Positions 1-64,000 of a DNA stretch of 64,000 nt are shown piece by piece. The notes under the pieces are model-generated. The model was given only the letters and a program-made list of their open reading frames with translations. It was not told where the DNA came from and did no database searches. This DNA comes from a virus. A program made the translations under genes and the position numbers. Position 1 is the first letter of the stretch. Each line of letters starts with the position of its first letter. The stretch lies in the IMG/VR virus record IMGVR_UViG_3300043426_000266, positions 62,001 through 126,000 of that record. One strand, written 5' to 3'.

Positions 1-146
1 ACAGTTTTTGTATTATAAACATCATATTCCAACTCTTCAACCGAAATAACTTCAATTGCTTTAGCGGTTGGGGATAAGATATCTTTTAACCCCCGATTTT
101 TTACTGCGTCAGTTTTAATACTGTGTCGTAATTGCGGCATCAACAT
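1..146 (-). CDS. Partial virion-like protein, N-terminal part only (paralog of the 19755 gene)
   Basis: Open frame on the minus strand running off the left edge; only the first 48 or so residues are visible. They begin MLMPQLRHSIKTD and continue with LKDIL, EVISVEELEYDVYNTKT. This matches the start of the protein at 19755-21191 (MPSLRRSIKAD, LKDIL, EVLSVEELDYHTYNTKT) nearly residue for residue, so the two are paralogs. The start at 146 is chosen because AGGAG lies six bases upstream, overlapping the stop of the acetyltransferase gene before it. A second ATG at 140 is possible. A virion role is inferred from the paralog, which sits among structural genes. Confidence 0.75.
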   Translation of the reverse strand, partial: MLMPQLRHSIKTDAVKNRGLKDILSPTAKAIEVISVEELEYDVYNTKT

Positions 147-155
147 ATCGTACTC

Positions 156-677
156 CTAGTTTGAAAAAGCAACTACTGTAAAAGAGTAGTTACCATCTTG
201 GTCAAGAACGGGTCTTTTTACAGTCATTTTTAAATTACCCTTTTCGGCAACTCGAATAGATGAATAATTTTCTTCATCAGCCGTCCAAAGGATAAATTTA
301 AATTTATCCTTATACCACTCTAATGTCTGTAAAGCGATGCCTTGACCTCGAGCGTCTTCGCTCACGTAGATACCACTTAACCGATAATAATCGTTTAGCG
401 GAGATAGCATGTTAATATCATATTCTTCAGGTGTAACTTTTCTAGGAAAGCTTAGTGCAACTAATTTGTTGTCTTCATTATAAACTTTTAAGAATCCTAA
501 TAAATCAAAACCATTTTTATTTTTACTCTTGCTTGACTCATATAAACGATTACGAGTTTGCTCAATCGTATAAGATTTACCAATTGTTCTACCTTCATTA
601 GTAAACGTAGTAGATAACGAATCATGGTACATCTTTACTACGTCTTCATCATATTCAAAATCAATTTTAAATTCCAT
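156..677 (-). CDS. GNAT-family N-acetyltransferase
   Basis: A 173-residue protein with the acetyl-CoA binding motif A of GNAT enzymes: a beta strand LSGIYV, then SEDARGQGIA (the R/Q-x-x-G-x-A loop) and a helix, near residues 102-122. A conserved Asn-rich turn (ENYSSIRVAEK) follows, as in the family. The substrate cannot be read from sequence; in phages such enzymes may modify host proteins or toxins. GGAG lies eight bases before the ATG. It is the first gene of a minus-strand pair, followed nine bases later by the virion-like gene that leaves the window. It diverges from the gene at 780. Confidence 0.8.
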   Translation of the reverse strand: MEFKIDFEYDEDVVKMYHDSLSTTFTNEGRTIGKSYTIEQTRNRLYESSKSKNKNGFDLLGFLKVYNEDNKLVALSFPRKVTPEEYDINMLSPLNDYYRLSGIYVSEDARGQGIALQTLEWYKDKFKFILWTADEENYSSIRVAEKGNLKMTVKRPVLDQDGNYSFTVVAFSN

Positions 678-724
678 TCACGATGCTCCAGCGAGTTCAT
701 ATCTTAACGATTAATTTGTATTTA

Positions 725-750
725 ATTACAGATATATATTATTTAAATGA
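725..750 (+). promoter_or_regulatory. Early-type phage promoter P1
   Basis: ATTACAGATATATATT followed by ATTTAAATGA, a copy of the window-wide promoter motif. A short hairpin CCTT-ctatt-AAGG (758-770) follows in the leader. The ATG at 747 belongs to the promoter motif, not to the gene. Confidence 0.7.
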
Positions 751-779
751 GTACAACCCTTCTATTAAGGATTATCAGG

Positions 780-1391
780 ATGTCAACAAAACCGTCACTT
801 ATCAAATTACGTTCAATTGAAACATTATTGGATACTATTCTAAGCGGGAATATTTATAAACAAGCAGTTATCCCTCTGCTTTATGGTGAAGTAACTGGGG
901 TTAATGATTACACAATAACTGTTCAACATTTGAATAAAACATTTAAACTTCGTACTGATACTATTATTGGTACTGACATGGATAAATTCATTGAACTACT
1001 TCGGTCTCAAGTAGGTGCTTATGGCCGTGCCGGTGCAGATGTGTTTAAAGACCTAACCGACATCAATTCTTTAGAGCTTGCTTTGACGACTGAGAACACG
1101 TTTGCTCGTGGCGGCATTATCTGCACAAGTCGTAAGATTAGTAATGTAGGTGAAGACGGCACGCCAATGATCATGGAATACCGTTTAAATAGCAAGCTTG
1201 TTTTGGTGAATAAAGAAGTTGTGACGCGAGACCCTGACGAGATGTTTGTTTTCCTAGGTTCGTTAGCACGTCGATACTCAATCAACATGCAACGTCCAGA
1301 TGCAAACTGGCACAAAGATGAAGATGAACCAAAGAAAGAAGTTAAACTTAAATCAGGTAGTAACAGCACTCGCCTTACACTTTATGTGTGA
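780..1391 (+). CDS. Unknown protein under promoter P1
   Basis: A 203-residue protein that I do not recognise. I start it at ATG 780 (MSTKPSLIKLRS), because the earlier in-frame ATG at 747 lies inside the promoter motif and 780 is preceded by the usual leader with AAGGATTATCAGG. The middle is mixed alpha/beta (VTGVNDYTITVQHLNKTFKLRTD) and the C-terminus is lysine- and acid-rich (KDEDEPKKEVKLKSG). After the TGA an alanine-rich frame stays open to 1462 in the -1 frame (see findings). It is alone in its transcription unit and ends at the terminator at 1466-1487. Confidence 0.7.
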   Translation: MSTKPSLIKLRSIETLLDTILSGNIYKQAVIPLLYGEVTGVNDYTITVQHLNKTFKLRTDTIIGTDMDKFIELLRSQVGAYGRAGADVFKDLTDINSLELALTTENTFARGGIICTSRKISNVGEDGTPMIMEYRLNSKLVLVNKEVVTRDPDEMFVFLGSLARRYSINMQRPDANWHKDEDEPKKEVKLKSGSNSTRLTLYV

Positions 1392-1465
1392 ATACGGTCG
1401 CCGCCTTGGCAGCGGCAATGGTCGCAGGTTCGGCAACTGAGGCCGCTACAGCTAAAGAATAATCC

Positions 1466-1487
1466 AGAGGGGGCAATTGCCCCCTCT
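1466..1487 (+). terminator. Palindromic terminator
   Basis: Perfect 22-bp palindrome AGAGGGGGCAA/TTGCCCCCTCT followed by TTC. It ends the 780 gene. The symmetry would allow use from either strand, but no minus gene ends here. Confidence 0.7.
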
Positions 1488-1520
1488 TTCTCAACTTTAT
1501 ATTATCAAAAGGTATTCGTT

Positions 1521-1940
1521 ATGCAATTCGATAGAATAGTTATGTTCCCAAGTATTCCTAAGAAAAAGAAAGTTAACCTCGAAACAACACGTTTTAAACG
1601 GGAAAGCAAAACCAACTATGGTGACCGTCACCCAAAACAAATTGCTAATATACTTGCATCACGTTTACATGGTGATATCCTTAATCAGTTATATAAAGGC
1701 GAAGACCCCATTACATGTGAACCTGTTGTGCTTGGTGGCTGTATATCACGGGATGGGTTATTAAATTCTTTGCCAAAGGATAGTTATCAACGTAATGCAA
1801 TGTCAGGATGCTCTTTATCGAAAGATAAATGGTTTCATCACTACGCTGCATATATTGATTTACCTCAAACAATTCATCGACCAGAACCTTTAGTCAAATC
1901 TTGCGGTATCAAACCAGTTGAGTTTAAATATGACATCTAA
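1521..1940 (+). CDS. Unknown 139-residue protein
   Basis: First gene of a tightly packed operon leading into the RNA ligase gene. Basic N-terminus (PKKKKVN), then a mixed region with two cysteines (GGCISRDG, SGCSLSKDKW) and a final KSCGIKPVEF. I see no known domain. AAAAGG lies nine bases before the ATG. The last 11 bases overlap the start of the next gene, so translation is probably coupled. No early promoter motif precedes it; the upstream AACTTTATATTATCAAAAGG resembles the leaders of early genes but lacks the full promoter. Confidence 0.7.
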   Translation: MQFDRIVMFPSIPKKKKVNLETTRFKRESKTNYGDRHPKQIANILASRLHGDILNQLYKGEDPITCEPVVLGGCISRDGLLNSLPKDSYQRNAMSGCSLSKDKWFHHYAAYIDLPQTIHRPEPLVKSCGIKPVEFKYDI

Positions 1941-2760
1941 GACTTTAGAAAATCTAGCAGAACTAATCCCACCTATTTACGAGGTGGGGTTTAGTAGCTT
2001 TGGGTTAGATAAACTCTTTCCCAAAGCACTTATTCAAAATGGGTGGAAAAGAACTCCGTTAACGGAGTTCAATCCAATGCTGTTACCGGATGGTCGTTAT
2101 GTGTTTAACTCCAAAGATACTGGCGCTAAACATAATGGTGAAGATGACTTCGGTATCCTTCTTTATAAACTCAATGGTATCTTCTTGTTTAGTGTCATAG
2201 TTTTTGAAACACCACATCAATATTCACGATATCAATCGAACCATTGGGAATGGTATAGCAATAGTATTGATGAAGAACAAATTCGTAATATCATTGCACA
2301 TTACTCTAACACTCCGGCGATTGATGGGTACACCCATTACAAAGCGTTAAAAACAACTTTCAATTTCTGTGTTAGACTTGAAAATAAACGTCGTTTTATT
2401 TACATGTTAGCTTGTAATGTTGATAGTGAAATTCGTAACAAACTACTAGAAGGTATCAAAACATTAGATGTTGTGACGATTAATGCGCGTGAAGATTATA
2501 CCCCAGGTATTTATAAACTAGAAACTGCTGAACAAGCATCAATCTGGTTTGTGGATAAGAATGATAAAGGGTTCGCTCTTGTTGTTCACCACGATAAACT
2601 TTATGATCAGCTTATTGCCGTCACAGGGGACTGTGACCATAAAGAACATTTTAAACAAACTATTGAGACGATAATCGAACGTCCTTTGACAGTTAATGAA
2701 AATGATATCATTAACTTGTTTAAACATATCAACCGTTTTCAACACATCACAAAGTTCTAA
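1930..2760 (+). CDS. Unknown protein upstream of RNA ligase
   Basis: A 276-residue protein, not recognised. I start it at ATG 1930, inside the end of the upstream gene (ATGACATCTAA overlap), rather than at the TTG 12 bases earlier. It has an acidic, aromatic-rich middle (HWEWYSNSIDEEQIRNII) and no membrane segment. Eight bases separate it from the RNA ligase gene, so the two are co-expressed. A role in RNA repair is only suggested by position. Confidence 0.7.
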   Translation: MTSKTLENLAELIPPIYEVGFSSFGLDKLFPKALIQNGWKRTPLTEFNPMLLPDGRYVFNSKDTGAKHNGEDDFGILLYKLNGIFLFSVIVFETPHQYSRYQSNHWEWYSNSIDEEQIRNIIAHYSNTPAIDGYTHYKALKTTFNFCVRLENKRRFIYMLACNVDSEIRNKLLEGIKTLDVVTINAREDYTPGIYKLETAEQASIWFVDKNDKGFALVVHHDKLYDQLIAVTGDCDHKEHFKQTIETIIERPLTVNENDIINLFKHINRFQHITKF

Positions 2761-2768
2761 GGAATGAC

Positions 2769-3806
2769 ATGAAACATTATTCATATCCATCCATACCTCA
2801 ACTAAATATTTTGTTGAGTGATATACGTCATCATACTCGCTATGTAGGTCAGAACCCTGATACAGGTAAAGCGATGTACGATAACAACAAACCTTTACCA
2901 AAGGTAATGTTAGAAGGTACAGTTAAGATCAACGGAGCGAACTGTTCTGTGGTCCTTGATAAAGAAGGTAACTGTTATCCACAATCTCGTGAGATAGTTC
3001 TCACAGAGGAAGATACCTGTTACGGTTTCTATCATTGGTTCCAAGAACATAAAGAAGTTCTTCGGGAACGTTTGGATAAATACCTGCGCGGTACTCGTGA
3101 TGGAGTCAAAGCCGTTGTAGTTTATGGTGAATGGTGTGGTGAAGAAATTGCGGGGAAGGTTGCGGTTCGACAATTGAGCAAACGTTGGGTTGTGTTTGAC
3201 GTTCGCCACATTGATGAAACCTATGAGAATGGTGGCACTGGATTCTTAGACTGTGATCTCAGTGAATTACTCCATCTTCCTGAAATTGACATGTACGACA
3301 TCAAAACCTTTGGTACTTACCATATTGAAGTTGATGTAGGTAATGCAGTCATGATTCAAAACCAACTGGTAGAATACACTCAGAAGGTTGAAGAAGAATG
3401 TCCTGTAGGTAAATACTTTGGGGTGAACGGGACAGGTGAAGGACTTGTCTGGTCAATCATGTATGGTGGTAAGAAGTTGCGTATGAAAGTTAAAGGTGCG
3501 AAACATTCTTCTACTAAAGTGAAAGTTCTAGCACCTGTCGATATGCAGAAAGTAAATTCGGTGAATGAGTTTATCGAATATGCATTTACTGACAACCGTA
3601 TGGAACAAGGTATCAATTGGATGCGTCAACACAACATTTCAATTAGTGTTGAAAACACTGGTAAATTTCTCGCCTGGGTCTTTAAGGATGTGCTTAAAGA
3701 AGAAACAGCAACAATGGAAAAGAACGGTCTTACTACCAAAGATATTCAATATCGTGGTAACTTGGTCGTTCGTGAATATTACATGAAACAAATTGGGGAA
3801 TACTAA
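2769..3806 (+). CDS. RNA ligase (Rnl2-like nucleotidyltransferase)
   Basis: ATP-dependent RNA ligase of 345 residues. Motif I is KINGAN at residues 53-58, with K53 the expected AMP-accepting lysine. Motif III is VVYGEWCG around 117-124, motif IV is EGLVW around 224-228, and motif V is MKVKGAKHS around 239-247. These match the order of the T4 Rnl2 group (motif I KxxGxN). Such enzymes reseal nicked RNA, in phages often tRNAs cut by host defences. The C-terminal hundred residues are less conserved. It lies in an operon with two unknown genes before it and two after it (TAATG overlap with the next). Confidence 0.85.
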   Translation: MKHYSYPSIPQLNILLSDIRHHTRYVGQNPDTGKAMYDNNKPLPKVMLEGTVKINGANCSVVLDKEGNCYPQSREIVLTEEDTCYGFYHWFQEHKEVLRERLDKYLRGTRDGVKAVVVYGEWCGEEIAGKVAVRQLSKRWVVFDVRHIDETYENGGTGFLDCDLSELLHLPEIDMYDIKTFGTYHIEVDVGNAVMIQNQLVEYTQKVEEECPVGKYFGVNGTGEGLVWSIMYGGKKLRMKVKGAKHSSTKVKVLAPVDMQKVNSVNEFIEYAFTDNRMEQGINWMRQHNISISVENTGKFLAWVFKDVLKEETATMEKNGLTTKDIQYRGNLVVREYYMKQIGEY

Positions 3807-4315
3807 TGGAAGGTTTTATTCTAGTACAATTACACGAAACTGTTGTAGATAAATGTACCAATGTTGACGGTATGTATCTTGCCTATCCAGATGTCGAACT
3901 TGCCAACTTCTATGTTAATGCAGATGGAGAAGGTTATTGGGTAACACCTAAAGTATTAACTGCTCTCATTGGTCGTCGTATTAATGGTATTTCGATTGAT
4001 AATAAGTTGATTGTGCCGTGGTTACCTGAATATTTATTTAGTGTGCGACTAGAATCACTTATTCATGTTTTAGAAAGTGTACCTGGTTTCCTAGATTATA
4101 AAAAAGAATCCCATCAATTAAAATTGGATGTCGGACGAGGTTTGATTACACTCGGTAATTACGGAGTTTTGAAAACCACAACTGATACTGATCTAACTTG
4201 GCACAATGTTCCAACCCTCGCAGATACACAGTTTGCTATTGCTGGTAACACCAGTCAACTTCAGTATTCGTTAATTCGTCACGGTGATCGAATCTGGGAG
4301 TTAAAAGTTGTATAG
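3806..4315 (+). CDS. Unknown 169-residue protein
   Basis: Unrecognised protein whose ATG overlaps the RNA ligase stop (TAATG), so translation is coupled to the ligase. The sequence is beta-rich with many short hydrophobic strands (MEGFILVQLHETVVDK, GLITLGNYGVLKTTTD) and has no membrane segment or known motif. Its last eight bases overlap the next small gene. Confidence 0.7.
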   Translation: MEGFILVQLHETVVDKCTNVDGMYLAYPDVELANFYVNADGEGYWVTPKVLTALIGRRINGISIDNKLIVPWLPEYLFSVRLESLIHVLESVPGFLDYKKESHQLKLDVGRGLITLGNYGVLKTTTDTDLTWHNVPTLADTQFAIAGNTSQLQYSLIRHGDRIWELKVV

Positions 4316-4502
4316 TGTTGAGAAAGAGAAAGAAATTAAATCCCTGTCTGTAAAGGATGCAGTGGAATATTTCGTTGGTCGAGACCTGCGTTTACACATG
4401 CTTAAACCTGAGGAACTTAATGCGCTGACTTATTGGAAAGCAAGACATTATGGTTTCTTAGAGATTGTGTTGCATCATAAGTCTCAGCAACACGAGCGTT
4501 AA
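4308..4502 (+). CDS. Small unknown protein, TTG start
   Basis: A 64-residue protein, mostly charged helices (VEKEKEIKSLSVKDAVEYF). No ATG is available near the start. TTG 4308 is preceded by GGGAG at a fitting distance and overlaps the previous stop, typical of coupled translation. It is the last gene of the operon; no clear terminator follows before promoter P2. No function is evident. Confidence 0.55.
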   Translation: MYSVEKEKEIKSLSVKDAVEYFVGRDLRLHMLKPEELNALTYWKARHYGFLEIVLHHKSQQHER

Positions 4503-4513
4503 TTCCAAATCCT

Positions 4514-4537
4514 TTCAAACATATATTATCAACATGT
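4514..4537 (+). promoter_or_regulatory. Early-type phage promoter P2 with leader hairpin
   Basis: TTCAAACATATATTATC followed by AACATGT. The leader then forms AGAGAGTGAT (4538-4547) paired with ATTACTCTCT (4554-4563), ten pairs with one G-T, the longest of the 5-prime hairpins seen in this window. Confidence 0.65.
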
Positions 4538-4599
4538 AGAGAGTGATAACTATATTACTCTCTCTATTAACTTTTATTTATCAAAATAGGATATACCTC

Positions 4600-5106
4600 A
4601 TGATCGCTTCTAACGCAAAATCAGATTTAACAATTAAGAACATAAACGAAAGCATCTTAACGAATGTTGATAAGCTATCATGTGCTGACATTCAAAATGC
4701 ACAACGTGTTTTGAGCCGCACACTACATCGCATTGAGCGTGTGGCTACATGGCAAACGGATGTTGCTAAATTAGTCAAAAGTTTTAAAAGCAGCAATGCA
4801 CGATCTCAGGCACAACAGCTAATCATTGAATTGGATATGGTGCTCACTGATAGTGGTCATCGTGATCTTCTATTTAAAGAAGGTATCGTTGAACGTTACA
4901 AAAATCTTGTCTCAGATATCTGTAAAGATGGTGATGCAGGGTTTAGTAAAGAAGCTGTACAAACTGCATTGGATGAAGTTGGTCTTCTACTCAAAGTAGA
5001 ATTACCACCTGAGCCAAATGCTTGGCAAATAACTAAAGCATGGTTCTCTAACCTATGGGCAAATGCTGCCGCAACAGGTGGCACAGACGGTTTAACATCA
5101 AAGTAA
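4600..5106 (+). CDS. Unknown helical protein under promoter P2
   Basis: A 168-residue, mostly helical protein (LSCADIQNAQRVLSRTLHRIERV; KLVKSFKSSNARSQAQQLI) with no recognised domain. An upstream ATG at 4543 would add 19 residues but lies in the leader hairpin. The start at 4600 (MIASNAKSD) follows AATAGGATATACCTC, a better ribosome site. It ends at a strong terminator with an 11-T tract, so it is a monocistronic early or middle gene. Confidence 0.7.
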   Translation: MIASNAKSDLTIKNINESILTNVDKLSCADIQNAQRVLSRTLHRIERVATWQTDVAKLVKSFKSSNARSQAQQLIIELDMVLTDSGHRDLLFKEGIVERYKNLVSDICKDGDAGFSKEAVQTALDEVGLLLKVELPPEPNAWQITKAWFSNLWANAAATGGTDGLTSK

Positions 5107-5107
5107 A

Positions 5108-5140
5108 TAAGAGGGGCTTAGCCCCTCTTATTTTTTTTTT
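5108..5140 (+). terminator. Rho-independent terminator
   Basis: Stem TAAGAGGGGC / GCCCCTCTTA with a three-base loop TTA, followed by an unbroken run of T. The most classical terminator in the window. Confidence 0.85.
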
Positions 5141-5177
5141 TAGTTTTCTTATGAATAATTAATCCTGGTAGTATATA

Positions 5178-5756
5178 ATGAAATCAGCTTTTCAAATAGC
5201 GATGGAAGGTGCCTCACCCGATGGCGTTAAACACATCGAACGCGAAATAACACTGTATGTTCTGCTTCATGATATACAGGATATTAAAACCATTGCGGAG
5301 TCTCAAGAAACTCACGAACAATGGAACGTAAAAACCGATGACGACAACATTAGAATGAGAATTCGATTGACCGATGAAGTCGAGTACTCAGCAACCACAA
5401 AAGAAAAAACAAAGGATCAGTTTGCAGTAATTGAAACAGAACAACTGGTTAGTCGAGACTTCTTTGAAGCATTGAAAAAGATGTCTAAAGGGGGATACAA
5501 GAAAACTCGTTACAACATCCCAATTGAGGGTACTGATAATAAATTTGAAGTGGATGTTTTTAAAACATCGTCTGGTGAGAATAGTTTATGGGTCAAAGTT
5601 GATTATGAGTTTGATCGTAGTCAATCCAAGCTACCGGAGTTACCATTTGAATATAAGGAGATGATTGTTCCGGATTTACAAGATGGGTACAAAGAAGAAA
5701 TTGATCGCCTTTGGAATAAAGAATGGATGAAACTCGATGGCTATGAAGAAACCTAA
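5178..5756 (+). CDS. CYTH-domain (triphosphate tunnel) protein
   Basis: A 192-residue protein with the layout of the CYTH fold: an N-terminal acidic strand HIEREITLYVLL, arginine pairs in IRMRIRL, a lysine strand ATTKEKT, then KKTRY, FEVDVF and WVKVDYEF in the spacing of CYTH enzymes. CYTH proteins bind triphosphates with metal (thiamine triphosphatase, adenylate cyclase CyaB, RNA triphosphatases). The substrate here is unknown. The first ten residues end in IAME followed by GA, which resembles a prohead-protease site, so a virion location cannot be excluded. It overlaps the next gene by 20 bases. Confidence 0.6.
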   Translation: MKSAFQIAMEGASPDGVKHIEREITLYVLLHDIQDIKTIAESQETHEQWNVKTDDDNIRMRIRLTDEVEYSATTKEKTKDQFAVIETEQLVSRDFFEALKKMSKGGYKKTRYNIPIEGTDNKFEVDVFKTSSGENSLWVKVDYEFDRSQSKLPELPFEYKEMIVPDLQDGYKEEIDRLWNKEWMKLDGYEET

Positions 5757-6165
5757 TGAGCTATACGCGATTACCGAACTTACCTATCGTGATAATGTTC
5801 ATCGGCCTAAACCTCGACCTGTGTTAGGTAGTTCGGAATTATTTAGTCGAATCACGTTTGCTGAAGATGCTCAAACCGCTTTGATGCTCACACTACCCAA
5901 CCTAAGGTTTCTTGAGTTTAAGAAGTTGAGGTTTCAAGTATGGAAACTTCAACTAGGTTTAAATTCCAAGGTACTAACACCAATGCAAGTTAGTCGGCGT
6001 TACAGTTTACCTCATGCGTTTAAGTATGGCGAGTGGGTTTCTTTTCGTAATCAGCGATTGGAGAAAGATGAGGTCATTACAATCACTCAATCAACTCCAT
6101 TCGAAGATATTGTTGAAACAGCTAATGGCGTTGAGAAGATCATTTCTAGAAAATACCTGTTTTAA
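5737..6165 (+). CDS. Unknown 142-residue protein
   Basis: Unrecognised basic protein coupled to the CYTH gene by a 20-base overlap. ATG 5737 and ATG 5743 are both possible starts. It contains a proline- and arginine-rich stretch (HRPKPRPV) and a basic middle (LEFKKLRFQVWKLQLG). It ends at the bidirectional terminator at 6164-6191, facing the minus-strand gene that follows. Confidence 0.65.
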   Translation: MAMKKPNELYAITELTYRDNVHRPKPRPVLGSSELFSRITFAEDAQTALMLTLPNLRFLEFKKLRFQVWKLQLGLNSKVLTPMQVSRRYSLPHAFKYGEWVSFRNQRLEKDEVITITQSTPFEDIVETANGVEKIISRKYLF

Positions 6166-6191
6166 AAAGGAGGGGCTAACCCCTCCTTTTT
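6164..6191. terminator. Bidirectional terminator between convergent genes
   Basis: AAAAAGGAGGGG-ctaa-CCCCTCCTTTTT. A-tract and T-tract flank the stem, so it works on both strands; it separates the 5737 gene (+) from the 6193 gene (-). Confidence 0.8.
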
Positions 6192-6192
6192 C

Positions 6193-6819
6193 TTACGGCA
6201 ATAAACCATGGACTTCTAATTTACTTACTAGTGCCTGAATCGTTTCTCTTTGTTTTAGATTTGCTGCTTTTAGTTTAGAGATTTCTTCGTTATTACTAAT
6301 TACATCGGGTCGAGATAGATGACGTGTGTTGATGTAGGTTTGATGGTCTGCTGCGGTTGGTTGCATTAACAATGGCGTGGTGTATGGTTTACCAATAGCC
6401 GACATTCCTGTTCTAGATTGTGCCAAGTCTGCTAGATCATCTGCCAAACTATCAAAGGTTTCGGTTTCTGGAAATTGCCCTATACTAACTGCAATAAACA
6501 CCCGATGGTATTTTACTGGAGATAAATCCGGATAACGTTCAATATAGGTATCAGGAACAATTAAACGATTCCCTTGAGTTCCGAGTAACGTTATGAAGAA
6601 GGGGTCTTGTTTCGATTCGATATCCCAATCGAAGCCATTGGTTCCATGGATTAAACCAACTTTAGCATAAATAGCCGTCTTTGCGTCAACCCCGGTTTTA
6701 GCAAGGTCTTGTAACGTTCTAATTGCGGTAACTTCATATTGCTCACCTTGTTCAGTAATCCAAGGGGTCTTTAAAACAAAAATACCTTTCGTTCCAATAG
6801 TTGGGGTTATTTTGGACAT
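6193..6819 (-). CDS. Unknown protein, possibly virion-associated
   Basis: A 208-residue protein starting at ATG 6819 (MSKITPTIG), nine bases after TAGGAG. An upstream TTG at 6828 is unlikely, since it touches that ribosome site. The N-terminal two thirds are beta-rich (GIFVLKTPWITEQGEQYEVTAIRTL). The C-terminus is a coiled coil (EEISKLKAANLKQRETIQALVSKLE). It is a lone minus-strand gene between plus-strand genes, a placement shared with other possible virion genes here (9204, 16061), which is the only hint of a structural role. Confidence 0.65.
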   Translation of the reverse strand: MSKITPTIGTKGIFVLKTPWITEQGEQYEVTAIRTLQDLAKTGVDAKTAIYAKVGLIHGTNGFDWDIESKQDPFFITLLGTQGNRLIVPDTYIERYPDLSPVKYHRVFIAVSIGQFPETETFDSLADDLADLAQSRTGMSAIGKPYTTPLLMQPTAADHQTYINTRHLSRPDVISNNEEISKLKAANLKQRETIQALVSKLEVHGLLP

Positions 6820-6866
6820 TATTTTCAACTCCTATAATTCATAGGAATAGTTTTAAGGAGAAGCAT

Positions 6867-7148
6867 GTGAATCCAAAGTTCTTAAAATGGGTTTTTCCTA
6901 TTATATTAGAGTTTTTCAAATCAGAAAATAGATTTAAGATTTATCTGAAACGTAACCTTACAATTGCAATTTTGTTTATCTCAATGATTTTAAGTTTATG
7001 TTTTAATTTTTATCTATTCGAACAAGCAACTGTTTACGGAGCAGCAGTAAAGGAAAGAGACATTAAACTTGTTGAGTTAAAAGAGAAAATGTCATCTTGT
7101 TCCAAAGACAGAGAAAAGAATGCAGCATTAGCAGCAACTTGCGGCTAA
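6867..7148 (+). CDS. Small inner-membrane protein with short coiled tail
   Basis: A 93-residue protein with a GTG start at 6867 after AAGGAG. It has a basic N-terminus (KFLKWVFP ... KIYLKRN), one strong membrane helix around residues 31-51 (LTIAILFISMILSLCFNFYLF), then a charged, probably helical tail with two cysteines (SSCSKDREKNAALAATCG). This N-in topology with a periplasmic helical tail resembles inner-membrane spanins, but no outer-membrane partner is visible next to it. Function not established. Confidence 0.6.
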   Translation: MNPKFLKWVFPIILEFFKSENRFKIYLKRNLTIAILFISMILSLCFNFYLFEQATVYGAAVKERDIKLVELKEKMSSCSKDREKNAALAATCG

Positions 7149-7196
7149 ATAAAACGATCATGCTTCTTATTATAGAAGAGAAACCTGGAGTACAAA

Positions 7197-8711
7197 GTGC
7201 GCGTAGCTGATTTTAATCAATTATTTGATGCCGCAGAATGGGAAGTTAGAATAGAAGAACTTCAAACATTAAATGTTAAAGGTGTTTGTTTTTATACCGA
7301 TGGCGGTTTTAGAAAGCAGCAACCTTTACCAAATACCTCATGGGGTATACACGCTTATTTCTACAATGATGAGAAAGCAACCAAAACCTCTCGTTACAAA
7401 CTACACTACCCAACCAAAGAAGGTTATTCTGATTTACCCAAAGAAAAATCTTCAATGGTGAATAGCGTTAAGGTTTGGGATGCTTCTGGGTTAATCTCTT
7501 ATAGTGATGCAACAAACAACATTGCAGAGTTACAAGGGGTAATCTCGGCACTTGAGCTGATTCTCAATACGTCATTAAAAACCATGCTTGAAACAGTTCG
7601 AATCTTTTCTGACTCTGAGTATGTTTTAAATATCAACCATCAGATGAAGAAATGGAAGACAAACGGCTGGAAAAAAAGCAACGGCTTATTGATCTCTAAC
7701 ATTGAGTATTGGAAACACCTTGATCGATTATTTGATCAGCTTGGTGAACATGATATGGAAGTAGTGTTTGAGTGGAGAAAAGGTCATCAGGATTTTGGTA
7801 ATTTAATCGCGGATAAGTTATGTACCTTAGCAATTGAATCTAAGATTGAAGTAAACAAGTTTGTCGATGAAAACTGGTACTTCTCTAACGAGGTTATTAT
7901 TCCGGCGTTGATGCTTGAACAGAAGTATCTTCACTTTCCTGGGTTGGTTGAAAAGTATGACAAATACATTCTTGGTTACTCGCTACTAGACGGTACTATC
8001 CCTGTTTCTATGTTGGGGTGTCGTTTAGCGGACATTTCTTTATCAATCATTGAAGTGGAAGATGAAACCTTTCTTGATAAGTTGAAAATTGTTCACAAAC
8101 AATGTTTAACATTAGAAGAGAGTATTAGCCCAGTGCCAATGGTGGTTGATATTAAAAATGTTCTATCCAATAGTTTTAGTGGGTATTTAGATTCCGGTCT
8201 TGTTGGTAAATTACCGCAGGTATCCGAAATTGATGTCGTAACCATTGAAGACCCTGCCAATGGTCGATCGGTATTTCAAGCGATCTACCCTGCCAGAAAT
8301 AGTTTTAAATTGTTAGATGAATTCGTTGCAGGAGTTCGAACATTAGAACGAGCTGAAGATTTAGAATCGACTCATATTCGTAAAACGGATATTACCGAAC
8401 ATTTCTTTGGGGATGTGACAAAGAAAGATAAAACGTCAAAAGCGTTCTTATTAGCAACTGAAGAGGCTGTTACCATTCCAGTTGATCATTGGGTTGGTGG
8501 TGAGCTAAAAACATCCCCTTGTACTTTAGCCTTTGGGTTAGATTTACCAAGAAAAAGAATATTCTTTAATTTAGTAGACCAGGACGCTACGATTTCCGTA
8601 GTAACAATGGAAACGGCTGACTATTCGTTTAAATACTTTGTGTTAGTCGAAACTGCTAAAGGGCGAGGGTTTTGGTTTAACCCTTATTCTAATAACTGTA
8701 TCTTTCGATAG
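7197..8711 (+). CDS. RNase HI with a large C-terminal extension
   Basis: Residues 29-215 are an RNase H type 1 domain with all catalytic positions visible: D35 (FYTDGG), E111 (NNIAELQG), D139 (FSDSEYV), H197 (KGHQD) and D206 (LIADKL). It would cut RNA in RNA-DNA hybrids, removing replication primers or R-loops. Residues 220-504 form a second part of about 285 residues that I do not recognise. Bacterial RNase HI is about 155 residues, so this is three times longer. The GTG start at 7197 follows CTGGAG; no ATG fits. phiKZ also encodes an RNase H in its polymerase and recombination region (recalled, not checked). Confidence 0.85.
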   Translation: MRVADFNQLFDAAEWEVRIEELQTLNVKGVCFYTDGGFRKQQPLPNTSWGIHAYFYNDEKATKTSRYKLHYPTKEGYSDLPKEKSSMVNSVKVWDASGLISYSDATNNIAELQGVISALELILNTSLKTMLETVRIFSDSEYVLNINHQMKKWKTNGWKKSNGLLISNIEYWKHLDRLFDQLGEHDMEVVFEWRKGHQDFGNLIADKLCTLAIESKIEVNKFVDENWYFSNEVIIPALMLEQKYLHFPGLVEKYDKYILGYSLLDGTIPVSMLGCRLADISLSIIEVEDETFLDKLKIVHKQCLTLEESISPVPMVVDIKNVLSNSFSGYLDSGLVGKLPQVSEIDVVTIEDPANGRSVFQAIYPARNSFKLLDEFVAGVRTLERAEDLESTHIRKTDITEHFFGDVTKKDKTSKAFLLATEEAVTIPVDHWVGGELKTSPCTLAFGLDLPRKRIFFNLVDQDATISVVTMETADYSFKYFVLVETAKGRGFWFNPYSNNCIFR

Positions 8712-8721
8712 AGGGTTTGTG

Positions 8722-9153
8722 ATGAACACTCATTCTTTAATCACTTCAATGAAAGCTTTTTTTATCGCTTTCATTAATCGTTTAATCCCCGTTGGGTTTA
8801 AACGTTATATTTTACTTACTTTGATTTATTCAAAAGGAGTAAACGAAGATGTTTTTGCTGAACCGAGTTTAGAAGCTTTAAATGCTAAACTTTGTATTGC
8901 AACCAACGTAAAGGCGATGGAGCACATTAGCATGATCTCTGAGCGAGTTTGGACAGAGCTTGAGATTAAACAAATCATGCGCGATGCAATCCATTGTAAT
9001 CTCAATGGCGAATGTGTTTCTTACCGGGACGCTGATGGAATAGGGAAAAAGATTCTTGAAACAGTTCCGGCTTGGATTAAATACGACAATAACGCGATGC
9101 TTAAAGATATTGTTAGTTTACTTCGGGTTGAGAAAGTTAGAATTTTGGCATAA
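8722..9153 (+). CDS. Unknown 143-residue protein
   Basis: Start at ATG 8722 after GAGGG, ten bases behind the RNase H stop, so it is co-transcribed with RNase H. A hydrophobic N-terminal stretch (MKAFFIAFINRLIPVGFKRYILLTLIY) may associate with the membrane but contains basic residues. The rest is soluble and helical with two cysteines. No known family. Confidence 0.65.
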   Translation: MNTHSLITSMKAFFIAFINRLIPVGFKRYILLTLIYSKGVNEDVFAEPSLEALNAKLCIATNVKAMEHISMISERVWTELEIKQIMRDAIHCNLNGECVSYRDADGIGKKILETVPAWIKYDNNAMLKDIVSLLRVEKVRILA

Positions 9154-9159
9154 AAACAA

Positions 9160-9190
9160 TTAACCCTCTCCTTTTTAAAGGAGAGGGTTA
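9160..9190. terminator. Bidirectional terminator between convergent genes
   Basis: TTAACCCTCTCCTTTTTAAAGGAGAGGGTTAA: an 11-pair AT- and GC-containing stem (CCCTCTCCTTT region) between the 8722 gene (+) and the 9204 gene (-). Confidence 0.7.
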
Positions 9191-9203
9191 ATTCCTATGC
9201 AGC

Positions 9204-10130
9204 TTATTTGTTTACATAGTCTCGAAGAAACTCTTTGTTATCTTCCATGACTTTTAAGAAAGTATCACCCAAGTGAACGACAGCACCTAAGAAAGAAATC
9301 TCTTCGGCGATCTGTCTGGTTGCAACTCTAATTAAATTAACGTTGTTTTGAGAGATTAAGCCGCGGTCAGCAGCGGTCTTAACTTTGACAACCAGTTTGT
9401 CTAAAATAGCAGAGATTGTTTTAATATCTTTTTCTAAATCATATTTGGTAATATCATTTAGATTTTCAGAAATCGCTTTTGTAATTACCTGCGTATCTTC
9501 CCAATCTTTAAAACGTTTAAATTGATGACCGAATGTAGTAACCGGATTTTCATAAGCAGAATCTAACATCTTTGCTAACTTCTGTTTAGTTTCAGCAATT
9601 GGTTCTTCATTCAAGGACAAGAAGCTGTATGAGTCCACTGGACGTTGATTCATTAACTCATCATTAGAAACCAATTCAGAGAAAAAGATTTTTGCACCTG
9701 GTAGAACTTTACCAATAATTAATTTCGAAATTTCTGTTGCTGCTAATAGAGTACCTGCATAATCTAAAAGTGGAGCTCGTAAACCCATCGGGTTTAACAT
9801 CTCGATATCCATCAAAGATGAATACGGAATTTTAGATAAGCGTTTAGATAAAACCGAATCAAAGGTAATGATTTTTAAAACGTCGTTTTTCATTTCCTTT
9901 AAAACGAAACGTAAGGACTCCTGACGGTTTTTAAGTTCGTCACCTAGTCCAGAGTTCTTATTACTGAAATCTTCCATTGCAAGCGAATGAGACGCTTTAG
10001 GTTGATTAAATAACATTGCAGCGGCAGTGCGCACACTTGGAGAATAAGTTGAGATTTCCCCAATCGGTTTACGCTGACTAATAGTGTCTTCTAAAATACT
10101 CATAGTTTTAATCCGGTTTGATAACTTCAT
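9204..10130 (-). CDS. Probable inner-head protein with a cleavable N-terminus
   Basis: A 308-residue, mostly helical protein of unknown family. Around residues 50-54 it has SLAME followed by DF, closely resembling SMAME-DAG near the C-terminus of the prohead protease (21226). phiKZ-type proteases cut after a small residue, any residue, then glutamate, and their inner-head substrates carry N-terminal propeptides. This gene fits that scheme with a 53-residue propeptide (inference). No good ribosome site precedes ATG 10130. An in-frame ATG at 10103 (MSILED) with CGGA upstream is an alternative start. It is a lone minus gene, divergent from the exported protein at 10237. Confidence 0.55.
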   Translation of the reverse strand: MKLSNRIKTMSILEDTISQRKPIGEISTYSPSVRTAAAMLFNQPKASHSLAMEDFSNKNSGLGDELKNRQESLRFVLKEMKNDVLKIITFDSVLSKRLSKIPYSSLMDIEMLNPMGLRAPLLDYAGTLLAATEISKLIIGKVLPGAKIFFSELVSNDELMNQRPVDSYSFLSLNEEPIAETKQKLAKMLDSAYENPVTTFGHQFKRFKDWEDTQVITKAISENLNDITKYDLEKDIKTISAILDKLVVKVKTAADRGLISQNNVNLIRVATRQIAEEISFLGAVVHLGDTFLKVMEDNKEFLRDYVNK

Positions 10131-10159
10131 AAAATTAATCGTTTCATCGATTCCAAATC

Positions 10160-10184
10160 ATTTCAGATACATATTACTTACATG
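10160..10184 (+). promoter_or_regulatory. Early-type phage promoter P3 with leader hairpin
   Basis: ATTTCAGATACATATTAC followed by TTACATGA. The leader then has a perfect hairpin AAAGAAT-cgt-ATTCTTT at 10188-10204, before the ribosome site of the 10237 gene. Confidence 0.75.
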
Positions 10185-10236
10185 AACAAAGAATCGTATT
10201 CTTTACAATTAACTTTTATTATCGAAGGATGTTATC

Positions 10237-10782
10237 ATGAAAAAAGTAGTCGCTAGTTTAATGTTATCAGGTCTAATGCTTACCTGCGCAACTTCCGTTT
10301 TTGCTGACTTTCCTAAAATTATCTTTGAAGGAAAAACAATTGGACCAACAGATACTCGCACCTCTTTAATTAAAAAATTTGGAAAACCAACTTCAGGTGA
10401 TAAGACATATAGTTATTGGGATAAACCAAATTTTTCCATGTCTGCTAGCTATGATCAATATGGTGTAAAAGAGTTTGGTATAGCTCAATTAAAGTCGGTT
10501 CCATCTAATGTTCAGTTAAAAGTGAATGAACAAACTATCACATTAGGTAAAGATACAATCAACTCAGCAGTAAAGAAATTTAAATACGGTTGTTTTGATA
10601 TTCTTGATACTAAGTTTAATAGTAATTATTCACTCACCATTGCTGCTGGAGAAGAAGGCGAAATGAATGTGGTGATGGATGCTGAGTATACTGGCAAAAA
10701 ATCAACATCTGCAAATAAACCAATCTTCGGCTTTAAATTTAATACAAACGAACCTGATAAAAGTGAAGGTTGTAATTATTAA
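10237..10782 (+). CDS. Exported (periplasmic) protein of unknown function
   Basis: A 181-residue protein with a clear Sec signal peptide: MKK, hydrophobic core VASLMLSGLMLTCATS and a cleavage-like VFA before DFPK (about residue 23). The mature part is basic, beta-rich and has cysteines near residues 128 and 179. It carries no lipobox. Secreted proteins are rare among phage early genes; this one has its own promoter and could act in the host periplasm or on the envelope, for example in exclusion of other phages (speculation). The style resembles small periplasmic proteins of Gram-negative bacteria, so capture from a host is possible. AAGGATG precedes the ATG. Confidence 0.75.
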   Translation: MKKVVASLMLSGLMLTCATSVFADFPKIIFEGKTIGPTDTRTSLIKKFGKPTSGDKTYSYWDKPNFSMSASYDQYGVKEFGIAQLKSVPSNVQLKVNEQTITLGKDTINSAVKKFKYGCFDILDTKFNSNYSLTIAAGEEGEMNVVMDAEYTGKKSTSANKPIFGFKFNTNEPDKSEGCNY

Positions 10783-10783
10783 T

Positions 10784-10832
10784 TGAATCTGGCACGAAAA
10801 CTAGAATTGTATCATCCTAGTTTTCAGATTCA
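10784..10832 (+). terminator. Bulged hairpin after the exported-protein gene
   Basis: TGAATCT (10784-10790), a five-base bulge GGCAC, then GAAAACTAG (796-804) pair with CTAGTTTTC (817-825) and AGATTCA (826-832) around a 12-base loop. There is no good T tract, so it may be a terminator variant or an RNA processing or stability element. Confidence 0.5.
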
Positions 10833-10863
10833 CTCTTAAACTAATATATAATGTAGGTGCATA

Positions 10864-11079
10864 ATGAAGAAGTTCTCTACCTTTGGTTGGATGAACCAAG
10901 AGGCTCTAGCCTCAATGATTACCCCGGCTCAAATGGAATCATTAATTTCATGGATTGAATATCAGGGTTATGTTCCTGATGATCAAGCCATCAGAACTAA
11001 GAGATTAGACCAAAACACCATCATCCGTGCGTCGGAAGATGGTAAGAAGTTCAGACTACACCGACGCTTAGCTGCATAA
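10864..11079 (+). CDS. Small unknown protein (71 residues)
   Basis: A soluble, basic small protein (NQEALASMITPAQMESLISWIEYQGYVPDD; ending FRLHRRLAA). A TATAAT box at about 10849-10854 (CTAATATATAATGTAGGTG) lies only ten bases before the ATG, and the ribosome site is weak. No family recognised. Confidence 0.6.
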   Translation: MKKFSTFGWMNQEALASMITPAQMESLISWIEYQGYVPDDQAIRTKRLDQNTIIRASEDGKKFRLHRRLAA

Positions 11080-11185
11080 CCTAGGTGTCGGTGAACCCCC
11101 TTAAGAGATTCTGGGTTAATGAATCCTTTGCCAGTCATGGTGAAAATATGAACAAACTAAACCTTCATTATCAAGAGTATTTAAA

Positions 11186-11311
11186 ATGAGTAATAAATTA
11201 ATTTTAATCATTACTACCTCAATAATCATTGTCCAAGCCATCGTTTTTGATGCCACCTGCTTTACCGATAATGGTAAGCGGATAGACAACTGTGAAATAA
11301 AGAGAGAATAA
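11186..11311 (+). CDS. 41-residue membrane or secreted micropeptide
   Basis: Short frame starting at ATG 11186 after the early-style leader CCTTCATTATCAAGAG. It encodes MSNKLILIITTSIIIVQAIV followed by a polar tail with two cysteines (DATCFTDNGKRIDNCEIKRE). The hydrophobic first half is one membrane helix or a signal peptide. A terminator hairpin follows immediately. Leader, start and terminator all support a real gene despite its size. Confidence 0.6.
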   Translation: MSNKLILIITTSIIIVQAIVFDATCFTDNGKRIDNCEIKRE

Positions 11312-11330
11312 GCTCTCTTTATTTTTTATC
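11299..11330 (+). terminator. Terminator of the micropeptide gene
   Basis: AAAGAGAG-aataag-CTCTCTTT followed by ATTTTTTA; the left arm overlaps the end of the coding sequence. Confidence 0.7.
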
Positions 11331-11335
11331 GTCAT

Positions 11336-11368
11336 AAAAAAGGGAGGGGTTGCACCCCCTCCCTTTTT
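11336..11368. terminator. GC-rich hairpin (second terminator)
   Basis: AAAAAGGGAGGGG-ttgca-CCCCTCCCTTTTT with both an A tract and a T tract. It lies directly behind the previous terminator and before the 11390 gene, so it ends transcription or attenuates readthrough into that gene. Confidence 0.75.
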
Positions 11369-11389
11369 GTTCAGCATGGAGTACTTTTT

Positions 11390-11617
11390 ATGATTCACCG
11401 TCATTCTGACCTAGGTCAGATACTCACATATAATGTGGGTAATATGGTAGAGGCTTACCAGATTGATGATCATGTAAAAATGGTAGAGATTAATGATGGG
11501 TATATTCAACCCCTTACATTTATAAGGGAGAAGATAGAACCCTACATTGAAAATTACCATTGGTATAAAAACGTCGGCAATAGGGTTTACTTTATCCTAA
11601 GGCATAAGACTAGTTAA
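11390..11617 (+). CDS. Small unknown protein (75 residues)
   Basis: A soluble protein (MIHRHSDLGQILTYNVGN ... YFILRHKTS) with GGAG nine bases before ATG 11390. It lies between two hairpins (11336-11368 and 11618-11657), so it is probably its own unit or reached by readthrough. No recognisable domain. Confidence 0.6.
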   Translation: MIHRHSDLGQILTYNVGNMVEAYQIDDHVKMVEINDGYIQPLTFIREKIEPYIENYHWYKNVGNRVYFILRHKTS

Positions 11618-11657
11618 AAAATAAAGAAGGGGCGACTAACCCCTTTATTTTTTTTTT
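11618..11657 (+). terminator. Rho-independent terminator
   Basis: AAATAAAGAAGGGG-cgacta-ACCCCTTTATTT followed by a T run. Confidence 0.75.
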
Positions 11658-11703
11658 GTTTTTTACAATAACGTATAATTAGATGTACTCAAAGGAGAAT
11701 TTC

Positions 11704-13152
11704 ATGAACGCATTTTGTGGTGACATGGCTGAAGAATTAAATCATTACGCAATTCCAAAATTAAGCTGTAATGCAATTTTAGATTATGTGAGTTGCGGGG
11801 GTATTGCCCTAGAGGGAGAGAAGGGGGAGTCAATTGCTAATGGCGGATTGAATAACTTCTTTGCATTAACTGGTATTGCCAATGCTTCAAAAACATTAGT
11901 GTTGTCTCATTTCATCATGACTGCGTTAGTTCGTTATTTTGAACATGCTGATGGTCATTTGAATGATACCGAAAATACTTTAGAATTTACTCGGATTATT
12001 AACTTTATTAAACAAATTTGTATTAATGAAAAGATTGATTACGACTCTGCAATCCGACCACTTATTGTTAAAAAGTTTCCTCTTATTCCTGGTTCTGTTT
12101 TAAATGGAACAGCATGGGAAAAGAACATTAAAAGCATGGTTGACAATCGTTCTAAATTTAAACAAAAAGATAAGCTAAAAACACCTATTCTTGACCACAT
12201 GGGTGAGAACATCTGGATGGCACCGCCGCACTTAGCATTTATTGATAGCTTCACAAACTTTACTCAAGATGTTGCAGAAGCTGCTCAAGATAAAGGTGTA
12301 GCAGGTGGTAAAGAGCGTAACATGGAATTCATCTCTGATCAGAAGGGTAAATTTCAGCTTGTTCGTGAGTTACAGAACATCCTTCCACGTGGTGATATCT
12401 ACTTAACGACTTCTGCCCATTTGGCGGACAACCTACAATTGGATCCAAATGCTGAGAAGAAAGCAAAACTAGAAGTGCTTGGTCGTGACAATAAACTTCG
12501 TGGCTGCCCCTCTAACTTCTATGCTTATCCATGGTTGTTCTTATTCATTTACTCAACTAAATCATTATTGGGTGATGACAAACTTCCTCTATACCCAGAA
12601 ACAGGTGTAGATAAGGATATGAAGAAAGATGGTGAGTTATCTGTTTTGGATACCTTTACTTGTCGTAGTAAAGTAGGTCAGACAAAAATCAACTTTCCAT
12701 TGATTATCTCTCAGTCACTTGGGGTAATGCCGGCTTTAACAAACTTCCATTATATAAAAGACTATTGTCAACGTTTTGGAATTACAGGCAATGGTACTGA
12801 AACAAATACGCAGAATTATCATTTGGACCTACTGCCAGAACTAGCGTTATCTCGCACCACCATTCGTCGTAAGATTGACGAATCTCCTGCGCTTGTTCGT
12901 GCATTAGAAATCACTGCACAATTATATATCATTCAACGCTACTGGAAGTCATTTGATCAAAGTTTGATTTGCACACCGAAGGAATTGTATGAAGATATTA
13001 AGAAACTGGGTTACAACTGGGACGAGTTACTAAATGGTACTCGAGGTTGGTGGCATTTTGACCAGTATACACATCCACTTAAATTTCTTAGTACTGTGGA
13101 TTTATTAAAAATGCGTGCTGGGTTATATAGACCATTTTGGATGAAAGACTAG
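11704..13152 (+). CDS. RecA/UvsX-like P-loop ATPase (divergent)
   Basis: A 482-residue protein starting at ATG 11704 after AAAGGAG; the in-frame ATG at 11683 precedes this ribosome site and is rejected. Residues 53-68 (FFALTGIANASKTLVL) read as a P-loop of the RecA type with the glycines largely replaced: G57-I-A-N-A-S-K63-T64. A hydrophobic strand ending in Asp (HLAFIDSFTNF, about residue 178) fits Walker B, and ILPRGDIYLTTSAHLAD fits the next strand. phiKZ carries a RecA/UvsX-like gene (gp152 as I recall) near a polymerase beta fragment, as here. The likely role is recombination or DNA handling. The family call rests on motif reading only. Confidence 0.55.
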   Translation: MNAFCGDMAEELNHYAIPKLSCNAILDYVSCGGIALEGEKGESIANGGLNNFFALTGIANASKTLVLSHFIMTALVRYFEHADGHLNDTENTLEFTRIINFIKQICINEKIDYDSAIRPLIVKKFPLIPGSVLNGTAWEKNIKSMVDNRSKFKQKDKLKTPILDHMGENIWMAPPHLAFIDSFTNFTQDVAEAAQDKGVAGGKERNMEFISDQKGKFQLVRELQNILPRGDIYLTTSAHLADNLQLDPNAEKKAKLEVLGRDNKLRGCPSNFYAYPWLFLFIYSTKSLLGDDKLPLYPETGVDKDMKKDGELSVLDTFTCRSKVGQTKINFPLIISQSLGVMPALTNFHYIKDYCQRFGITGNGTETNTQNYHLDLLPELALSRTTIRRKIDESPALVRALEITAQLYIIQRYWKSFDQSLICTPKELYEDIKKLGYNWDELLNGTRGWWHFDQYTHPLKFLSTVDLLKMRAGLYRPFWMKD

Positions 13153-13163
13153 GTAATACTTTC

Positions 13164-13195
13164 AAGGGGTCGGGATTACTCGGCCCTGTCTTTTA
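13164..13195 (+). terminator. Possible terminator after the ATPase gene
   Basis: GGGGTCGGGATTACTCGGCCC followed by TGTCTTTT. The stem is imperfect, but GC content and the T-rich end fit a terminator. Confidence 0.45.
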
Positions 13196-13223
13196 TGCAG
13201 AATAAAAGGTGAGGAACAATTCA

Positions 13224-13439
13224 ATGAAGAATTATCGGTTTTTTATATTCGTGTTAAGTTTTTTACTTACAACTTATGTTGGTTTATTAGTGAAATACTT
13301 TTATATTCATAAACATGAGAAAACAGCAATTATCGCAGTTGTAAAACCTTGTCTTGAATTAAGCGTCTGGAATACCAATCTAATCAATAACAAAACCCCA
13401 ATTTGTTCAAACGCTAAAGGAGAGGAAAATGAAAGGTAA
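13224..13439 (+). CDS. Small membrane protein (71 residues)
   Basis: Start at ATG 13224 after GGTGAGGAAC. A single membrane helix near residues 5-26 (FFIFVLSFLLTTYVGLLVKYFYI) follows a short basic N-terminus; the rest is a polar tail with two cysteines. It overlaps the following polymerase-fragment gene by 11 bases, with the ribosome site of that gene (AAAGGAGAGG) inside its end. Function unknown. Confidence 0.6.
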   Translation: MKNYRFFIFVLSFLLTTYVGLLVKYFYIHKHEKTAIIAVVKPCLELSVWNTNLINNKTPICSNAKGEENER

Positions 13440-14100
13440 TCGTAAAGCAGCAGAAGCAGAAGCACTCTCCTGGGTGAAAGATGTTGATAAAACAGGAAGA
13501 ACGGTAAAGTGGTATCAAGAACGTTTTGCTGAAATGACAGATGTTCAGTTTGAAAAATGGATTGGTGATCTAGAAAACGAGCGAGATTACCTTTGCATCA
13601 TTACCGATAACATGGGCGGTGAAAGTATTGATATTAAAAACAATTTAGAGGTTGCTAAAAAAAGAGGCGTTCCTATGTTTGAACGTCTTTGGTTGACTGA
13701 CCCTAAATCTGGGCAGCGGTATTTATCAAACGTACCTTACCCGATTGTTTATCTACCTATCAAACGACAAATCGAATCAATCGAAAATAAACGTTCTATT
13801 CCAAAAATTTCATCTAAAAAGAAAGATGATTTAACTGGGCAGGTTTCAGGGGATGGGGCAGCGATGGCATTATCTCAACCTGAAACACAGATCCTATATC
13901 CAATGGGTTTAGAAGCCGTTGTGGTTGAATCATTAAAATACAGGGGCGGGGATATTAAAGGAGGTGATGAGTTTGATCGTAGTCTTATTGAAAGCGGAGA
14001 AGTATCGATTAATAACCTTCTTCAAACCTCAACTAAGGTTAAATCAACTCAAACCTTAAAAGCCTTTTTAATAGGAATGAATTATGACAACAACCTATAA
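13429..14100 (+). CDS. RNA polymerase beta subunit, C-terminal piece
   Basis: A 223-residue protein whose residues about 90-220 follow the last conserved region of bacterial beta. LTDPKSGQRYLSNVPYPIVYL matches the [22 protein letters not shown] segment; DLTGQVSGDGAAMALSQPE matches the GGQRFGEME segment; GLEAVVVESLKYRGGD matches [21 protein letters not shown]; a final NLLQ...LKAFLIGMNYD matches the end of beta. The 24405 gene ends just after the beta GDK-like region and lacks this segment, so the two proteins together make one beta. Split beta subunits are known in phiKZ phages. The N-terminal 90 residues are unassigned. It is placed in a plus-strand operon far from the other subunits. Confidence 0.6.
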   Translation: MKGNRKAAEAEALSWVKDVDKTGRTVKWYQERFAEMTDVQFEKWIGDLENERDYLCIITDNMGGESIDIKNNLEVAKKRGVPMFERLWLTDPKSGQRYLSNVPYPIVYLPIKRQIESIENKRSIPKISSKKKDDLTGQVSGDGAAMALSQPETQILYPMGLEAVVVESLKYRGGDIKGGDEFDRSLIESGEVSINNLLQTSTKVKSTQTLKAFLIGMNYDNNL

Positions 14101-14620
14101 TACTCAAGAAATTCATGATACGTTTTGTGAGATTGCAAAACGTTTGGTTTTCTCGCGTTTAAAAACGTTATACCAACTCAACATGAATGTAAGTAAACAA
14201 CGTTATGAACGTTTGACTAAACTAATGACCATCTTTAGTTTCAATCCGATTATTACAATCCCTGATGGTAGCGGTGACACAACCACTGATTTGGAAACCC
14301 GTATCGTTAAATGTATTACTTCATTTGAGGATAAAGATGCTGATGCGATTGGGGTAACTGAACATGATTTACTCATGTATGAATTAAAAGAGTTAAGCTA
14401 TTCTTTTTTAGCACAAATTGATTCTGCCGCATTGAGTGTTTATTTCGAACACCTTTGTGGTGAGGAAAAAGAGGCCGCGCATTATAATCAAGGGTTCGAT
14501 AAAATCTATAAGTCTATGGTGGTTCTAGCGGTTATTATTAAAACATCCGAAATGTATTCGGAGTTTTTTGAAGCAATGAATCTTGGTAAAAACAAATCTA
14601 AGCGAGAACCTAATGTCTAG
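14084..14620 (+). CDS. Unknown helical protein (178 residues)
   Basis: ATG 14084 lies inside the end of the polymerase-fragment gene, after ATAGGAATGAATT. The protein is helical and acidic in the middle (DLETRIVKCITSFEDKDADAIGVTEHDLLMYELKEL), with no recognised domain. The next gene overlaps it by eight bases. The tight packing 13224-15908 suggests one transcript, so a link with the polymerase is possible but unproven. Confidence 0.65.
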   Translation: MTTTYNTQEIHDTFCEIAKRLVFSRLKTLYQLNMNVSKQRYERLTKLMTIFSFNPIITIPDGSGDTTTDLETRIVKCITSFEDKDADAIGVTEHDLLMYELKELSYSFLAQIDSAALSVYFEHLCGEEKEAAHYNQGFDKIYKSMVVLAVIIKTSEMYSEFFEAMNLGKNKSKREPNV

Positions 14621-15908
14621 TGTCGGTATAATGTTCGATTTAGATGCGATACTAGACACACGTTTAGGAAACATCAAACTAAACTTACCGAAGATATTCG
14701 ATGAAATAAAAGAGTCTCCCAAGTATTATTTACGAAAGAATGATGATTGGGGCAACGTTCATCCGGATATTAATAACAATCTCTTAACTCTGAATTATCA
14801 AGGGCGGGATTTAGAAACAATTAAATCCTCCCAACTTACCGTTGTAATTCGCTCAATTATTGATACGGTCACTAGTTTAAAACAAGCAATTTTATCCGGT
14901 GATCCAGAAATAACTGATTTCTTTTTTGTGTTAAATATTCATCCCTATAAGATTGATGAAGACACATTAATTGAATTGGCGAGATATGCTGTTCATCAAA
15001 TTGGATATCCAGACGTAAAAGTAGGGTTTGTTGACCTACCCTTTGAAAAAATTACACTGGAGTATTTACGTGATAACAATATTCTTCATTGGTATTGCTA
15101 TCATTATCAACAATGGTTATATAGCCAGTTTGACGGGATTACCTCAGCAGAGGATGAAAAGAAAATTAAAGGGTTTGCTGAGTGTAAACTCTACTGTCCT
15201 AAAATTCTATTTAATCAAACCAAAATTGATGAGTTGATGGATTCAGTTTTAGAAGAGGTTGACATTGATCAGTTTGAGATGACGAAAATTGCTTTTTCGT
15301 CTATCATCAATATTAACTTTCTTCCAGTCTCTGTCTTTAGTCGATTGGATATTCAAAAACTCATTGTTACTGAGCAGGGTGAATCCGTGGAACGTTCTAA
15401 TGTAATTAATATTTTTTATAACGCTGTAGAGGAGATTAAATTCAGATTAGGGGAAGAGAAACTTATAGGGTCAAAGTTGGTTGACAATCGGCTAAAGGTA
15501 TTAGAAGGTCGAATTGCTGAGTTGCAAGGTTTAAATCAACCTGCAACCTTGAGTCTATTTAGAATGAAGCTTGCTGAGTTTATGATTGAAGCGGCTAATA
15601 TCTACAACGCAACCCCGTTTAATGCTGGCGAGGATTTAGAACAAACATTGAATCACATGAGTTTACAAATTGACGTTACAGTAGAAGAGTTCTTATTAAC
15701 TGAAAATCACTGGAATGCTCAGGGGTTTAGAACCATTCGACAAGAACATCGTTTACCTTCGGGAGAACTTATTTATCGCTGTTTAGATGCTGATACCGGA
15801 TTATTGTTATCGCCTTTTAAACAAATTAAATTAAAATTATCAGCAATTGACGATTTAATCTTGGGTAATTATCTACAGGTGAATTCTAATGGAACTAATG
15901 GCGCTTAG
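14613..15908 (+). CDS. Unknown 431-residue protein
   Basis: Starts at ATG 14613, overlapping the previous stop. An N-terminal hydrophobic strand with two acids (VGIMFDLDAILDTRLG) looks like the DxD signature of HAD-type phosphatases, but the later HAD motifs cannot be placed with confidence. Residues about 290-320 are a coiled segment (NRLKVLEGRIAELQG). No membrane helix. It is next-to-last in the operon that starts near 13224; the 15889 micropeptide overlaps its end. Confidence 0.6.
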   Translation: MSSVGIMFDLDAILDTRLGNIKLNLPKIFDEIKESPKYYLRKNDDWGNVHPDINNNLLTLNYQGRDLETIKSSQLTVVIRSIIDTVTSLKQAILSGDPEITDFFFVLNIHPYKIDEDTLIELARYAVHQIGYPDVKVGFVDLPFEKITLEYLRDNNILHWYCYHYQQWLYSQFDGITSAEDEKKIKGFAECKLYCPKILFNQTKIDELMDSVLEEVDIDQFEMTKIAFSSIININFLPVSVFSRLDIQKLIVTEQGESVERSNVINIFYNAVEEIKFRLGEEKLIGSKLVDNRLKVLEGRIAELQGLNQPATLSLFRMKLAEFMIEAANIYNATPFNAGEDLEQTLNHMSLQIDVTVEEFLLTENHWNAQGFRTIRQEHRLPSGELIYRCLDADTGLLLSPFKQIKLKLSAIDDLILGNYLQVNSNGTNGA

Positions 15909-16044
15909 TGTCTTAGGTATTTTTATATTGTTATTTCAAACTTTGATGGTTTGGATTTGTTATGAAGTCTTTAGTATCAGAAAACACAATAAGAAAATAC
16001 TTAACAATTTTATTCAAACGCATAAAAAGAAAGAGGAGGGGTAA
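15889..16044 (+). CDS. 51-residue single-pass membrane protein
   Basis: Short frame beginning at ATG 15889 inside the end of the previous gene, with CTACAGGTG upstream. It encodes a membrane helix (ALSVLGIFILLFQTLMVWICY) followed by a strongly basic tail (RKHNKK ... HKKKEEG). The stop lies inside the terminator hairpin. Hydrophobic helix plus basic cytoplasmic tail supports a real small membrane protein; function unknown. Confidence 0.6.
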   Translation: MELMALSVLGIFILLFQTLMVWICYEVFSIRKHNKKILNNFIQTHKKKEEG

Positions 16045-16059
16045 CCCTCCTCCTTTTTC
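16029..16059. terminator. Bidirectional terminator between convergent genes
   Basis: GAAAGAGGAGGG-gtaa-CCCTCCTCCTTTTTC between the 15889 gene (+) and the 16061 gene (-). Confidence 0.75.
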
Positions 16060-16060
16060 T

Positions 16061-16564
16061 TTATGACCCCATGAGATCAAGATTACCACCACCTTGAAGC
16101 TGTAGAGTCTGCCCACCTTGCAAGAATAACATTGCAGATGATGGGGAACCACCATTGTTGATAGTTACTTCACCAATGTAACCTAGGGAGTTTAATTTAG
16201 CTCTTAATTTATTTTCAAATAACTCAACGTCATCAATTGTAATATCATAGAATTGAGAGTTTAAAAAGAAAACTACTTCCTCAATAGTGCCAGAGAGAAT
16301 ATCAGCGGTAGCTGGTGGTATAATATTTTCTAAACTATCTCTTAAGTAGAATATAACTCTATCCTCATAACGAGCAGCTGGAGCTGTTGTTGCTGAGCCA
16401 TTAATCCAATTATCCATCTTAAGAACTAACTCTGTGTTATGTATACCACTTTCAACTGGAGTTATGGATACTAAAGAGTGGGCTTTATTTACTAATGAGA
16501 AAATAGACCTTAGACCCTTATTGGAACTAATGGAAGGTTTAACTCTTTTTCTAAAGTTAGCCAT
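16061..16564 (-). CDS. Virion-like protein, paralog of the 19755 gene
   Basis: A 167-residue protein starting at ATG 16564 (MANFRKRVK), after GGAG and overlapping the stop of the gene before it. The segment IEEVVFFLNSQFYDITIDDVELFENKLRAKLNSLGYIGEV aligns with the 19755 protein at IGEMIEDLNSKGYDFTVDDLELVNNKIKAKATSLGYYNGDL, and the N-terminus shares the basic start and SNKGLRSI versus KNKSLKDI. It ends in a glycine/glutamine-rich tail (QGGQTLQLQGGGNLDLMGS). It is about the length of the shared N-terminal domain alone. A virion role is inferred from the paralog. Confidence 0.6.
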   Translation of the reverse strand: MANFRKRVKPSISSNKGLRSIFSLVNKAHSLVSITPVESGIHNTELVLKMDNWINGSATTAPAARYEDRVIFYLRDSLENIIPPATADILSGTIEEVVFFLNSQFYDITIDDVELFENKLRAKLNSLGYIGEVTINNGGSPSSAMLFLQGGQTLQLQGGGNLDLMGS

Positions 16565-16973
16565 TTGAATCTCCAAGTAAAGCTTCAGCTGTTAAAGCCT
16601 CATCAGCGCCTTGCTCTAATTCGCCCTGATTAACTGATACTTTAATTGGCACAGTTTCTCTAGGCGCCGCAGCTGCATCAGGCGCGCCACGTACGGCGCT
16701 AGGGCCACCCATTGCTTGAATAACTTCTTTAGCTGCTTGTTGAATATTAGATACGACCCCGACGGCTTTTTCTTCAGTTCTATTGCGCTGTATAGCAATG
16801 GTTTGTTTATCTTGACCATCCAGCATCTTAATCAGAATAGTTGCTGAATCTTTATCAGCCAGGGTTTGTGATAAGGTGGTATCAGAACCAGCCAGTAACT
16901 CAATTACTTTATCTCGCACATCTGACGTTTTCTCATATCGACGTTCTATGATTACGTTAATATCTTCACTCAT
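16557..16973 (-). CDS. Unknown 138-residue protein (possible small terminase-like)
   Basis: First gene of a minus pair with the 16061 gene (8-base overlap). GGAG precedes ATG 16973. The N-terminal half is helical (YEKTSDVRDKVIELLAGSDTTLSQTL ... ATILIKMLDGQDKQTIAIQRNRTEEKAV) and resembles in pattern the helical core of T4 gp16-type small terminases. The C-terminal third is alanine- and acid-rich and looks disordered (APDAAAAPRETVPIKV ... EALTAEALLGDSNG). The small-terminase idea is weak: it is based on pattern and size only, and the large terminase gene is 37 kb away. Confidence 0.5.
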   Translation of the reverse strand: MSEDINVIIERRYEKTSDVRDKVIELLAGSDTTLSQTLADKDSATILIKMLDGQDKQTIAIQRNRTEEKAVGVVSNIQQAAKEVIQAMGGPSAVRGAPDAAAAPRETVPIKVSVNQGELEQGADEALTAEALLGDSNG

Positions 16974-17013
16974 TTAGAGTTCTCCATTGCAGGTCTCATA
17001 TTAATTTTAAAAA

Positions 17014-17039
17014 TATATAGATATATATTATTTACGTGA
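17014..17039 (+). promoter_or_regulatory. Early-type phage promoter P4
   Basis: ATATAGATATATATTATTT followed by ACGTGA. The leader can pair GTGA (17036) with TCAC (17056) over a long loop, the weakest of the leader hairpins. Confidence 0.7.
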
Positions 17040-17074
17040 TGCTAGTCTTTTATTTTCACAAAAGGATTTAACTT

Positions 17075-17110
17075 ATGCAAAAACTTAACTTACAATTCTT
17101 ATGCCTTTAG
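17075..17110 (+). CDS. Leader peptide of 11 residues
   Basis: ATG 17075 is preceded by CAAAAGGATTTAACTT, the standard ribosome site and spacing of the early genes in this window. The frame encodes MQKLNLQFLCL and stops at 17110, 14 bases before the ATG of the 17125 gene. The conserved ribosome site thus belongs to the micro-frame, and the larger gene has its own AGGAG right after the stop. Possible roles are translational coupling or leader control. Confidence 0.5.
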   Translation: MQKLNLQFLCL

Positions 17111-17124
17111 ATAGGAGCATAATA

Positions 17125-17700
17125 ATGTTAAGGGTAATTAAAAAGATTAGACGTTATTTTCAAAGACGTTATCTTTTTGAAACGATTCAAGCGTTGGAAG
17201 AATTCTCCACTGAAAGAAAACTATGGCGGGTGGGTTACATGATCACCATGCTTCATTGTGAACTCCTGATTAAGAATAAAGATGTATTGACTGAGCGTGA
17301 GTTTATCAAACGTTTGTCTACAACTCGTTTTTCTTCAAAGTTTAATAATCTATCAGAGGTTGAGGAATACGCTATTGATTTTATCAATCAAACAATCCCG
17401 TTTGTTAAGGGTGAAATTAAAAGTCGCCCTAAAATAAACAATGGAAAGTTAGAAAAAGACCCGGTTAGAAAAATGGGTTTACTTTACTTCCTCGAAGCAA
17501 AGAACGAGGTTGAGCTATTCGATTCGATTGTAAGGATAAGAAATATCTGTTTTGATGTAGACGCACATTGCTCAAGCGCATCTATTGCAAGGCAACAGAT
17601 ATTGGAAAGTATATGCAAAGATATTTTTTCACCCTTACTTACAGTTCTACAAGAAATCTTTGAGGTACTATATGCCAACCAAACTAGAAAGTCTTCTTGA
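17125..17700 (+). CDS. Unknown helical protein under promoter P4
   Basis: A 191-residue protein starting at ATG 17125 (MLRVIKKIRRYFQRR) after TAGGAGCATAAT. An in-frame ATG at 17101 lies inside the leader peptide and lacks a ribosome site. The N-terminus is strongly basic and the rest helical, with three or four cysteines in the C-terminal half. No domain recognised. It overlaps the next gene by 29 bases, so the two are coupled. Confidence 0.65.
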   Translation: MLRVIKKIRRYFQRRYLFETIQALEEFSTERKLWRVGYMITMLHCELLIKNKDVLTEREFIKRLSTTRFSSKFNNLSEVEEYAIDFINQTIPFVKGEIKSRPKINNGKLEKDPVRKMGLLYFLEAKNEVELFDSIVRIRNICFDVDAHCSSASIARQQILESICKDIFSPLLTVLQEIFEVLYANQTRKSS

Positions 17701-18172
17701 TGAAGATAATAAAGGCATGATGAACGCCGGGGTAAAAACACTCTCTAAAATGCTTCGTGGATTTTGGAGAGATATTGGCTTAAATCATGCACAAATTGCG
17801 CTGCTGATTCAACACTGGTTAGATGATCCTAATAACCAGTATGAAGATGATTTAACTAAAGTTAACAACGCTCGAGGGAATATTCGTAAAGACCTTGAGA
17901 AAGACGATATGACTTGGCGAATCTTTATTCGTAATCTTAGAATATTGCGCCCTGTTGAGATTCGTTTCCTGGTGCGTATTAAATTCCGTAATGATCGTAC
18001 TTTCCGTCAGGTTGCTGTTATGCGCCCTCCTGAGGTTAAGTTTGACAAGGAAGCAATGAAAGCTGTTGAGCTGGATGATCTATTTGATTTAGATGATCCT
18101 AATGACTACGATGATGAGGGTTATCATAAATCTGAATCTGACTTTAATAAATCTGTTTCTAAATCGAAATAA
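17672..18172 (+). CDS. Unknown 166-residue protein with acidic tail
   Basis: Start at ATG 17672 (MPTKLESLLDED) after TGAGG, 29 bases inside the previous gene; upstream in-frame codons are rejected because they have no ribosome site. Helical N-terminal part (LSKMLRGFWRDIGLNHAQIALLIQHWL), a basic centre (VEIRFLVRIKFRNDRTFRQVAV) and an aspartate-rich end (ELDDLFDLDDPNDYDDEG). Basic core with an acidic tail is compatible with a nucleic-acid or polymerase-binding protein, but this is a guess. It ends at a palindromic terminator. Confidence 0.65.
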   Translation: MPTKLESLLDEDNKGMMNAGVKTLSKMLRGFWRDIGLNHAQIALLIQHWLDDPNNQYEDDLTKVNNARGNIRKDLEKDDMTWRIFIRNLRILRPVEIRFLVRIKFRNDRTFRQVAVMRPPEVKFDKEAMKAVELDDLFDLDDPNDYDDEGYHKSESDFNKSVSKSK

Positions 18173-18176
18173 AAGT

Positions 18177-18198
18177 AGAAGGGGCAATTGCCCCTTCT
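18177..18198 (+). terminator. Palindromic terminator
   Basis: Perfect 22-bp palindrome AGAAGGGGCAA/TTGCCCCTTCT followed by CTTT. Confidence 0.7.
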
Positions 18199-18240
18199 CT
18201 TTAATATGCCATTGGAGGTTTTATCGAAAACGTCATAAAC

Positions 18241-18275
18241 AAACAGCCGCTACTCCCGTAGAGTAGCGGCTGTTT
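18241..18275 (+). other. Perfect 15-bp hairpin in a leader
   Basis: AAACAGCCGCTACTC (18241-18255), loop CCGTA, GAGTAGCGGCTGTTT (18261-18275). It is GC-richer than its surroundings and stands 43 bases behind a complete terminator, upstream of the 18338 gene. Only TTT follows, so it may be a second terminator or a structured leader or small RNA. Confidence 0.65.
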
Positions 18276-18337
18276 CTCTAGTACTAGGTTGTGAGTTGTG
18301 TCTCTCAAACCAACACCCACTTTTACTGGAGATAATA

Positions 18338-18526
18338 ATGTACCATTTACTACCTATAAAAATATGCATATTCGTATTATTTGTATTAATGGCTTTAAAT
18401 CGTTGTAGATTTGAGAAAAGATTTCCTTCTAAGAAAGACTTATTTGATATAATCTTAGCAGGGGTTGAGATCCATCTTTTAGATAACTTAACTGGGATGC
18501 TTATCTTTATGCTTAGACTACGTTAA
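18338..18526 (+). CDS. Small membrane protein (62 residues)
   Basis: ATG 18338 follows TGGAG by seven bases. Residues 5-18 are a hydrophobic helix (LPIKICIFVLFVLMAL), then a basic loop (NRCRFEKRFPSKK) and a second hydrophobic stretch at the end (LLDNLTGMLIFMLRL), so one or two membrane passes. It lies between the 15-bp hairpin and a terminator, as a unit of its own. Function unknown. Confidence 0.55.
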   Translation: MYHLLPIKICIFVLFVLMALNRCRFEKRFPSKKDLFDIILAGVEIHLLDNLTGMLIFMLRLR

Positions 18527-18556
18527 AAGAAGGGGGTTAACCCCCTTCTTTTTTTT
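18527..18556 (+). terminator. Palindromic terminator with T tract
   Basis: AAGAAGGGGGTT/AACCCCCTTCTT followed by a run of T, centred on GTTAAC. Confidence 0.8.
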
Positions 18557-18588
18557 GTTTTTCTATGAGATGAATACGGAGAAATAAA

Positions 18589-19743
18589 ATGGCTACGTCA
18601 GTTACCATTGCTAAACCAACATTTGTAACCGGTAAAACGAATCAGTCCCAGGTCGTGGACGTTTATAAAGGGTCTGCTGAATTAAGTTTAGCTCAAAATA
18701 ATATTGTATCTGTTTTATCAGGTATTGGAAGCGACCTTATTGAAGATACAAAGAACGGGGTATTATCAGTATTTAAAGGAGAGAAATTTGTTAAGAATGC
18801 TGGCGCATTATTAGACGATGTTCTTAAAGCTGGTTTAACAGGTAAGTCGGTGAGTGCTGTTTTAAAGAACTATAAAGAGGGTGCTTTAACTTCCGTACTT
18901 AATGCATCTGGTTTAAAAGACATTGAAAAGTTTGGGCGTAGTTTTACCGAAGGTTTAACGCATGGTGTTAAGGACATGGCGTTTGGTTCGGTTAAAGGTT
19001 TTGTTGATCAAGTCGCACCGGGCGTCTTAGATAAAGCTGGAATTAAAAATTATAAGGATGCAAAAACTCTATACGATTCAATCAATAATGAGATTGAAAA
19101 TGGTAAGAGTTTCTCCGAAATATTGATCGGTAATAAGAAGGTAACATTAGGTTTAAGTTCTTTCCTAATGGATACATCTTTGGATATTGTTTCTACTGCA
19201 CTGGGAATCGCTGAACCTTTAGAAAAAGCAAAGGACGTGGTTTTAGATAGCACCATCCTAACAATTGCCGCTAAGTCATTAATTGCTGAAAACGATCCCG
19301 ATATGGTTGATTATATTTTCTCATCCATTGGTGATCCAGAATTAAAGAAAATGTTTGTTGCCCAGAGCACAACAGATGCCGTCTCAAGCGGTAGTTTTAA
19401 TTACGTTAACGCTGCTGCCGATGCAACCTCTCCTAGTTTTGTAAAGGGGGCTAACCAAACCCCAGTTAGTGATTTTCTATCTAGTATTAAGATAAAGCTA
19501 CCTGGGACTAATCAAGAAATGTTATCAATAGCCGATCAGATAAACAAAGCCGTTGAAACATTAACTGGTAAAAAGGATGAAGATGTTCCGGTTGAAACTT
19601 TCTCTAAAATGTCTGAGGTTGCCTATGAGACAATGATTAGAGAAGGAAAGTATTTAGATCAAATAGCTATAGCAAAAGTTATCAATGTCGGGTTGCCAGA
19701 TGACCTACACAACCCAGCAATACCTTTCTTTGAAATCTACTAA
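18589..19743 (+). CDS. Probable virion protein
   Basis: A 384-residue protein, helical with many small residues (SLAQNNIVSVLSGIGSDLIEDTKNGVLSVF), and no recognised domain. It lies 11 bases before the 19755 gene, next to the head protease cluster on the other strand, and CGGAG precedes its ATG. No early promoter motif lies upstream, in line with late structural genes here. The structural role is inferred from location. Confidence 0.6.
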   Translation: MATSVTIAKPTFVTGKTNQSQVVDVYKGSAELSLAQNNIVSVLSGIGSDLIEDTKNGVLSVFKGEKFVKNAGALLDDVLKAGLTGKSVSAVLKNYKEGALTSVLNASGLKDIEKFGRSFTEGLTHGVKDMAFGSVKGFVDQVAPGVLDKAGIKNYKDAKTLYDSINNEIENGKSFSEILIGNKKVTLGLSSFLMDTSLDIVSTALGIAEPLEKAKDVVLDSTILTIAAKSLIAENDPDMVDYIFSSIGDPELKKMFVAQSTTDAVSSGSFNYVNAAADATSPSFVKGANQTPVSDFLSSIKIKLPGTNQEMLSIADQINKAVETLTGKKDEDVPVETFSKMSEVAYETMIREGKYLDQIAIAKVINVGLPDDLHNPAIPFFEIY

Positions 19744-19754
19744 GGAGAACCACA

Positions 19755-21191
19755 ATGGCTTTAACACCAATGCCAAGTTTACGTCGTAGTATTAAAGCAG
19801 ACGTAAGTAAGAACAAATCATTAAAAGATATTCTACCATCGACAGTTGATGCACTTGAAGTCCTTTCAGTTGAAGAGCTCGATTATCATACTTATAATAC
19901 GAAGACCATAGTCAAGGTTTTAGAAAATGGGGTTGAGAAAGATCGTGTACTTCTTTATGACCGCATGAACTTAAACACCTTGCTTGCAAATGTAACTGCA
20001 GTAGGTAACACTATTGGAGAAATGATTGAAGATCTTAATAGTAAAGGTTATGATTTCACGGTTGATGATTTAGAATTAGTCAATAATAAAATCAAAGCAA
20101 AAGCAACCTCACTGGGCTATTACAATGGCGATCTTCCTCCAACTGACTGTTCTGATAAACTTTACTTTACCCTTCGTGAGAGCAACACCGCACAAGGTAG
20201 CATTGATTATGGTTGTATCGAGGCTTATGCTGGTAAAGTGGTTTGTAATGGTTTCACGTGTAGTCCTGTTGCAGGAAACATGGGTGACCCAGGTATGTTA
20301 AGTTACCTAGGGAATACGGTCCGTGATGCGTTTGGAGGACCTTCTATTCAGCGCGGCTTTGAATTTTCTGTTCCAGGTGATCCAATGTCTGAAATAATTG
20401 ATATGCCGTATTTACAGAACTTCACCAACGACCATCAAATAATTAAGATGTATTACTATTACTACGAAGGTGATGTGTTCCGCGGTGAGGGCGGGGATCT
20501 CAATGAGTTAGTTATCGACGTATTAACTCGTGTATTAACTACAAACCAATTAAACACCACTTTACAGATTACGACGAAACAAGCAACAACTCCTCAAGAA
20601 ATTGAAGAGTGGGATACAGTTGATTCAGCCTCTTGGCGGGCAGTTCTTGGTGGGGTTGCATCTAATAACAAAATGATCACGGAAGTTGCATTCACATTGT
20701 GTCCAAATCCGATATGCATGCCAACCGAAATGGGTGTTCCAGATATTCTTAACAATTCGCGTCCGATCGACGACGGTTTCTGGAAGATGAAATTGCAATT
20801 GGTTAAACCATTAACCAATGAAGTAATTACTGAAACCTTAACCATTACTTCTTCTACTCCTGGTACCGACGAAACAACATTTGCACCTGCAACCGTGGCA
20901 GCAGAATGGTTAGAGAATAAAGGTTTCTCAATAAATTACGGTGGTGGAGGGAAACATCAGTTCTTGAAATACTCGAGAGGTTTCCGAGGTGCAGATGGGT
21001 CAGCCAACGGACCGGGGGATATCCCGGTTATTCTCCGTTTCTTACCAACTGATGATGTTGATCCGTCTAATGACGTATGGCGTAGTGCGCTTCATTTCAT
21101 TCGTAGTGAACAGGGGTTGTTGGTTAAACCTTCACGTGATCAAGGTGTTGAAATTAAGTCTTGTGGTAGTCAAGAATTCGAAGGGATGTAA
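19755..21191 (+). CDS. Probable virion protein, long member of a three-paralog family
   Basis: A 478-residue protein. The N-terminal 120 residues are the domain shared with the genes at 1-146 and 16061-16564, including the motif DFTVDDLELVNNKIKAKATSLGY. The rest is a separate part with several cysteines (CSDKLYFTL, CIEAYAGKVVCNGFTCSP) and a C-terminal beta-rich stretch. GGAG precedes the ATG. It follows the 18589 gene closely and ends at a bidirectional terminator facing the prohead protease. The family may be head or tail decoration proteins; this is inference. Confidence 0.65.
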   Translation: MALTPMPSLRRSIKADVSKNKSLKDILPSTVDALEVLSVEELDYHTYNTKTIVKVLENGVEKDRVLLYDRMNLNTLLANVTAVGNTIGEMIEDLNSKGYDFTVDDLELVNNKIKAKATSLGYYNGDLPPTDCSDKLYFTLRESNTAQGSIDYGCIEAYAGKVVCNGFTCSPVAGNMGDPGMLSYLGNTVRDAFGGPSIQRGFEFSVPGDPMSEIIDMPYLQNFTNDHQIIKMYYYYYEGDVFRGEGGDLNELVIDVLTRVLTTNQLNTTLQITTKQATTPQEIEEWDTVDSASWRAVLGGVASNNKMITEVAFTLCPNPICMPTEMGVPDILNNSRPIDDGFWKMKLQLVKPLTNEVITETLTITSSTPGTDETTFAPATVAAEWLENKGFSINYGGGGKHQFLKYSRGFRGADGSANGPGDIPVILRFLPTDDVDPSNDVWRSALHFIRSEQGLLVKPSRDQGVEIKSCGSQEFEGM

Positions 21192-21200
21192 TAAGTTAAG

Positions 21201-21226
21201 AGGCTCCCCTAGGGGAGCCTTCTTTT
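21201..21226. terminator. Bidirectional palindromic terminator
   Basis: AGGCTCCCCT/AGGGGAGCCT followed by TCTTTTT, centred on CCTAGG, between convergent genes 19755 (+) and 21226 (-). Confidence 0.8.
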
Positions 21227-22008
21227 TACCAGCCTAGTGAGGTTGGGCGTTGTTTTAAATAATTCGAGTTGTAAGTACGACGACGTTTTGGTGAATTAAG
21301 AATTTCGTTAATCACTGCCAATGCGCCAGCATCTTCCATTGCCATTGAATTAGAACAACGAATTTCAGTTCGCGCCATAATCAATTCTTTTTCTGAAACT
21401 TCAACCGAATCAAAAGACTCAAGTGCTGGGGATTTGTATTTCTGCGCAACTTTCAATCCAGGATAAACCACAAAGTCCCAAGTAATGATTGAGGTTAAAT
21501 TACGGTTTAATTTACCAGATGCATTCGGCACGTCATCCGTCGCAGCACGAATACTAAAGCATACGTTCTGATCAGGATTGGCTAACATCTTGTCAAACTC
21601 AGATGCCTTAGGACCAACACCTTTCACCCAACCAATTACTGAAACGACGGTGTTGCCGTCATCATCTTTCACTTCATTTTCAGAAATTTCAATTTTCTTA
21701 ATATGAAATGCGATGTTTGCCTCATCTACAATTGAACAACGTTTGATGTAGTTGGATAATACTTGCCCAGGTTGACGCTTAGGGTGCCCCCATTCACCGT
21801 ATAGATTACCTGAGGTGATATTACGCATCAATGTAGATGATTCGGTAAACAAGTGCTGAGCAGCTTTAAATGGGTATACATTTCCCTGCGGGTTTGGAAT
21901 ATCAAACCCACCAAGTACAACCTTGTAATAACCATTCTCGTCTGGTTCTAGTTTACCAACTTTATTCGATCCACTGAGTGCAGTGCACTGTAGCGTAAAA
22001 GTACGCAT
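21226..22008 (-). CDS. Prohead core protease
   Basis: Serine protease of 260 residues that would cut scaffold and inner-head proteins during capsid maturation. GEWGHPKRQ (H75) and VCFSIRA (S152) match the His and Ser blocks of the T4 gp21/herpesvirus protease fold, and FDIPNPQGNVYP near residue 35 fits its N-terminal core. Near the C-terminus, SMAME followed by DAG (E225) has the small-x-Glu form of phiKZ-type cleavage sites, which suggests self-cleavage that removes the last 35 basic residues (KRRR). It heads toward the window left end of a minus cluster with the polymerase subunits, as phiKZ gp175 does from memory. Confidence 0.75.
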   Translation of the reverse strand: MRTFTLQCTALSGSNKVGKLEPDENGYYKVVLGGFDIPNPQGNVYPFKAAQHLFTESSTLMRNITSGNLYGEWGHPKRQPGQVLSNYIKRCSIVDEANIAFHIKKIEISENEVKDDDGNTVVSVIGWVKGVGPKASEFDKMLANPDQNVCFSIRAATDDVPNASGKLNRNLTSIITWDFVVYPGLKVAQKYKSPALESFDSVEVSEKELIMARTEIRCSNSMAMEDAGALAVINEILNSPKRRRTYNSNYLKQRPTSLGW

Positions 22009-22020
22009 GAAGTTGTCCTC

Positions 22021-22773
22021 TTAAATTCGAAGTAAACGTTCGATGTCTTCTAACTTCTCTGATTCTTTCGCAAGAGAAGAAGTTACCCCCGTCTCAAAGT
22101 AAGAACCCATCATTTTAGACAGTGTGTTTGTCGCCCCTAATTGAATATTTCTTAGAGGGATAAAAGAGTAGTTACCGTCTGGATTTTCACGGTAATACTT
22201 AGTTCTATCCTGAGCTGACCTGGTGATAGATGAGATAATCATCTCCAGGGATACATTATTTTTACCGAGTGTTAAATCGGCAAAACTTGATGTTTCATCT
22301 AGATAAAATAAAAAATCCACATCGGAGAAATAAAATGGTACATTCCCTTTAGCGATTTCTTCGTTAAAGAGATTATAAACCAAGGTACTCTGTTGAAAAA
22401 GCCGAGTGTCTTCTAAAACAATTGAATTGGGTTCAAAGTAAAATTCGAAGTATTCCTCATCTCCTATTTTTACTCGTTTGCGGGAGTCAGGTCGAATCTC
22501 ACACATTGCAGGTAGATTCGCTACTGCGTAGCTATCTCCAGTCACAATCGCGTAATTCGACATTACCTTAACTGTATCCCCAACAATTGCCAACCCTACA
22601 GTAACAAAACGATAGGGGATGTAAAGATAGGCCTTAGTCTTTGTGGTGATTTTTGTTTTATCATCACTTTTTAATTGACCAAGCTGAGCATTTACTTTCC
22701 CCGCATCGCGTTTGATTTTATTACCGAAGCGGGTTTCTAACCAGGATTCGAATAATAAAACATTACCACCCAT
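22021..22773 (-). CDS. Unknown, probable virion protein (250 residues)
   Basis: Between the prohead protease and the 22763 gene on the minus strand. I start it at ATG 22773 (MGGNVLLFESWLETRFG), overlapping the previous stop by 11 bases; a TTG at 22788 is less likely. Beta-rich (AYLYIPYRFVTVGLAIVGDTVKVMSNY). No recognised domain. Position corresponds to phiKZ gp176/177, also unknown as far as I recall. Confidence 0.65.
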   Translation of the reverse strand: MGGNVLLFESWLETRFGNKIKRDAGKVNAQLGQLKSDDKTKITTKTKAYLYIPYRFVTVGLAIVGDTVKVMSNYAIVTGDSYAVANLPAMCEIRPDSRKRVKIGDEEYFEFYFEPNSIVLEDTRLFQQSTLVYNLFNEEIAKGNVPFYFSDVDFLFYLDETSSFADLTLGKNNVSLEMIISSITRSAQDRTKYYRENPDGNYSFIPLRNIQLGATNTLSKMMGSYFETGVTSSLAKESEKLEDIERLLRI

Positions 22774-24205
22774 TTGTAACCGTCGCAACAGTTACATTTT
22801 TAACTAACCATTGAGCAATGAGCTGACGAGTAACCTCAGCTGCAGCACGGCGATAAACCTCAGGGTCATCACCTACCTCCACCTCTTTTGCGTCCAATGT
22901 ATCAATAATGAACCGCGCATTTGTTTGTTCAGGATACAGTGTATCAAAAACAATTCGTTTGATGGATGTAGGTAACCGGTCTAAGTCTGTTAAATAGAAG
23001 TTAGAAGTCGTTCTGGTCAAACGTTTTTGCATTTCACCTTTTGTGCCTGCACCTTCTGGAATAACTTCCAATTCATCAATGATTTTAGAAATAGATTTAC
23101 GAATCGCTGATGTCATCAATGTGAGTTTGTTTACATTGTTTTTCGAATGAATATTTTCTAACTGAGTCTCCCAAATCTTTTCAAGCTTTGCCTTATTATC
23201 CAAAATTGAATTATAAGCAAACGATTGATTTGAAACGACTGCCGCTAGGACTGCCTCAGGAGAACCACCCTCATCAAGGAACTTATCATACACCGCACGG
23301 TTAACGTAGATCTTACGCTCTGAACCATAACCTAAAACGGTTTGAATAAGTTCTTTATCTTCAATTGAACGTTCAATTGAGCGAATGTGGCGGTAGATAA
23401 CGGCACCTAAACCACCACGTAATGTTTTCAGATGATTAACGACCACACCTACAGTTCCATTAACACCATCCGGTAGATCATTCTCTAAACCGAGGGTTAA
23501 GAAATACATAAGTAAATATGCAATCGTTTTGGTCTTTTCATAACCACGATCAGTAGTTAACGATAAATCTGAGAAACCATCTTTAGTGAAGTAATGCTTG
23601 TATGATTCAATAAGTATTTCCAAATCATTAACATCTGCAACTTCCGCAATAAGTTCATTCAGCTCATCATCGCCGGTGTTGATGCGCCGCCGAATTTCCG
23701 CCGGGGTTAATTCAGGGAAAACCAATAAAGTTTTGATGTTTGTGATCGGCGCAACCTTGTAACGTTCAAAGAGATTTTCAATTTTCTGATTTAACAAGAT
23801 TTTTGGAACATCACTCTGAACGAGTTCAAACCCGTGAGCAGCATCAGAAAAACATTTTTCCATATCACCCTGTAGTTCATCAAAGACGCGAGCAATAGTA
23901 GGTTTAATGATGTTCTTTGCTACTTCTAAATCTTTGGTAATACCCTTCAAAACCAAATCCGCAGTCCACTCCATCTTTTCGTCATGAAGCGACTCTGCGC
24001 CTTGTGCCCGACCAATAAGACGGCTTGCACCACCAATTACTTCTAGGTATTGATTTGGTTGTAGACCAACCTGGCTACTCACACCGTTAAAAGTAGAACT
24101 TAACAACCCAATAGGTGTGCCATCACGAGGTTCTAAAACAATGTTTGCTTGTTTGAGCTGATCAGCAACACGCGTTGCAATGAGAATGTGATTATCATTA
24201 ATCAT
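22763..24205 (-). CDS. Unknown, probable virion protein (480 residues)
   Basis: Helical protein between the polymerase genes and the prohead protease. GGAG precedes the ATG. It shows long amphipathic helices (KLEKIWETQLENIHSKNNVNKL) and no known motif. The gene is co-directional and tightly packed with its neighbours (2-base gap before, 11-base overlap after), so it belongs to the same late transcript. A virion role is inferred from the cluster. Confidence 0.65.
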   Translation of the reverse strand: MINDNHILIATRVADQLKQANIVLEPRDGTPIGLLSSTFNGVSSQVGLQPNQYLEVIGGASRLIGRAQGAESLHDEKMEWTADLVLKGITKDLEVAKNIIKPTIARVFDELQGDMEKCFSDAAHGFELVQSDVPKILLNQKIENLFERYKVAPITNIKTLLVFPELTPAEIRRRINTGDDELNELIAEVADVNDLEILIESYKHYFTKDGFSDLSLTTDRGYEKTKTIAYLLMYFLTLGLENDLPDGVNGTVGVVVNHLKTLRGGLGAVIYRHIRSIERSIEDKELIQTVLGYGSERKIYVNRAVYDKFLDEGGSPEAVLAAVVSNQSFAYNSILDNKAKLEKIWETQLENIHSKNNVNKLTLMTSAIRKSISKIIDELEVIPEGAGTKGEMQKRLTRTTSNFYLTDLDRLPTSIKRIVFDTLYPEQTNARFIIDTLDAKEVEVGDDPEVYRRAAAEVTRQLIAQWLVKNVTVATVTNGW

Positions 24206-24207
24206 GA

Positions 24208-24408
24208 TTATACTCCAGCTTCTTTAAAGATACTATTTAGAATATGGGCACCGATTGAATCCGCAAGTGCTTCTTTGGCATCTTGGTTCTGTTCAACATA
24301 GACGTAAGATGGGTCAATGCGCATCATGACTTCTACACCCAATTCGATCATATTCCCTACGATACACGTGTTTGTCGCATGGACATTTTGTTGATTTAAA
24401 TCACTCAT
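24208..24408 (-). CDS. Small unknown protein (66 residues)
   Basis: Its ATG overlaps the stop of the polymerase beta gene (ATGA), so translation is coupled. Acidic small protein (MSDLNQQNVHATNTCIVGNM; VYVEQNQDAKEALADS). No domain seen. Coupling to a polymerase subunit makes a polymerase-associated role worth testing. Confidence 0.6.
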   Translation of the reverse strand: MSDLNQQNVHATNTCIVGNMIELGVEVMMRIDPSYVYVEQNQDAKEALADSIGAHILNSIFKEAGV

Positions 24409-27400
24409 TGTTTATTACCTCTAAAAATATTGACCACCGACTTAGACCCGGCAACCATGAGATTGTTCGTTGTTCCAATTTTTTCTGGGGATAAAATCAC
24501 ACGGTTTTGAACGGATTGGTAACCAAAGAGTACGTCAATTTCTTGACCTGTTTCAGTTGTTACTTCCTCATCCCAAACTCGCCCAGTAACAGACTTCATC
24601 TGATGACCTAAAACAATCTTAGAACCCGTTCTCATTGGCTGAGAGGTCTCAATTGCTACTCGTATGATACAGCTGTTTGACTCCATAATTACGCCATTAA
24701 CGCGGAATCCAGAATCTACTGAACCATCTTGTCTAGGTTTACCTTGTTCTTTTGCTGCGTTTGATTTTTCCCGGTCTGTCTTCTCCACAATAGCACGTAA
24801 AGATTCCGTCATCTCATCAGGATCACCCGCATAAATCGCTTCTATAGAAACGACCTTTCCTTTCACTTCCGCTGAAGGAGAAATTGAACTTATATCTGCT
24901 AAGATTTCACGAGAGTCGTGAGTGAATAAACGTTCACTTGAGGCTGTTGATAATGTATCCAACAGGCGGCAAAGTTTTGTTTCATACTCCACAGTCTGTC
25001 CAACCTTAATTAGATCTTCAACCTCCTGATTGAAATAAACCAAAATGGTTCTTTCTTCAATAATTGAGGTTTCTAATTTACTCGTAAACTTTGCAGACAT
25101 TTCAGATGAGTCTTCGTAGGTTCCTGAATTCTCAGTGAATGCAGTTCTAGCAAGTAAACCCTGTTTATAACATAATTCTCCAGATACCCAGTTGTATTGA
25201 AAGAACAATGGATTGTAAGTAATTGGCGTGCCTTCTTTAAATTTATCCCCGACTTTTAATTCGGTAATCAATTCATGAGGAACAATTTTACCTTGCCATT
25301 TACCAGAACGTTTACCTAAAGGAAGTCTCTCTTCCTTACCGGTTTTATATTTTATTACGATTACATTTTTCGTAATCTCCTTGACTATCCCTTCTTCTCT
25401 TGCAACAAACGCATAGAGTTTAGAAACTCGGTATGGAATAACTGCCTCATACCCCGTTCTAACAGGAAGTAAAGTTAAACCCACGCAGCTTGTAGTACGG
25501 CTGTTTTGAATTGAGGAGAAGTTTCTCCGTTTAGGGTCATCATATTCAATCCCAGGCGACAAAAGCTCAGTTGTTGCTAGAAGCTTTGTTGCTGGGATAT
25601 CTTTTCGATCTTTCTTATCAACCACGTTTGGTAAACCCAAAACAGATTTAAAATTAGGGTCTGCTGTTAGGTACAAAACCGTTCCCGCATCACCATTATC
25701 AACTGTAGCGTCAGATAAGATCCCTACTGAATTCTCATGATATTTACGAGATTCAGAATTCAGAGTCCGACCATCACGACCACCTGCACCACGGTAAACC
25801 ACAATCTCTTGTTCTTTCAAACTATGGATAGGGTTGGAGTCTTCTACCGGCGCTACTGATTGGTCTTGTAAAACGCTCATCCAAACTGCTTGTGGATTTA
25901 ATTCAATTTTGGAGTTTGCTTTACTTGGTTTGTTGTTGTGTGTACGTGTTGCTTTTACAAGCTCGGCATATGCCATTCCAGCAAAACGCTCATACCCACG
26001 TAAACGAAACCCTACCTCGTCAGTTTGGTCGTCATGCTGATCAATCGTTAGTTTGTCTAACGCTGAAAATAACAGCCCAACAAAGTCAGTGGGTTCACTC
26101 ATCCCAACCAAAACATCTTTAGTAATTGGATCAACCCAAAGGTCTTTGTAGGTATCTAAACCTTTTAGGTAACGCGCTGAGATTTTAAGGTCTAATAAAA
26201 CCGCTCCGTAAACTTCCGGTTTATCAAACTGATAAACCGAGTATTGTTTGATCGTCTCCTGAATCTTTCTTAATCCCCCAAAGATCAACATTGAACGATA
26301 ATCATCACGATTAAATACTAATGTTTCATCGTTGAACTTAATTGCATACTCTTGATCTAAGAGTGCAATCCGAGTACCTTTTGGATGTCTTGTGAACTTG
26401 ACTTTTGAGGTCTCTAGTAAATTACCTAAACCCAGGTAATACCCTAACACAAATGCAAGAGGTAACTCTTCACCTAGGATATTAACTTCAGCCATGTCGA
26501 TAGGGGATTTGGAAATTGGAAACCCAAGGATAGATTCCATTGTACCAATATTAATAAGATCGTTCAAAACAGATGTGTTTGCTTCAAACAACGTACCATC
26601 TTCAGCCATGATAATAATCGAACTACGAGATTTCGACTTACCCACAACGATTTGATTCTTTTTAGCTTGCGCCATTGTGTTAACTAAATCAGCACCATAG
26701 ATCTGATTCATTTTTTCAACATTGAAGTTAAACTCATAATCCCCGATTCCAATCTTAGAAACAATTCGACTTAAAATCGTGAATTTCAAAGGCGCTTTAA
26801 TTTTATTATCGTAGACGTTAGAGAAGTTAATACTAACATCACTACGATCATTCCCCAATCCGATGAGTTGTTTCTCTAACCAACGTTCCTGAGAGTATGC
26901 GGTAAACTCAGAACGACGAACAAAGAATTTAGCAACATACGAGGTCAGCGCAACTTCACGATAATTAATCTTTCTAATAGGAAGGTCAAATCGCTGGGCT
27001 CTCATGCGGGATTTTACACCACCAGCCATGAAGTTACCATCCTCGTCAACAATTGGGATTTTAATCTTCACCGTTGACTCTTGACCTTCAAGTGGAACTA
27101 GTTTAAAGCTATGGATTTCAAATGCGTCAAATGCATTTTCGAAACGAGTCACTTTATAATCAGTAACACAAACCCCGTTGCGTTGAAGGTTAATACCAAT
27201 GGACATCATGTGTCTTGGTAAAATCTCGGTGGTATATTTCTTTGTTAAAAGATCTAACGAGGAACATAACATTGATTTATCTAAAACGCTTTTAGAATTA
27301 GACATGAGTTGAGTTTGGTCAGGTAAGAGTAAGTCTACTGGATTGATGTTAATAATCTCTGGAGCACTCTTATTTCCACCGTACGGATCTTTTATACTTT

Positions 27401-28802
27401 CCCACTTACTGCCAATCATTTTAAAACGACGAAGCTCTGCTGCTGTGTAAACACCCTCTAATGCAAGTTTATCAACCCTCTTATTGATTGATGAAGTGAG
27501 GTCAACTTCTTCAGCCTGGTAAGGCTTATAACCCACGGCTTTTAGAATTTCATTTTTTTCTTCCTCAACTTCAACATCTTCATTTAAAGATTCGAGTAAC
27601 GCAAGAGAATCATCTTCGTCGAGTTCATCAACTGCTTCTGAGTTAAAAATGTTTTCCTCAGATGCCTTAATGGTTTGAAGTGTTGCGTTTCGGTCTAACC
27701 CAATCTTTAAAAGTTGTTCGACAGTGTTTACTGTGTTAGAAGAGGAGTTTCGATAAGCCTCTTCCGTTTGTTTGAATCGTTCTTGGCGTTGCCCAATACT
27801 GGAACTACCCAAATCGGATGGGCCAGTATCAGCGCTAAGATCATTATCGTCTTCGTAAGCATCTTCATCAGCATTGTCTTCCATTTGTTCTTGGGTTTCT
27901 TCGGTTGTTTCAATATTTAAATCAACTGAAGTATCACCCATTGTGATTTTCATTGTACCTAACAGAAACCATTTTCTAACATCAACAATGGTGAGTTCTT
28001 GAGTTTTTTGTGTTTTGCCAACTTCTGGAATAATCCAACTCTTAAGCAATCCTAGGTTAACAACAAAGTAGTTTAAACCAAAATAAAAAATAACGTTTAA
28101 ACGTTCTAACGCTTTTAAGTCTTGTGGAATAACTGATTCGGTGCTTCCCGTTAACCAAGAATAGAACTCAGTATAAAGGAACCGCTCTTCAGTTTTAAAC
28201 TTTTTCCAATTGACTTCTTTATTTTCGGTTTCCCATTTCATCAACTGCGAACGAGAAGGCACAATTGAAGGTAGGCGAATTGCAACAAAGTGATGTCGCT
28301 GGTCATTCACCTCTGTTGTTGCAATGTCTTGAAAAACTGATTTCCAGTAATTTCGTAAACGATCATATTCACTTAAGACAGTTTTAACATAAAAGAATTC
28401 TGCGCCAACTAGAGTATGATTCTTTACAAGCAGGTTACTGATGATTCCCACTTTTGAAGTGTCAACAAAGCCTTTAACAAACCCTGGGTGCAACCGATGA
28501 TAATCTTTAATCATCATCGGTTTTTGAAGTGTATCTCTGGTGACCCGAAAAGCGTTAATATCCACTGAATCAACATAACTGGTCTGGTGGAATAAAACAA
28601 CTTTTGCAGCTTTGTCTAAATTTGCTAAGAAACTATTATTCTCAGCAATCCCAACGTTAACCACATCTGGGTCTTGATCTGTGAAATGAAAATATGAATT
28701 CTTTGGAAATTCAAAATTCGCAATATTGTTTAGAATCGGATTTTTTAATTGCTTTGGGAATCTAACTCCAGTCTGTTTATAAAACTTAGGGTAAAGAATC
28801 AT
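24405..28802 (-). CDS. RNA polymerase beta subunit, all but the C-terminal region (virion-type)
   Basis: A 1465-residue protein starting at ATG 28802 (MILYPKFYKQ) after GGAG; eight upstream residues lie in the overlap and are rejected. PIVDEDGNFMAGGVKSRMRAQRF around residue 600 fits the beta strand before the rifampicin-type region. Near the end, VAREEGIVKEITKNVIVIKY, then SGELCYKQGLLARTAF with GTYEDSSEMS (the NGYNFEDSI block), then PMRTGSKIVLGHQMKSVTGRVW (the GDKxxxRHGNKG block) give the order of bacterial beta. The protein stops about 50 residues after the last block, and the missing end is seen in the 13429 gene. An acidic insertion (TEETQEQMEDNADEDAYEDDND) lies near residue 310. ATGA overlap with the beta-prime gene. 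Confidence 0.8.
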   Translation of the reverse strand: MILYPKFYKQTGVRFPKQLKNPILNNIANFEFPKNSYFHFTDQDPDVVNVGIAENNSFLANLDKAAKVVLFHQTSYVDSVDINAFRVTRDTLQKPMMIKDYHRLHPGFVKGFVDTSKVGIISNLLVKNHTLVGAEFFYVKTVLSEYDRLRNYWKSVFQDIATTEVNDQRHHFVAIRLPSIVPSRSQLMKWETENKEVNWKKFKTEERFLYTEFYSWLTGSTESVIPQDLKALERLNVIFYFGLNYFVVNLGLLKSWIIPEVGKTQKTQELTIVDVRKWFLLGTMKITMGDTSVDLNIETTEETQEQMEDNADEDAYEDDNDLSADTGPSDLGSSSIGQRQERFKQTEEAYRNSSSNTVNTVEQLLKIGLDRNATLQTIKASEENIFNSEAVDELDEDDSLALLESLNEDVEVEEEKNEILKAVGYKPYQAEEVDLTSSINKRVDKLALEGVYTAAELRRFKMIGSKWESIKDPYGGNKSAPEIININPVDLLLPDQTQLMSNSKSVLDKSMLCSSLDLLTKKYTTEILPRHMMSIGINLQRNGVCVTDYKVTRFENAFDAFEIHSFKLVPLEGQESTVKIKIPIVDEDGNFMAGGVKSRMRAQRFDLPIRKINYREVALTSYVAKFFVRRSEFTAYSQERWLEKQLIGLGNDRSDVSINFSNVYDNKIKAPLKFTILSRIVSKIGIGDYEFNFNVEKMNQIYGADLVNTMAQAKKNQIVVGKSKSRSSIIIMAEDGTLFEANTSVLNDLINIGTMESILGFPISKSPIDMAEVNILGEELPLAFVLGYYLGLGNLLETSKVKFTRHPKGTRIALLDQEYAIKFNDETLVFNRDDYRSMLIFGGLRKIQETIKQYSVYQFDKPEVYGAVLLDLKISARYLKGLDTYKDLWVDPITKDVLVGMSEPTDFVGLLFSALDKLTIDQHDDQTDEVGFRLRGYERFAGMAYAELVKATRTHNNKPSKANSKIELNPQAVWMSVLQDQSVAPVEDSNPIHSLKEQEIVVYRGAGGRDGRTLNSESRKYHENSVGILSDATVDNGDAGTVLYLTADPNFKSVLGLPNVVDKKDRKDIPATKLLATTELLSPGIEYDDPKRRNFSSIQNSRTTSCVGLTLLPVRTGYEAVIPYRVSKLYAFVAREEGIVKEITKNVIVIKYKTGKEERLPLGKRSGKWQGKIVPHELITELKVGDKFKEGTPITYNPLFFQYNWVSGELCYKQGLLARTAFTENSGTYEDSSEMSAKFTSKLETSIIEERTILVYFNQEVEDLIKVGQTVEYETKLCRLLDTLSTASSERLFTHDSREILADISSISPSAEVKGKVVSIEAIYAGDPDEMTESLRAIVEKTDREKSNAAKEQGKPRQDGSVDSGFRVNGVIMESNSCIIRVAIETSQPMRTGSKIVLGHQMKSVTGRVWDEEVTTETGQEIDVLFGYQSVQNRVILSPEKIGTTNNLMVAGSKSVVNIFRGNKQ

Positions 28803-30457
28803 TCTAGATCTCCGGATAATGACCATAATACTCGCGCAAGCACTTCTGCTGAGAATGGATCATTTAACAATTTACCAGAAGAATTTAAATAACTGGCTTC
28901 TGAGTTAATATATTTTTCTACTGCTGCAATCCCTTCATTACTTAGAACAGGGTTGTAGTTACACATATCTCCGTCAAAATCCCCAGCGATGCCAACGAGT
29001 CTTGTTTGATGCACCGCCATTGAGTCAAACCAATTATCATCATCGGTTCTTGGGTAGTGGTGTGCAACAAACTCCATGGGTGTAAATGTCTCATCTAACT
29101 CAATTAACTCCAAATCTTTATTCGTTGTTAAGACATGTGGATAGGTCGGGTAGATTGAGCGGTACCCGTTAATCGGATAACGAGTTACAGTCGCTGGGTA
29201 TTTTGGAAATAAACGATACCCATGGATATACATCAATTCGGCGTAGGTGACTGGATAGACGTTCTTAATGTCAATATCAATTCGACCCTCTACCTTTTCC
29301 CCTTCGATCGCAAGATCATTGATGTCATTAATTAATCTAAAATGTTTCTCATCTTTATAAACCAATCCTAGATAATAACCACCCAACATAATGTGGGTGT
29401 TTCTTAAATGGTTATCAGATAAAGAATCAATTGTTTTAGATAAACCCGTTGGTGTTAACCAACGGTCAATTAACTTGGGTTTAACTGTAACTTCTTCGCG
29501 TGTGAGTGTTTTAGGATTAATTAGATTTACTTTACCTGGGATTGGACTTTGTAGGTTTTGTAAGTAACCGTTGATAAGCTGATGAATTAACACGGGCGCG
29601 TAGACCGCAGCTGCTTGGTATAAACCAATTGCTGTCTCATTAAACTTTAATGATTTAGGATCATCAATAAACCGTGCGGTATTCTCATTAGACGTGATAA
29701 CGTTTCTTGAGCCATATTTGATTTTACGTGTTGCAAACTTACGACGCATAAACGATTTCTTTAAACGACCCACTAAGGTAGATAAATATTCGTAGAGCTC
29801 ACACCATGTGTTTTGTAACGCCATTCGAGGGCGATCGTTTAAGGCGGAATTCAAATCCCCAGAGTTGGGTAGAGAGTTTGAGATGCTTAGCAATTTAACA
29901 TAAAGATCATTTATCTCATGTTTAGTTACTTCACCTTCGTCATTCATCTCGATATCACGAAGACCAGCTGGGATAACCATTACTCGTTTACCTAATGCGG
30001 TTCCGAGTTTTTTAAACTTAAGGATATCGTCAATAGCTTCACGTCGAATGTCAGAGTCGTTTTTAACAAATACGATTTTTTCCCAATGAGTTAAGAAGAA
30101 ATGAAATCCAGTTTCCCCAGTGAGGTTTGTTGCTTTTACAAAGTCCTTTTCTTCATCACTCCAAACCGCATAGGTGGAACCAGACATAATTCCTTTATAT
30201 AGTTGCTTCACGGAACAAAGTAGGGCAAAAATCTTTGGATGGAAAACATTAATTCTAAGGTCAAGGTAAGAATGTCTTTCATCTCTATCCGAAGTACCAA
30301 TCTTGCCAAAGATGGACGTTGAAAAAAGACCTTCTTCATGAAAGTCTTTTGACATCCCCTGAAACGTATCAAGTGATGTCACGGGTTTAATATATTTAAA
30401 TCGATCGGTATTGGTATCCATAATACTGATATCGAATTTTACCATTTTTTCAGACAT
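28799..30457 (-). CDS. RNA polymerase beta-prime subunit, N-terminal part
   Basis: A 552-residue protein with the catalytic magnesium loop DFDGD at residues 493-497, preceded by IAG where bacteria have NA. The three aspartates of DxDxD are present, so it should be active. RYPINGYRSIYPTYPHVL near residue 425 fits the beta-prime RxPxLHR.siqaf region. Only the N half of beta-prime is here; the trigger-loop half is not in this window. The four-base overlap with the beta gene shows joint translation, and the position beside the giant tail lysin matches phiKZ gp180 next to gp181 (recalled). This polymerase would enter the cell with the phage and read early promoters. Confidence 0.85.
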   Translation of the reverse strand: MSEKMVKFDISIMDTNTDRFKYIKPVTSLDTFQGMSKDFHEEGLFSTSIFGKIGTSDRDERHSYLDLRINVFHPKIFALLCSVKQLYKGIMSGSTYAVWSDEEKDFVKATNLTGETGFHFFLTHWEKIVFVKNDSDIRREAIDDILKFKKLGTALGKRVMVIPAGLRDIEMNDEGEVTKHEINDLYVKLLSISNSLPNSGDLNSALNDRPRMALQNTWCELYEYLSTLVGRLKKSFMRRKFATRKIKYGSRNVITSNENTARFIDDPKSLKFNETAIGLYQAAAVYAPVLIHQLINGYLQNLQSPIPGKVNLINPKTLTREEVTVKPKLIDRWLTPTGLSKTIDSLSDNHLRNTHIMLGGYYLGLVYKDEKHFRLINDINDLAIEGEKVEGRIDIDIKNVYPVTYAELMYIHGYRLFPKYPATVTRYPINGYRSIYPTYPHVLTTNKDLELIELDETFTPMEFVAHHYPRTDDDNWFDSMAVHQTRLVGIAGDFDGDMCNYNPVLSNEGIAAVEKYINSEASYLNSSGKLLNDPFSAEVLARVLWSLSGDLE

Positions 30458-30510
30458 ACGACACCTTTCGCAAAATCATGTGTATAGGATAAATTAATGA
30501 GGTTATTATC

Positions 30511-33500
30511 ATGGCTAAACGTGATATAGATGACTTCGAGGAACTCGACCTCGGACTCGATGATGACATGGGGTACGAGGACAATAATCGGCCTTCCAGT
30601 GATCGTAAAGCATCCATTTTTTCAAGAAGTAAAAACTACGCTAAAAGCCATTATAAAGCAAAATTTGAAGATCGTAATGAACGTAAACGTTTATTAAAAC
30701 AAGCAATCCCTGGGTCTTATGGTAGCGCGGTAGACTTAGCGTTTGACATGAAAGACGATTATGATTCAATCAAATATGAAGTCTCTAAAGAATGGCAAAA
30801 AAGCAAAGGTCCTTTTAAAAAGCTTTTAAAATCTCAAGAGGGAACTTTACGCGCCTTACGTTTAAAGAAACTTGCCGATTGGGCAAATGAGGAAGATCGG
30901 GGTCGTTACGCTGAAGAAGCAGTAGATCAAGACGATGCGTTAACTGCGAACCTCATGGGTGATTTCACCAAATATAAAAACTCTCCGGCTGAAAAAGAGA
31001 AAGCTGCAACAGATAAAGTTGATCAAAAAGAAAAAGAAAGTGATCAAGAGTTTAAGTCAAAAACATTATCGGCTACTTTAAAAGGAACTGCAAATTTAAC
31101 TAGTATCCTTAAAGAGTTACAAAATCAAACCTCTTACCAAGACCAAATTACCTTTCAATATCAAAGAAAGAATTTGGAATTTAATATTCGTAACTTTATC
31201 GAGTCCAAGAAACAGACCGAGTTATTACGGACATATAAAGAAGAGGCTATTTCAGAGCTCAAAGAGATTCATAAAAATACCGCCCTACCTGACGCGGTTA
31301 AGATTAACCAGTCAGAATTGGCTGGACAAATCTTTAAAGAAAAAATGCTTGGAAATGTTGCGTCTTATTTCGATGGTAAGATGTCAACGATGCGCCGTAA
31401 AATTGTTTCTAGAGTCAAGGATCGTTTACTTGAATTAACTCGAGACATGGGTACAAACATCGAGGGGATGTTGGAGGCCGCAAGTAGTCAACAAGAATCT
31501 GGGGGCGGCTCTCTTCTCGGTATGTTCGGGCAGATGTTTGCCGACTCTAAGTTAGACAAACCTTACAACTATGTTACTGGTAAAGCGACCAAATATATTC
31601 GTAATAAGTTAGGTGCGAATACTAAAATTAATAAATTTGGTAAAGGGTTAAATTCTCTTATTGCCAATGCAGGTACCCTTGGTAATGAAGCTCTAATTAC
31701 CGGTAAGACAGGGAATAAACTCCTTGATGGTTTATCAAGCTTTCTAGGTTTAAATCAGGCGGCTACGACCCGATCAACTCGTTTACGAAATTCGTTATCC
31801 GATAACTTAGATACCGCTACCTATATGGACGTTAAGTTCAAACAAACCGTAGAGCGGGTTATTCCAGGTTGGTTAAGTTTAATTCACAAAGAAACTTATC
31901 TAACTCGAATTGGTAGCAACAGCGATAAAGACTATAAAAAGAAATCGTGGGATTGGGATAAAGAAGATTTCGATAACGATCAGAATGTAAAAGATCGCGC
32001 ATTTACCAAAGTCTTTAAAAAGGAAAACATTGAACAGTTTTCAATGGCAATGGAAAATGTATTAAGAGTCTATGACCCAATTGCCTTTTTAACTTTAGAT
32101 GCTCGAAATGAATTAAAGGACTGGATCTATAATAAAATCCAGTCCTCTCGTTCACCCTCGTTCTACAACCTTATGCTTGAAATTAATACTTTTAAAAATA
32201 AGGCTACTCGAGCACAACTTATTCAATTGGCAAACTTTGCCGCTGACATCCACGAAGAGGATTTAGAGTACGCTGAGGAAGGTTTACTAAGTGAAGGTAA
32301 ACTTATCATGCGTCGCCCTAAATACGCTGAGTGGGCTAAAAAAGCAAAACCTTATATTGATGAATTAGCGTCACGTCCTTTGTTTGACATCAACGAATTG
32401 ATGCGCATTGCCAATACTGAGCAAGGCAAAGTCTTTGAGGAGATGGGGTTAGTTACCCGTGATGGTTCTGGTAACCTAGACATGTCAGTTGACTACGAGA
32501 AGAAAATCGTACGGAAAATGACAAGTATGGATTACAAACAAATCGCGAAACTAAAAGAAGGGGAAGGTCAATCTTATCGCAATAACCGAGGTCAACAAGA
32601 AACACGTAACCGCATGGAACTCGATAATGAGAACATGCAGGATACAATTGATGACTGGTTAAATTCGGATGCGCGTATTGATGATAAGACGTATGCAATT
32701 TTACAAACGCTTCTTAACAATGATACGTTAGACGCTCGTTCTAAAAAAGCGAATGAGAAGAAGATCAAGAACATTCTCTCTTCTTTGATTTTCCAAACCA
32801 ATGACGAGATCAGAGAAGGGAAGAAATCTGGGCGTATCGCCACACGCGCTGCAGGTGGTATTATTCCTTCATTTGCTAAAGGCGGGAAGAACCGTAAGAA
32901 AAAAGGTAAAAAGTCTTACCTTGAAGCTTACAAGGGCGGTAGCACGGGGAATGCTCCGGTTGATGAAGGTCAACTAGCAATTGTTCATGGTCAAGAGTTC
33001 GTTACTGACGCAACCACGACTGAGAATAATGAAACCCTCCTTGAACTCATGAACAAGTTCAAAGCACCTGTCTTCCTACCAGATGGTAAAGTTAACCCTG
33101 TCTACTATAAGGCAATGGGGTACGAAGACGAGGAGGAGTTCCGTAAGGATCAATCCCAACAACTTCGTTTGGCTAAGAAGAAACTCCGTGCAGATAAGTT
33201 CTCTGCTGGAGCACGTACAGGTTCTGCTTGGGTTGCAAATAAGGTTAAAGGTTTAGAAGGTCGAGACAACTCTAAGACCAAAGAAAAGATTAAAGCTGCT
33301 GCTTCTGAAATCACTGAAGAAGGTAAACGCATTTTTGATGAAGCTTACAAAGCTTTAAATGGAATGAGTGAACAACAACTTCAATCTGTCTACTCTAAAT
33401 TGATGACTGCTACAGATAGCTCGATTTTCAATGCGTCAGAAAACGCGTTGATTGCAAGTGATGCATCTACCCACAAGAAAGTTTTAACGGTAATTAAAGC

Positions 33501-36500
33501 GAAACTTCGTGAAGAGAACCGTACTAAGATTGTGGCGGAGTTAGCCAAAGCGTTAGGATCACAGTTCTACAAAAAAGCTAAGGATCGTTTAAAGACATTC
33601 TTAAATGGTGGAACTGAAGATACAGCAACCACAGATAACTTAAAGCAGGTTTATAACTTTGGTAAAAACAAGGTTACTGGTGCTTACGGTGAAATTAAAA
33701 ACTTTGCTGGAGAGCAGTTTAACAAGACTGCTTTAAAAGGGCGTTATGACCAAGCCAAAGGTTTGATGCAAAAAGCGTGGAAAGAACTTGCGATTGACAT
33801 CTACCTGGTCGTGAATCCTGCATTGGTTCGTTTAAGTGCTGCTGGGTTTGAATCTGGTATGTACATTGACAAAGCCACTGGTCGTGTACTTGAATCTCAT
33901 CATGACATTAATGGTGAAGTTGTCAATACTCAAGGTAACATTGTTTTAACCGATGAAGAGTTAGGGAAAGGTTTACTGGATAAAGAAGGTAATCGAATTA
34001 ATCCTAGTTCTTTAGCACGTTATCGCAATATTGCTCGTAACAAAGCCGTTGAAGCGTATAACAAGTATGCCAAGAAACATGTTGATAAATACCTTAACAA
34101 AGGTGCAGATCTTCTTTTAACTGCTGCAGAACGTTGGCAGCGTATGTTTAAAGAAACTGTGATTGACGTCTATGTCACTGGGAAGGGTGATAAACCTATA
34201 TTGACCGCAGTTGGTTTTAGAGCAGGTGAATATCTCAGCACTGTGAGTAAGAAAGTACTTACGGATTACTTGGACATTGATGGTCCGGTAATGACGAAGA
34301 ATGGTCAATACCTTTTGCTTGCAGAAGACTTGGGTAACTTAATCGATAAAGATGGGAAACCAATTAAACCAACGAAGCTTGGTGGGATTGGACAACGTCT
34401 ATTCGGTATTGCTTCTGAAGCTTTGGGGTTAGGTCGAATCAAAACCTTCGGTAAGAAGATGTTTGATAAGGCTAAAGCGTTCTCTGCGAAGAAGATGGCT
34501 GAGAACTTCAGCAAAGCTGGAGCAGATGCTGTTGATGTTTACTTGGCAGACAAAATGGATACTCCTACGCTTTACGCAAAAGAGTTCCGCGAGGGTTTAT
34601 ACCTTGATCAGGCAACTGGTGAAAAACTTGCCAACCACTACATGATTAAAGGTCCAGTCATTAAAACATTGGACAATGGTTCTGTTGAAGTGGTGTTAAC
34701 TGCTGAAGATCTTCAAAAAGGTTTTGTTGATGCAGAAGGTAAACCGTTACCAGTTGTTAAAGTAGATTTCCTCCGTGGTTCATTCTTTAAAGGAATGTTG
34801 GGGAATAGACTGGATGGCGCTAAAGGACGAGTTAAAAACTTCTTGAACCGTTTCAAGAAAGAGAAAGCTGAGGAAGTAACTGAAGAAGCTCCTACCCAAA
34901 CAGGCAGCAACAAGGTGATCTACTATAAAGACCCACTTGATGGTGGATTGCTTCCTGCATTTGATTTAGATGCGATTAAGAACTGGGAACTTTACCAGGT
35001 TAATCTTGATACTGATAATCCAGATGCAACAGTGTCTCGTATCTCTGACCTCTCTGAGATCCAAAAAGGTTTTACTGTATACCGTCTGAAAACTGGCAAG
35101 TCAGCCCCTGCCGATAAACCAATGACCGTTGCTTTATTGAACAGTTTAGGTTTTATTGCTGTACGGAGTTCAGTGAACCAAGGTGTTTGGTTTGATGAGA
35201 AAGGGAAGAAGTTCAAAGCTGAGAAGAAGAAACCTGAACAACAAGGTGGACAAAGTAAGTTTTCGAAACTGAAAGGTAAACTTGGTTCTAAGCTTGGTGG
35301 ATTAAAAGACAAGTTGAAAGGTAAATTCACTGATGAAGAAGGTAACTTCCGAATTGGAAGTTGGCAGTGGAAACGCAAGAAGAAAGAGGAGGATGGTTGG
35401 TTTGGTCGTCTTGGTTCTGCGTTAGGTCTTGGGAAGAAGAAGGGGGATGAAAATCCTGCTAAACCTAGTTGGCTAAAAACCATGTTTGGTTGGTTTAGTA
35501 AAAAATTCATCTTCATGGGATTAGCCGCTGCTGGATTAGTTAAAGCCTTAGGTGCTAAAATTAGTTTAGGTTCAATGGCTGCTGGTTTATTAGCTGTTAA
35601 AGGAATTAGCTGGGCTCTTAAAAAGTCATTGACCGGTTTGGTGTTTAAACCACTAATGAACTTGATTCCATGGCTTGGTACTAAAATCATGGGCGCTGTA
35701 CGCGGTCGTGGTATGATGGGTAACGGCATAGGTGGTCTTGGTAAAGTTGCTCGTATTGGTGGTGCTGCTTTAGGCGCACATGCTATCTACAAGGGGCTAA
35801 AAGGCGAAGAGCAGTTTGATGAGAATGGTGATCCAATCGTAGATTCGGAAGGCAATGCTGTAGTTAAGAAAGACTACATGGGTGCTGCCTTGGGTGCCGT
35901 TGGTGTTGCTTCTATGATCCCTGGTGTTGGTGGCATGGCAATGTCCGCTGGGGCTGCCTTATTAACTAACCCAGTTGGTTGGGCTATTCTTGGTGGGGTT
36001 GCGGTTGGCGCTGCGAGTTATTGGCTAGGTAAGAAAGCATTAGGTTGGTGGAAAAAAGGGAACGCTTTAGAAGAAAGTCCTTTATCTGCTTTCCGTATGA
36101 TTCAATATGGTTTTAGCCCAATTGATGATAAAACAATGCAACCAATTCTTCAGTTAGAAGGATACTTATCTGGAATGCTTGTTAGTGGTAATGATGGTAT
36201 TAATATCAGTAATCAAGTTGACCCTAATGGGGTATTTGGTATTTTTGGTTTGAAATATGGAACTGGAGATGCTGAACGTAATAAGTCTTTCTTAGCGTGG
36301 TTCCTGGGTCGTTTTAAACCGGTTTACTTATCGTACGTCAAACAGATGAACGCGATTAAGAAAACTTACAAACTTGATGGCATTGATACTAGTGTTACTG
36401 CTGCTGATCGTCTGTCTATCTTAGAGAATGTACACTTTAAGAACCAGACTGACATGAACCCGTATAACATTCCAGTATCACCTTTTGAAGATCCGGATGA

Positions 36501-39396
36501 AACTGATTACGACTTTGATGATGTTTGTGATAAGTACGATGATGTTAAATCAATTCTTGGAGAACTTGTTCCTGCAAGTGATAAATCTAAGGAGGAAGCA
36601 AAAGCATCTGAGGAGAAGAAAGAAGGTGGTTTGCTTGATACGGCGAAGAAGGCATTAATGTTTGCTAGTCCACTAGGCGCTGCTGTCATGGGGCTTAAAT
36701 GGACAGCGAAGAAGATTGGTGATGTTTTTAACGTTAGTATTGGTGGAATGCAAAAATCCTTTTCTACAATGATGGATAAAGCATTTAAATCTTTAAGTGA
36801 AAAATGGGAAGGAGTGAAAGGTTGGGCGAAAAATGCATGGAACTCTATAACAAACTTAGATGCCGGTGGCATGGCAGATGCTGCTAAGGACGTCGTGATG
36901 AATGCCACTCCAGTTGGCTTAGCAGCACAGGCAGCTGGAGCAGTTGGGTCAGCAGTTGGGTCAGCAGTTGGTGGCGCTGGAGATGTAATCTCCAAGGGGT
37001 GGAGAAGTTTAACTGGTAAGACTGGTGAAATGCAAAAAGCAGTTTATGAGTCGTTCATCCGAGCTGGACTAACACCTAACCAAGCAAAAGCAATTACTGC
37101 TGAAGTTGGGCGAGAAAACGACTACAACCCGAGTACTATATTTGGTACCCACGTTGACCCTGCCTCCGGGGGTAAAGCGATTAATAACATCGGGATGATT
37201 TCTTGGAATGGTCCACGAGCTGAGAAATTAGCTGCGCTACTTAGAAATCAGGGGTTGTTAGACGCGAGTGGGAAGATGGTCCAAGGTCAAGCTGCTCTAG
37301 ATGTTCAGACTAAGTTTGCTGTTTCTGAAATGAAAGGACCTTATGCTAAAGGGTTAACTAATTTCTTAAACAATCCTAATGGTGATCCTGAGAGTTTTGC
37401 TCAAGAGTTGGGTAAAAAGTATATCGTTTGGGCTTATGGTCAGACTAAACTTAAGAATGGTAAAAGTTTTGATTGGAAAGCTCATGACGATAAACGTCGA
37501 AAATATCTACAGTCTATTAGTGCTTCCGTAGGCACATCACCGGCGGGTTCAACCGCAGCTGGAGCAATACCACCAACCATCGCTAAGCCGGGGATTATGT
37601 CTGGTGCAGCAACAGGTGTGGTGGCTGGAGCAAATGCTGCGGTAACCGGTAATGCTGGTAGTGTGAAAAATTCATCAGTACCGATGATTGGTATTGGTGG
37701 AACTGATCCTACTAAAGCAGCGGGGGCAAAAGCGCAAGCCATCTCTAAATCCACCCCAATAAATGCTAAGGATGCCCAGTGGGACTTGGATAAAATCGCT
37801 GAATTTGTTAGTAAAAAAACCAAAGGTACTTTTAAACCTGGTTTAAAAATCGGACAATGTGCCTTGTATGTTCGACAAGCTCTGCAAGCTGGAGATTTAC
37901 AGAAACAAATTCCTGCTGGTTTAGGCGATGCGTGGCAACTTGGTGCTAAATTAAAAACCATGGGCTGGGCTGTAGTTGGCAATATTAACACTATTAAGCC
38001 ATTAAAGGGTGATATTGGTTTCTTTGATAAAGGTTCTTATATGTCTGGAGGTAAACCTACACCGTATGGTCACGTATGTATCTTTACTGGAAGCGCTTGG
38101 ATTTCTGATTTTACTCAAGCCTCAATTTACCCAGGTAGCCAAATGGCGAAACAAGGAGTTAAACATGAAATTCTGCGTGCTGTAAAATCTATCAGCAATG
38201 GTAAACCGGCAATGGTAAACGTAGGTAGCGAAACTCAACCTAGTCAAAATCCTGAAGCCATGGGGACTACATCTGCACCACAGAAACCAGCTACCAACAC
38301 AGGTAATGCTTCTGCTCCTGCGGCTGGTGTGGTAGCTGGGGCTAAAGCAAGCGTTGCAGCTAAAGGCTCCTCAAGTGTACCGATGATTGGTATCGGAGGA
38401 AGTGATCCGACTAAAGCTTCAACATCTGCCACAGGCGCTGTTAAGGTAGCAGCCGCTGCTGCTGGTGGTGATCTAAAAGTCCTACTGGCTAAGGCCACTC
38501 CTGAACTTGTTGCTGCTGGCAAATTACACCATAGGCTTAAAGATAAAAAAGTTACATTGGCTGGAATGAATGAGACGTTTATGACTTTATTCTGGGCGAT
38601 GTTGGGTGAAGCTAGACAGAAGGGTTTAGGTGTTGTTCAGATTAATGAAGGTGTTCGTACATTGGCAGAGCAGAGAAGACTGTACGCGTTGTTTTGTGCT
38701 GGTAAAGGTCCGTTGGCCGCTAAGCCTGGTACGTCTCGTCATGGGTTCGGACAAGCAATGGATATCAATACTGTAAATGCTGATGAACTTGATAAAAAAG
38801 GCTTATTGGCAAAATGGGGTTTCAGTCGCCCTCTCATGAAGAGACTTGCAAGTGGGAAGTTGACAGAGACTTGGCACATCGAGAACAAATTTGTTAAACG
38901 GGATGGATGCCCTGCTCCTCAGATTGAAAAAGCCAAGGAAACCACTAGCGGCGCCATGGCGCCGACTGGAACCCCTTCCGCTAACACGTCAACCGCTAAC
39001 GCGCCAGCCGCTAACGCGCCAGCAGCCAACACGGGTAATGCTTCTGTTAACGCCGTGGTTAATGCTGCTGGCTATGGAATGACAAACACTGTTTCTAATC
39101 AACAACAAACCGACTCAATTAGTTCTTCGTCAGCTAATGATATTTTAACAAGACAGTTGGAGGTACAAACTCAGATTAGAAATGCGGTTGTTGAGTTAAA
39201 AGACTTTATTGTTAAACCCGTTTCTGCAGAAGAACGACAACGTTTAGAGGAGATGAAAAAACCTGCTGATATGCAATCTATTGGAGAGCAAATCGGCAAG
39301 TCAATTACTGAGGCAATTGGAAACAAGTTGTCTGGTAATAAAAGTAATTTAGATCTTCAAAAACCAAGGGCTCCAATTTCAGTGAGTAAGTTTTAA
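30511..39396 (+). CDS. Giant tape-measure/tail lysin with three peptidoglycan hydrolase domains
   Basis: A 2961-residue virion protein. N-terminus: acidic, then long coiled segments (about 1-780). Around 790-840 there is AAGGIIPSFAKGG followed by VHGQEFVTD, typical of tape-measure proteins. From about 1095 to 1430 one module occurs three times (IDIYLVVNP, IDVYVTGKG, VDVYLADKM, each followed by a short acidic stretch ending in Lys-Gly). Glycine/alanine-rich hydrophobic helices lie at about 1665-1850. Then come a tail-lysozyme domain (about 2175-2334; ITAEVGREND), a CHAP domain (Cys about 2449 in IGQCALYV, His about 2519 in YGHVCIF) and an M15/VanY peptidase domain (SRHGFGQAMDIN about 2741, TWHIE about 2788). 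Linkers repeat SSVPMIGIGG and ANAPAAN. It probably sets tail length and opens the cell wall during infection, as phiKZ gp181 does. Confidence 0.85.
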   Translation: MAKRDIDDFEELDLGLDDDMGYEDNNRPSSDRKASIFSRSKNYAKSHYKAKFEDRNERKRLLKQAIPGSYGSAVDLAFDMKDDYDSIKYEVSKEWQKSKGPFKKLLKSQEGTLRALRLKKLADWANEEDRGRYAEEAVDQDDALTANLMGDFTKYKNSPAEKEKAATDKVDQKEKESDQEFKSKTLSATLKGTANLTSILKELQNQTSYQDQITFQYQRKNLEFNIRNFIESKKQTELLRTYKEEAISELKEIHKNTALPDAVKINQSELAGQIFKEKMLGNVASYFDGKMSTMRRKIVSRVKDRLLELTRDMGTNIEGMLEAASSQQESGGGSLLGMFGQMFADSKLDKPYNYVTGKATKYIRNKLGANTKINKFGKGLNSLIANAGTLGNEALITGKTGNKLLDGLSSFLGLNQAATTRSTRLRNSLSDNLDTATYMDVKFKQTVERVIPGWLSLIHKETYLTRIGSNSDKDYKKKSWDWDKEDFDNDQNVKDRAFTKVFKKENIEQFSMAMENVLRVYDPIAFLTLDARNELKDWIYNKIQSSRSPSFYNLMLEINTFKNKATRAQLIQLANFAADIHEEDLEYAEEGLLSEGKLIMRRPKYAEWAKKAKPYIDELASRPLFDINELMRIANTEQGKVFEEMGLVTRDGSGNLDMSVDYEKKIVRKMTSMDYKQIAKLKEGEGQSYRNNRGQQETRNRMELDNENMQDTIDDWLNSDARIDDKTYAILQTLLNNDTLDARSKKANEKKIKNILSSLIFQTNDEIREGKKSGRIATRAAGGIIPSFAKGGKNRKKKGKKSYLEAYKGGSTGNAPVDEGQLAIVHGQEFVTDATTTENNETLLELMNKFKAPVFLPDGKVNPVYYKAMGYEDEEEFRKDQSQQLRLAKKKLRADKFSAGARTGSAWVANKVKGLEGRDNSKTKEKIKAAASEITEEGKRIFDEAYKALNGMSEQQLQSVYSKLMTATDSSIFNASENALIASDASTHKKVLTVIKAKLREENRTKIVAELAKALGSQFYKKAKDRLKTFLNGGTEDTATTDNLKQVYNFGKNKVTGAYGEIKNFAGEQFNKTALKGRYDQAKGLMQKAWKELAIDIYLVVNPALVRLSAAGFESGMYIDKATGRVLESHHDINGEVVNTQGNIVLTDEELGKGLLDKEGNRINPSSLARYRNIARNKAVEAYNKYAKKHVDKYLNKGADLLLTAAERWQRMFKETVIDVYVTGKGDKPILTAVGFRAGEYLSTVSKKVLTDYLDIDGPVMTKNGQYLLLAEDLGNLIDKDGKPIKPTKLGGIGQRLFGIASEALGLGRIKTFGKKMFDKAKAFSAKKMAENFSKAGADAVDVYLADKMDTPTLYAKEFREGLYLDQATGEKLANHYMIKGPVIKTLDNGSVEVVLTAEDLQKGFVDAEGKPLPVVKVDFLRGSFFKGMLGNRLDGAKGRVKNFLNRFKKEKAEEVTEEAPTQTGSNKVIYYKDPLDGGLLPAFDLDAIKNWELYQVNLDTDNPDATVSRISDLSEIQKGFTVYRLKTGKSAPADKPMTVALLNSLGFIAVRSSVNQGVWFDEKGKKFKAEKKKPEQQGGQSKFSKLKGKLGSKLGGLKDKLKGKFTDEEGNFRIGSWQWKRKKKEEDGWFGRLGSALGLGKKKGDENPAKPSWLKTMFGWFSKKFIFMGLAAAGLVKALGAKISLGSMAAGLLAVKGISWALKKSLTGLVFKPLMNLIPWLGTKIMGAVRGRGMMGNGIGGLGKVARIGGAALGAHAIYKGLKGEEQFDENGDPIVDSEGNAVVKKDYMGAALGAVGVASMIPGVGGMAMSAGAALLTNPVGWAILGGVAVGAASYWLGKKALGWWKKGNALEESPLSAFRMIQYGFSPIDDKTMQPILQLEGYLSGMLVSGNDGINISNQVDPNGVFGIFGLKYGTGDAERNKSFLAWFLGRFKPVYLSYVKQMNAIKKTYKLDGIDTSVTAADRLSILENVHFKNQTDMNPYNIPVSPFEDPDETDYDFDDVCDKYDDVKSILGELVPASDKSKEEAKASEEKKEGGLLDTAKKALMFASPLGAAVMGLKWTAKKIGDVFNVSIGGMQKSFSTMMDKAFKSLSEKWEGVKGWAKNAWNSITNLDAGGMADAAKDVVMNATPVGLAAQAAGAVGSAVGSAVGGAGDVISKGWRSLTGKTGEMQKAVYESFIRAGLTPNQAKAITAEVGRENDYNPSTIFGTHVDPASGGKAINNIGMISWNGPRAEKLAALLRNQGLLDASGKMVQGQAALDVQTKFAVSEMKGPYAKGLTNFLNNPNGDPESFAQELGKKYIVWAYGQTKLKNGKSFDWKAHDDKRRKYLQSISASVGTSPAGSTAAGAIPPTIAKPGIMSGAATGVVAGANAAVTGNAGSVKNSSVPMIGIGGTDPTKAAGAKAQAISKSTPINAKDAQWDLDKIAEFVSKKTKGTFKPGLKIGQCALYVRQALQAGDLQKQIPAGLGDAWQLGAKLKTMGWAVVGNINTIKPLKGDIGFFDKGSYMSGGKPTPYGHVCIFTGSAWISDFTQASIYPGSQMAKQGVKHEILRAVKSISNGKPAMVNVGSETQPSQNPEAMGTTSAPQKPATNTGNASAPAAGVVAGAKASVAAKGSSSVPMIGIGGSDPTKASTSATGAVKVAAAAAGGDLKVLLAKATPELVAAGKLHHRLKDKKVTLAGMNETFMTLFWAMLGEARQKGLGVVQINEGVRTLAEQRRLYALFCAGKGPLAAKPGTSRHGFGQAMDINTVNADELDKKGLLAKWGFSRPLMKRLASGKLTETWHIENKFVKRDGCPAPQIEKAKETTSGAMAPTGTPSANTSTANAPAANAPAANTGNASVNAVVNAAGYGMTNTVSNQQQTDSISSSSANDILTRQLEVQTQIRNAVVELKDFIVKPVSAEERQRLEEMKKPADMQSIGEQIGKSITEAIGNKLSGNKSNLDLQKPRAPISVSKF

Positions 39397-39400
39397 ATTT

Positions 39401-39426
39401 AAAGAAGGGGGTGATGCCCCTTCTTT
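39401..39426 (+). terminator. Terminator of the tape-measure gene
   Basis: AAAGAAGGGG-gtgat-GCCCCTTCTTT followed by ATTT. Confidence 0.75.
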
Positions 39427-39444
39427 ATTTAACGAGGAGGCATT

Positions 39445-41694
39445 ATGACAATTTCTTTTTTGAACTTGTCCGGTAGTCCAAAAATTAAAGACAGTGATTG
39501 GTTATCAAATTGTTTTATGTTATCATCTAAAAACATTGACAAATCCGCTTATAGCGCAATGATGTTATCTAGCGCACATCGTAAGTTTACCGATACTCGA
39601 ATCGGTGGGAATGTAGCAATTAACATGCCGCCTGCTTATACGCGGTTTGCTGACCCTAGAGCAACGGGGTTGAATGTTAAAAACATTCGAGGAACCAGAC
39701 CTGCTGGATTGGGGATGTATTGGTCTGATCAGATTGATGAACCTGCACAGATCATTCACCTTCAATTTGGAGTTCCGACGTTTCGGGGGATGCTTTCATT
39801 CTTTACATCAGTTTCGAATGTAGAAGCTGGTATTTTGGCTCGTACTGGTCGTGTGCCTATTTCATTCTTTGTTGGGCAGATTGTTGGGTTTGTTGTTGGG
39901 TTACGCTTATTACCTTTTATTCTAGTTGGTAAAGTAATGAAATATTTACTCAACCGTCAGGGTTCTAAGTACTATAATTTTAAACCCGCAATGCATCCTT
40001 ATTGGAACCGAGTTAATTTTATTGCAAACTCATTTGCAGTATCTGAAGGGATTGTTGACCGTGGCTATGGTCCAACTTCTGAACGTACACTTGCAGATGG
40101 TGTGAAACAAAACGGTGCAAACTTTGAAAACAATTTAGAAGCCAATAATACTGCATTAGAACCGTCTAATGTTGCTTCTGATAAACGACTTATGCGTGCA
40201 GCACATGCAGCTTGTCCTGAGTTGTTTTTAGAAAACGGCGGGGTCGATGTCTATCGAATAGCAATGCGTTATCAAAGTCTTGCGAATGCTCGCCGTGAGT
40301 TTATTGAAACTTTGGCTAAAAACGATGACCCTAAGACCTTGGTCACTCGATTGATTGAGGCTATGTATGTTAAAAAATATAACGTTAACTCGGAGGAGAA
40401 TATTCACAAATTAAGAGAAATTCATCAAGGTGAATACGCCGGTAAAGATTACCATGATGGTAAAGCGGATGCAATTACATCCCAAGCTAATGGTGAAGCT
40501 GAAAAAGCGCTGAAGACAGCGATGGCAAGTAGTACAACTACTGCTGACCAAGCAAATGCCGGAACAACACCAAGCACGGCGCCGCCTGCAGCCACAGAAA
40601 CACCCGCTGCGACTGCGGCGAATGGGGAAGCGACCATAGATCGTGAAAAAGCATATGACACTTTTGACACGACACTAATTACTGACCCAACAACCAAAGA
40701 AGTCAAACCGAAAGATGGTTGGTTTAAAAGCTGGTGGAATGGATTAGCTGGTGATGCGAAAGCAGGGTACGCGGGGGCTTTTTCTTGGGTGAGCTTTAAG
40801 GTAAATGCGACTGGTCCTGTTTCTGCAAGCTTCAGTAACTCAACGTCAACTCCTGAGATTAAGTCATCAATCAATGGATTCTCATCAACCGCTTCTAAAA
40901 TGAGGTTTAACTTTTCACAGGGCGCCACAGGGATCCCAGGAGTTGATACTTTGGTGTCTGGTATTAAAAATGCGGCTCTAGGGTTTGCATCTGGTGTAGA
41001 GTTAATGGGTTTGGTGTCAATGGCGGGAACTTCGTTTATTGATATTCCAGATACTTGGGAGGATTCATCGGCTAACCTACCATCAGAGTCATACGACATT
41101 CATTTGCGTAGCCCGTATGGGAATGCGTTATCACGTTACATGAATTTGTATATTCCATTATCTATGTTGTTGGCTGGCGCGTTACCAATCTCAACTGGTC
41201 GTCAATCTTATGCTTCTCCGTTTATCTGTCAGCTATACTCAGTAGGTCGTTCGGCAACTAAACTAGGGATGATTGATAATTTACAGATTACACACGGGGT
41301 TGGTAATGTTGGATTTAACCATGAAAAAAAACCCCTAGGTATTGATGTTAACTTGACTATTAAGGATTTAAACCGTAGTGTTCATGCTCCAATTGATACA
41401 GGTGGGATGATCTTAAACCCTTTGAATGCATTGTCTATCTTTGACGACGATAACGCATTCAATGAATACTTAAATGTTTTAACTGCGATGAGTGTTGCAG
41501 ATATGACAATGAGTACTCGTAAACTTCATCGTTCAATGCAATTGAAAATGATGCAATATGACTCTTTCTTTAGCGCTGGCCATTTTACATTAGCAGCAGC
41601 GGAATCCGCCCCAGGGCGCGCATTGCGTTCAGTGGGGTCGGTTGCCGGATTGGTATTCCCAAGTGTTGCACCTGGAATGAACCGTATACAATAA
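39445..41694 (+). CDS. Probable virion protein (749 residues)
   Basis: Follows the tape-measure gene after a terminator, with GAGGAGG before the ATG. An N-terminal soluble part is followed near residues 130-170 by hydrophobic segments (ISFFVGQIVGFVVGLRLLPFILVG). The middle is alanine/threonine-rich and low complexity (STAPPAATETPAATAANGEA, residues about 375-400). A C-terminal domain follows (KLNLSQGATGIPGVDTL-like; then NLYIPLSMLLAGALPIS). No known family. The neighbourhood and size suggest a tail or baseplate component. Confidence 0.65.
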   Translation: MTISFLNLSGSPKIKDSDWLSNCFMLSSKNIDKSAYSAMMLSSAHRKFTDTRIGGNVAINMPPAYTRFADPRATGLNVKNIRGTRPAGLGMYWSDQIDEPAQIIHLQFGVPTFRGMLSFFTSVSNVEAGILARTGRVPISFFVGQIVGFVVGLRLLPFILVGKVMKYLLNRQGSKYYNFKPAMHPYWNRVNFIANSFAVSEGIVDRGYGPTSERTLADGVKQNGANFENNLEANNTALEPSNVASDKRLMRAAHAACPELFLENGGVDVYRIAMRYQSLANARREFIETLAKNDDPKTLVTRLIEAMYVKKYNVNSEENIHKLREIHQGEYAGKDYHDGKADAITSQANGEAEKALKTAMASSTTTADQANAGTTPSTAPPAATETPAATAANGEATIDREKAYDTFDTTLITDPTTKEVKPKDGWFKSWWNGLAGDAKAGYAGAFSWVSFKVNATGPVSASFSNSTSTPEIKSSINGFSSTASKMRFNFSQGATGIPGVDTLVSGIKNAALGFASGVELMGLVSMAGTSFIDIPDTWEDSSANLPSESYDIHLRSPYGNALSRYMNLYIPLSMLLAGALPISTGRQSYASPFICQLYSVGRSATKLGMIDNLQITHGVGNVGFNHEKKPLGIDVNLTIKDLNRSVHAPIDTGGMILNPLNALSIFDDDNAFNEYLNVLTAMSVADMTMSTRKLHRSMQLKMMQYDSFFSAGHFTLAAAESAPGRALRSVGSVAGLVFPSVAPGMNRIQ

Positions 41695-41724
41695 AGAGAG
41701 GAGCCTAGGCTCCTCTCTTTTCTT
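41693..41724 (+). terminator. Palindromic terminator
   Basis: AAAGAGAGGAGCCT/AGGCTCCTCTCTTT, a 28-bp perfect palindrome centred on CCTAGG, followed by TCTTT. Confidence 0.8.
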
Positions 41725-41740
41725 TATGTTGATTCCATTT

Positions 41741-41766
41741 TATTTCAGATATATATTACTTACATG
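41741..41766 (+). promoter_or_regulatory. Early-type phage promoter P5
   Basis: TATTTCAGATATATATTAC followed by TTACATGA; contains the exact octamer TATATTAC. The leader pairs AATAAAT (41767) with ATTTATT (41776). Confidence 0.75.
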
Positions 41767-41811
41767 AATAAATCCATTTATTAAACTTTTATTTTCAAAA
41801 AGGAAATTACC

Positions 41812-42144
41812 ATGAATACTGTTTCTACCACTGTTGACACTGCTGAAACTATTGCTAAAATTCAAGCCAATATAGATGCAATCGCTGCGTCTAACTTTGG
41901 TATTCATTTTTGCTGCAAAACCGCAGCGACAGCGATTAAGTTTGCTACACACGTTATGAACGATGTTGGTAATCCGTTTTATGGTGACAAAGTAGAAGTC
42001 AACAACCGTGAGGTTGTTATCTGTCCACCTAATAGTAACACATCATACAACGTGTGCAAACTAGCAGAAATATTCTGCACCGAGTTTTCTAATCAGTTTG
42101 GGATTGATATTATCGACTTCACTGAAACTGTTCATTACAACTAA
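41812..42144 (+). CDS. Unknown 110-residue protein under promoter P5
   Basis: ATG 41812 follows AAAAAGGAAATTACC. Soluble alpha/beta protein with cysteines (FGIHFCCKTAATAIKF; VVICPPNSNTSYNVCKLAEIFCTEF). The cysteines are too irregular for an obvious zinc site. No family known. Strong promoter and monocistronic position suggest an early-expressed gene. Confidence 0.65.
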   Translation: MNTVSTTVDTAETIAKIQANIDAIAASNFGIHFCCKTAATAIKFATHVMNDVGNPFYGDKVEVNNREVVICPPNSNTSYNVCKLAEIFCTEFSNQFGIDIIDFTETVHYN

Positions 42145-42167
42145 TGGATAATTTCAAAACCCGTATT

Positions 42168-42192
42168 GATAGTTTGGGGTTATAAAACTATC
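42168..42192 (+). other. Hairpin upstream of the 34-residue frame
   Basis: GATAGTTT (42168-42175), nine-base loop, AAACTATC (42185-42192). No T tract. It lies between the 41812 stop and the 42249 start and may be a leader or processing hairpin. Confidence 0.5.
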
Positions 42193-42248
42193 TGCCTGCT
42201 AAGGTGAAAATATATAACTTCTTAATCAAAACCATTGGAGATAATACC

Positions 42249-42353
42249 ATGAACGTAATAATTGAAATTTCAGAAAGCAAAGTCAAAGAGCTTGATAAAA
42301 TTAGTTTTGAAGAACTTGTAAAGCAGGTTCTTCAGAACGTAGAAATAAAGTAA
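42249..42353 (+). CDS. 34-residue micropeptide
   Basis: ATG 42249 is preceded by TTGGAGATAATACC. It encodes MNVIIEISESKVKELDKI then SFEELVKQVLQNVEIK, an acidic amphipathic helix, and stops in a terminator hairpin. Leader, ribosome site and terminator support it as real. Function unknown. Confidence 0.55.
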   Translation: MNVIIEISESKVKELDKISFEELVKQVLQNVEIK

Positions 42354-42376
42354 GGGCAACCCCTACTTTATTTTTT
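42345..42376 (+). terminator. Terminator of the micropeptide gene
   Basis: AAAGTAAGGG-caa-CCCCTACTTT followed by ATTTTTTG. Confidence 0.65.
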
Positions 42377-42390
42377 GTTTAATCTAAATA

Positions 42391-42415
42391 ATTACAAATA
42401 TAAATTATATACATG
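42391..42415 (+). promoter_or_regulatory. Early-type phage promoter P6 with leader hairpin
   Basis: ATTACAAATATAAATTATAT followed by ACATG. The leader forms ATGAC-tcaaac-GTCAT at 42413-42428. Drives the operon 42455-45442. Confidence 0.65.
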
Positions 42416-42454
42416 ACTCAAACGTCATAACCTTCATTATCAAGGAATTTAATC

Positions 42455-42706
42455 ATGCGTACTTTTACACTACAAGATCTTCTTCAAACCATTAAAAATA
42501 AACGGGCAGCTCTAAATGAGATTGCTGGTTATTATCCTAAAGTCTATTTGGATGAAAAGCCGAGTTTATTGGTACATGGTGTTGTTGACAATATTAATGC
42601 CTCCGTGGTTCGTTTTAGTTTAGAGCCTAAAGAAAATGTGGAGTACGTCGAATACCCCCGCTACTCCGGGATTATGGTGATTAAACCCCAACCCCTGGAG
42701 AGCTGA
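42455..42706 (+). CDS. Unknown 83-residue protein, first gene of an early operon
   Basis: ATG 42455 follows the standard leader CTTCATTATCAAGGAATTTAATC. Small alpha/beta protein (FTLQDLLQTIKNKRAALNEIAGYYP). It is one base from the next gene. The whole operon (five genes, 42455-45442) is unrecognised and sits between virion genes, but its promoter type suggests early or middle expression. Confidence 0.65.
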   Translation: MRTFTLQDLLQTIKNKRAALNEIAGYYPKVYLDEKPSLLVHGVVDNINASVVRFSLEPKENVEYVEYPRYSGIMVIKPQPLES

Positions 42707-42707
42707 T

Positions 42708-43334
42708 ATGTATTTGCGTTTACGATGTGTGGTTACCGGAGATATTGGCGATATTTGCCAGCCCTCGGATAACCGGCGGGCTCAAGCAAATCTAAAGCTC
42801 AAAAAATCTGTGAGGGGTGTGCAACTTATAAGTTCAACAAAGGGTTTAAATTTCCTTGCATACAACCGATGGTTCACACTTAGAGATATACGTGTTAATG
42901 TGTTGGATTTTGATTTTGTCTCTAACGACTATTCCTGGTTGAGTAGTTTAGAAATCCCTGGAGTGTTTGAGATTGGTGGATTAAAATTCGATTTATTTAA
43001 ACAGACGGTTGTGCTTAGACCTGGTCAAACCATTAGAGGTAGTCTAGTTGACTTAAACTTACCTTGTCGATTCTCTAATAGCATTACTAACCACGCTGTT
43101 AATGCAGGTAAACCTACTATTGAACTTCTTAGCGATACAGACCTTTTAACCTTATCTGTGTTTACTGAGCCGGTTTATCAAACCTCAATGATCACTATGG
43201 ATTATGTTAAAATAGCAAGAGATATACTGATATCGAAAGGGTTCGTTACTCAATCTGATTACGATACCCTTGACGAAGAATATAAGTTTACTTGTCGCGG
43301 GGAGTTGGTTAATGTCAATCTTTACAAAATCTGA
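42708..43334 (+). CDS. Unknown 208-residue protein
   Basis: Second gene of the P6 operon, with GGAGAGC before its ATG. Beta-rich (RCVVTGDIGDICQPSDNRRAQ; FEIGGLKFDLFKQTVVL). Several conserved-looking aromatic strands but no domain I know. Overlaps the next gene by 23 bases. Confidence 0.65.
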   Translation: MYLRLRCVVTGDIGDICQPSDNRRAQANLKLKKSVRGVQLISSTKGLNFLAYNRWFTLRDIRVNVLDFDFVSNDYSWLSSLEIPGVFEIGGLKFDLFKQTVVLRPGQTIRGSLVDLNLPCRFSNSITNHAVNAGKPTIELLSDTDLLTLSVFTEPVYQTSMITMDYVKIARDILISKGFVTQSDYDTLDEEYKFTCRGELVNVNLYKI

Positions 43335-44109
43335 ATTCGTCATTCAAACTGCTCCACAATTTGGAACTACATTTTACGCATTTCTAACTTATCTGGAATG
43401 TTTAAACAAAACTCAACCTAAAGGATTATCTCTTGATTTAGGCACCATTAATAAATCAGGTGTGATGGAATGGTTTAACACAGACTCGCCAGCGAAACTA
43501 TCTGAAGCCTTAGGTGATTTAAATGTTGCTGAAATAGGGAGCGATCTCGTTATGTTTAGTCTGAACCCAGATGCAGACTCAGCAGTTCGACTCGGTTTTA
43601 ATCTAGTAACCAATGAGCTTGTTTCCTTTTCTTACTCCTGCCCACCAGCTTTAGCGGAAAAAGAGGTTTACCGTATAGACGGGTTGTCTATTTTTAAAGT
43701 CACGAACTCGTTCGTTTTCACCAACGGTGAACCCAAGGAACATTGTTTTATCGTCACTCTGAATAATCATTTAACCCCCTTTATTGAAAGAGTAAAAGGG
43801 AAGGAATTAATAAAACCTATTATAGAGCGAACTACTGGTTTTAAGAAACTTGCTTGTAATGAGTTTTTAGAAGGGGTTCTTGGTGAGCCAGAACCTATTG
43901 TTGAACCAAGTGTTTTTAATCCACAGCCTGACGAAAACGCTGCCAATCTACAGTTTTTAAAACAAACTATTCCTAACATTAAAACCACTATTCCAGTGGA
44001 AACAATCATGGAACATGCTGACCAATACGGTGTATTCGTATTAGAATTTATCTACGAGGTAAAACAGAAAATGGAGCTTGATAATGAGCAACAACCCCCT
44101 ACTGTGTAA
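43312..44109 (+). CDS. Unknown 265-residue protein
   Basis: Third gene of the P6 operon. I start it at ATG 43312 (MSIFTKSEF) after GGGGAG; the earlier in-frame ATG at 43270 is inside the previous gene and has no ribosome site. Mixed alpha/beta with a proline/glutamate linker (GEPEPIVEPSVFNPQPDENA) before a C-terminal helical part. Not recognised. Overlaps the next gene by 26 bases. Confidence 0.65.
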   Translation: MSIFTKSEFVIQTAPQFGTTFYAFLTYLECLNKTQPKGLSLDLGTINKSGVMEWFNTDSPAKLSEALGDLNVAEIGSDLVMFSLNPDADSAVRLGFNLVTNELVSFSYSCPPALAEKEVYRIDGLSIFKVTNSFVFTNGEPKEHCFIVTLNNHLTPFIERVKGKELIKPIIERTTGFKKLACNEFLEGVLGEPEPIVEPSVFNPQPDENAANLQFLKQTIPNIKTTIPVETIMEHADQYGVFVLEFIYEVKQKMELDNEQQPPTV

Positions 44110-44971
44110 TCACACCAAGTATAAACGGGCAGTGTACTTCACAAACAAAGACCATGTATCTATGGTCTTAACAGCAAAACGCACTTATAGTGCTGACGGT
44201 GCTGAGGATGACGTTACAACATTACAGTCAAAGGAGCATGTGGTTGCCTACATGGTTGAGGCTGAACCTGTTATCCAATCTGGATTCTATGAAAATCGTT
44301 TGTCTTATCATGAACTTAAAAACATGAGAATGAACAAGGACATTCAATTAAATTATGCAAAGATCTGCGTTAATGAAGATTCTTGTGTTTATAAGTTTGA
44401 TGGTTTTGAAATTCGTTTTAAGGTTTATGTTGAAAAACCCAATGGTTATCTAAAAGGACTTTTAGTTCAAGAACGTCTTGAGGTTATTCCACCCGAAGTC
44501 TTGACGTACCTTGCAGGGTTTAATAATCCGCTTGAGCGTTATAACCTACTACCTTCCGGTTACGGATGGGATGGGGTTCGTACCGGACTTGAGTTAATCA
44601 CTGCCCGTAAAATTCAACAACTTATTATTGGTGACTATAAGTGGGAAGGAATTAGCGATGGATTTATTACTAAGATCCAAGACGCTTCCATCTTTACCCC
44701 GTCTAAAATGATCGAGTTGGATTGGTGTAATGCTATTTCTGTTGACCGTAAACTGGATCGCTCATTGCGTATCGGTGAGCGGAATCCAGAATCCGAAATT
44801 TTTATTATTGGACAAAACGCAGGGTTAAGTAAATTACTTAGTTCTGATTCAGATATTGCGAGATTTGACTTGCCGGATGAATTTGATCGTTGTGTGTTGA
44901 TTAAAACAAACATGATCAAGAACCCTAAATTAACTTATGGGGTAAACATCCAGTTGTTCAAATATACATAA
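44084..44971 (+). CDS. Unknown 295-residue protein
   Basis: Fourth gene of the P6 operon. ATG 44084 (MSNNPLLCNHTKYKR) follows GGAG; an upstream TTG at 44078 is rejected. Acid-rich, mixed alpha/beta, with a central region EVIPPEVLTYLAGFNNPLERYN and a pattern of strands at the end (NPKLTYGVNIQLFKYT). No motif recognised. Its stop is directly followed by the ribosome site of the next gene. Confidence 0.65.
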   Translation: MSNNPLLCNHTKYKRAVYFTNKDHVSMVLTAKRTYSADGAEDDVTTLQSKEHVVAYMVEAEPVIQSGFYENRLSYHELKNMRMNKDIQLNYAKICVNEDSCVYKFDGFEIRFKVYVEKPNGYLKGLLVQERLEVIPPEVLTYLAGFNNPLERYNLLPSGYGWDGVRTGLELITARKIQQLIIGDYKWEGISDGFITKIQDASIFTPSKMIELDWCNAISVDRKLDRSLRIGERNPESEIFIIGQNAGLSKLLSSDSDIARFDLPDEFDRCVLIKTNMIKNPKLTYGVNIQLFKYT

Positions 44972-44983
44972 TTGGAGATTAAA

Positions 44984-45442
44984 ATGAGCCGACCAGAACT
45001 CTCTGTGAAAGCAGAAGCTCTCGGTCTAATTCGAGATATTGACCCCGAATGGAGTGAATACCTTAGTACGGCAATTGAGCTTACTGTAGCTAATAAAATT
45101 GCGTTAGACTGGACAAGTGCTAGACCCTTGCCTAAACAATTACGAAATCCATCTTGCTTGGCTAAAACCAAAGAAGGGGCTATTCTTTATTTGAGTACGC
45201 AGGTATGGCTTGCCATAGATGCTGCCGGAGATAAACAACTTATTACCCCAGAGGAAACCTCAGGAGTTTTAATTGAAGATTCGACGGGTAAGATTATTCA
45301 GAACTTTACTGGACTTCCTGAGGTTGTTCCAGAAAATACAAAACACTTAATTCGTATCTCAATTCGTTCTGATATGAATGAAGAAACCAAACAACGTCAA
45401 CCTGAAACAAAATGGACGTTATACTCCGAACTCTCTGTTTAA
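44984..45442 (+). CDS. Unknown 152-residue protein
   Basis: Last gene of the P6 operon. ATG 44984 (MSRPELSVKAEALG) follows TTGGAG; the TTG at 44972 is the ribosome-site region itself. Contains LAKTKEGAILYLSTQVWLAI and a C-terminal strand region (LIRISIRSDMNEETKQRQ). Function unknown. No terminator is obvious before promoter P7, which starts about ten bases later. Confidence 0.65.
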   Translation: MSRPELSVKAEALGLIRDIDPEWSEYLSTAIELTVANKIALDWTSARPLPKQLRNPSCLAKTKEGAILYLSTQVWLAIDAAGDKQLITPEETSGVLIEDSTGKIIQNFTGLPEVVPENTKHLIRISIRSDMNEETKQRQPETKWTLYSELSV

Positions 45443-45451
45443 TGTAAAGAT

Positions 45452-45476
45452 TTTCAGATCTACACTATCTACGTGA
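45452..45476 (+). promoter_or_regulatory. Early-type phage promoter P7 with leader hairpin
   Basis: TTTCAGATCTACACTATC followed by TACGTGA, a divergent copy. The leader forms TGAGT-caacc-ACTCA at 45474-45488. Confidence 0.65.
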
Positions 45477-45518
45477 GTCAACCACTCAATTAACCATTCT
45501 TTTCAAAAGGACTACCCA

Positions 45519-45968
45519 ATGACTAACCGTTCTGATTTCTTAGTAGCAAACATTATCGACCGTATTCAAGACATCAGTGCTTCTGCCAAAGAACGTGACA
45601 ATTCAATCAGTTATGATGAACCGAGCTATACTGGCTCATTACGTCGAAGTGGTTTAGATCCAGAGCTTGCATCTAAATACAAAGAGCATGACGAGGAATA
45701 CTTAGCTGCAACTTTAGTCGATGTAACTGAACGCTCTCATCGCAAATTTGAAGATGACGAACAACTTCAAGAAGTAAACGCAAGTGTATACCTCGGTGAT
45801 CGCGAGCGTGTGCGTGCTGTAATTAGTCGCGGTTATGTAAATAATAACGGTGAAACGATCTACAACCACATTCTTGCTGAACATCAACGTGACAACACTC
45901 ACTTGGAAGGCGTGCAGCGTTTAGCTTCTAGCTATGCGAATTTGCGCATGACTGTTACAACCGAATAA
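45519..45968 (+). CDS. Unknown acidic protein under promoter P7
   Basis: A 149-residue, highly charged protein (AKERDNSISYDEPSYTGSL; DDEQLQEVNASVYLGDRERV). CAAAAGGACTACCCA precedes the ATG. No domain recognised. Monocistronic, ending at a palindromic terminator. Confidence 0.65.
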   Translation: MTNRSDFLVANIIDRIQDISASAKERDNSISYDEPSYTGSLRRSGLDPELASKYKEHDEEYLAATLVDVTERSHRKFEDDEQLQEVNASVYLGDRERVRAVISRGYVNNNGETIYNHILAEHQRDNTHLEGVQRLASSYANLRMTVTTE

Positions 45969-45971
45969 TTT

Positions 45972-45999
45972 AAAAGGGAGCCTAGGCTCCCTTTTATTT
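45972..45999 (+). terminator. Palindromic terminator
   Basis: AAAAGGGAGCCT/AGGCTCCCTTTT, a 24-bp perfect palindrome centred on CCTAGG, then ATTTTT. Confidence 0.75.
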
Positions 46000-46033
46000 T
46001 TCTTAATTCTATGAAGAAGGATTGAGGTGAATC

Positions 46034-46636
46034 ATGAAATTAACTAAATTAAACCCCTATGAGTCAATTCTCGCTGATTTAGATACCTGGCTAATTGATC
46101 ACTATGATGCAATTAAAGCTTTAGCTTTACGCACCAGCACGACAGGTGGAAAGATTCGGGAACTTACATTATCAAAAGCAATTAAAGATACCAATGGCGC
46201 AATTATCGGTATCATTAGTGTGAATGTTTTAAATGAAAAATATGGTGCTAATAATTTAGTTACCGATATCTTGAGCAAACGAGATCCGTCGGATGATACC
46301 CCAGGGCGTTTATTAAACTCTGAATCATTTAAAGAAAAGTTTATAGATTCAACTGATCGTTTTATTCTAAGACTTAGTTTTAAACAGTATTTATCAGATG
46401 CAATGGGTTTAGCAAATGTAACCATGTCGTCAGTTCATCGTTTTACTGTTGGTGAAGATGATGAGTTGTTGCGTGGTCTTGCACGTCGTCAGGTCACTTC
46501 GCATATGTGGGAAGATCATGCCGTTGTGATTACAACTCGTGAGTACTTTACGAGTTTTGTTAAACCGGCATTAACAGCGTGGGTCCCGGATATTGTTGAC
46601 ATAGTAGTGCAAACGATTTATGAACCAACCGCATAA
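46034..46636 (+). CDS. Unknown, possibly virion protein (200 residues)
   Basis: Lies between the P7 unit and the tail tube gene, facing the latter. GATTGAGGTGAATC precedes the ATG. Mostly helical with an Arg/Lys-rich C-terminal half (RLSFKQYLSDAMGLANVTMSSVHRF). No family recognised. A tail-assembly role is suggested only by the adjacent tube and sheath genes on the other strand. Confidence 0.6.
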   Translation: MKLTKLNPYESILADLDTWLIDHYDAIKALALRTSTTGGKIRELTLSKAIKDTNGAIIGIISVNVLNEKYGANNLVTDILSKRDPSDDTPGRLLNSESFKEKFIDSTDRFILRLSFKQYLSDAMGLANVTMSSVHRFTVGEDDELLRGLARRQVTSHMWEDHAVVITTREYFTSFVKPALTAWVPDIVDIVVQTIYEPTA

Positions 46637-46664
46637 AAAAGAGTCCCCTAGGGGACTCTTTTTT
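46635..46664. terminator. Bidirectional palindromic terminator
   Basis: AAAAAAGAGTCCCCT/AGGGGACTCTTTTTT, a 30-bp perfect palindrome between convergent genes 46034 (+) and 46666 (-). Confidence 0.85.
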
Positions 46665-46665
46665 T

Positions 46666-47523
46666 TTATGTTGATGAAATAGCCGCTCTAGCCATTTTAT
46701 TGATCCCATCCAAATAACCAGGATGTTTAGCAGCATCTGCATCCGCGCCTTCAAGAGGAGCTGGTTGCATTTGTGGATTCGCACCAGTGTAGTTCAAACG
46801 ATCTAAGATCATTTGCGCAACTGCTAATGTACCAAACGAAGTATCTTGAATACCCGTCATGGTAATTGAGATTTCGCGAATCTCACGTGCTGCAGACAAG
46901 TCACGACGATGTTCAATAGTCGGTAGTGTCTTTGGCGACATGTTTGCAATCATGTAAGCATCGACTGCTTTTGTTTGTGTGATGTCAGGTTCAATGAAGA
47001 TCATTACCCAAGAATAGAAATCGGCTAAGATCTTGTCTGGTTTTCCATCCATCGTGATAATCATTGGTGTTTTAGTTTGAGCATCAAAGATAAATGTGCG
47101 ATAGTAGAATTCCCATGCGCGTGAAATACATGCATTGTTGCGGTCATACATGGTAAATGTAACTTCAGACTGATCTTGTTTAACGTTCGAATGGTAATGC
47201 ATCACATGACCAGCGCCGCCAATCTCATATTCACCAACTTCAGGTTGATAAGAACGACGAAGACCTTCGATACGATGTGAGCCAACTTCGAGCAATGATT
47301 TAAAGGTTGCTGCTAATAAACCATCGTCATTGAGTAAACGAAAACCATCTGGATTACGAAGAACCAAAGGAATAATCTGCCCAGAGGTGTATGGGTGTTG
47401 GCTAAGATATTCTTGAATATCAATACCCCAACCATACTGTGCACCATAACGAGCGTCTTCCACTGGTGCTTTTAACCCGGCAATATGTGGTGCGCTCGGT
47501 AGAGCACGTTTAACAATAGCCAT
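46666..47523 (-). CDS. Tail tube protein
   Basis: A 285-residue protein directly downstream of the sheath gene on the minus strand, as tube follows sheath in most myoviruses. Beta-rich with VTFTMYDRNNACISRAWEFYYR and a late ISITMTGIQDTSFG, features of phage tube proteins (beta barrel that stacks as hexamers around the tape measure). Length is close to phiKZ-type tubes (about 280). The C-terminal 40 residues are proline- and alanine-rich. It would line the DNA channel inside the sheath. Confidence 0.8.
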   Translation of the reverse strand: MAIVKRALPSAPHIAGLKAPVEDARYGAQYGWGIDIQEYLSQHPYTSGQIIPLVLRNPDGFRLLNDDGLLAATFKSLLEVGSHRIEGLRRSYQPEVGEYEIGGAGHVMHYHSNVKQDQSEVTFTMYDRNNACISRAWEFYYRTFIFDAQTKTPMIITMDGKPDKILADFYSWVMIFIEPDITQTKAVDAYMIANMSPKTLPTIEHRRDLSAAREIREISITMTGIQDTSFGTLAVAQMILDRLNYTGANPQMQPAPLEGADADAAKHPGYLDGINKMARAAISST

Positions 47524-47547
47524 TGTTTAAACTCCAAATTAGAAAGA

Positions 47548-47577
47548 AGGGGTTTTTAAACCCCTCAATGAATTGTT
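47548..47577 (-). terminator. Hairpin between sheath and tube genes
   Basis: On the minus strand: GAGGGGTTTAAAAACCCCTTCTTTC. It may trim sheath transcripts while allowing readthrough to the tube. Confidence 0.55.
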
Positions 47578-47580
47578 GAA

Positions 47581-49962
47581 TTACACCGTATTGCCAGTGT
47601 AGTCAGACATACGTTTTGCAATTACACCGTAGATGAACGCAGTTTTCATTACGTTACCATAGATGTGGTAATGGTTACGCCAAATGAAGCCTTTTTGTTT
47701 ATCCGCTTCTAGAATCTCTGGGTGAGATTCTACAACATATTTACCAGCGAATACGCCGTCTGCTAATTCTTCAGCGACACGTTTTGTTTCCTGAATAAAT
47801 TCATCGTCAGTTAAATCATCACGACCCACTAAACGAGTATGTGTAACGATGTTTAAGTATTCAAGATAACAACATGCCATCATCATTTTCGCAGAGTTCA
47901 ATACCGAGTCATCGTAAGGATAAACGGTTTGAACGGCTGGAGTGTAATAACGGAATTGGTCGAAGGATTGGTTATACGTGATACCCATACCCCAAGCTTT
48001 ACTGAATGAATCATTCTCACGATACGTGTGATTGATATCTTCCATGTACTTTGTGATGTTGTTCGGGTTGATCGTAAAGTCGTAGTTTGTACGCCAAATA
48101 CCATCAGAAGAACCACAGAAGTCAGACAACTGCATCGCATACTCGTAAGTGTACGGTAAGAAGCCATCCCAAACATCTGGTTCTACGACACGTGCAGAGT
48201 GTGCACGAATTACGCCACGAACGACTGGAGTTGAGTAGTAATCAGATTCTGGAATCGCACTAAAGCGAGCAAGGATTGCTTGTGCGTAACCTTCTTCGTC
48301 TTGAATAGACTGATGACCATCTGCCCAAATACCCCAATCCTCAACAAGACCGGCAACGTTTTCAGTATCAGTTACGTTACCGTCACGATAGATAGAACGA
48401 GCAGCTGGATCTAAGGTTTGTTCAATGTCATAAACGGCATAAGTTCCCGCAACGATATGAACATCTGGGCGTAGGCGAAGTAGACGCGGCATTTCCAACT
48501 TGGTTTCTAAAGAGAAACCTGAGTCAATGAAACAAGAGAAAGGATATTTTAAAGCATCCTTATACTTGTTATCACCCATACCGAAAGCTTTAAGACGAGC
48601 ACGAACGGCGTCATCAAACAACTTAGCATTCACTTCCTTAGCTGGACGACCATCAGAATAGTAGTACAAGCCATCTGCGCCACCACGTGCAAAATGAGCA
48701 ACGCCATTTTCAAAGGTAATACCACCCAGAGAAACTGAATCTTCTAAAGAGAAAGTTGCATAAGGAATTGCATTGTGGTCACGACCAGAAACAAAGTTTA
48801 GCAAATGAGTGTTTTCTGGATCAGACAACTTAGCCCAGTCTTCACGCGTTGCACCGATAGTCGGGTGATTGTCGTATTGGGCTTCACCTTCAATCTGAAT
48901 GTCCTGACCTTCGGCATTGACAATGTAACCCTGGTTCAACATACGAAGTAAAGTATCAAGTTCATTTTCATAAACTTTAACTCGACCCCACGGGCCAATA
49001 GTTGCTGCACCGGCAGGTGTTGCTTTTTTGCTATAAGCAGGAACCAAAGTACGATCGATTGAAATCGGATTTTTACTTAATTTAGAAAAGGTTTCTTTTT
49101 TAAAGGTTGCATCTAATGCAACATCACCAGTTAATAAATAAGTTGGTTCTGGAGAAGCATTACGGTCTTCCTTATTTACAGACATGACACGATAAAGCGC
49201 AGAGCGGTTTAACTTCATATCAGAAATTTGTGGACCATTATCATCACGTGTAGTTGGTGTGAAGATGCGAAGACCATTTAAGTTACCGTCACGACCATAG
49301 CTTGACAACTCAATATCCACCCAAGGATACATTGTTGTTTCAGCAGATAATGTATCTGGACCAACTGTTAAGCTAGATACCAGAGGGCTTAAAACGTCTT
49401 CTGGGTCGATACGATCGCCTGCTGCGCGATATTGATGAATACGGGCTTTACCGAACTCGCGTTGCTCACCTGCTGGATAAACATAGACACCGGCATGTAG
49501 AACCAACTTAGAACCATAAATGGTATCTTCGACAGTGCGGGCACCCAAGGCATTAACAGCCACATCACCTACAGTACCTAGGTTTTCATCACTAATACGA
49601 GTGTATACATCTAAATCTGTTGGAATAACTTCTACGCTCAAACGCAAAAATGCTTTGGTTGCTCCTGGTAATTTCACAGTTTCAACAATCATTTGGTTTG
49701 CTTTTTTAAGCAAACTTTTTACATAAGCATTTGCATGAGTGTAGTAAACTGAATCTTTGTTAAATGTTTCTGGTCCAAGTAGTTCAGAAGAAGCACCGTT
49801 TAAGGTAAAAGCTTCATCGTAGGTACGTTGTCCAAGAATGAAAAACAGTGGAAAAAATTGCGGTCTGCTAATTGGGGTTAAAATCTCTCGACCACGAGAA
49901 TCATCCTTAAATCCTAAAGGATAACCTCGTGGTTGAGCATTGGTGACAAGATATCCTGCCAT
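47581..49962 (-). CDS. Contractile tail sheath protein
   Basis: A 793-residue protein. It has the general layout of sheath proteins: an N-terminal domain (PQFFPLFFILGQRTYDEAF), a middle with long beta segments, and a C-terminal region with conserved strands and helices (YEYAMQLSDFCGSSDGIWRTN; WGMGITYNQSFDQFRYY; EYLNIVTHTRLVGRDDLTDD). CTAGGAGAATAGAC precedes the ATG. It is larger than T4 gp18 (659) and than phiKZ-type sheaths. The tube gene follows on the same strand. Assignment rests on gene order, size and pattern, not on one diagnostic motif. Confidence 0.75.
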   Translation of the reverse strand: MAGYLVTNAQPRGYPLGFKDDSRGREILTPISRPQFFPLFFILGQRTYDEAFTLNGASSELLGPETFNKDSVYYTHANAYVKSLLKKANQMIVETVKLPGATKAFLRLSVEVIPTDLDVYTRISDENLGTVGDVAVNALGARTVEDTIYGSKLVLHAGVYVYPAGEQREFGKARIHQYRAAGDRIDPEDVLSPLVSSLTVGPDTLSAETTMYPWVDIELSSYGRDGNLNGLRIFTPTTRDDNGPQISDMKLNRSALYRVMSVNKEDRNASPEPTYLLTGDVALDATFKKETFSKLSKNPISIDRTLVPAYSKKATPAGAATIGPWGRVKVYENELDTLLRMLNQGYIVNAEGQDIQIEGEAQYDNHPTIGATREDWAKLSDPENTHLLNFVSGRDHNAIPYATFSLEDSVSLGGITFENGVAHFARGGADGLYYYSDGRPAKEVNAKLFDDAVRARLKAFGMGDNKYKDALKYPFSCFIDSGFSLETKLEMPRLLRLRPDVHIVAGTYAVYDIEQTLDPAARSIYRDGNVTDTENVAGLVEDWGIWADGHQSIQDEEGYAQAILARFSAIPESDYYSTPVVRGVIRAHSARVVEPDVWDGFLPYTYEYAMQLSDFCGSSDGIWRTNYDFTINPNNITKYMEDINHTYRENDSFSKAWGMGITYNQSFDQFRYYTPAVQTVYPYDDSVLNSAKMMMACCYLEYLNIVTHTRLVGRDDLTDDEFIQETKRVAEELADGVFAGKYVVESHPEILEADKQKGFIWRNHYHIYGNVMKTAFIYGVIAKRMSDYTGNTV

Positions 49963-50063
49963 GTCTATTCTCCTAGGAGTAGGGTGTTTTTATGTGATGT
50001 TCGATCGTTTATACATCATCATATTAATATTTAAAATATTACAGCGTAGACTTAGAGGTTATC

Positions 50064-50996
50064 ATGAAACAGTCACCTTATCAAACATTCAGTTGCTCCG
50101 GTTATACTCTTGAAAAAATCATTCAGGAGCTTCAAGCAGAAGCAACTATAGATCTACACTCATCTATGCAAACCGCTAATAATGAACTGGGTAATCCGGT
50201 TCGTTTGTTATACACAAATTTAAAATTCAACCCGAAACCTTTTGCTCATCCATTAGACATTGTTGAACACACCGGGCAACGTCGTGATGAACAAAAAACT
50301 GTTGTTCAAGACATTAGACCTTTTACAAAATCATCTCAACAACACGGGGTGGTGGTTACAAATTATGCTGAACATGCTTTGGCAATGCGGCGAGCATTAC
50401 TACATTCAATCTGGGTAACTTCAGATTCTTATTTATTGCGAAATGTTTGTAGTCCGCTCATGTGTATTTTTGCTTCTTGGGTTTCTGAATCGATTGCAAA
50501 ACGTTTAGACATGGATGCAATCACTCAATTAAAAATAGCAAACATTGCAGCTTGGTGGTTTTGGTGTCAATACAACACCCCTGAAGATTTAACTCAGGAA
50601 ACCCGTTCTAAGATTTATAAACTCATCGCTGATTCTACTCGAGCGTCTTTTGATACCGTAGAAAGTGATTTAGAAGATTTAGAATACTTTGATGACATTG
50701 AAGGGTTTTGTGCGGCGGTTAAAGAAAGTACAGATAATCCTAGAATTAAACACTTAGATCCTGGCGCTCTAATTCAACTGACTTCGGGTGTGTGGATGGG
50801 TGTTCACTCTCGAGAAATCATGAGTGTTTGTTTGGAGTACCCTCCGTACCTAGCATCAGTTGTTTACTCAGCGCTCCATGATCGTGGGATGCGAAGTACA
50901 CCGTTTACTAAACTCGTTCAACGGTTTATCACTCGACCAGACATTAAAGGTTTTAAGACGTCAATTGATTATCTAGCAAAGGTTAACGTTGGGTAA
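50064..50996 (+). CDS. Probable virion protein (310 residues)
   Basis: Divergent from the sheath gene. Its leader TAGAGGTTATC resembles those of the tape-measure gene (TGAGGTTATTATC) and the next gene (TAGAGGTTGTC), so the three may share a late-type start region. Helical, with tryptophan- and aromatic-rich middle (SIWVTSDSYLLRNVCSPLMCIFASW; AAWWFWCQYN). No domain recognised. Position between sheath and terminase genes matches unknown structural genes in phiKZ. Confidence 0.65.
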   Translation: MKQSPYQTFSCSGYTLEKIIQELQAEATIDLHSSMQTANNELGNPVRLLYTNLKFNPKPFAHPLDIVEHTGQRRDEQKTVVQDIRPFTKSSQQHGVVVTNYAEHALAMRRALLHSIWVTSDSYLLRNVCSPLMCIFASWVSESIAKRLDMDAITQLKIANIAAWWFWCQYNTPEDLTQETRSKIYKLIADSTRASFDTVESDLEDLEYFDDIEGFCAAVKESTDNPRIKHLDPGALIQLTSGVWMGVHSREIMSVCLEYPPYLASVVYSALHDRGMRSTPFTKLVQRFITRPDIKGFKTSIDYLAKVNVG

Positions 50997-51031
50997 TTAT
51001 TAAACATTATTTTGTCCACATAGAGGTTGTC

Positions 51032-53767
51032 ATGAATCCATTCGTATTGAATACTATTTTAGCAGACTCTTGGTTTGCAGCAGGGCTGGGGTATAATCAC
51101 ACTATTAAACCATCCCGTGTATCACCGCCGGGTGGATTCAAAGGAACTGCAAGGGTTGCTGGTCGGTACTATGAACCGCCAGCAACAAATGTCCGTAACG
51201 CTTCTTTTCATTATTATCACATTGGCCAGATGCCAACACACTTTCTAGGGATGTTTAATGTTATTCCTGGTAAGTGGTATAGTGTTGAGGATTTAATCAA
51301 TAAAGATAATCATCTCATTGATGCAGTACTTACAAACGGGGTTACCTTATCACCCCGCCATGTCTTTATTATGAAAAGTCCGATTGATTGTAACTTAATC
51401 GTTGCGACTTTAGTTGTTCCAGGTTTTGACTATGGTGAAACGGTTATTGCGTTAGCGCAAGAAGAATTTCCGGTTTTCCTAGTGACCTCTGAGGATGGTG
51501 GTTCAATACCGTTGGACGGAGGTAAACGAGTTACTGCTTCTATTAATATCGTAGAGCTTGTTCTACATTTTAGTTTTAATCACCGAGCTAATGCAGCTGA
51601 TATAAGACATCCAGCACAATGGGATTTTCTCTCGCATTCTAAGATTGTTCAGTATGATTGTGCAATGCTAGCTACAACCTCGGAAGTCACCAGTTTTTTA
51701 GACAAGTACACAGATCAATTATTCGCCGCTTGGGTTATTGCGAACGGGAAGATCATGACGGTTGCTTCTGCACTTGCTGCAGCGTCTACATTAGTGGGGA
51801 AAGAACTTTGTGTACATTATGACCGCACAATTAAGGTAAAACAATTTCATAATTTCGGATCAAGCGCCACAATGACGTCGAATGAAAATGGTGTTAGAAA
51901 ACACATCATTAACATTGGTGCTGCTTTGGAATCCCCGCATGATGTTTCATTGTTTCTAGGAATAGGTAACGACACAACATTTAAAGGACTCTCTTTAGAT
52001 AATAGACACATTGAGCTTGTTCAGCAAGTTACCAATCATCATCTTGCAATCAATGATGTTCAATTGAATGAATTAAGATTAAAACATGGTTTCTTAAATA
52101 CAGGGGAAGACCTTGTTATTTATGCCGTTATTCGAAAAAGCACACTCAGTAGAATGGGTGGTTCTCAGTACGCTCGGTTAGATGTTTTAACTGGATTAGG
52201 TACAACGCTTAAAAACAACTTCCTCTCTGACGCAGGGTTAATCCCTGAGTGGCAAGGTATATCGCTAGAACTTAATGAATATAATGTTTTGCGAAATAGT
52301 CCTGTCCGTTTATTTAACGAAAACAGAATTGTTGACGGTTATGGCTACGTTGGTTTGTCAAGATTGTTTACGCCAGCGTTAATTAAAGGTACTACATTTA
52401 CAAGACATGGTAATACTTACTCTAAGTTTAAGACCAGTATATTAAGTCGAGAACGTACTAAGAAATTACCGACCCGTTCCGAGGTTGAAGTTATCGCTTA
52501 TGGTTTAGATAATAAACTAGAAACCTCAAAATACCTTACGCAGAATATCGCAGGAATGGTTACTTTCAAAAATAAAGATTTAAAATACATTGAATCTAAT
52601 TTAGTTAGACAATTGTTTGGAACACTCAAAGGTAACCATAAACTTTACGGGAATCAAGTTTTAAACGCTGATGCTTTGTTTTATGGATGGCAATGTTACG
52701 TCTGTGAAAAAGAGAATGGTGTGGCTAACCAGGAATGGTTCCGTGCAGTAAAAGATCTTCATTACACCATTGCAACAATTGGAGTAAATAAAACCATTGT
52801 TTGGAATACAAGTGTTTTGAATTTAAATAACCTTGTGGGATGTTTTACCATTGGTGGGGATGTGAGTCACGTTGTGACGTATGTTCGATACATCAATCTT
52901 CGCAGAGGTTACATGAGTGTTAATTTTGTAACTGATGTTGACGGGCTAATGCCACTACCTTCTGAGCGGGTTGACGTATGGCTGGCTGGAGGTTTGTTAA
53001 TTGAAGGGATTGATTATTTGGTGGGTCGAGATCAAATCATTATCTTTAAGAAGTTTACTTCAATTAATGATGAAGTGAGAATACGTTTATCTGGGTTACC
53101 TCTAGATGGTTCTCATTCACAACCACTGGAGACTGGTTATGTTGACCGTGGTAAAATATCATTTGATCATAAGTCAAGAATATTTAGAGGTAAGGAAGTT
53201 CAAATAAACATTGGTGGAGAGATCCAACACGCTTCAACGATCTGTTATGGTCATGAAACTGAGAATGCTTTAACTGGGTATAATGGTAAACCCTATCAAA
53301 TCAAAGAACATATCCAACCGCTTGAAGGCTACACAGATGCAAACACCTTTGATGAAGTTGACCGAATGCATGTGATGGAAAATGTGATTGTAGATACGCT
53401 TAATACACTTGCGCCAATCAACTATGTTAGAGAAACGACAACACTGGCTTTGGGATTGCATCATCAGGTTGTTTCAGTTTTTCTCAACGAGATCATTTAT
53501 CAGATCTTAAATGAAGGTTTGATCGCAACACAAATATCTGGCACGTATACAAAAGCGATGACTGATGGTTGGTTTGCTCCGCTTTTATATTTGCTTGAGT
53601 ACGATGTTAGTCTGAACCCTATTTTGAACATAAACTTTATTACAGTTAATCCACATGAAAAAACAACCATAAATGTTAACACACATCAATTAAGATTATT
53701 TAATTTTGTAAACCAAAATTATCTTAATAGTAAAGTAACAATGACTGGGCGTTTCACTGTGGTGTGA
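51032..53767 (+). CDS. Probable virion structural protein (911 residues)
   Basis: Large beta-rich protein in the sheath-to-terminase cluster (VEDLINKDNHLIDAVLTNGVTLSPRHVFI; RGYMSVNFVTDVDGLMPLPS). Many short strands and few long helices, as in tail, neck or baseplate proteins. TAGAGGTTGTC precedes the ATG. Seven bases separate it from the terminase gene. No family recognised; it would be the type of protein found by virion mass spectrometry. Confidence 0.65.
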   Translation: MNPFVLNTILADSWFAAGLGYNHTIKPSRVSPPGGFKGTARVAGRYYEPPATNVRNASFHYYHIGQMPTHFLGMFNVIPGKWYSVEDLINKDNHLIDAVLTNGVTLSPRHVFIMKSPIDCNLIVATLVVPGFDYGETVIALAQEEFPVFLVTSEDGGSIPLDGGKRVTASINIVELVLHFSFNHRANAADIRHPAQWDFLSHSKIVQYDCAMLATTSEVTSFLDKYTDQLFAAWVIANGKIMTVASALAAASTLVGKELCVHYDRTIKVKQFHNFGSSATMTSNENGVRKHIINIGAALESPHDVSLFLGIGNDTTFKGLSLDNRHIELVQQVTNHHLAINDVQLNELRLKHGFLNTGEDLVIYAVIRKSTLSRMGGSQYARLDVLTGLGTTLKNNFLSDAGLIPEWQGISLELNEYNVLRNSPVRLFNENRIVDGYGYVGLSRLFTPALIKGTTFTRHGNTYSKFKTSILSRERTKKLPTRSEVEVIAYGLDNKLETSKYLTQNIAGMVTFKNKDLKYIESNLVRQLFGTLKGNHKLYGNQVLNADALFYGWQCYVCEKENGVANQEWFRAVKDLHYTIATIGVNKTIVWNTSVLNLNNLVGCFTIGGDVSHVVTYVRYINLRRGYMSVNFVTDVDGLMPLPSERVDVWLAGGLLIEGIDYLVGRDQIIIFKKFTSINDEVRIRLSGLPLDGSHSQPLETGYVDRGKISFDHKSRIFRGKEVQINIGGEIQHASTICYGHETENALTGYNGKPYQIKEHIQPLEGYTDANTFDEVDRMHVMENVIVDTLNTLAPINYVRETTTLALGLHHQVVSVFLNEIIYQILNEGLIATQISGTYTKAMTDGWFAPLLYLLEYDVSLNPILNINFITVNPHEKTTINVNTHQLRLFNFVNQNYLNSKVTMTGRFTVV

Positions 53768-53774
53768 GGTTGCG

Positions 53775-55940
53775 ATGAACGTTATTCTTTACGAAGAGGA
53801 TTGGGGTCGCTACCCTAGTGCTACAGTACATTATGAAACACAAAATAGATCATGGGTCGAGTTAGCCAAGAAGCTGGAAATACAAGGGGTTAAAAATAAT
53901 AAGTTTTTTTTAGCTCTTTTAAACCCGGCGCTACGTTACGTTGATCCATGGAATGAAGATTTAGACGAAATAACTAAAACAGCAGTTGCAACCGAGATTA
54001 AACTTAATCCCTGGTATTTCTTTAGGGAGATTGCTAGGTTTGATAAATACGAGTTTAATGGTAAAAGATATTATTTAAATGCTAACCGTGGCAACATTGC
54101 CGCATGGTGGTGTTTCTTTAACCACCAGGACTATAACTTAACCCAACCACGTCAGACGGGTAAATCAACATCATCTAACTGGTTAGTCGTTTGGTTACTG
54201 TTCTTCGCTTATGAGAACTCTGACATTATGTTGTTAACCAAAGACAACACACTAAGACAGAATAACGTTAGAGCAATTAAAACGTATCGTGATTTATTAC
54301 CTGACTATTTAAACCCCACAACGAAAAAGGATATTAACAACTTAATCTCCGTGAGTTGTGTCGCATTAAGTAATAAACTCTATACCGCGGTTTCTCAAAA
54401 CTCTAAAGCGGATGCAGATAAAGTCGGTCGTGGTTTCTCTTGTAAGACCTATATTATCGATGAAGGCCCCTATGTTGACTATCTAGAAGTTTCGCTTAAT
54501 GCGATGCTCCCAGGGGGCGATGCGAAGCAAGCGGAAGCGGCTGAGAAGTTTGAACCCTATGGGAACATCTACACGACGACGTCAGGGTCTAAATCCGATG
54601 ATTCTGGTGCTTACTACTATGACATGGTTACAAACTGTCTTCAGTGGTCTGAACACCTGTACGATCTGAAGAACATTGATGCATTAAAAATAGTGGTGGA
54701 TAAAGCTGCGATTAATAAGAATCTTATCAATATTGTCTTTAACCATCGCCAGTTAGGTTATACCGATCAGTGGCTAATTGAGAAGTTGAAAAAGAATGGT
54801 GCGACTGGTGCTAAGGCGAATAAGGATTACTTTAACATCTGGGATGATGGTGCAACTGAATCTCCATTAGATAAAGATCTGGCTAAGGTCATCAAGTCTT
54901 CTCGCAAAGAACCTTGTTTTATTGAATTTACCAAAGAAGGTTATGCCATTAATTGGTATGTTCCAAAGCGTGAAGTTGAAATGCGAATGGCTGTCGGTAC
55001 GTTTGTCCTTGGTCTAGATACTTCAGACGCGGTAGGTCGTGATGCAATTGCAGTGACTTTAACTGATGTAAGTAATTTAGAAAACGTAGCAACGTTATTG
55101 GTTAAGGAAACTAATCTGATTCATTTTGGATATTGGTTGGTCGACTTTTTAGTTAGATATAAAAAGGTGACCCTGGTACCTGAACGTAAAAACCAAATGG
55201 CAACATTGATTGACCTATTGTTAATTCGATTGACGATCAATGGGGAAGATCCTTTTAAACGAATCTTCAACCGAGTTGTTCATGAGGATAAGTGGAAAGA
55301 GAATCTGTACAAACCTTTTCACAATCGCATTCATCGTGATCTAGATGCTTATACTGAGGTGAAAGACCAATTCGGGTACTCGACTGCAGGTAATGGCGAA
55401 TACTCTCGTAACGCGCTTTATACACAAACGTTGATCCTTGCGTGTGAGTATGGTGGAACTGTAATCAATGACGATGGTACAATTAAGGAAATCTTGGGAC
55501 TACAACGTAAAGGAAATCGGATCGACCATGCGAATGGTTCTCATGATGACCGAGTAGTTTCCTGGTTACTTTGTAATTGGTTATTGATTCACAGTAAGAA
55601 TTTAAGTTATTACGGAATTGTTAATCCATTGTCTAAAACCATGGACTATCGTAATAAGTTAAAGTTAGAAAAAGGGGATAGTTCTCTTGCGTTTAAGATA
55701 AGAGAACAAGAAGAGCAGTCAAAACTTAAGGATGAGATTGAAAACTACTTAGTGTTATTAAAGTCTGTTAAAGATGATTTACTTAGCAGTCAATACGAAG
55801 CTAAACTTCGCAAGCTAGAATCCCAATACACTGGAACTGCATTTGGAGCCTTAACGGTAACTGATCTAGTGAAACAGGCGAAAACTGAGAAGTTTAAGCG
55901 GCGGGTGAATCACCGTCGCCAGATGGAGGGTGCTTATTAA
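53775..55940 (+). CDS. Terminase large subunit
   Basis: DNA-packaging motor of 721 residues. Walker A: QPRQTGKST at 124-132 (K130). Walker B with catalytic acid: YIIDEG at 226-231 (D229, E230). An ATPase coupling motif (TTTSGSKSDDSG) follows near 267. The nuclease half has LGLDTSD (D415) and the final NGSHDDR with D591-D592, the metal-binding acids of the RNase H-like nuclease that cuts concatemers. Helical C-terminal tail. GAGGTTGCG precedes the ATG. Gene order with sheath and tube matches phiKZ gp25-gp30 (recalled). The partner small subunit is not evident nearby. Confidence 0.92.
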   Translation: MNVILYEEDWGRYPSATVHYETQNRSWVELAKKLEIQGVKNNKFFLALLNPALRYVDPWNEDLDEITKTAVATEIKLNPWYFFREIARFDKYEFNGKRYYLNANRGNIAAWWCFFNHQDYNLTQPRQTGKSTSSNWLVVWLLFFAYENSDIMLLTKDNTLRQNNVRAIKTYRDLLPDYLNPTTKKDINNLISVSCVALSNKLYTAVSQNSKADADKVGRGFSCKTYIIDEGPYVDYLEVSLNAMLPGGDAKQAEAAEKFEPYGNIYTTTSGSKSDDSGAYYYDMVTNCLQWSEHLYDLKNIDALKIVVDKAAINKNLINIVFNHRQLGYTDQWLIEKLKKNGATGAKANKDYFNIWDDGATESPLDKDLAKVIKSSRKEPCFIEFTKEGYAINWYVPKREVEMRMAVGTFVLGLDTSDAVGRDAIAVTLTDVSNLENVATLLVKETNLIHFGYWLVDFLVRYKKVTLVPERKNQMATLIDLLLIRLTINGEDPFKRIFNRVVHEDKWKENLYKPFHNRIHRDLDAYTEVKDQFGYSTAGNGEYSRNALYTQTLILACEYGGTVINDDGTIKEILGLQRKGNRIDHANGSHDDRVVSWLLCNWLLIHSKNLSYYGIVNPLSKTMDYRNKLKLEKGDSSLAFKIREQEEQSKLKDEIENYLVLLKSVKDDLLSSQYEAKLRKLESQYTGTAFGALTVTDLVKQAKTEKFKRRVNHRRQMEGAY

Positions 55941-55951
55941 GGGGAAGTGAA

Positions 55952-56335
55952 ATGTTTAACTTTGTTTATTTCATTTTAGAATTGTTTTGGAACACCACCG
56001 TTAAGTATCGCTATCCGATTGACTACCATGTAGAATTAACACGCAACAACTACATGGTAGTCAAACAAGTCCCGATTGGTAATAAAGCTAAGAGACTTGT
56101 TTTCATCTCCAAACAAGTTTCTTATACTCGGGTAGATCGATTAAGTTTAAAGAAGGTAAGAAGTTATCGGGTTGAGGTAATTGATTCATGGGTTGGTCCA
56201 GACATGAAATCTAAAATTTACATCATCCCTGAATTATGTAGTGGGATTTTTAGTAGAACGAAAATCCCTCACGTGTGTGCTATTAACTGTATTATTGCAA
56301 AATTCATAGAGGAAGATGTGAATGACCTCCGATAA
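55952..56335 (+). CDS. Unknown 127-residue protein after terminase
   Basis: Follows the terminase by 11 bases with AAGGGGAAG before the ATG. A hydrophobic N-terminus (FNFVYFILELFWNTTV) could anchor it to the membrane; the rest is basic and beta-rich. Overlaps the next gene by 14 bases. No recognised family. Confidence 0.6.
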   Translation: MFNFVYFILELFWNTTVKYRYPIDYHVELTRNNYMVVKQVPIGNKAKRLVFISKQVSYTRVDRLSLKKVRSYRVEVIDSWVGPDMKSKIYIIPELCSGIFSRTKIPHVCAINCIIAKFIEEDVNDLR

Positions 56336-56936
56336 GATTGAGTATATACTTAGCCCAGTGAATGCGGTTGTGTTTACTGACTGGGATAATCTTTTGGGCT
56401 TTCCGGTAGAGAAGATCCTACCGGAATATTTTTTTATTGATCGAGCTAAAAATCTAGTTGGGGTAACAACTGTTCAAATAGCGATGATTGAGTTTGATAA
56501 GATCATGGGTTCAGTAAATGAACTATTGTCTTTAGAAAACATTCCTTCTGACGTCTTAGACGATTTACTTGCTGAAGGAGAGTCTATTCAACCTAAAACT
56601 TTCTTTGAGAGAGTTAATCCTTTATCTAAAATTAAAACAAAAGAGAAGGTGTTTGACCCTACTCGAATTCTAAAACTCATCTACGCGATTAATCGAGTAC
56701 GATTTGAATTATTCTCTTTTGTGATTGTACAGCTATCAAACTTACAAGCTAAACAAATTAAAGAGTTATATCAGCAAGATCGTATGAAGAATTATGAAGG
56801 GTTACATCTCGCTTATCGAGACTTACTTAACCGTACTTCTAAGAAGGATAAGGAAGCACATTACAAAGCGAATCCTAACTTCATTAGACACCTTCCCGAG
56901 GATGGGTTAGTGGTGCATGGCACAACAGTAAACTAA
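56322..56936 (+). CDS. Unknown 204-residue protein
   Basis: Helical protein coupled to the 55952 gene and ending at a hairpin (56937-56960). Contains an acidic middle (DVLDDLLAEGESIQPK) and a basic end (RTSKKDKEAHYKANPNF). It could belong to the packaging or head module by position, but nothing in the sequence tells. Confidence 0.6.
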   Translation: MTSDKIEYILSPVNAVVFTDWDNLLGFPVEKILPEYFFIDRAKNLVGVTTVQIAMIEFDKIMGSVNELLSLENIPSDVLDDLLAEGESIQPKTFFERVNPLSKIKTKEKVFDPTRILKLIYAINRVRFELFSFVIVQLSNLQAKQIKELYQQDRMKNYEGLHLAYRDLLNRTSKKDKEAHYKANPNFIRHLPEDGLVVHGTTVN

Positions 56937-56960
56937 GGGCAGGTTATCTGCCCTTTTCAC
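56937..56960 (+). terminator. Terminator of the terminase operon
   Basis: AAGGGCAG-gttat-CTGCCCTT followed by TTC. Confidence 0.65.
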
Positions 56961-56981
56961 TTTATGAAAAAGGATATAAAC

Positions 56982-57359
56982 ATGGATCTTAATAAAAATC
57001 AAATCATTGATACTTTAAAAACATTTTTAGGGGTTGATAGATTTCAACACTCTACTTTTTGGGTGGCTGGTAAGGTCTTTGAACTAGCGAATAGAGAAAG
57101 AGTTGTAGGTACGATTGATTATATTTCATTGTATGTTGATTCTAAAACATTTGACTCTTTGGTAGGTGAAGTAGGTTATACTTGTAACTTTAGTAAAGAA
57201 GTTACTTTATGGATTGATGTGGATGATTATCCTATTAAGTTATTTAAGGAAGAAATGAGTACACGTAACACGTATGTTAAGAATAGATTAAAATCTATTT
57301 CTTTATCTAACTTAGATACGTTATTTGTAAAAAGTTACGATGGTATACCTATATTATGA
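56982..57359 (+). CDS. Unknown 125-residue protein
   Basis: ATG 56982 (MDLNKNQIIDTLKTFLG) follows AAAAGGATATAAAC; an ATG at 56964 lies within that leader. Alpha/beta protein (FWVAGKVFELANRERVVGTIDYISLYVDS), no motif recognised. It stands directly before the non-coding hairpin region and is unusually AT-rich even for this genome. Confidence 0.65.
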   Translation: MDLNKNQIIDTLKTFLGVDRFQHSTFWVAGKVFELANRERVVGTIDYISLYVDSKTFDSLVGEVGYTCNFSKEVTLWIDVDDYPIKLFKEEMSTRNTYVKNRLKSISLSNLDTLFVKSYDGIPIL

Positions 57360-57860
57360 ATTACTTTATCAGATGATCGAAAGGTTGGCTGATAAACTGG
57401 GGTCGGGCAGGCGTGGTTGGTTTTGAAGCTTAAGAGACTTAGGATTATAATTATAGAATATAATTATCTACTAGAGATAAGGATAAGGGGTACACGTAGT
57501 AAGTACCCCGATATATTCTTTATTTCCGAAATTATAAATTAGAAACATATTAGACGTTTTTGTAAAGTTTTTACTTTCTCTTGTTTTGCTTTTATAAATG
57601 GGAAATATGCTTTGCTATTTCCCTTCCTTATAGAGAAGTAACCTTGTTGTTACTTCTCGGTTAGTTTAATTAGAATTGCTCAGTAAACAGCAATTCTAAT
57701 TAATAGAGTTTATTAAATTTAGAAAAGAATATATCCCTACTTACAGGGGATATATTCTTCTTTATGCTGATTGAGTTTATTTTGTGTTTATCCCCCTTGG
57801 GATAGGGTTGCGAAATTTTATATGAGTTTAAATTTATCTAATTAGATTGAGAGAAGAGTC
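57360..57860. other. Non-coding region with an array of seven hairpins
   Basis: No frame of useful length occurs in these 500 bases. Seven hairpins with different sequences lie in series: 57447-57467 (9 bp, loop GAA), 57487-57509 (GGGGTAC/GTACCCC), 57600-57623 (GGGAAATA/TATTTCCC), 57633-57658 (GAGAAGTAAC/GTTACTTCTC), 57666-57703 (TTAATTAGAATTGCT with its 15-base complement), 57725-57759 (AAGAATATATCCC/GGGATATATTCTT) and 57789-57804 (TATCCC/GGGATA). All stems are perfectly paired; loops are 3-9 bases. Hairpins three to six are 8-22 bases apart. The first 60 bases are G-rich (GGTTGG, GGGGTCGGG). Strand is not known; all stems fold on either strand. It could be a structured RNA, a set of terminators or processing sites, or a DNA site. 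Confidence 0.8.
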
Positions 57861-58607
57861 ATGAGTGAAACTGGGTTTGTTTATTACTATAGTACCAAGG
57901 AATTGAAACGTTTAAAGAGTGCAGTTGGAAAAGGGGTTACTAAAGAACAAGAAGAGGAAGGGGAGGAATTTGGAGATCGGAGTTTAGGGGGTAAGCTTGC
58001 AGGAGGAGGACGTTATATTCGAGACATTCTAACTTATGGGAGTTTACCTTTACGGTTCTTTGGGTTTGACCATAAACCTGAACGGGGTATTGCAATGAGT
58101 TTAGATCCTATCCCTTTAGACATTGCTAAACTTTATGGAGGGAAACATAAGTTCTGGAAGAGTGGAATAACCCTATACCAATACAAAGTTATTATTGGGA
58201 GTAGTAGCCTTGAGGGGATTAAAGGAAACATTCAATTACATAAAGACAATGGAATGCCTTATCGCATTGTTGGAAGTAAACCCGTTCGAGATTTGATTTA
58301 TGAAAAACAAGAATGGAATTTGGATGAAATTGACGAAAAGCAGATTAAAAAGAATGAAAAAGAAATTGTTGCTTTAGAGAAAAGCTTAGGGTTTTATGGG
58401 TTTTGGGGATTGGACTTAATTCATACGGTTGCAAAAGCCCGTAGAGACATTAAGAAGACCATTGAAGAGAACGTTAGTTTATTAACGAAACGAAAGCAGG
58501 AGAGTGTGCTTTATGGGGAGTTATATCCTTGGGTTCCACACCTTGTTTTGTATACTGGATTTGTAGGCATTGGATTTGATTCAGTTGAGGTTATTAAATT
58601 GAAATAG
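57861..58607 (+). CDS. ADP-ribosyltransferase-like candidate (248 residues)
   Basis: Begins GFVYYYSTKELKRL, then has RGIAMSLDPIPLDIAKLYG and GITLYQYKVII. This spacing (aromatic strand near the start, a GI-x-S-x-xP-x-x-A segment, a Tyr-x-x-x-V strand) resembles the ADP-ribosyltransferase fold, in which phages keep enzymes that modify host polymerase or ribosomes. The expected catalytic glutamate could be the E in YGELYPW near residue 219, but this is not certain. A charged helical part (KQIKKNEKEIVALEKSL) lies in the middle. The base use is richer in GGG/AAG runs than its neighbours, hinting at transfer. GAGAGAAGAGTC precedes the ATG; hairpins lie on both sides. Confidence 0.45.
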   Translation: MSETGFVYYYSTKELKRLKSAVGKGVTKEQEEEGEEFGDRSLGGKLAGGGRYIRDILTYGSLPLRFFGFDHKPERGIAMSLDPIPLDIAKLYGGKHKFWKSGITLYQYKVIIGSSSLEGIKGNIQLHKDNGMPYRIVGSKPVRDLIYEKQEWNLDEIDEKQIKKNEKEIVALEKSLGFYGFWGLDLIHTVAKARRDIKKTIEENVSLLTKRKQESVLYGELYPWVPHLVLYTGFVGIGFDSVEVIKLK

Positions 58608-58614
58608 AATTGAA

Positions 58615-58641
58615 CCTAAGTCCTTCTAACGAGGACTTAGG
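58615..58641 (+). terminator. Hairpin after the 57861 gene
   Basis: CCTAAGTCCT-tctaacg-AGGACTTAGG, ten perfect pairs, followed by GATTTTAG. Confidence 0.6.
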
Positions 58642-58727
58642 GATTTTAGCAGCTAAGTTACCTTTTATTTAATTAAAGCTTAATACGACGCTTACAAACG
58701 CATTTAGAGATAGATAAATGTAATAAC

Positions 58728-58752
58728 TTACAGACATACATTATTTACATGT
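58728..58752 (+). promoter_or_regulatory. Early-type phage promoter P8a
   Basis: ACTTACAGACATACATT followed by ATTTACATG, the upstream copy of two promoters before the 58835 gene. Confidence 0.65.
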
Positions 58753-58754
58753 AA

Positions 58755-58775
58755 ATCAAATCATTTTAGATTAAA
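58755..58775 (+). repeat. 21-bp direct repeat, copy 1
   Basis: ATCAAATCATTTTAGATTAAA, identical to 59295-59315. Each copy lies just upstream of an early-type promoter. Confidence 0.85.
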
Positions 58776-58777
58776 TT

Positions 58778-58804
58778 TATTTCAGATATACACTATCTAA
58801 TTGA
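58778..58804 (+). promoter_or_regulatory. Early-type phage promoter P8b
   Basis: ATTTCAGATATACACTATC followed by TAATTGA, about 50 bases behind P8a. TAATT (58798) can pair with AATTA (58815). Tandem promoters would raise expression of the 58835 gene. Confidence 0.65.
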
Positions 58805-58834
58805 ATTCAACCTTAATTATCAAAGGATTTTATT

Positions 58835-59284
58835 ATGTCAACCTGTAATCATAACGTACCACCACTTAATTTAACTGGGTTTTATACTCACCTAACTCAA
58901 TGGACATCAACCTACGGATTATGGACATCAACCTACGAATTGACATTTGATGACTTTAGTGTTTCCCACGGTGGTTCATTATTGTTAATGGGGTTAATTG
59001 AATATACCAACGACATCGATCTCACAGTCAGTCAAGAGTTATTTGATCGATTCAATGATGGCTCTTATCGCAAAGTACAATTGTCTAATGGTCGTTACTA
59101 TCTTCAAGTAAGTAGAAGAATTACATTACATACTTCTGAGATCCCATGTTTGCAACTTTCACAATGTTTGGTTAAACATCCAAATGGAATATGGTATCGA
59201 AATGAAGAACAAACACTTCTTGATTACCAGGCACTTAATCGACCTAGTGATAAGGAAAAGATCAAACTACTAAAAAAGAAATGA
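58835..59284 (+). CDS. Unknown 149-residue protein with an internal 7-residue duplication
   Basis: Under tandem promoters P8a and P8b, with CAAAGGATTTTATT before the ATG. A 21-base direct duplication at 58901-58937 gives the repeated WTSTYGL/WTSTYEL. The rest is mixed alpha/beta with a basic end (DKEKIKLLKKK). No family recognised. The duplication is recent enough to be nearly identical in DNA. Confidence 0.65.
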   Translation: MSTCNHNVPPLNLTGFYTHLTQWTSTYGLWTSTYELTFDDFSVSHGGSLLLMGLIEYTNDIDLTVSQELFDRFNDGSYRKVQLSNGRYYLQVSRRITLHTSEIPCLQLSQCLVKHPNGIWYRNEEQTLLDYQALNRPSDKEKIKLLKKK

Positions 59285-59294
59285 TGTAGATTTG

Positions 59295-59315
59295 ATCAAA
59301 TCATTTTAGATTAAA
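59295..59315 (+). repeat. 21-bp direct repeat, copy 2
   Basis: Identical to 58755-58775 and again directly upstream of an early-type promoter (P9). Confidence 0.85.
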
Positions 59316-59317
59316 AT

Positions 59318-59344
59318 ATTTTTAGATATATATTATTTAAATGA
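59318..59344 (+). promoter_or_regulatory. Early-type phage promoter P9
   Basis: ATTTTTAGATATATATTATTT followed by AAATGA. ATGA (59341) can pair with TCAT (59354) in the leader. Confidence 0.7.
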
Positions 59345-59377
59345 AATAAACCCTCATTATCAAAAGGAAATTAAACT

Positions 59378-60220
59378 ATGTTAACGAATGAAGATTGTGT
59401 TAGCTACATTAAGAAAGTTAAAGAAGAAAACAAGTTTAAAACCCTCACTGTTTTCGCCAATGCGATTGGAGAACACAATAGTCGATTAAGTAGAGCGTTG
59501 CACGGTGACAACGAAACAACCATCATTCATGTCACTATGAAGGCAACTTTAGTTGACAAAGACCCAGAACGTTCTCGTTTAATGGTTGAAAAGTTACGAG
59601 AAAGAAAAACTGCTCGAACCATTCGTTTAAGAAAAGAATTAAGGGAAAAGAAACTTTCCCTTAAGGATGTAAACGAGGACTATAAAAAACTTTGTTACGT
59701 TAATCATGTCGTGGAAAACTCTACTGATTCAGTAAAATCAATTTCGATTAAACTGGGTTATAATGACGTATACGTTGGTTATGTCTTAGCCGGGACTCAA
59801 ACATTATCAGATAAGTTTATACGAAGTATTGAAAGCATCGCTGATATTAAATACAGTGACTTCTCTTTGCTATCCAATGCAGATGTCGAGCTTGTGTTAA
59901 AAAGAAAGAAATACAAAACGACAACTTCGATGACTTCAACAATTGAAGCGTTGAATCGTTTCAATCATAAGTTAGGCTATCTAGGAACATTAGTGTCCCC
60001 GGAACTTCAACTTGACTTAGGTCCAACTACGTTGACACCTAATCAACAAGCAGGATTAATTCTACCCCACATACCAGAGAATAGTTTAGAGTATGACGAA
60101 GTTGTCGATATTAAAATCATGTTGTTTACAATCATGGAACATATTGATATTTCCGATATAGATGCACACCCCGACGACTACGATGATTTAACTCGTCTTT
60201 ATCGTCGTGTGTATGGTTAA
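59378..60220 (+). CDS. Possible DNA-binding protein with two helix-turn-helix-like segments
   Basis: A 280-residue protein. Residues about 23-47 (TLTVFANAIGEHNSRLSRALHGDNETT) and 115-150 (SVKSISIKLGYNDVYVGYVLAGTQTLSDKFIRSIESI) each read like a lambda-Cro type helix-turn-helix: a helix, AxxxG turn, helix with Ser/Arg, then a helix. Two basic segments lie between (RERKTARTIRLRKELREKK). A regulatory or DNA-binding role is a reasonable guess, not proof. CAAAAGGAAATTAAAC precedes the ATG and a strong terminator follows. Confidence 0.45.
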   Translation: MLTNEDCVSYIKKVKEENKFKTLTVFANAIGEHNSRLSRALHGDNETTIIHVTMKATLVDKDPERSRLMVEKLRERKTARTIRLRKELREKKLSLKDVNEDYKKLCYVNHVVENSTDSVKSISIKLGYNDVYVGYVLAGTQTLSDKFIRSIESIADIKYSDFSLLSNADVELVLKRKKYKTTTSMTSTIEALNRFNHKLGYLGTLVSPELQLDLGPTTLTPNQQAGLILPHIPENSLEYDEVVDIKIMLFTIMEHIDISDIDAHPDDYDDLTRLYRRVYG

Positions 60221-60223
60221 AAG

Positions 60224-60250
60224 TTAAGGAGGGGTTAACCCCTCCTCTTT
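60224..60250 (+). terminator. Palindromic terminator
   Basis: AGGAGGGGTT/AACCCCTCCT followed by CTTTTATTTTT, centred on GTTAAC. Confidence 0.8.
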
Positions 60251-60264
60251 TATTTTTATTTAGT

Positions 60265-60400
60265 TTGTTTTACGAAGTAACCAAAGATCCACAAGTTAAT
60301 AGTTTCAAAATATAGACAACCAGATGCTTCTCATCTTGAGTCTAAAGTACCAATTTCATGGTTTTCTGGTGCTACAGAAACAAAACAACAAGTTAAATAA
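60265..60400 (+). pseudogene. Remnant of the 3-prime end of a gene, with a frameshift
   Basis: Two adjacent frames each look coding. Frame one (60268-60315) reads FYEVTKDPQVNSFKI then a stop; frame two from about 60311 reads YRQPDASHLESKVPISWF and SGATETKQQVK, stopping at 60400. Removing one A from the AAAA at 60307-60310 joins them into one 43-residue C-terminus. There is no ribosome site, and no start codon beyond a TTG at 60265. A terminator follows. It looks like a decayed gene; the parent is not known. Confidence 0.4.
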
Positions 60401-60410
60401 AATCTGCATA

Positions 60411-60436
60411 AAGAAAGGGGCGACTGCCCCTTTCTA
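60411..60436. terminator. Bidirectional terminator
   Basis: AAGAAAGGGGC-gact-GCCCCTTTCTAT, between the remnant (+) and the 60437 gene (-). Confidence 0.7.
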
Positions 60437-60709
60437 TTACTTATTGATTAAATCTTTTACAGTGTTGTACATTGTTTTGATTTTATCAATGAAGTTAGAT
60501 AGGATAGTTGCCCACTCATCCCAACCTTCTCCTTTTAGAATTTCATTTTTGATATAATCAAGTACCCAGACCTTTTTATCTTTACCAGCTAAAGTTGCTT
60601 GCTTTTCAATTGAATCCATCGCATCTACTGCAGCACGATAAATCTCTTGTCCAGTCTGGATGAGGCTGATAACGCCAGTCGCTACTGTTGCAATTTGTGT
60701 TGTGTTCAT
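60437..60709 (-). CDS. Unknown 90-residue protein
   Basis: Minus-strand protein with AAGGAG nine bases before ATG 60709. The N-terminus (TTQIATVATGVISLIQTG) is weakly hydrophobic; the rest has aromatic-acidic helices (WVLDYIKNEILKGEGWDEWATILSNFI). Some small phage holin-like proteins have similar proportions, but the membrane segment is too weak to say so. It diverges from the AAA+ gene around a 13-bp inverted repeat. Confidence 0.6.
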   Translation of the reverse strand: MNTTQIATVATGVISLIQTGQEIYRAAVDAMDSIEKQATLAGKDKKVWVLDYIKNEILKGEGWDEWATILSNFIDKIKTMYNTVKDLINK

Positions 60710-60726
60710 CAGAAGTCACTCCTTAA

Positions 60727-60760
60727 TATATAGACTTAAACATCTTCTTAAGTCTATATA
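60727..60760. promoter_or_regulatory. Divergent promoter region with a 13-bp inverted repeat
   Basis: TATATAGACTTAA (60727-60739), eight-base spacer, TTAAGTCTATATA (60748-60760), perfectly symmetrical and between divergent genes 60437 and 60792. Each arm ends in a TATATA box pointing outward, so both genes may start here, and a dimeric repressor could bind the arms. Confidence 0.6.
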
Positions 60761-60791
60761 ATTTGTTTAACGTCTATTACCAGGAATAACA

Positions 60792-62045
60792 ATGGACTTT
60801 ATAGTTAGTTTTATAAAACTCTTTGTAAGTTTTATCCATGATTTAACCGGGGGTAATCAATGGTTAACCACTGCCGTCTTTGCGGGTTTAGCTATTGTGT
60901 TGAGAAAGATCCCTGGTCAGTTGTTTGAATTGATCCTTAGACAGCTGACCATCAACATGCGAGTTTCTGATCGAAATGTAAATGCACGTTCGGAAACAAT
61001 CGACGCAGTGTTGTTATATCTTCGTCGTAATTCTTCAACTAATTTTCAACGTACCTTCATGGTGAATGAATCTGCTCGCTTAAGAGACGAACGTTTAATC
61101 TCTGGGGAAGGTAATCACTGGGTGAAAGCTTTAGGTTGTTGGATTATTGTTAATCTAACCATAGCTAAAAATGAAAAAGGTGAGTTACGAATCCTAACGT
61201 TAAAGACGTGCTTTTGGAACCGAGCAAACCTTAAACATATTCTAAACGAGGTAAATCCTCAAGAATATGATTTACCTCTTATTTACGAAATGCGTGATAA
61301 TTGGCTATATCGTACAGGGATTGTGTCTAAAGTGTTTAGTACTCAAACCCAACTTATTGATGATCATCTTTACCAGAAAATTGATAGTATTTTTAATCGT
61401 TTCTGTAATGATGAAGATTATTACCTCAAACATCAAAAATTAAGGAAAGAAACTTTCTTACTTTATGGTCCTCCGGGTACAGGCAAAACAACATTGTTTA
61501 GACATCTTGCATCTAAATACAGTTTGTCCGTTGTTATACTGACTCCCGATAAATTAAGTGAAGGTATCCGTGAAATCGCTCGAGATCGACTTGGTAAGGT
61601 TTTAATTTTAATTGATGACGTGGTTATCCCTACTCCACTCACCGAATTATTTTCCCCCTCAACCAAGCCCGCTGCCGACAATTCGATAGATGAAGTAACA
61701 CGAGTTTTGTTAAATGAGTTAGATGGGATAAAACCATTACACGAAGTTATCGTTGCCGTTACAACCAATAACATTTCTAAACTACCTCCAGCGGTTTACC
61801 GACCAGGTCGGGTTGATCATTTAATTGAATTTGACTATCCAAATAAAGAAACAGTGATGAGGGCAATTGGTTTTGACAAACATGATGATCGTTATGTTTA
61901 CCTAAGCAATCTTAAGGTCAAAGATATCCCATTAGATAATATCGCAAGTCTTCGAAATGCCGAAACATTGTCTGATGTGATCAAGATTATCGATGCCAGA
62001 GATAATTATCTTAAACTGAGTTTACATGCAAACACAAACAAGTGA
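60792..62045 (+). CDS. BCS1-like membrane AAA+ ATPase
   Basis: A 417-residue protein. One membrane helix at about 23-39 (WLTTAVFAGLAIVLRKI) follows an amphipathic start. An N-terminal BCS1-like domain fills 45-210 (NHWVKALGCWIIVNLTI). The AAA+ core has Walker A YGPPGTGKTT (225-234), Walker B LILIDD (D275, D276), sensor-1 VTTNN (324-327) and arginine residues R337 and R340 in YRPGRVDH. The layout of membrane helix, BCS1 domain and AAA module is that of mitochondrial BCS1 and bacterial and phage homologs that move folded proteins across membranes. CAGGAATAACA precedes the ATG. Substrate and location in the infected cell are not known. Confidence 0.8.
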   Translation: MDFIVSFIKLFVSFIHDLTGGNQWLTTAVFAGLAIVLRKIPGQLFELILRQLTINMRVSDRNVNARSETIDAVLLYLRRNSSTNFQRTFMVNESARLRDERLISGEGNHWVKALGCWIIVNLTIAKNEKGELRILTLKTCFWNRANLKHILNEVNPQEYDLPLIYEMRDNWLYRTGIVSKVFSTQTQLIDDHLYQKIDSIFNRFCNDEDYYLKHQKLRKETFLLYGPPGTGKTTLFRHLASKYSLSVVILTPDKLSEGIREIARDRLGKVLILIDDVVIPTPLTELFSPSTKPAADNSIDEVTRVLLNELDGIKPLHEVIVAVTTNNISKLPPAVYRPGRVDHLIEFDYPNKETVMRAIGFDKHDDRYVYLSNLKVKDIPLDNIASLRNAETLSDVIKIIDARDNYLKLSLHANTNK

Positions 62046-62108
62046 TTAGGAATTTTCCCAACTCTTTTATTTTCATATGCCTTTACAAACAATAAACTGG
62101 AGAATTTA

Positions 62109-62531
62109 GTGGGTAAATTTCAAATCGCTTTTTATAAAGCAAAATATGGTGATGTGTTCGATAAGATCATTTCCAAATTCACCTTCTCTCCTTACTCCCA
62201 TTGCGAGTTAATCTTCAGTGATGGAATTTGCGCTTCTTCATCCCCTCGTGATGGGGGTGTACGTTTTGCAAACATTAATTTCGGTGAACATTGGGATGTA
62301 TTCGATCTAGATGAAAGTTTATCTGAACTAGACGCAAGACTTTGGTTCGGATTCTACGATGGGGAAGCATATGATTTTCTAGGCGCCATTGGTTCAGCAA
62401 TTGGGTTACCTTTTCATAGCGACAATAAAAAGTTTTGCTCTCTTGCCTGTGCTTCTGCTTTAAAGTTAAGAAAGATCAATCTCACCCCTGGCGGGTTGTA
62501 TAAAAAACTCAAACGTTTAAAACATATCTAA
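62109..62531 (+). CDS. NlpC/P60-like (permuted papain-fold) protein
   Basis: A 140-residue protein with a GTG start after GGAG. YSHCEL (residues 29-34, histidine and strand) and FCSLACASAL (catalytic-type cysteine near residue 109) stand in the order His before Cys, which is the permuted NlpC/P60 or YiiX/LRAT arrangement. AYDFLGAIGSAIGL fits the helix between. Such proteins act as peptidases, amidases or acyl transferases, sometimes on peptidoglycan or lipids. It has no signal peptide, so it would act in the cytoplasm unless released late. A palindromic terminator follows. Confidence 0.65.
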   Translation: MGKFQIAFYKAKYGDVFDKIISKFTFSPYSHCELIFSDGICASSSPRDGGVRFANINFGEHWDVFDLDESLSELDARLWFGFYDGEAYDFLGAIGSAIGLPFHSDNKKFCSLACASALKLRKINLTPGGLYKKLKRLKHI

Positions 62532-62561
62532 AAAAATAGAGGGGCAATTGCCCCTCTATTT
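62531..62561 (+). terminator. Palindromic terminator
   Basis: AATAGAGGGGCAA/TTGCCCCTCTATT, a 26-bp perfect palindrome centred on CAATTG. Confidence 0.75.
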
Positions 62562-62567
62562 CAATTT

Positions 62568-62593
62568 ATTACAAATATATATTATTTACATGA
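62568..62593 (+). promoter_or_regulatory. Early-type phage promoter P10 with leader hairpin
   Basis: ATTACAAATATATATTATTT followed by ACATGA. TGATA (62591) pairs with TATCA (62607-62611). Drives the operon 62622 onward. Confidence 0.75.
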
Positions 62594-62621
62594 TATTAAC
62601 TTATTTTATCAAGGTGAATAC

Positions 62622-62771
62622 ATGCCAACCATTTATTACGAAGGTATTTGCGAATGCTGTCATTGCTGGGTATCATTAAATGAGTCTGAGGTTGATGGAT
62701 ACATGTTATGCCAATTAAGATATTCCGTTTTATGCACAGGATGTGAAGATGAGCAACGATGTTTTAAATGA
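62622..62771 (+). CDS. 49-residue zinc-binding-like protein
   Basis: Short frame with ATG 62622 eight bases after AAGG. It has CECCHCW near the start and CTGC near the end (CxxC pairs about 30 residues apart), typical of a small zinc ribbon. It overlaps the start of the next gene by 23 bases. First gene after promoter P10, so likely expressed early. Role unknown; such proteins often bind nucleic acid or host factors. Confidence 0.6.
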   Translation: MPTIYYEGICECCHCWVSLNESEVDGYMLCQLRYSVLCTGCEDEQRCFK

Positions 62772-63102
62772 TTTTAACAAACAGGCTAGGATTAAAAACT
62801 ATCTTGTTTTAATGCGAGCAAAAGCCTGTGACAAACGGTTAGAGCAGGTTAAGCTACTTCGCAGCGCAACAACCAAACAAATGAGGACTGATGTTTCTAA
62901 TAATATCAGGGTCTTAAATCATCTCATTGATTTAAGTTATAAACTCATTAATTCAAAACAAGTTGTTGATACCAATAAATCAAATCATTCCGATAAATTT
63001 ATTGATATGATCATTACTGGAAACTACAAAGGAGAGCAAATTATTTACGATGTAAAGAATGCACCAAGAATCAAAACAACGCGTACAGTTGAGTTAATGT
63101 AA
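62749..63102 (+). CDS. Unknown 117-residue protein
   Basis: ATG 62749 (MSNDVLNDFNKQARIKN) after ACAGGATGTG; a GTG at 62743 is also in frame. Basic, helical N-terminal half with coiled-coil character (RLEQVKLLRSATTKQMRTDVSNN). No domain known. Coupled to the zinc-ribbon gene. Confidence 0.6.
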   Translation: MSNDVLNDFNKQARIKNYLVLMRAKACDKRLEQVKLLRSATTKQMRTDVSNNIRVLNHLIDLSYKLINSKQVVDTNKSNHSDKFIDMIITGNYKGEQIIYDVKNAPRIKTTRTVELM

Positions 63103-63113
63103 GGCAGGCCATT

Positions 63114-63578
63114 ATGGATTTATTAACCACTACCCTAGCAAGCTCTTGTGGGTTACCTCAATTGCGGAGAAGCGAAAAGTTGGCTTTGGTTGATTATGTT
63201 GAAAATTTTATTCGACATCGTAAACCAAAAATGTCGAACTATATTGAGAAAGACCTTGTTACGCAGATTATCGACCCAGGTAAAACTGCCGAACAAATCA
63301 AGAACGTTTTAGATAAAGTCATCTCATTCGATTTAACATTTTCTAAAACCCCGTATATTTATCAACTTGAGGTAACGTATTCAGAAAACAAATACCATCA
63401 TTTAAATGAATTGCTTAAAGTACTCTGTAATCGCAAAGGGGTTGTTTTACCAATGCGTGGCGAACGTACTCGAGGTAATTATCGCTTCTCGATTCTTATT
63501 GACGTCGCTAAAGGCGGGAATGTGACTGACGGTATCACCCGGGTGGCTAAGCTGGCTTATTACTTAAACACAATTTAG
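63114..63578 (+). CDS. Unknown 154-residue protein
   Basis: Third gene of the P10 operon, with AAGGCAGGCC before the ATG and 11 bases behind the previous stop. Mixed alpha/beta; NKYHHLNELLKVLCNRKGVVL resembles a helix-loop-strand element but no family is evident. Confidence 0.65.
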   Translation: MDLLTTTLASSCGLPQLRRSEKLALVDYVENFIRHRKPKMSNYIEKDLVTQIIDPGKTAEQIKNVLDKVISFDLTFSKTPYIYQLEVTYSENKYHHLNELLKVLCNRKGVVLPMRGERTRGNYRFSILIDVAKGGNVTDGITRVAKLAYYLNTI

Positions 63579-63588
63579 AGTATCGTAT

Positions 63589-64000
63589 ATGAAACTTGTA
63601 TTTCCAAACGTAAATGATCCAAAATTCATTGACTTTATTTATCAAGAAGAGTTACTGGATGTATGTATTCAAAGAGCCAAAAATGAACTGGGTATGGATA
63701 CTGAAATTAATTTGATTGATTTCTTTTTAAAGTGCGGTAAAGAAAATCGAATTACTCAACCATTAAAACTTCACCAATTCATAACACGATTCCCGGTGGC
63801 AGATGTAAACGAATCCATACTGTATGAAACAGTCAAAATTTGGCATGTTGCTCTCGGTCATGCTGCGTTGGTACAAACAGAGTATGAATTGGGTCTTAAG
63901 TTTTTCGAAACTGTTGTACTTCGTCGATTTAGGGTTTTAAACGATGATATCAAATATCATGTTTTAATCGGGCGTGTTAAACTTGGTGATTTAGCAGATC
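63589..64000 (+). CDS. Partial unknown protein, cut by the window end
   Basis: Frame starting at ATG 63589 (MKLVFPNVNDPKFIDFIYQ), ten bases behind the previous gene, and still open after 137 residues at the right edge. Visible part is alpha-helical with aromatic residues (YETVKIWHVALGHAALVQTEYELGLKFFETVVLRR). Continues the P10 operon. Not recognised. Confidence 0.65.
   Translation, partial: MKLVFPNVNDPKFIDFIYQEELLDVCIQRAKNELGMDTEINLIDFFLKCGKENRITQPLKLHQFITRFPVADVNESILYETVKIWHVALGHAALVQTEYELGLKFFETVVLRRFRVLNDDIKYHVLIGRVKLGDLAD

Follow-up and report, generated by a model that had tools for sequence, protein, structure and literature searches.

The stretch of DNA analysed here, referred to as the window, is 64,000 nucleotides in length and spans positions 62001-126000 of a viral record of 205,063 bp. 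A large terminase gene is located at 53775-55940, the product of which shares approximately 40% identity with those of phiKZ-type phages, while the major capsid protein displays approximately 25-27% identity to known ones. Judged from these identities, the phage belongs, as a distant member, to the phiKZ-like jumbo phages. Such phages transcribe within a protein shell by means of their own polymerases. Very little is known of their RNAs beyond mRNA and tRNA, and elements of the kind described below have hardly been studied. Approximately 1.5 kb downstream of the terminase gene lies a gene-free stretch at 57360-57860 (501 bases), which holds seven stems, H1-H7, together with an eighth hairpin, H0, as listed in Table 1. 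All genes around this array are located on the same strand. The 125-aa ORF that precedes it is a predicted gene, of which the array would constitute the 3' UTR. No homologue of its product was found among phages, viral contigs, Pfam or PHROGs, and a single-sequence AlphaFold model was uninformative (pLDDT 39); single-sequence structure predictions for the flanking proteins were likewise too poor for use. For the 248-aa ORF downstream of the array, a tblastn search of phages returned no match. Searches of viral contigs, phage records and genome contigs, databases from which very near records may have been left out, yielded no alignable relative through the terminase, the capsid, the flanking proteins or DNA patterns, and the early promoter sequence of this phage used as a query gave a single match, in an unrelated phage.

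Table 1. Features in and around the hairpin array (positions in the window)
Feature	Position	Strand	Description
Terminator hairpin of preceding 204-aa gene	56935-56966	+	AAGGGCAG-GTTAT-CTGCCCTT; ordinary type
125-aa orphan ORF	56982-57359	+	131 aa if counted from 56964; 28.5% GC
H0	57366-57395	+	TTATCAG/CTGATAA, inner GATC-GAAA-GGTT; GAAA tetraloop; two G.U pairs; RNA-like
G-rich linker	57397-57419	+	TGGGGTCGGGCAGGCGTGGTTGG
H1	57447-57467	+	9-bp AT stem; loop 3 (GAA)
H2 outer stem	57474-57526	+ only	10 bp, two G.U pairs; encloses the 7-bp core
H2 core	57487-57509	+	GGGGTAC/GTACCCC; 7 bp; loop 9
H3	57600-57623	+	GGGAAATA/TATTTCCC; 8 bp; loop 8
H4	57633-57658	+	GAGAAGTAAC/GTTACTTCTC; 10 bp; loop 6 (CTTGTT)
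H5	57666-57703	+	TTAATTAGAATTGCT/AGCAATTCTAATTAA; 15 bp; loop 8 (CAGTAAAC)
H6	57725-57759	+	AAGAATATATCCC/GGGATATATTCTT; 13 bp; loop 9 (TACTTACAG)
H6 with tail	57725-57768	+	tail CTTTATGCT directly 3' of the stem
H7 with outer stem	57779-57816	+	UUUAUCCC/GGGAUAGG; perfect core 57789-57804, 6 bp, loop 4
248-aa ORF	57861-58607	+	predicted; weak phrog_23338 match (E 5.6e-7)

The seven perfect stems H1-H7 that had been described at this site were all recovered, and the claim that the array contains no reading frame also held, since 57360-57860 includes no ORF of at least 60 aa and 9-15 stops are present in every frame. A coding region or a tRNA remnant is ruled out by these counts and by ARAGORN, which detected neither a tRNA nor a tmRNA in the whole window; a tRNA cluster or tmRNA was rejected on the same result. 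Strong stems were defined by a weight of at least 18, with A-T counted as 2 and G-C as 3. Six such stems are present within 370 bases of the array, whereas 2000 dinucleotide shuffles averaged 0.08 and never exceeded 2, which bears out the original prediction that their density exceeds that of random AT-rich DNA. At most two strong stems were observed in any other 370-base stretch of the window. The count in the array is matched by no other non-coding stretch of the 205-kb record and is the highest among 192 non-coding segments drawn from the same genome, the phage fnug and related loci. Folding of 57360-57860 against shuffled controls, the check proposed with the prediction, gave minimum free energy z-scores of -4.06 (+ strand) and -6.48 (- strand); for neither strand did any of 100 shuffles reach the observed value. 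The array is real and statistically outstanding, and a chance origin is ruled out by the shuffles and the comparison of 192 segments. The 15-bp stem of H5, previously placed among the two longest in the window, in fact ties for second and third place: 16 bp are paired at 9158-9193 and 15 bp at 18241-18275, the latter being a non-coding AAACAGCCGCTACTC stem that does not look like a terminator.

The first 81 bases of the gene-free stretch (57360-57440), which include the G-rich linker, have a GC content of 44%, compared with approximately 28% in the surroundings. A two-layer G-quadruplex within the linker is conceivable. A 13-base match to the linker at two other places in the genome was set aside as an apparent coincidence, both places being coding and composed of Gln/Pro-rich codons, and an 18-base match was present in one viral contig, where the chance expectation is approximately 1. 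No family of direct repeats was found in 57300-58000, and a type III toxin-antitoxin RNA or a CRISPR array was rejected for the absence of such repeats. Kissing interactions between the loop of H2 or H5 and that of H6 were also rejected, with only 4 bp available by inspection.

When the six perfect hairpins were held fixed and the linkers shuffled, the folding energy was unchanged (z = -0.23 on the + strand and +0.23 on the - strand). Linker shuffles fold equally well; the stems are therefore independent, and the array is a row of local hairpins with no larger or long-range fold. A compact RNA resembling a ribozyme or riboswitch was rejected on the + strand value. No match at gathering score was obtained for Rfam models in the 64 kb, the best in the region being an irrelevant microRNA model (E 0.99), and the Rfam families examined, including GOLLD, ROOL and OLE, were discarded in the absence of a covariance-model match. 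The GC skew displays no extremum at the array, and a replication origin marked in this manner was dropped.

Regarding the strand, several local features favour RNA of the + strand. The local z-score of H0 is -4.18 on the + strand and -2.25 on the - strand; the outer stem of H2 gives -1.68 and +1.30, respectively, when its flanks are shuffled, and H7 gives -2.15 and -1.57. Helices with a pairing probability above 0.6 amount to 110 bp on the + strand, including 11 G.U pairs, compared with 69 bp and one G.U pair on the - strand. The perfect stems H3-H6 can fold on either. Counting against a + strand transcript, the region-wide z-score is better on the - strand. The local evidence for the + strand is thus moderate and not decisive, because that strand is G/U-rich in any case and folds less well than the other by region-wide z-score. 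A structured phage RNA was one option of the original prediction, and it can be narrowed to RNA of the + strand, which is favoured by gene order, H0, the outer stem of H2, confined to this strand by its G.U pairs, and the tail of H6. The original interpretation is thus supported in part; of its two other options, a set of RNase sites is conceivable, and a DNA site is weighed below.

The ordinary terminators of this phage consist of a GC-cored stem, a loop of CTAG, AATT or TTAA, and a U-rich tail that runs into TATG, a 4-base loop being present in 60 of 86 hairpins. For 53 terminator-like hairpins located after + strand stops, the distance from stop to stem ranges from -14 to 49 bases and is no greater than 32 in 52 of them. 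TTATG occurs in or just after the tail of 22 of the 53, compared with 5.4% of non-coding 20-base windows. In phiKZ, the late promoter element is TATG, the G of which is the start site, and this element is necessary, not sufficient (PMC4666361). The motif is also short, and both points count against the transcript reading proposed below. Read with the phiKZ rule, the frequency of TTATG suggests that many terminator tails in this phage probably double as late promoters. Terminator hairpins that pass straight into TTATG can be observed genome-wide, for example at 41720, 57758 and 60415 of the window. The terminator of the 204-aa gene continues into TTTATG, a tail resembling a late promoter of the phiKZ type, and by analogy G56966 is the predicted start of the next transcript.

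After the stop codon of the 125-aa gene at 57359, no terminator was found before H6, at +366. H2-H5 lie 128-307 nt from this stop codon and possess loops of 6-9 nt, compared with the usual four; by their loops they are therefore not ordinary terminators. Fairly U-rich DNA follows H3 and H6, while no U-tract is present directly after the stems of H0, H1, H4 and H5. H6 is the only hairpin of the array with a terminator or late-promoter tail, and its CTTTATGC tail is common to the ordinary terminators. It scores as an intrinsic terminator, with an AU-rich stem end and a 9-nt loop that are atypical. A set of intrinsic terminators was rejected as a description of the whole array, given the tail in H6 alone and the distance of H2-H5 from the gene end. 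The earlier view that the hairpins differ from the usual GC-cored terminators is consequently retained for H0-H5 and abandoned for H6, which is predicted to form the 3' end of the array RNA, with G57766 as the start of the next transcript.

Scanning for enriched words, combined with a weight matrix, located the early promoters and returned a strong motif, TCCAAATnnnTTTCAGATATATATTATTTACATGA, with 29 clear sites in this phage, for example at 10152, 41734, 58719, 58771 and 62560 of the window, those at 58719 and 58771 being in tandem. In phiKZ relatives, early promoters of the virion polymerase are AT-rich and follow the form ATATATATTAT-(6N)-G, where G is the start (PMC5312081); TCCAAATnnnTTTCAGATATATATTATTTACATGA fits this rule and is an extended form of it. 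None of the 29 clear sites lies within the array. Neither an early nor a clear late promoter was found directly before it, the best scores for the early motif being 3.6 and -0.9, compared with more than 22 in real sites. Candidate early promoters at 57817 and in H1, the 3' arm of which bears a weak resemblance to the motif (-0.9), were rejected, their scores being far below those of the 29 sites.

The 125-aa gene has no terminator of its own and the first tailed hairpin after it is H6; the array is therefore best read as a long 3' UTR ending at H6. We tentatively assign a probability of roughly 0.45 to the reading that it is the 3' UTR part of a late phage transcript, or an RNA processed from one, on the + strand. 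Transcription, its start and end points, the stability of the RNA and any role are those we infer from the features above. The late RNA polymerase of the phage would start at the TATG before the 125-aa gene, at G56966, pass the stop codon in the absence of a terminator, continue through H0-H5 and end at H6, the tail of which would overlap the next gene's late promoter. In the resulting RNA of approximately 800 nt, the 125-aa gene would be preceded by a leader of 16 bases and followed by a 3' UTR of approximately 400 nt, where H0-H6 would form individual stem-loops with unstructured A/U-rich linkers between them. H7 would then be part of the 248-aa gene's leader. In bacterial mRNA decay, separate stable stems in a 3' UTR slow 3'-to-5' exonucleases and guide processing by endonucleases. 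A stabilising or processing role is proposed for the array on this basis: by analogy, its stems may one after another impede 3'-to-5' exonucleases and offer sites for endonuclease trimming, the outcome being either a stable upstream message or a stable hairpin-rich RNA cut from the UTR.

The array is unusual, yet of a kind with known precedents. In phiKZ, an ncRNA of approximately 100 nt between PHIKZ297 and PHIKZ298 has been detected by Grad-seq, confirmed by Northern blot and ascribed to processing of the PHIKZ298 3' UTR, with a terminator hairpin at its end according to its authors (PMC8545117). Both loci belong to phiKZ-like phages and consist of hairpin-rich DNA between same-strand genes, and the array likewise is non-coding, has stem-loops after a stop codon and carries a predicted terminator at its end. 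In contrast, the phiKZ ncRNA possesses two stem-loops, whereas the array, known from DNA alone, has seven or eight over approximately 400 nt, and no sequence similarity exists between them. The intrinsic terminators of the phage itself resemble H6 in tail and in the logic of position, but differ from H0-H5, which lack tails, have AT-rich stems and loops of 6-9 nt and lie far from the stop codon. Among long RNAs, GOLLD and ROOL are linked to phages. Together with OLE, they resemble the array in being long, structured and non-coding (PMC12286853), but the array has no Rfam match and its stems are independent, without a long-range fold.

Other hairpin-rich stretches were identified in related loci and in the genome itself. 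Non-coding segments with at least four strong stems were found in the loci L012 and L048, in fnug and in three segments of the own genome, two of which overlap, compared with 0 expected from shuffles; ordinary terminators add to some of these counts. Non-coding clusters comparable to the array occupy L012 (11915-12240) and L048 (6892-7360), while those in L043 (13314-13742) and L010 (12889-13330) overlap small ORFs of doubtful reality. In fnug, a phage of the phiKZ species, the scan flagged the intergenic DNA of PHIKZ297/PHIKZ298 and the stretch between PHIKZ116 and PHIKZ117.3 (115990-116615). The latter resembles the array in possessing several unrelated stems over more than 600 non-coding bases and in being kept in phiKZ relatives, but lies between convergent operons and differs in sequence. 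It is approximately 97% identical among nine phiKZ relatives, three of which carry one hairpin loop in inverted orientation. As a control, 50 kb of T4 contained one three-stem cluster, inside a gene, and no non-coding array, a single control phage being too few for calling arrays special to phiKZ relatives. A second hairpin-rich non-coding stretch of the own genome, at G000:184565-185012 (L083:65-512), lies between a + gene and a - gene and contains ordinary terminators, a TTAACCCCGGAGAG-ACCAGC hairpin and a nested stem, TGATAAACTTAACA...TTCATGAGA...

Several other explanations of the array were weighed. The stems could be tandem weak terminators or pause sites that insulate packaging genes from accessory genes, H6 being the principal one among them. 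The tail of H6, the U-rich DNA that follows H3 and H6, and the mixture of ordinary terminators and extra stems at 184565-185012 make this possible, though rather unlikely, as U-tracts are missing right after H0, H1, H4 and H5, the loops are 6-9 nt rather than 4, and the neighbouring genes are all on one strand in a genome where one terminator suffices at other gene ends. A separate gene for a trans-acting ncRNA is an improbable reading of the array. Such an RNA might, for example, serve as a sponge or decoy against host RNases, RNA chaperones or RNA-sensing defence, with the presence of stems being decisive whatever their sequence. Neither an early nor a clear late promoter was found directly before the array, nor was there an Rfam match, although the unrelated sequences and constant form of the stems, as well as similar arrays in non-coding DNA of distant relatives, would suit such a gene. 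There is also a small chance that nucleus-forming phages of the phiKZ kind possess a distinct class of beads-on-string RNA, which occurs once or twice per genome in non-coding DNA and is made of many unrelated perfect hairpins, its form kept and not its sequence, serving for example as a decoy for host double-strand-specific RNases or RNA sensors.

Two further explanations operate at the level of DNA. Cruciform-forming stems might constitute a site for replication, recombination or packaging, as could be suggested by the perfect and strand-neutral H3-H6, by the arrays of L012, L043 and L048, also a few kb from a terminase gene, and by the inverted loop in phiKZ relatives, a typical DNA-level event at inverted repeats. 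The compared loci were all fetched around the terminase, however, and the nearness is therefore biased. Furthermore, the stems share no sequence for protein recognition, the GC skew has no extremum here, and H0 and the outer stem of H2 make sense solely as + strand RNA; such a site is improbable. Functionless hairpins could instead arise as a mutational by-product, where template switching perfects imperfect inverted repeats in unselected DNA. Perfect pairing without a common sequence in a non-coding place agrees with this, and the loop inversion indicates that strand-switch events occur at such stems. Many non-coding stretches would then be expected to be affected, yet the count in the array is unique in the genome, and the phiKZ non-coding stretch keeps its stems and varies mostly in loops and linkers, albeit at low divergence; on balance this origin, too, seems improbable.

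If arrays of this kind are long structured 3' UTRs, as in the preferred reading, they point to a way in which late messages are protected or processed, and counterparts that can be tested in a laboratory host are available in phiKZ. Moreover, the mapped early promoters and terminators, with the late-promoter-like tails that overlap the latter, make transcript models feasible for a lineage without cultured members. Several minor observations accompany these results. Two distant relatives have their array immediately before a homologous phrog_2921 gene (23% identity) and near the terminase, at L012:11915-12240 and L043:13314-13742; a fixed position beside this gene was rejected, the own copy at G000:141757-142971 having no array. 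Before the terminase gene of L048, AT-rich non-coding DNA at approximately 6830-7360 contains nested inverted repeats and very long perfect stems, one of which measures approximately 22 bp by eye. In the window, three non-coding stems at 42168-42373, within 42145-42454, do not look like terminators. At L086:18245-18275 (fnug) and in L106-L108, the hairpin ATTACCAGTAT-loop-ATACTGGTAAT carries its 9-base loop either way round, as CATTGAGTA or TACTCAATG.
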